In this document: piece by piece, positions 1-11,058 of the stretch
Layout: each line of letters opens with the position of its first letter
Position numbering within the stretch: the first letter of the stretch is position 1
DNA from: an uncultured Clostridia bacterium
GTDB taxonomy: Bacteria; Bacillota; Clostridia; Christensenellales; UBA1242
Assembly (NCBI GenBank): GCA_946635125.1
Contig: CAMPBB010000008.1
Location: 1-11,058 of the forward strand
Length of the DNA: 11,058 bases
Reading direction: 5' to 3'
Program-made: the position numbers and the translations under genes
The notes under the pieces: generated by a model
What the model saw: the letters and a program-made list of their open reading frames with translations, nothing else
Told to the model about the DNA's origin: nothing
The model's database searches: none

Positions 1-621
1 TTCAAGTTTTGTTAAGTTAAACATTTGCTCATCACGAAGCCTTAAAGCAAGTTCAATGTTTTTAAGGTCAGTTAAATAGTTAAAACACTCCAAAAGTGGT
101 TTTGAAACTTTTGCCAAAGAAAGCATTTCTTTTTGCATTGTTTGTTTAAAGGCGTTGTCCACAAAAAATGAACTTTGGTTTGTGTTTTGTTTTAAAAAAA
201 CAATTAAGTTTTGCATAAATGGCGTAAGTCCATCGAGTTCATCTTTTTCTAAACACTTTTCAATTCTTTGAATCTTGATTGAACCCTCAATTTTTAAGGG
301 GCTATCAAATTTTTTTAAAACAACATTAAAATACAAACTTTCAAGATTGAAATAGTCATAAGGCAAAAGAAAAAACTTTGTTAAATTTTCATTTATTTGT
401 TCATGTTTTAAAAACTCAACAAATTCTTTTTCTTTTCTTTTTGTGATTTGTTTTAAATCCGCAAAACCAGAAATGTTTTCACCTTTTATGAGTTTTAAAT
501 CCAAAAGATTTTTTATTAGTTCATCAAGTGTTGAACTTTTGATTAACTTTTCATAACCGTCCATCTTTAAAAGTTTTGCTTCTTTTGCTTTGCTCCGTGC
601 ATTAAAATATGTTATTTCCAT
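1..621 (-). CDS. ntpC: V-type ATPase subunit C (partial, 3' end off window)
   Basis: This is the amino-terminal 207 residues of the V/A-type ATPase C subunit (the yeast d-subunit homologue), the funnel-shaped cytoplasmic protein that couples the central stalk to the membrane rotor ring. The start is ATG at 621-619, preceded by AGGTGA (630-625) which overlaps the stop of the upstream E-subunit gene. The protein begins MEITYFNARSKAKEAKLL, followed by a helical, Lys/Leu-rich sequence containing DGYEKLIKSSTLDELIKNLL, the usual start of this all-helical family. The frame stays open to base 1, so the gene is cut by the window edge. Family members are about 320-350 residues, so roughly 40% is missing. 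The identification rests on operon position (after E, as in F-I-K-E-C) as much as on sequence, because the family diverges quickly. Confidence 0.85.
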   Translation of the reverse strand, partial: MEITYFNARSKAKEAKLLKMDGYEKLIKSSTLDELIKNLLDLKLIKGENISGFADLKQITKRKEKEFVEFLKHEQINENLTKFFLLPYDYFNLESLYFNVVLKKFDSPLKIEGSIKIQRIEKCLEKDELDGLTPFMQNLIVFLKQNTNQSSFFVDNAFKQTMQKEMLSLAKVSKPLLECFNYLTDLKNIELALRLRDEQMFNLTKLE

Positions 622-628
622 ATGTCAC

Positions 629-1198
629 CTAAAAAAGTTGTTTTGCAATTACATTATATAAGCAATTATATTTATCCTTTAAAAGCCCTTCAAAAGAAAA
701 GTCTTGTTCTTGCGTTTTTGAAACAATGATAACTCCACCAGAAATTTCTTTTGACACACTCAAAATTTTTAATTTTTTCTTTTTAAAAACAGCCAGTTTT
801 TCAACTCGCTCTTTTTCTCCTTTTTTGCTTGAAACAATCAGTCCATCTTGCACGCCTGCAAATTTTGTTAACACATTTTTAACAAAAGCCTCTTCTTCTT
901 TTGCTGGAAGTTTTTTTAGTTTTTGAAGAGATAAGTTAAACACCTCTAAAAGCATTTCATTTTTTGCACTTAAAATTTCTTTGTTTTGCTCCAAAGACGC
1001 CAAATCTTTTTCATTTTCCAAAAGTCTTAAAAATTCGTTTTCAACTTTTTTCTTTTCAGCCTTAAAAAACTCTTTTTCTTCTTTTTCTTTTTCCTTGCTT
1101 GCGTTTAAAGCATCTTTTTGAGCTTTTTGTTTGATGCTTTCACATTCAATTTCAGCATCTTTTAAAATTGTTTCAACAAATTTTTGTTCTTTTTCCAT
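629..1198 (-). CDS. ntpE: V-type ATPase subunit E (peripheral stalk)
   Basis: This 189-residue protein is the E subunit of the V-type ATPase peripheral stalk, which pairs with the small F/H (G-type) coiled-coil subunit to hold the catalytic A3B3 head against rotation. The first ~85 residues are a charged Lys/Glu heptad-like coiled coil. The remainder is the globular domain that docks on the catalytic head. Near the C-terminus it has the family pattern GG-hydrophobic-(8-10 residues)-F-x-x-LL (SGGVIIVSK...FEGLLKD). The length agrees with family members of about 190-200 residues. The ATG at 1198 follows the subunit K stop codon with no gap (TAA-ATG), and the run GGTGGTG just upstream is the probable ribosome site. 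Translation is therefore likely coupled to subunit K. The protein is cytoplasmic. Confidence 0.9.
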   Translation of the reverse strand: MEKEQKFVETILKDAEIECESIKQKAQKDALNASKEKEKEEKEFFKAEKKKVENEFLRLLENEKDLASLEQNKEILSAKNEMLLEVFNLSLQKLKKLPAKEEEAFVKNVLTKFAGVQDGLIVSSKKGEKERVEKLAVFKKKKLKILSVSKEISGGVIIVSKTQEQDFSFEGLLKDKYNCLYNVIAKQLF

Positions 1199-1645
1199 TT
1201 ACACCACCGCTAACAAAAGAATTGACACAACAAGCGCCAAAATTGTGTATGTTTCAATCATTGCTGGAAACAGCAAAAGTTTTCCAGACAAACTTTCATC
1301 TTTTGCAATGGCATAAATGCTTGCAACTGAACATTTTGCTTGATAAATTGCCGCAACAAATCCAACAATTGTGAGTGGCATTAAAGCAAAGAACAAACTA
1401 AGCCCTTGGTCCACTGTTGTGATGCTTGGCAAATAACTTTGCGCCAAAATTGCCATAACAAAACCATAAATTCCGTTTGTTGCTGGCAAAACAACAAACA
1501 CCAAAACTTTGCTGAATTTTTTTGGATTTTCAGCCAAAACCCCCGCACCTGCCTGACCTGTTTTGTATAGTCCAATTGCTGAACCACAACCACAAGCAAA
1601 AACGCAAAGTGCTATTCCAATTATTGCAATAACATAACCAGTCAT
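1199..1645 (-). CDS. ntpK: V-type ATPase subunit K (membrane rotor proteolipid)
   Basis: This 148-residue proteolipid has four membrane helices, made of two tandem hairpin repeats, and forms the membrane rotor ring that carries the coupling ion. The ion-carrying carboxylate is E131 in the last helix (context MIETYTIL). Aligned with the known Na+ site of E. hirae NtpK (L61, T64, Q65, Q110, E139), this protein has L53, T56, N57, Q102 and E131 with identical spacing, so only Q65 is changed, to Asn. That argues for Na+ coupling, although ion specificity is an inference. The loop GLYKTGQAGAGVLAENP is typical of the first hairpin. The ATG at 1645 overlaps the subunit I stop as ATGA, and a very strong GAGGAGG lies 8 bases upstream, consistent with the need for many copies of this subunit. 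Confidence 0.95.
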   Translation of the reverse strand: MTGYVIAIIGIALCVFACGCGSAIGLYKTGQAGAGVLAENPKKFSKVLVFVVLPATNGIYGFVMAILAQSYLPSITTVDQGLSLFFALMPLTIVGFVAAIYQAKCSVASIYAIAKDESLSGKLLLFPAMIETYTILALVVSILLLAVV

Positions 1646-3672
1646 TTTCTTTCCTCCTCAAAATCTTTTATTATTATATTTTTTTGTTCAACACAAAATG
1701 GCGAAAACAATTCTCCCTCACCATTGTAAAACTTCCCAAAATATTCAACATATTGAAGTCTTGTGTCGTGAATATATGCTCCCAAAGCACCCATTGCAAT
1801 GTTAAATGAATGTCCAACAAGCATAATCAAAAATCCAAAAATGTAACCAAGTGGTGAAGTCATCACAGAAAGAGCAATTTCGTTAAACTGTCCGCCAATA
1901 ATTGCTCCCGAAAGCATCAATCCAAAAAGCCTTGCATAACTTAAAATATCAGAAAACAAGTTGATAATTCCATAAAGGGCTGAAAAACTTTTTGTAAATT
2001 TTGTAAACCCTTTGCTTCCAATTCCTGCCAAAATAACTCCAACACCCAGTCCCACAAACATCACAATAAGCCCCGGAGTTTGAATTGCACTCAAAAAGCC
2101 ATAAAAACCATCGCTGGTTGAAAGTTTAAAGAAGTCCAGCAAAAACTTTGCTGCCGCCATCACCATTCCAACCAAGAACAAAACCCAAGCAACACCCTGA
2201 ACAAGCCCTGGCAAAATTTGTTTGTGCTTAAAGTGATTAATTCCTCTTAACAGATAACCAAATGCAATTTGAACAATTCCCATCAAAAGGCATATTAACA
2301 AAAGTGTTATTGCATCATTTTGAGGGTTTGGCATCACACCTTTTGGAATAAAACTCAAAAGTTCATGTGAAAAACCAAACACTGTTCCAAACAAAGCTCC
2401 CCAAACAATTGTGAACACTCCCGCCGTTCCAATGAGTTTCCAAAGCCTTTTTGCTCCCTGCGATAAGTTTTTCTTAGACGCAAGGCAAAAGCCTAAAACA
2501 CACAAAACAATTCCATAACCCACATCGGCAACAATAAACCCAAAGAAAATCATAAAGAACACAAACACCGACCATGTTGGGTCAACATCACGATAATTTG
2601 GCACTGAATACATGTTAACAACAAAGTCTGCTTGTTTCATAACCTTGCTTCCAACAATTTTTGTTGGAGGGCTATCTTCACTTGTTATTTTTTGCTTTTC
2701 AATTAAGAGATTTGGGAATTTGTTTTCCATGTGACTTGAAAATGCTTTTTCTTCTTTTGTTTCAACATAACAACTTAAAATAAAAGTTTTGTCTGTTCTT
2801 TTCATTAAACATTCTTTTTTTGCTTTGCTTAACTTATATTCAAGATAGTCACAGAAAATTTTTAAGTCATTTATGTTTTTTAAATATGTTTTAAGTTGAG
2901 AAAAAAGCTCTGCGTTCTTTTTTGTTAATTCAGCAATCATTGCATCAAGTTCTCGAATTTTTTCCTCATACATTTTTTGATTTGCTTCACCCAAGTATTT
3001 GAAAGAAAAATATAATTCAATTATGCCATTTGACAAATATTTAATGTCTAGTCCATTTATTTTTAATATTTCTTCTTTCATTCCTTCAAAACTTGATTTG
3101 TCGAGTTTTATCACAAGTTGCAGGTCTTCTCGTTTCAAGAAGTTGATGTCTTCAAAAACCTCTTCACCAACTTCATCTTTTGGAAGAAGTTTGCTAATTT
3201 TTTCCAAAACACTTTTGAGTTTTTCTTCACTCTTTGAAAACTTTTTTTGCTTTTTTTGTGTTTTTAACAAAAGTTTTTTAATTTCATTTGGCACCATTTG
3301 ATTTTTTTCTTTTGTGTGTTTCTTGATTAAACCATGATTTTTGTATATTTCATCAAGAATTTTGTTTATGTCATCAACAATTGCCAAATTTTTGTCAAAA
3401 TCTTCTTCACTCTTCAAAAAAGTTTTAAACGAGCACTCCACTTTGCTTTTGTCATCTTCAATTGACACCAAAGCCGACAGAGCATTTTGCGCTTTGGTTA
3501 TGTTTTTTTCAAGAGTTAAAATTTCTTCACCATTTTCAAAACTTTTTGTGCCATCAAAATTTTTGCACTCTTTGATGTGTGTTTTTTGAAGTTTTGCCAT
3601 TTCGTTTAACACTTCATCTTTTTGATTTAAAAAACCAACCAGACAAAGTTTTGACATTTTTGCTATTGCCAT
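1642..3672 (-). CDS. ntpI: V-type ATPase subunit I (membrane stator, a-subunit homologue)
   Basis: This 676-residue protein is the stator subunit containing the ion half-channels next to the K ring. Residues 1 to about 345 form the cytoplasmic arm, with long Lys/Glu-rich coiled-coil stretches. The membrane half begins near the family signature DPT (364-366) followed by FFGFIVADVGYG. About eight hydrophobic segments follow to around residue 645. The essential helix-7 arginine that releases the ion from the rotor carboxylate is R581, in LSYARLFGLMLSG. The C-terminus has the usual H-D-T-RLQYVEYFGKFYNGEG ending. The length matches the family (E. hirae NtpI is about 660). The start at 3672 is supported by GGAGG ten bases upstream, lying within the end of the preceding subunit gene, which it overlaps by ten bases. 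Confidence 0.96.
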   Translation of the reverse strand: MAIAKMSKLCLVGFLNQKDEVLNEMAKLQKTHIKECKNFDGTKSFENGEEILTLEKNITKAQNALSALVSIEDDKSKVECSFKTFLKSEEDFDKNLAIVDDINKILDEIYKNHGLIKKHTKEKNQMVPNEIKKLLLKTQKKQKKFSKSEEKLKSVLEKISKLLPKDEVGEEVFEDINFLKREDLQLVIKLDKSSFEGMKEEILKINGLDIKYLSNGIIELYFSFKYLGEANQKMYEEKIRELDAMIAELTKKNAELFSQLKTYLKNINDLKIFCDYLEYKLSKAKKECLMKRTDKTFILSCYVETKEEKAFSSHMENKFPNLLIEKQKITSEDSPPTKIVGSKVMKQADFVVNMYSVPNYRDVDPTWSVFVFFMIFFGFIVADVGYGIVLCVLGFCLASKKNLSQGAKRLWKLIGTAGVFTIVWGALFGTVFGFSHELLSFIPKGVMPNPQNDAITLLLICLLMGIVQIAFGYLLRGINHFKHKQILPGLVQGVAWVLFLVGMVMAAAKFLLDFFKLSTSDGFYGFLSAIQTPGLIVMFVGLGVGVILAGIGSKGFTKFTKSFSALYGIINLFSDILSYARLFGLMLSGAIIGGQFNEIALSVMTSPLGYIFGFLIMLVGHSFNIAMGALGAYIHDTRLQYVEYFGKFYNGEGELFSPFCVEQKNIIIKDFEEERK

Positions 3673-3989
3673 ACGCTCAAAACCTCCAAAACAATTTTGT
3701 TAGCAAGCTCTTCCATTTTGCTTGAAGCCTTTTTTTGAAGTTTGCCAATTTGAGCCTTTGCATTTTTTTGCCCTTCACTCAAAACTTTTGCTTTTTCTTG
3801 CAAAAACACCTCATTAAGCTTTTCGTTTTCTTCTTTTAATTTTTGCAAAGTTTTTTCTCTAAGGCCATCATCTTTTTGTTTGGCTTTTTTCAAAATTTCA
3901 AGAGCGTTTGTTTGAGCTTTTTCAATCAAATCATTTGCTTTTTTCTCAGCAAGCAAAATGTCTTGAAAAGTTCTTTCAATGTTCTCCAT
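3663..3989 (-). CDS. ntpF: V-type ATPase small peripheral-stalk subunit (F/H, G-like)
   Basis: This small, very charged coiled-coil protein of 108 residues is the first gene of the ntp operon and should pair with subunit E as the peripheral stalk. The sequence begins MENIERTFQDILLAEKKANDL and continues as an almost uninterrupted Lys/Glu/Ala/Leu helix, as in the V-ATPase H/G family (about 100-110 residues). The start chosen is ATG at 3989, because AGGGGG lies just upstream. A longer frame opening at TTG 4013 would add eight residues but has no ribosome site and would begin about at the predicted transcription start. The gene overlaps ntpI by ten bases. Low-complexity coiled coils give weak sequence signal, so the call depends largely on being first in an F-I-K-E-C order. 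Confidence 0.85.
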   Translation of the reverse strand: MENIERTFQDILLAEKKANDLIEKAQTNALEILKKAKQKDDGLREKTLQKLKEENEKLNEVFLQEKAKVLSEGQKNAKAQIGKLQKKASSKMEELANKIVLEVLSVWQ

Positions 3990-4019
3990 ATTCCCCCTAT
4001 TTTTTCTCCTCAAATTTAG

Positions 4020-4047
4020 TTTATCAAAAAAAGGCTTGAAAAGTCAA
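4020..4047 (-). promoter_or_regulatory. Candidate sigma-A promoter of the V-ATPase operon
   Basis: Reading the minus strand, TTGACT (4047-4042) is followed after 16 bases by GATAAA (4025-4020). These match five of six and four of six consensus positions. Transcription would begin near 4013, giving a short leader to the ntpF ATG at 3989. An alternative -10 (TAAACT, two bases further on) would give an 18-base spacer. The surrounding DNA is AT-rich enough that chance matches occur, so this is a candidate only. Confidence 0.45.
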
Positions 4048-4101
4048 ACAAAAACGGAAGTAAAAAAAATTTACAAAAAATTAAAATTGTTTGTTTTTTG
4101 C

Positions 4102-4130
4102 TTGACAAAATTTGCGTCAAATGTCATTAT
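4102..4130 (+). promoter_or_regulatory. Strong extended -10 promoter of the surface-protein cassette
   Basis: A perfect -35 box TTGACA (4102-4107) is followed after exactly 17 bases by CATTAT (4125-4130), which has a TG one base upstream (4122-4123), the extended -10 arrangement. The predicted transcription start is about 4137, leaving a leader of about 136 bases before the first gene at 4273. This is the best promoter match facing the cassette and fits a highly expressed first gene. Confidence 0.7.
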
Positions 4131-4136
4131 AAAAGT

Positions 4137-4272
4137 GTTAACAATCGTATACCCAATGAACAAATGCTCGTTTTTGTGAAAAAAAATTAAGTTTTTAACA
4201 CTCATTTAATTCAAAAGCAGCAATTTGGTTGGTTATATAGCGGAACAAAAACACATTTATGGAGGAAAAAAA
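4137..4272 (+). other. 5' leader of the surface-protein cassette
   Basis: This non-coding stretch lies between the predicted transcription start and the ATG at 4273. It contains a degenerate LexA-like element GAACAAATGCTC at 4158-4169, one base different from the perfect box at 10980-10991. I could not see a recognisable riboswitch or a long stable hairpin. A frame open from TTG 4225 into the first gene lies here but has no ribosome site of its own, so it is treated as untranslated. Confidence 0.5.
4261..4265 (+). promoter_or_regulatory. Shine-Dalgarno that sets the start of the first surface gene
   Basis: GGAGG at 4261-4265 stands seven bases before ATG 4273. It decides against the upstream TTG at 4225, which would place 16 polar residues in front of the lysine-rich start of the export signal. 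Confidence 0.85.
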
Positions 4273-4881
4273 ATGACATCAACAAAAAAGAAAGTTTTAA
4301 CATCAGTTATTTCATTGATTGCAATTTTGGTTGTTGCAGCCGTTGCATTCACAGCTGTTTGGGCAGCCCGTCACACAACAGTTAACTCAGGCTTTACAAT
4401 TCAATATACAGCAGTTCATGTTAAAGCCACAATTGCAGGAACATATCAAGTTAAAGGAGATGCTTCACCGACAGCTTTAAGCCCAGAATCAATCACATTT
4501 AATGGAAACGAGGCAACAGACAACTCAGCAAATGTTAAATCATTTACTTCTGTTACACCAGTTTTGAAAGAAGTTGGAGATGAAGCTTATGTTGACTTTG
4601 TTTACACAATCACAAACAACGAAACAACAAACTTAATGGACATTGTTTTGAGTTCTGACCCAGATGTTGCAGACAACAACTTGACATACACATACTCAGT
4701 TACTCTAGCAAACAACTCTGACGCAACAAGCACAGGAACAACTTATGGAAACCTTGTTACAGGACTTAAACCTGGAAAAACAGCAACAATCACAATTAGA
4801 GCAACAGTTGACAACCTTGACAACAATGTTAACGCAACAGGAACATTTGCCTTTGTTTTAACAGGTGTTGCAGCAGCATAA
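4273..4881 (+). CDS. Exported TasA/camelysin-like protein, probable major surface subunit
   Basis: This 202-residue protein has an export signal: MTSTKKK, then a hydrophobic core at residues 8-28, ending TAVWA-ARH. The likely cut is after A31. The mature part is Asn/Thr/Ser-rich and predicted mainly beta. Its second half (TNNETTN ... GLKPGKTATITI ... GTFAFVLTG) follows the pattern of the next gene, so the two are paralogues. The call as a TasA/camelysin-like fibre or matrix subunit is inferred from size, signal type and the co-encoded SipW-like peptidase. No single diagnostic motif was seen. Expression is probably high: it has the best promoter and ribosome site, and 14 of its 17 Asn codons are AAC, against 12 of 24 in the next gene. 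A strong hairpin follows the stop. It has no sortase motif and no lipobox. Confidence 0.7.
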   Translation: MTSTKKKVLTSVISLIAILVVAAVAFTAVWAARHTTVNSGFTIQYTAVHVKATIAGTYQVKGDASPTALSPESITFNGNEATDNSANVKSFTSVTPVLKEVGDEAYVDFVYTITNNETTNLMDIVLSSDPDVADNNLTYTYSVTLANNSDATSTGTTYGNLVTGLKPGKTATITIRATVDNLDNNVNATGTFAFVLTGVAAA

Positions 4882-4896
4882 TAGAACATAACACAC

Positions 4897-4926
4897 TTTA
4901 AAAACCTTGGAAACAAGGTTTTTAAA
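4897..4926 (+). terminator. Intercistronic hairpin, partial terminator or mRNA-stabilising stem
   Basis: A perfect 13-base inverted repeat, TTTAAAAACCTTG and CAAGGTTTTTAAA, encloses a GAAA tetraloop. It begins 15 bases after the stop of the first surface gene. The A-tract/CCTTG/T-tract layout is that of a small intrinsic terminator, but the T run is only five bases and no clear promoter follows before the next gene at 4945. It is best read as an attenuating or 3'-stabilising stem that makes gene 1 more abundant than genes 2-4. Confidence 0.7.
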
Positions 4927-4944
4927 CTATATAGGGAAAAATTT

Positions 4945-5574
4945 ATGGCACAAAACAAAGAAAGCCCACAAGAGGAACTTTTTTTAAACGAAATTCCTTT
5001 GGAAGAAAAAAAGAAGAAAAAAAAGAAGAGATTTTTGATTCTATTATTTTCGATAATAGGCTTTTTTGTGCTATGCGGAGTTGCTTTGGCTTTAATTCTT
5101 TCATCTCAAACGCCATTAAAGAAAAGCAACATAACAAACTTAAATGTTACCATTGACCCAATTGTTGTGACAAGCCAGGGTGAAAATCACATAAATGGTG
5201 CTCAAAAATTTTCTTTTGGAGAAAATGAAGAAAAAAATAAAGAATATTCAGCACACATTGAAGTTTTGCTTAACTATAATCAATACATTTATTATTCCTA
5301 TGGTTTTGAAAACAATGGAACAACGAATGTTAAAATAAAACTTGATGTGAGCCTTGACAAAATTGAAAATGCAAGTTTGAGTTATTCAGTTAATGATGGC
5401 GAAACAAAAGATGACATTAACCAAAACATCACAGAACTTACAATTAAACCAGAAGAAAAAATAAACATTAAAGTTTTCATGAAAATTAACAACATCAATG
5501 AAGATGCAATCATTAAGGGAACTTTCCATTTATTTTTAAGTGAGGAGGTTTTTGATGATGAACAAAACAATTGA
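4945..5574 (+). CDS. Membrane-anchored paralogue of the TasA-like subunit
   Basis: This 209-residue protein has an acidic cytoplasmic start (residues 1-21), a run of seven lysines and an arginine (22-29), one hydrophobic segment (30-52), and an extracellular beta-rich domain. That domain parallels the preceding protein: FENNGTTNVKIKLDVSL, then LTIKPEEKINIKVF, then a closing GTFHLFL. It lacks the VWAAR-type ending of the first protein's signal, so it may stay anchored as a minor or base subunit, or be cut by the co-encoded peptidase within ALILSSQTP. The ATG at 4945 has a modest AGGG eight bases upstream. Its last 20 bases overlap the signal peptidase gene and contain that gene's ribosome site. 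The exact family is not recognised, and a TapA-like anchoring role is only an analogy. Confidence 0.65.
   Translation: MAQNKESPQEELFLNEIPLEEKKKKKKKRFLILLFSIIGFFVLCGVALALILSSQTPLKKSNITNLNVTIDPIVVTSQGENHINGAQKFSFGENEEKNKEYSAHIEVLLNYNQYIYYSYGFENNGTTNVKIKLDVSLDKIENASLSYSVNDGETKDDINQNITELTIKPEEKINIKVFMKINNINEDAIIKGTFHLFLSEEVFDDEQNN
5542..5548 (+). promoter_or_regulatory. Shine-Dalgarno of the signal peptidase gene, inside the upstream gene
   Basis: GAGGAGG at 5542-5548 lies within the last codons of the preceding gene. It is six bases from ATG 5555 and nine from ATG 5558, so either Met may start. It excludes the GTG at 5540, which it overlaps, and suggests translational coupling. Confidence 0.8.
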
Positions 5575-6820
5575 TAGTGTTATTGAGCCACAAGACGATG
5601 CAATAAAAGAAATTGAAAGAGTTTCAAAAAAGCTTAAAGAAAAATATTCAAGAAAAAGTTCCATCAACGAAAAACATATGTTAAGAAAAGCCTCCCCTGT
5701 TGCAAAGTGTTTTTCAGCCATTTTCACAATTATCACAATCATTATAACTGTTTTTAGTTTCATTGTTTGCATTAGCACTTTTCTTAACTCCTCAAACAAA
5801 ACTCCAAACTGTTTGCTGGGAAGAAGCGCTCTTCAAGTTTCAAGTGGAAGCATGACAAGTGAAAAAATTGTTATTGACGGACAAGAGTTTCCAAGTGGAT
5901 TTAACATTGGAGATAAAATTGCAGTTTGCCCAGTTGACCCAAAAACACTGAAAAAAGGTGACAAAATTGCTTTCTATGCTTGGCCTAAAAACTACTTAAA
6001 ATATCACTCCGTTTCAAAACACGAAATCACGAACCTTCAAAACAAACCAACAAAAACCAAGATTGAGTTACATCACATTTTGGGTTTTCATTCAAAAGAA
6101 ATTGCTGAAGCTGGACGAAATGGCGCAATGCTAACCTTTCACCATATAACAAACATTTATGAAGACGAAAACAAAAAACTTTGGTTTAAAACGCAAGGCT
6201 CAGCAAATGCAAGCAAAGATGGTTGGTTTATTAGTGAAGAAATGATTTTGGGAATTTATGATGAATCTTCATTTGGTCAAGCCATGTTAAAAACAATTAG
6301 TTTCCTTGGAACAAGCACTGGTTTTGCTGTGTTCTTGATTGTGCCGCTTGTTTTAATTGTTGCAATTTTGTTGCATTCTGTTATTTTGGACCTTGAACTT
6401 TCTGTTCTTGAAATGGATGTTGTTGAACAAAAGAGAAAAATAACAGACACAATTTGCGTTAAATTTAAAATTGGTTACAGAATGGACACAAAAACAAAAT
6501 ACAAAGTTTTGGAACAAGCAAACGAGGACCAAATAAAAGAATATGTTGCCCTTTTGTGGCCAGACGGCGAAGAGCCTGATGCAATTAAAAAGCATGTGAC
6601 AAAAAGAAAAATTTTCTTGCTTCCAATTAAAAAATTGTTAAAACTCAACCAAATTTGCGAAGAAAGATTTAATGCAGGTGAAGACATAAAAGAAATTGCA
6701 AAATATTACCACACAGAAAAACAAAAAATTAAACAAGAAGAAAAATTCTTGGAAGAAAAACTCCAAAAAATCCATAAAATGGTGAAAAATCAAAAAAAAG
6801 GACGGGTGGCATATGTTTAA
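5555..6820 (+). CDS. sipW: SipW/ER-type signal peptidase I with C-terminal cytoplasmic extension
   Basis: This 421-residue membrane peptidase probably removes signal peptides from the neighbouring exported proteins. Residues 1-50 are charged and cytoplasmic, with a first membrane helix at about 52-76. The catalytic serine is S99, in VSSGSM. The box GDKIAVCPV and then LKKGDKIAFY follow. The probable catalytic histidine is H196, in FHHITNIYEDENKKLWF, corresponding to the HRI/HRV motif. The GDxNxxxD box that ER-type enzymes carry is here G215-S-A-N-A-S-K-D222, so the first Asp is Ser while the second is kept. Residues between about 110 and 195 are longer than in compact SipW proteins. A second helix lies at about 255-275, followed by some 145 charged cytoplasmic residues of unknown role. 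The gene overlaps both neighbours, which supports a dedicated function. An inactive enzyme cannot be excluded. Confidence 0.82.
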   Translation: MMNKTIDSVIEPQDDAIKEIERVSKKLKEKYSRKSSINEKHMLRKASPVAKCFSAIFTIITIIITVFSFIVCISTFLNSSNKTPNCLLGRSALQVSSGSMTSEKIVIDGQEFPSGFNIGDKIAVCPVDPKTLKKGDKIAFYAWPKNYLKYHSVSKHEITNLQNKPTKTKIELHHILGFHSKEIAEAGRNGAMLTFHHITNIYEDENKKLWFKTQGSANASKDGWFISEEMILGIYDESSFGQAMLKTISFLGTSTGFAVFLIVPLVLIVAILLHSVILDLELSVLEMDVVEQKRKITDTICVKFKIGYRMDTKTKYKVLEQANEDQIKEYVALLWPDGEEPDAIKKHVTKRKIFLLPIKKLLKLNQICEERFNAGEDIKEIAKYYHTEKQKIKQEEKFLEEKLQKIHKMVKNQKKGRVAYV

Positions 6821-9317
6821 AAAGTTAAGGCTAACTCTAAACATTGTTATGTTTGTAACAATCATATCCATAACATCATTCATGTATGTTTTTGCTGCTC
6901 GTGGTGTTGGAGCGTTAACTGAATACACAATTTCATTTATTTCTCCATATTGTTTTCTTGTTGATGGAAATGAACTAAACCTTGCCATGAAAAAAGAAGC
7001 AAATTCAAGCGTTAGTTCATATTCTCAGGAAGACAACACAATAAGACAAATCATTTTTGATTCATGGGATGATGAAACCTATGGCACAACATATAACTGG
7101 GACACAGATTCGCACACAAATGTTGACGCAACACAAAATGCAAACATCAGGCTTTTTTATGATGACACAAATTCAATTATGTATGTTTTAAGCAAAAGTT
7201 TGATTGCTTCTCGTGACTGTTCTCACATGTTTGAAAATTTTTCAGCACTTGAAAGTGTTGAATTTAGAAACTTTAACAGTATTGAAAGCATTTCAAATGA
7301 AAACATGTTTGCTGGCGACACAAATCTTGCTCAAATTGTTGACAGCGAAAACATTTCCACAAACCTTTCTCAATCAACAAAAAACATGTTTTTAAACTGC
7401 TCTTCCCTTTCTTCACTTGACAGCACTCACTATAAAACACCAAATGTTGAAACAATGAACTCAATGTTTAAAAACTGTTCAAGCCTTACTTCACTTAATG
7501 TAAACAGTTTTGAAGCAACAAATGTTGCAGGCTTTGAAGAAATGTTTTATGGTTGCTCATCTTTAACAACATTAAACTTGTCTTCAGTGAAAACCCCAAG
7601 TGCAACAACAATGAAGCAAATGTTTAAGGGGTGCTCGTCTTTAACAACCCTTGCTCCAACAAGTTTTGACACAACAATAGTTACAAATTTAAGTGGAATG
7701 TTTGCAGACTGCTCGCAACTTTCAAACCTTAATTTGTCATCCTTTTCAACAACAAATGCCATCGACTTTTCACAAATGTTTCAAAACTGTTCAAGCCTTG
7801 AAAACTTAAACCTTTACAACATAACAACAGACAAAGCTCAAACTTTTGAAAAAATGTTTTCTGGTGGTGGAATGGTTGAACTTGACCTTTCAAAGTTTGA
7901 CACATCAAACAGCACAAACATGGCAGAAATGTTTTACAGTATGCCAAACATTACAACAATTCGAGTTAGCAACCTTTGGGTTTCAACACAAGTTCAAAAT
8001 TCACAAAACATGTTCACAAATTCTTTAAATCTTGTTGGTGGATTTGGAACAACTTATGACCCAACAAAAACAGACAACTCTTATGCGCATGTTGACCTTC
8101 CAGACACAAAAGGATATTTAACAGCTTGCGATGTTCAATATAAGGGAGTTTATGTTTATGATGAATTTAACACTTTGTTAAACATCACTTATGTTGGAAC
8201 AGAAACACCTTATGTTTTGCCAGATGGCGATGAATTTGATTATTATAAAGACTCACAAAACAACACATATAGTCCAAACGACACTCTTCCATATAGTTTG
8301 TTTGAAGGCGTTGAAAATGTTAATTTAACAATGTTTGTTAAGCGTTATGCAGTAACCTTTTCAAATGGCTCATATGGTTCATATGTTGACAAAACTGTTC
8401 AATACACCTTTAAATCTGAAACAAAAACAATAAGTTCTGGAACAAAAATCCCAGCAAACTCAACTGTTAACATAACAGTTTCTGCTCAATCTGGTTACAA
8501 AAATGCAAGATGTTCTGCCGCAACCACACAGGGAAGTGAATCAATTTCTGTGACAACTGTTTCTGAATATTCAAAATATCAATTCACAATGCCAAACAAA
8601 GCCGTGACAATCACATTCACATCATCATCAGATGGTGGTGGCTTCTGCGTTGCATCTGGAACCAAAGTCATGCTTTCTGATGGAACAGAAAAAAATGTTG
8701 AAGATTTAACTCTTGATGACAAACTTTTGATTTACAACCACGAAACAGGAGAATTCGACACACAAGACATAAACTTTATTGAACATGATGGAATTTCAAC
8801 ATATAATGTTGTTAATCTTGTTTTCTCAAACGGAAAAACTTCAAAAATGATTTATGAACATGCTTATTTTGACATAGACCTAAATAAATATGTTTACATT
8901 CACGAAGATGACTTTTCAAACTATGTTGGTCATCACTTCTTTGCAGTAAAAGAAAACAGCACAGATGAGTTTGAAATTGTTGTTTTGGAAAACGCTTTTG
9001 TTAGCCAAGAGATAACAGATTGTTATAGTTTGGTTACAAAATATCACCTAAACTATTTTGTTGACAATATGCTTTCAATTCCAGGTGGAATTTCTGGGCT
9101 CTTTAATATGTTTGAATTTGATGAAAACTTAAAATATGATGACGCCGACAAACAATCATGCATTAATGAATATGGTTTGTTTGAATATGATGACTTTAAA
9201 GAACTTTTAACAGAAGAAGAGTTTAACTTATACCCAATCAAATACTTGAAAGTTTCACTTGCAAAAGGGCTTATCACAGAAGAATTTATGCAATATTTGA
9301 TTGAGCGTTACACATAA
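6813..9317 (+). CDS. BspA-like DUF285 repeat surface protein with C-terminal Hint domain
   Basis: This 834-residue secreted protein has five parts. Residues 1-30 form an export signal ending YVFA-ARG, which resembles the end of the first surface protein's signal. Residues 30-138 are a beta-rich lead-in. Residues 139 to about 405 hold 11 DUF285 leucine-rich repeats keyed by MF-x-x-C-S-S-L. Residues 507-603 form an InlB-B-like domain ending YQFTMPNKAVTITF. After a DGGGF linker, C612 begins a Hint domain (CVASGTKVMLSDGTEKNVED) that runs to about residue 759, with H683 at block B and HLNYFVDNML at the closing block. The usual terminal His-Asn is absent, so protein splicing is not expected. A 75-residue acidic tail follows. 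The ATG at 6813 overlaps the peptidase stop by eight bases, and the end is a double stop, TAATAA. It is probably an adhesin or matrix protein processed by its Hint domain. Confidence 0.9.
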   Translation: MFKKLRLTLNIVMFVTIISITSFMYVFAARGVGALTEYTISFISPYCFLVDGNELNLAMKKEANSSVSSYSQEDNTIRQIIFDSWDDETYGTTYNWDTDSHTNVDATQNANIRLFYDDTNSIMYVLSKSLIASRDCSHMFENFSALESVEFRNFNSIESISNENMFAGDTNLAQIVDSENISTNLSQSTKNMFLNCSSLSSLDSTHYKTPNVETMNSMFKNCSSLTSLNVNSFEATNVAGFEEMFYGCSSLTTLNLSSVKTPSATTMKQMFKGCSSLTTLAPTSFDTTIVTNLSGMFADCSQLSNLNLSSFSTTNAIDFSQMFQNCSSLENLNLYNITTDKAQTFEKMFSGGGMVELDLSKFDTSNSTNMAEMFYSMPNITTIRVSNLWVSTQVQNSQNMFTNSLNLVGGFGTTYDPTKTDNSYAHVDLPDTKGYLTACDVQYKGVYVYDEFNTLLNITYVGTETPYVLPDGDEFDYYKDSQNNTYSPNDTLPYSLFEGVENVNLTMFVKRYAVTFSNGSYGSYVDKTVQYTFKSETKTISSGTKIPANSTVNITVSAQSGYKNARCSAATTQGSESISVTTVSEYSKYQFTMPNKAVTITFTSSSDGGGFCVASGTKVMLSDGTEKNVEDLTLDDKLLIYNHETGEFDTQDINFIEHDGISTYNVVNLVFSNGKTSKMIYEHAYFDIDLNKYVYIHEDDFSNYVGHHFFAVKENSTDEFEIVVLENAFVSQEITDCYSLVTKYHLNYFVDNMLSIPGGISGLFNMFEFDENLKYDDADKQSCINEYGLFEYDDFKELLTEEEFNLYPIKYLKVSLAKGLITEEFMQYLIERYT
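7220..8030 (+). repeat. Eleven DUF285 leucine-rich repeats
   Basis: Protein-level repeats of about 23-26 residues are marked by 11 Met-Phe pairs between residues 139 and 401. In six consecutive copies (3-8) the pair is followed two residues later by Cys (LNC, KNC, YGC, KGC, ADC, QNC), which would stack as a cysteine ladder along the solenoid. The outer copies (1-2 and 9-11) have lost the Cys. The DNA copies are diverged rather than identical, so the array is old and unlikely to be recombining actively. Confidence 0.9.
8331..8621 (+). other. InlB-B-like beta domain within the surface protein
   Basis: Residues 507-603 follow the pattern of the divergent InlB B-repeat. They include an initial RYAVTFSNGSYGS strand, a central NSTVNITVSAQSGYK, and the closing FTMPNKAVTITF, where a Met-Pro precedes a final Val-Thr-rich strand. 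Such domains usually act as wall-facing or spacer stalks. Here it lies between the repeat solenoid and the Hint domain. Confidence 0.7.
8646..9089 (+). other. Hint (hedgehog/intein) domain lacking C-terminal splice residues
   Basis: Residues 612-759 carry block A with the nucleophile C612 directly after GGGF, followed by GTKVMLSDGTEKNVEDL and a hydrophobic-Asp-Asp-Lys step. Block B has H683, in MIYEHAYF, with Ile where inteins usually have Thr (T-x-x-H). The last block, DCYSLVTKYHLNYFVDNML, matches the intein ending H-NYF-V-x-G-I-L-V-HN. However, the final HN is replaced by SIPGG, and no Cys/Ser/Thr junction follows. By comparison with hedgehog proteins and bacterial intein-like domains, N-terminal cleavage through a thioester at C612 is possible, whereas full splicing is not. 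Confidence 0.82.
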
Positions 9318-9319
9318 TA

Positions 9320-9350
9320 AAAAATCTGCCATTTAAATTGGCAGATTTTT
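9320..9350. terminator. Bidirectional intrinsic terminator between convergent operons
   Basis: AAAAATCTGCCA (9320-9331) and TGGCAGATTTTT (9339-9350) form a perfect 12-base stem with a seven-base loop. Each strand ends in a T run, so it can stop both the surface cassette on the plus strand and the polymerase/YolD operon on the minus strand. The stop codon of the YolD-like gene (9335-9333) lies in the loop, and its last codons form one arm of the stem. Confidence 0.9.
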
Positions 9351-9683
9351 GTTTCTAAGTTTTATTGTTAAAATATCTTCAAAATTTATGTGAGTGGTTT
9401 TTTCATCTTCCGAAACAACATCCATTTGTTTTGTGCTATTGCAAATTTTTAACTCTCCACAAACAGTTTTATAGTGTAAATCTTTTTTATCATAAAACAA
9501 AACTTCAACACAATCTTTGTTTTTTAACTTTAAAAAAGTTTTTTCAAGATTTTCAATTTCTTCTTCTGTTAATTCCTTTTTTAATGTTTTTTCTTGTTCA
9601 TACTCTCTTTCTCTCAAACTTTCTTGAAGACCTTTCAATGCATTGAAAGGCGCAAACTGTGCTGCCCTATTTTTTCTTGGCAT
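9333..9683 (-). CDS. YolD-like protein, partner of Y-family polymerase
   Basis: This small cytoplasmic protein of 116 residues begins MPRKNRAAQFAPFNALKGLQ, the characteristic opening of clostridial YolD-like proteins (R-x-x-R-A-x-QF-x-PF-x-AL-x-G). It continues with a Glu/Lys-rich helix (residues ~20-55) and a beta-rich C-terminal half. YolD-family genes are typically found beside UvrX/YqjW-type polymerases, and their biochemical role is poorly defined. The start is ATG 9683, one base after the polymerase stop at 9685, with GGAGA eight bases upstream. A frame open from further upstream (9785) would overlap the polymerase by 101 bases and has no YolD-like sequence in the extra 34 residues, so it was rejected. 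The gene is co-transcribed with, and presumably SOS-induced together with, the polymerase, and ends inside the terminator loop. Confidence 0.88.
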   Translation of the reverse strand: MPRKNRAAQFAPFNALKGLQESLREREYEQEKTLKKELTEEEIENLEKTFLKLKNKDCVEVLFYDKKDLHYKTVCGELKICNSTKQMDVVSEDEKTTHINFEDILTIKLRNKNLPI

Positions 9684-9684
9684 T

Positions 9685-10950
9685 TTAATTCTCTCCACTT
9701 TTGTGACCTCCAATTTGTTTGTTTCTCTCTCTTTGGGTTGCTTTTTCCTCAAAGTCAATTCCACGCAAAATTGCATTTTTCCCAAATTTATTTTTTAAAG
9801 CAACAATTGTTTTTAAAAGATTTTTTTCTTTGTCTTCTTTTTGATAATCAGTAAAAAAATTTGCTTGAACATTATGGCAATCCAAAATTTCAGAAAAATC
9901 ATAGCCAAGCCTTCGAATGTTTTTGTCTTCACAAATTTCATCAAAGAGCTTAATCCCTTCCTTTTCAATAACTGATGGCAAATTGGTTGGCACATCAAAC
10001 CTTTTCATTTTTTTTATTGGCGGAAGCGTTTTGTCTTCAAAAGAAACAAAAATGTGAAGAATTTTTGCAATTTTGTTTTGTGACACAAGACGATAGCAAC
10101 CTTCCATCAGCATTTCATTCAAAACAATTTTTGCTTCACTTTTTGTGTATGCACATGGCAAAATTTGAGAACTTGAAAAAGAATTGCTCTTTGCCTTGTA
10201 ACTTTTTATGTCTTCCATCAAACAAGTTTCCACTCCTTTTGAGTGGTCAATCAAAAGTTCTGCGTTAATTCCAAATTCATCAAAAAGCACATCTTCGTCG
10301 AAATGTGCAATAGACCACATATCTTCAATTCCATGTTTTTTAAGCCTTTCACTAATTCCAGTTGAAATTCCCCAAAAGTCAGTTAATGGCTTGTGGTGCC
10401 AAAGTTCTTTCTTAAATTTTTGTTCGCTAAGAAAACCAATTGCGTCTTTTGAGTGTTTTGCGGTGATATCTAGTGCAATTTTTGCAAGATATAAATTTGT
10501 TCCAATTCCACAAGAAGATGGAATTTTTAGTTTTTCCCAAATTTCATTCATAAGTTTTTTTGCAAAATCTCTTGCAGTGATGTTATATAACTTTAAATAT
10601 GATGTAACATCAATAAAACACTCATCAATTGAATAAACATGAATGTCTTTTGGGTCAAAATAGTTTAAATAAATTTTGTAAATTAAAGAAGCATATTCAA
10701 TATATTTTTTCATTTGTGGTGGTGCAATGATATATTCAATGTTTTGTGGAATTTCAAATAGCCTGCACCTATTTTTAACCCCCAGTGCTTTCATTGCTGG
10801 GCTAACTGCCAAACAAATTGTTTTCAAAGACCTTGTGCTGTCGGCAACAACAAGTTTTGTGCTTTTGGCATCAAGCCCCCTTAAAGCACACTCAACCGAT
10901 GCAAAAAATGACTTCATATCAATAACAAAATAACATCTTATTCCTTCCAC
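9685..10950 (-). CDS. Y-family translesion DNA polymerase (UvrX/YqjW type)
   Basis: This error-prone polymerase is expected to copy past DNA lesions during the SOS response. Numbered from GTG 10950 (421 residues), the metal-binding aspartate is D11, in YFVIDMKSFFASVE, and the second motif is SIDE with D109-E110. The sugar steric gate is probably F16, five residues after the first Asp. A helix-hairpin-helix-like segment follows in the thumb (FWGISTGISERLKKHGI). The protein ends ERNKQIGGHKSGEN, typical of the UvrX/YqjW branch of UmuC-like enzymes. A degenerate clamp-binding motif QANFF lies at about 362-366. The start is uncertain: GTG 10950 is nine bases from AAGGTGG, while TTG 10956 is only three bases away. 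Either keeps all motifs. The next gene, YolD-like, follows one base after the stop. The LexA-controlled promoter upstream fits an SOS role. Confidence 0.92.
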   Translation of the reverse strand: MEGIRCYFVIDMKSFFASVECALRGLDAKSTKLVVADSTRSLKTICLAVSPAMKALGVKNRCRLFEIPQNIEYIIAPPQMKKYIEYASLIYKIYLNYFDPKDIHVYSIDECFIDVTSYLKLYNITARDFAKKLMNEIWEKLKIPSSCGIGTNLYLAKIALDITAKHSKDAIGFLSEQKFKKELWHHKPLTDFWGISTGISERLKKHGIEDMWSIAHFDEDVLFDEFGINAELLIDHSKGVETCLMEDIKSYKAKSNSFSSSQILPCAYTKSEAKIVLNEMLMEGCYRLVSQNKIAKILHIFVSFEDKTLPPIKKMKRFDVPTNLPSVIEKEGIKLFDEICEDKNIRRLGYDFSEILDCHNVQANFFTDYQKEDKEKNLLKTIVALKNKFGKNAILRGIDFEEKATQRERNKQIGGHKSGEN

Positions 10951-10959
10951 CGTCAACCA

Positions 10960-10966
10960 CCACCTT
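10960..10966 (-). promoter_or_regulatory. Shine-Dalgarno deciding the polymerase start
   Basis: AAGGTGG (10966-10960, minus strand) is three bases from TTG 10956 and nine bases from GTG 10950, favouring GTG. It lies almost at the predicted 5' end of the transcript, so the leader is only about 11-17 bases long. Confidence 0.65.
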
Positions 10967-10973
10967 ATATAAA

Positions 10974-11002
10974 ATTATAGAACAAATGTTCGCATTTTGC
11001 AA
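10974..11002 (-). promoter_or_regulatory. SOS promoter of the polymerase/YolD operon
   Basis: On the minus strand, TTGCAA (11002-10997) is followed after exactly 17 bases by a perfect TATAAT (10979-10974). Transcription should start near 10967. The LexA box fills the promoter-proximal 12 bases of the spacer, so bound LexA would block RNA polymerase directly. Confidence 0.85.
10980..10991. promoter_or_regulatory. LexA (SOS) box
   Basis: GAACAAATGTTC (minus strand GAACATTTGTTC) has both perfect GAAC/GTTC half-sites with the four-base gap of the Gram-positive LexA operator, preceded on the minus strand by a C as in the CGAAC-N4-GTTC consensus. It abuts the -10 box, in front of a gene family known to be SOS-induced. 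No lexA gene is visible in the window. Confidence 0.92.
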
Positions 11003-11058
11003 GTGCTTTTTGAAAAATTTAAGAAAAATTTTTGCAAATTAAAAATCCGCCACAAATA
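11003..11058. other. Non-coding right edge
   Basis: This AT-rich stretch upstream of the SOS promoter has no open frame I can support. Near its end, AAAAATCCGCC resembles the left arm of an intrinsic terminator (compare the arm at 9320-9331), but the matching arm would lie outside the window. Confidence 0.3.

Follow-up and report, generated by a model that had tools for sequence, protein, structure and literature searches.

The window analysed here (11,058 nucleotides) is an entire contig (C8) of an incomplete genome of an uncultured Clostridia bacterium of the gut (772,831 bases in 153 contigs, 67% complete). It contains four plus-strand genes. These are flanked by two groups of minus-strand genes, a V-type ATPase operon (identified partly by eye) and a YolD/DinB pair (Table 1). 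Genes 1 and 2 encode candidate fibre subunits, gene 3 a peptidase and gene 4 a large putative adhesin. The four genes had been predicted to overlap by 20 bases between genes 2 and 3 and by 8 bases between genes 3 and 4, and both the coordinates and the overlaps are borne out. Together, the four-gene set probably builds a surface fibre capped by a sticky protein with a self-cutting domain.

Table 1 Features of the four-gene locus (positions in the window)
Feature	Positions	Strand	Basis
Promoter-like site TTGACA-17-CATTAT, extended TG	4102..4130	+	Consensus scan, 10/12
Gene 1, candidate for the major fibre subunit (202 aa); AARHTTVNSGFTIQYTAV at residues 31-48 follows the signal peptide	4273..4881	+	ATG start; AF2
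Terminator-like hairpin CCTTG-GAAA-CAAGG then TTTTT, between genes 1 and 2	4897..4926	+	Hairpin scan and folding
Gene 2, paralogous subunit candidate (209 aa); by eye, one hydrophobic span behind a Lys-rich N terminus	4945..5574	+	HHalign
Gene 3, SipW/archaeal-type signal peptidase (related), 421 aa, long C-terminal extension	5555..6820	+	ATG start; family matches
Gene 3, Ser99 codon	5849-5851	+	
Gene 3, His196 codon	6140-6142	+	
Gene 4, 834-aa DUF285 adhesin; Hint and tail towards the C terminus	6813..9317	+	Pfam, NCBIfam, AF2
Gene 4, residues 29-45, behind the signal peptide; aligns in register with the N-terminal segment of the subunits; disorder predicted	6897..6947	+	
Gene 4, DUF285/BspA-type repeats (about residues 126-435)	7188..8117	+	
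Gene 4, stalk rich in beta structure (about residues 440-605), probably of two domains	8130..8627	+	AF2 model
Gene 4, Hint domain (residues 612-759); Cys612 (codon 8646-8648), Glu657, His683	8646..9089	+	
Gene 4, conserved C-terminal tail, predicted helical (residues 760-834, about 75 residues)	9090..9314	+	Alignment, AF2
End hairpin, 12 pairs, with T-run; common to converging YolD-like gene	9320..9350	.	Hairpin scan

The original prediction also placed the four genes between one promoter and one terminator. Both that promoter-like site and the hairpin at the end exist, but a further terminator-like hairpin separates genes 1 and 2, so that the four genes may not form one uniformly transcribed unit. 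The promoter call rests on position and not on statistics because the scan gave 39 such sites where 32.8 (sd 6.5) would be expected, which is not above background. Hairpins with a T-run also lie between genes 1 and 2 in G047 (both cassettes), G323, G024, G200 and G319; judged by eye, they are present in 7 of the 15 stretches that were folded, the window included. In Clostridium perfringens, excerpts of the published description report a predicted terminator 3' of the gene for the polymerising subunit, with short and read-through transcripts (PMC7395162). The simplest reading is that the gene 1 product would exceed the products of genes 2-4.

Subunit candidates, peptidase and adhesin

Gene 1 most likely starts at the ATG at 4273, which is preceded by GGAGG at 4261-4265, the longer form from a TTG at 4225 being less likely, and its product is modelled by AF2 as a beta-sandwich (pLDDT 83.6). 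Its family comprises 25 proteins, own copy included. Aligned against the gene-2 family with HHalign, this family scores 98.7% (E=1.9e-16) compared with 1.2% for the control of gene 2 against the peptidase; by this profile comparison the two genes are homologues. The label "TasA-like" that both had been given is not borne out by family matches: models for TasA/camelysin, which we take to be present in the libraries searched, had no match at E≤1 in the 21 gene-1 relatives scanned (of the 25, own copy included), and genes 1 and 2 themselves gave no TasA/camelysin match in Pfam or NCBIfam and no TasA match among PDB sequences. TasA was also absent among the matches listed in a fold search with gene 1, which excludes nothing.

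Gene 3 matches TIGR02228 (E=5e-9, 36.3 bits) and the SipW model NF046067 (E=2e-6, 27.5 bits) below their curated cut-offs of 51.85 and 190, respectively, and it has just two matches among PDB sequences, both at E=1.7. Ser99 and His196, which by presumed analogy to SipW form the catalytic pair, are conserved in 65/65 homologues, without Lys as a catalytic residue. What had been called a SipW-type peptidase is, by these comparisons, related to the SipW/archaeal-type signal peptidases, but with scores short of a SipW equivalog.

In gene 4, the DUF285 repeats are recognised far above threshold (PF03382, E=3e-29, 101.6 bits against a cut-off of 25; TIGR02167 also over its cut-off), residues 22-71 have a pLDDT under 50 in the AF2 model, and the C-terminal region has a Hint fold; no subunit fold was seen in the protein. 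The description of gene 4 as a Hint-terminated DUF285 adhesin accordingly holds for the repeats and the fold, but the Hint domain is not quite terminal, the tail following it.

Recurrence in the bacterial family

Of the 309 genomes of the bacterial family, 43 contain the peptidase (E≤1e-20), at 46 places in all. At 38 of these places a gene of the gene-1/2 family lies upstream, while the other eight comprise five of a divergent tandem type, two contig edges and one (G175) with none; the gene-1 and gene-2 profiles cross-match, and a finding of both upstream does not prove two genes. Downstream, a DUF285 adhesin is present at 8/46 places, with Hint in three (the window, G323 and G047), without it in four and cut by the contig end in one. 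The remaining places have a subunit gene (one, G002), a contig end (four) or neither a DUF285 nor a subunit gene starting within 500 bases after the peptidase (33). The four-gene order thus recurs in RGIG6879 (G323, locus L064) and in RGIG3516 (G047), the adhesin gene of the latter running across two contigs that overlap by 25 bases. Three further metagenome contigs (13,403, 4,685 and 11,386 bases) seem, from coinciding sizes, to pair a DUF285-Hint protein with the peptidase.

The prediction of a self-contained cassette is upheld for the co-occurrence of peptidase and subunits and for the recurring order, but not for the adhesin, and the genus of the window itself provides the counter-example that had been named as refuting it: G002 has the order subunit, subunit, peptidase, subunit (locus L174) without an adhesin, although its downstream DNA is 74% identical over 1,459 columns to positions 9554-11003 of the window (the YolD/DinB side), the upstream side differing. 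An obligate four-gene cassette is ruled out by this locus and by the 33 places with neither gene after the peptidase; the core is the subunits plus the peptidase, and the fourth gene is optional.

No general association between Hint and the peptidase emerged either, since the 43 genomes with the peptidase and the 32 with any Hint match coincide in 7/309 (4.5 expected, p=0.14). Nine of the 32 match the Hint model to its end, most of the others matching in the Hint part alone or in some of the tail; four of these nine whole Hint-plus-tail genomes carry the peptidase (1.25 expected, p=0.024), and three of the four are the cassette itself. Conversely, among the best 80 of 102 Hint loci (flanks of up to 10 kb), the peptidase profile had three matches, adjacent in L064 and weak in L139 and L080; in L065 the peptidase lies on another contig. 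On the genome-overlap and downstream-gene counts, a DUF285 adhesin is a recurrent partner and Hint an add-on.

Two ends of the adhesin

The N-terminal segments of gene 4 and gene 1 resemble each other with equal spacing (AARGVGALTEYTISFIS and AARHTTVNSGFTIQYTA, respectively), and the same kind of likeness is seen for adhesins without Hint, as between adhesin and subunit in G168 (INANFGNQTEIYYTAA and RSANFGGDFGGGYTAH). Candidate subunits for this comparison were selected by pattern and then by eye. As a group, 13 adhesin N termini exceed 49 controls, namely the Hint proteins among P0008-P0077 that do not belong to the adhesin set, start with Met and contain a strong hydrophobic stretch, while the window's own adhesin by itself is not distinct from the controls; fixed-register shuffles reached the adhesin/subunit pair scores in at most 1.8%. 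Cognate covariation of the two segments is not claimed, as a rank test was mixed, with inconsistent own-genome matching; it covered 30 of the 32 subunit segments, two of G275 having been set aside for their register. From the N-terminal likeness we infer that gene 4 may be a strand-donating end subunit that carries a repeat solenoid, either at the distal tip or at the start next to the cell; Hint would leave it with a free acid or with an adduct.

The same comparison bears on the possibility that the locus is an ordinary matrix-fibre operon in which gene 4 is merely co-transcribed and exported and acts alone, its N-terminal likeness reflecting shared recognition by the peptidase. The AAR common to the adhesin and subunit segments sits at the likely cleavage site, and both the inconsistent cognate matching, with the window's adhesin no different from controls, and the many peptidase places with no adhesin or subunit gene downstream would fit this account; yet the match continues for about 16 residues past that site in a fixed register, in three lineages only, and the adhesins as a group surpass the controls, and we find the account possible but doubtful.

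At the other end of the protein, a search with the Hint-plus-tail region found 77 proteins, for some of which precomputed Pfam domains include DUF285, PF09479 repeats, PF00082 and PF13365, the last two presumably subtilase and trypsin-like domains. The Hint module PF01079 is listed for 3/77 (P0020, P0071 and P0074). The window's copy passes no Pfam or NCBIfam Hint cut-off, and in ten other Hint proteins no NCBIfam Hint or intein model passes its cut-off and no signal-class model is among the matches listed. The Hint-plus-tail family is a new element, for which the searched copies of Pfam and NCBIfam contain no dedicated model. An alignment of 73/77 proteins (P0071, P0073 and P0074 were missed by the motif, and P0077 is truncated) has Cys612 and His683 in all 73, and these residues are also present in P0071, P0073 and P0074, by eye, and in the truncated P0077. 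Relative to the Cys, an acid is conserved at +45 in 70/73 and the His at +71 in 73/73, while Thr at +68 is found in 1/73 (Ile or Val in 69/73). At the position of an intein end stands S-[MI]-P-G-G, H/S-N-C/S/T occurring in 0/73, and the tail after Hint is common to all 73. In loci from named species genomes, the protein ends within 30 residues of the end of the Hint-tail model in 75 of the best 80 of 102; among named strains, Pumilibacter intestinalis CLA-AA-M10 (L110) carries the Hint-tail. Type IV prepilin-like starts occur in four of the best 80 of 102 loci (L066, L075, L077 and L078), and L066 closes a cluster of what we take to be prepilin-peptidase-, PilC- and PilB-like genes and prepilins. 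The Hint-tail would thus be used on candidates for two pilus systems.

Hint domains of the PT-HINT kind process polymorphic toxins, and PF07591 (PT-HINT) matches 2/16 members at E≤0.1 (best 2.4e-5), raising the idea that the region releases a C-terminal effector. One conserved tail rather than a variable toxin follows Hint, however, the proteins end close behind it, and the next gene in the window is the converging YolD-like gene, all of which makes this idea very improbable.

In another reading, gene 4 is a cell-proximal starter or anchor, the first strand donor, whose Hint-tail links the C terminus covalently to a lipid, glycan or peptide of the envelope in place of a sortase anchor. Sortase scores over cut-off in 8/309 genomes of the family, and the nine genomes listed with any match include neither the window's genome nor G047 or G323; this reading also agrees with the near-terminal position of the Hint-tail, with its occurrence alongside various other domains and with the discussion of TapA, in excerpts of the published accounts, as an anchor or starter near the cell (PMC9674648, PMC10151520). 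Against it, half of the adhesins in the same position (4/8) are without Hint, no ligand is known, and the sortase-poor background extends over the whole bacterial family, most of which must hold its surface proteins otherwise, whatever Hint does. We regard this reading as unlikely.

A model for the operon and known systems

Our preferred model is that genes 1-3 form a sortase-independent SipW-type fibre module with gene 4 as a strand-donating end subunit, and that Hint cuts without splicing; for this explanation as a whole we estimate a probability of roughly 0.45. In this model, gene 3 would cleave off the signal peptides of genes 1 and 4, perhaps also that of gene 2; gene 1 would polymerise by N-terminal strand donation, like TasA; and gene 2, a minor paralogue, is possibly the membrane-held base of the fibre. 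The segment of gene 4 behind the signal peptide would mimic that of gene 1 and donate a strand to one gene-1 subunit, and since no subunit fold is seen in gene 4, the protein could occupy just one end of the fibre, as has been proposed for TapA, and would display its DUF285 solenoid there. A thioester formed at Cys612 would then allow the adhesin to be cut from the Hint-tail by Hedgehog-like chemistry.

If correct, this model suggests that strand-donation fibres of the TasA/TapA type in uncultured gut Clostridia can bear a dedicated end adhesin. The analysis also singles out a Hint-plus-tail family that many surface proteins carry and, if the Hint step is active, raises the question of how sortase-less bacteria process or attach large adhesins. 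It is tempting to speculate, although we think it quite unlikely, that Hint-plus-tail is a bacterial Hog counterpart, a C-terminal self-processing unit that stands in for sortase where gut Firmicutes are poor in it. It would cut large adhesins, attach the C terminus so created to a molecule of the envelope that the tail selects, and serve on adhesins at the fibre ends of two or more unrelated kinds of pilus (SipW-type fibres and type IV pili).

In excerpts of the published accounts, TasA fibres of Bacillus subtilis grow by insertion of the N-terminal strand into the next subunit, and TapA starts with nearly the residues of TasA and has a closed fold, so that it can sit only at the beginning of the filament (PMC9674648, PMC10151520). 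The window resembles tapA-sipW-tasA in encoding a SipW-type peptidase in the same operon as the secreted proteins that it would process, in a subunit with an N-terminal strand segment and in a second protein whose N terminus resembles that of the subunit (PMC9674648, PMC10151520). It differs in having no TasA family match, two subunit paralogues, a long C-terminal extension of the peptidase and, as end-subunit candidate, an 834-aa DUF285 adhesin with Hint instead of an Ig domain. The C. perfringens sipW-bsaABCRSD locus likewise has sipW with several exported proteins and a predicted terminator after the polymerising subunit gene, and a sortase mutant was unaffected; its gene order differs, the window is without the two-component genes, and the excerpted description names no DUF285-Hint protein (PMC7395162). 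TasA-CalY-CapP of Bacillus cereus is similarly SipW-processed and sortase-independent, with a third protein governing assembly, but CapP, unlike gene 4, is a chaperone-like cell-wall protein, and the excerpts mention neither DUF285 nor Hint (PMC13082335). Among the open-licence PMC titles and abstract openings listed, none describes a DUF285-Hint adhesin or an end adhesin on a SipW-type fibre.

The Hedgehog Hog domain consists of Hint and a sterol/adduct recognition region (PMC2362128, PMC7906309, in excerpt), with a Cys, an Asp at +45 and Thr-x-x-His at +68/+71 (PMC7906309). The Hint domain of gene 4 keeps the Cys, the acid and the His but not the Thr, and a conserved, predicted helical tail stands where the adduct recognition region would be; unlike Hog, the Hint-tail is found on bacterial surface proteins. 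It is unlike the bacterial intein-like (BIL) domains, as excerpted (PMC7664689), in the absence of a His-Asn type C-terminal end (0/73) and in its conserved tail, and unlike inteins in lacking the C-terminal Asn/Gln/Asp and the +1 nucleophile for splicing (0/73). BspA/PARCEL surface proteins share the DUF285 repeat family with gene 4, which adds a subunit-like N terminus and a C-terminal Hint-tail. The known part of the locus is thus a SipW-type fibre operon, and the new part is an optional DUF285 end-subunit candidate together with the Hint-plus-tail family.

Flanks and extent of the operon

The operon is flanked by V-type ATPase genes and adjoined by a DinB-like polymerase gene and a YolD-like gene, and the latter pair has a counterpart with 74% DNA identity in G002, a same-genus genome that carries the subunits and the peptidase without the adhesin (see table). 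Because the longest contig given for the gene-1 protein cluster is 11,411 bases, a somewhat longer version of the window contig may exist elsewhere.

Coordinates of flanking genes and of features at other loci
Feature	Location	Strand
V-type ATPase genes, including large I subunit	window 1-4013	minus
DinB-like polymerase and YolD-like genes	window 9554-11003	
Counterpart of this pair in G002	L174:4545-5988	
Distant SipW-type peptidase, one gene downstream of another Hint-tail protein	L139:10750-11616	
Distant SipW-type peptidase, three genes downstream of another Hint-tail protein	L080:12976-13911	
Hint-plus-tail prepilin-like protein locus	L066:900-10678	

Variants among the peptidases

Some homologues of the gene 3 peptidase (L160, L154, L156 and L159) lie within open frames of 551-728 aa and have Lys-rich ends. 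Loci L190-L194 hold a tandem pair of divergent gene-3-type peptidases without a nearby subunit gene, and by eye a peptidyl-tRNA hydrolase-like gene lies near the pair in L190, L192, L193 and L194. In L080, the two genes between the Hint-tail protein and the distant peptidase have SipW-like signal regions, as judged by eye.

The Hint-tail on other surface proteins

Five of the 80 Hint-tail proteins (L069, L119, L120, L123 and L128) carry 46-52 additional residues C-terminal to the tail, which are Gly/Asn-rich in L120 and L123. Four prepilin-like proteins of very large size, 1487-2325 aa (L066, L075, L077 and L078), also carry the Hint-plus-tail C-terminally, and in L066 a type IV pilus-like cluster ends with the gene for such a protein.
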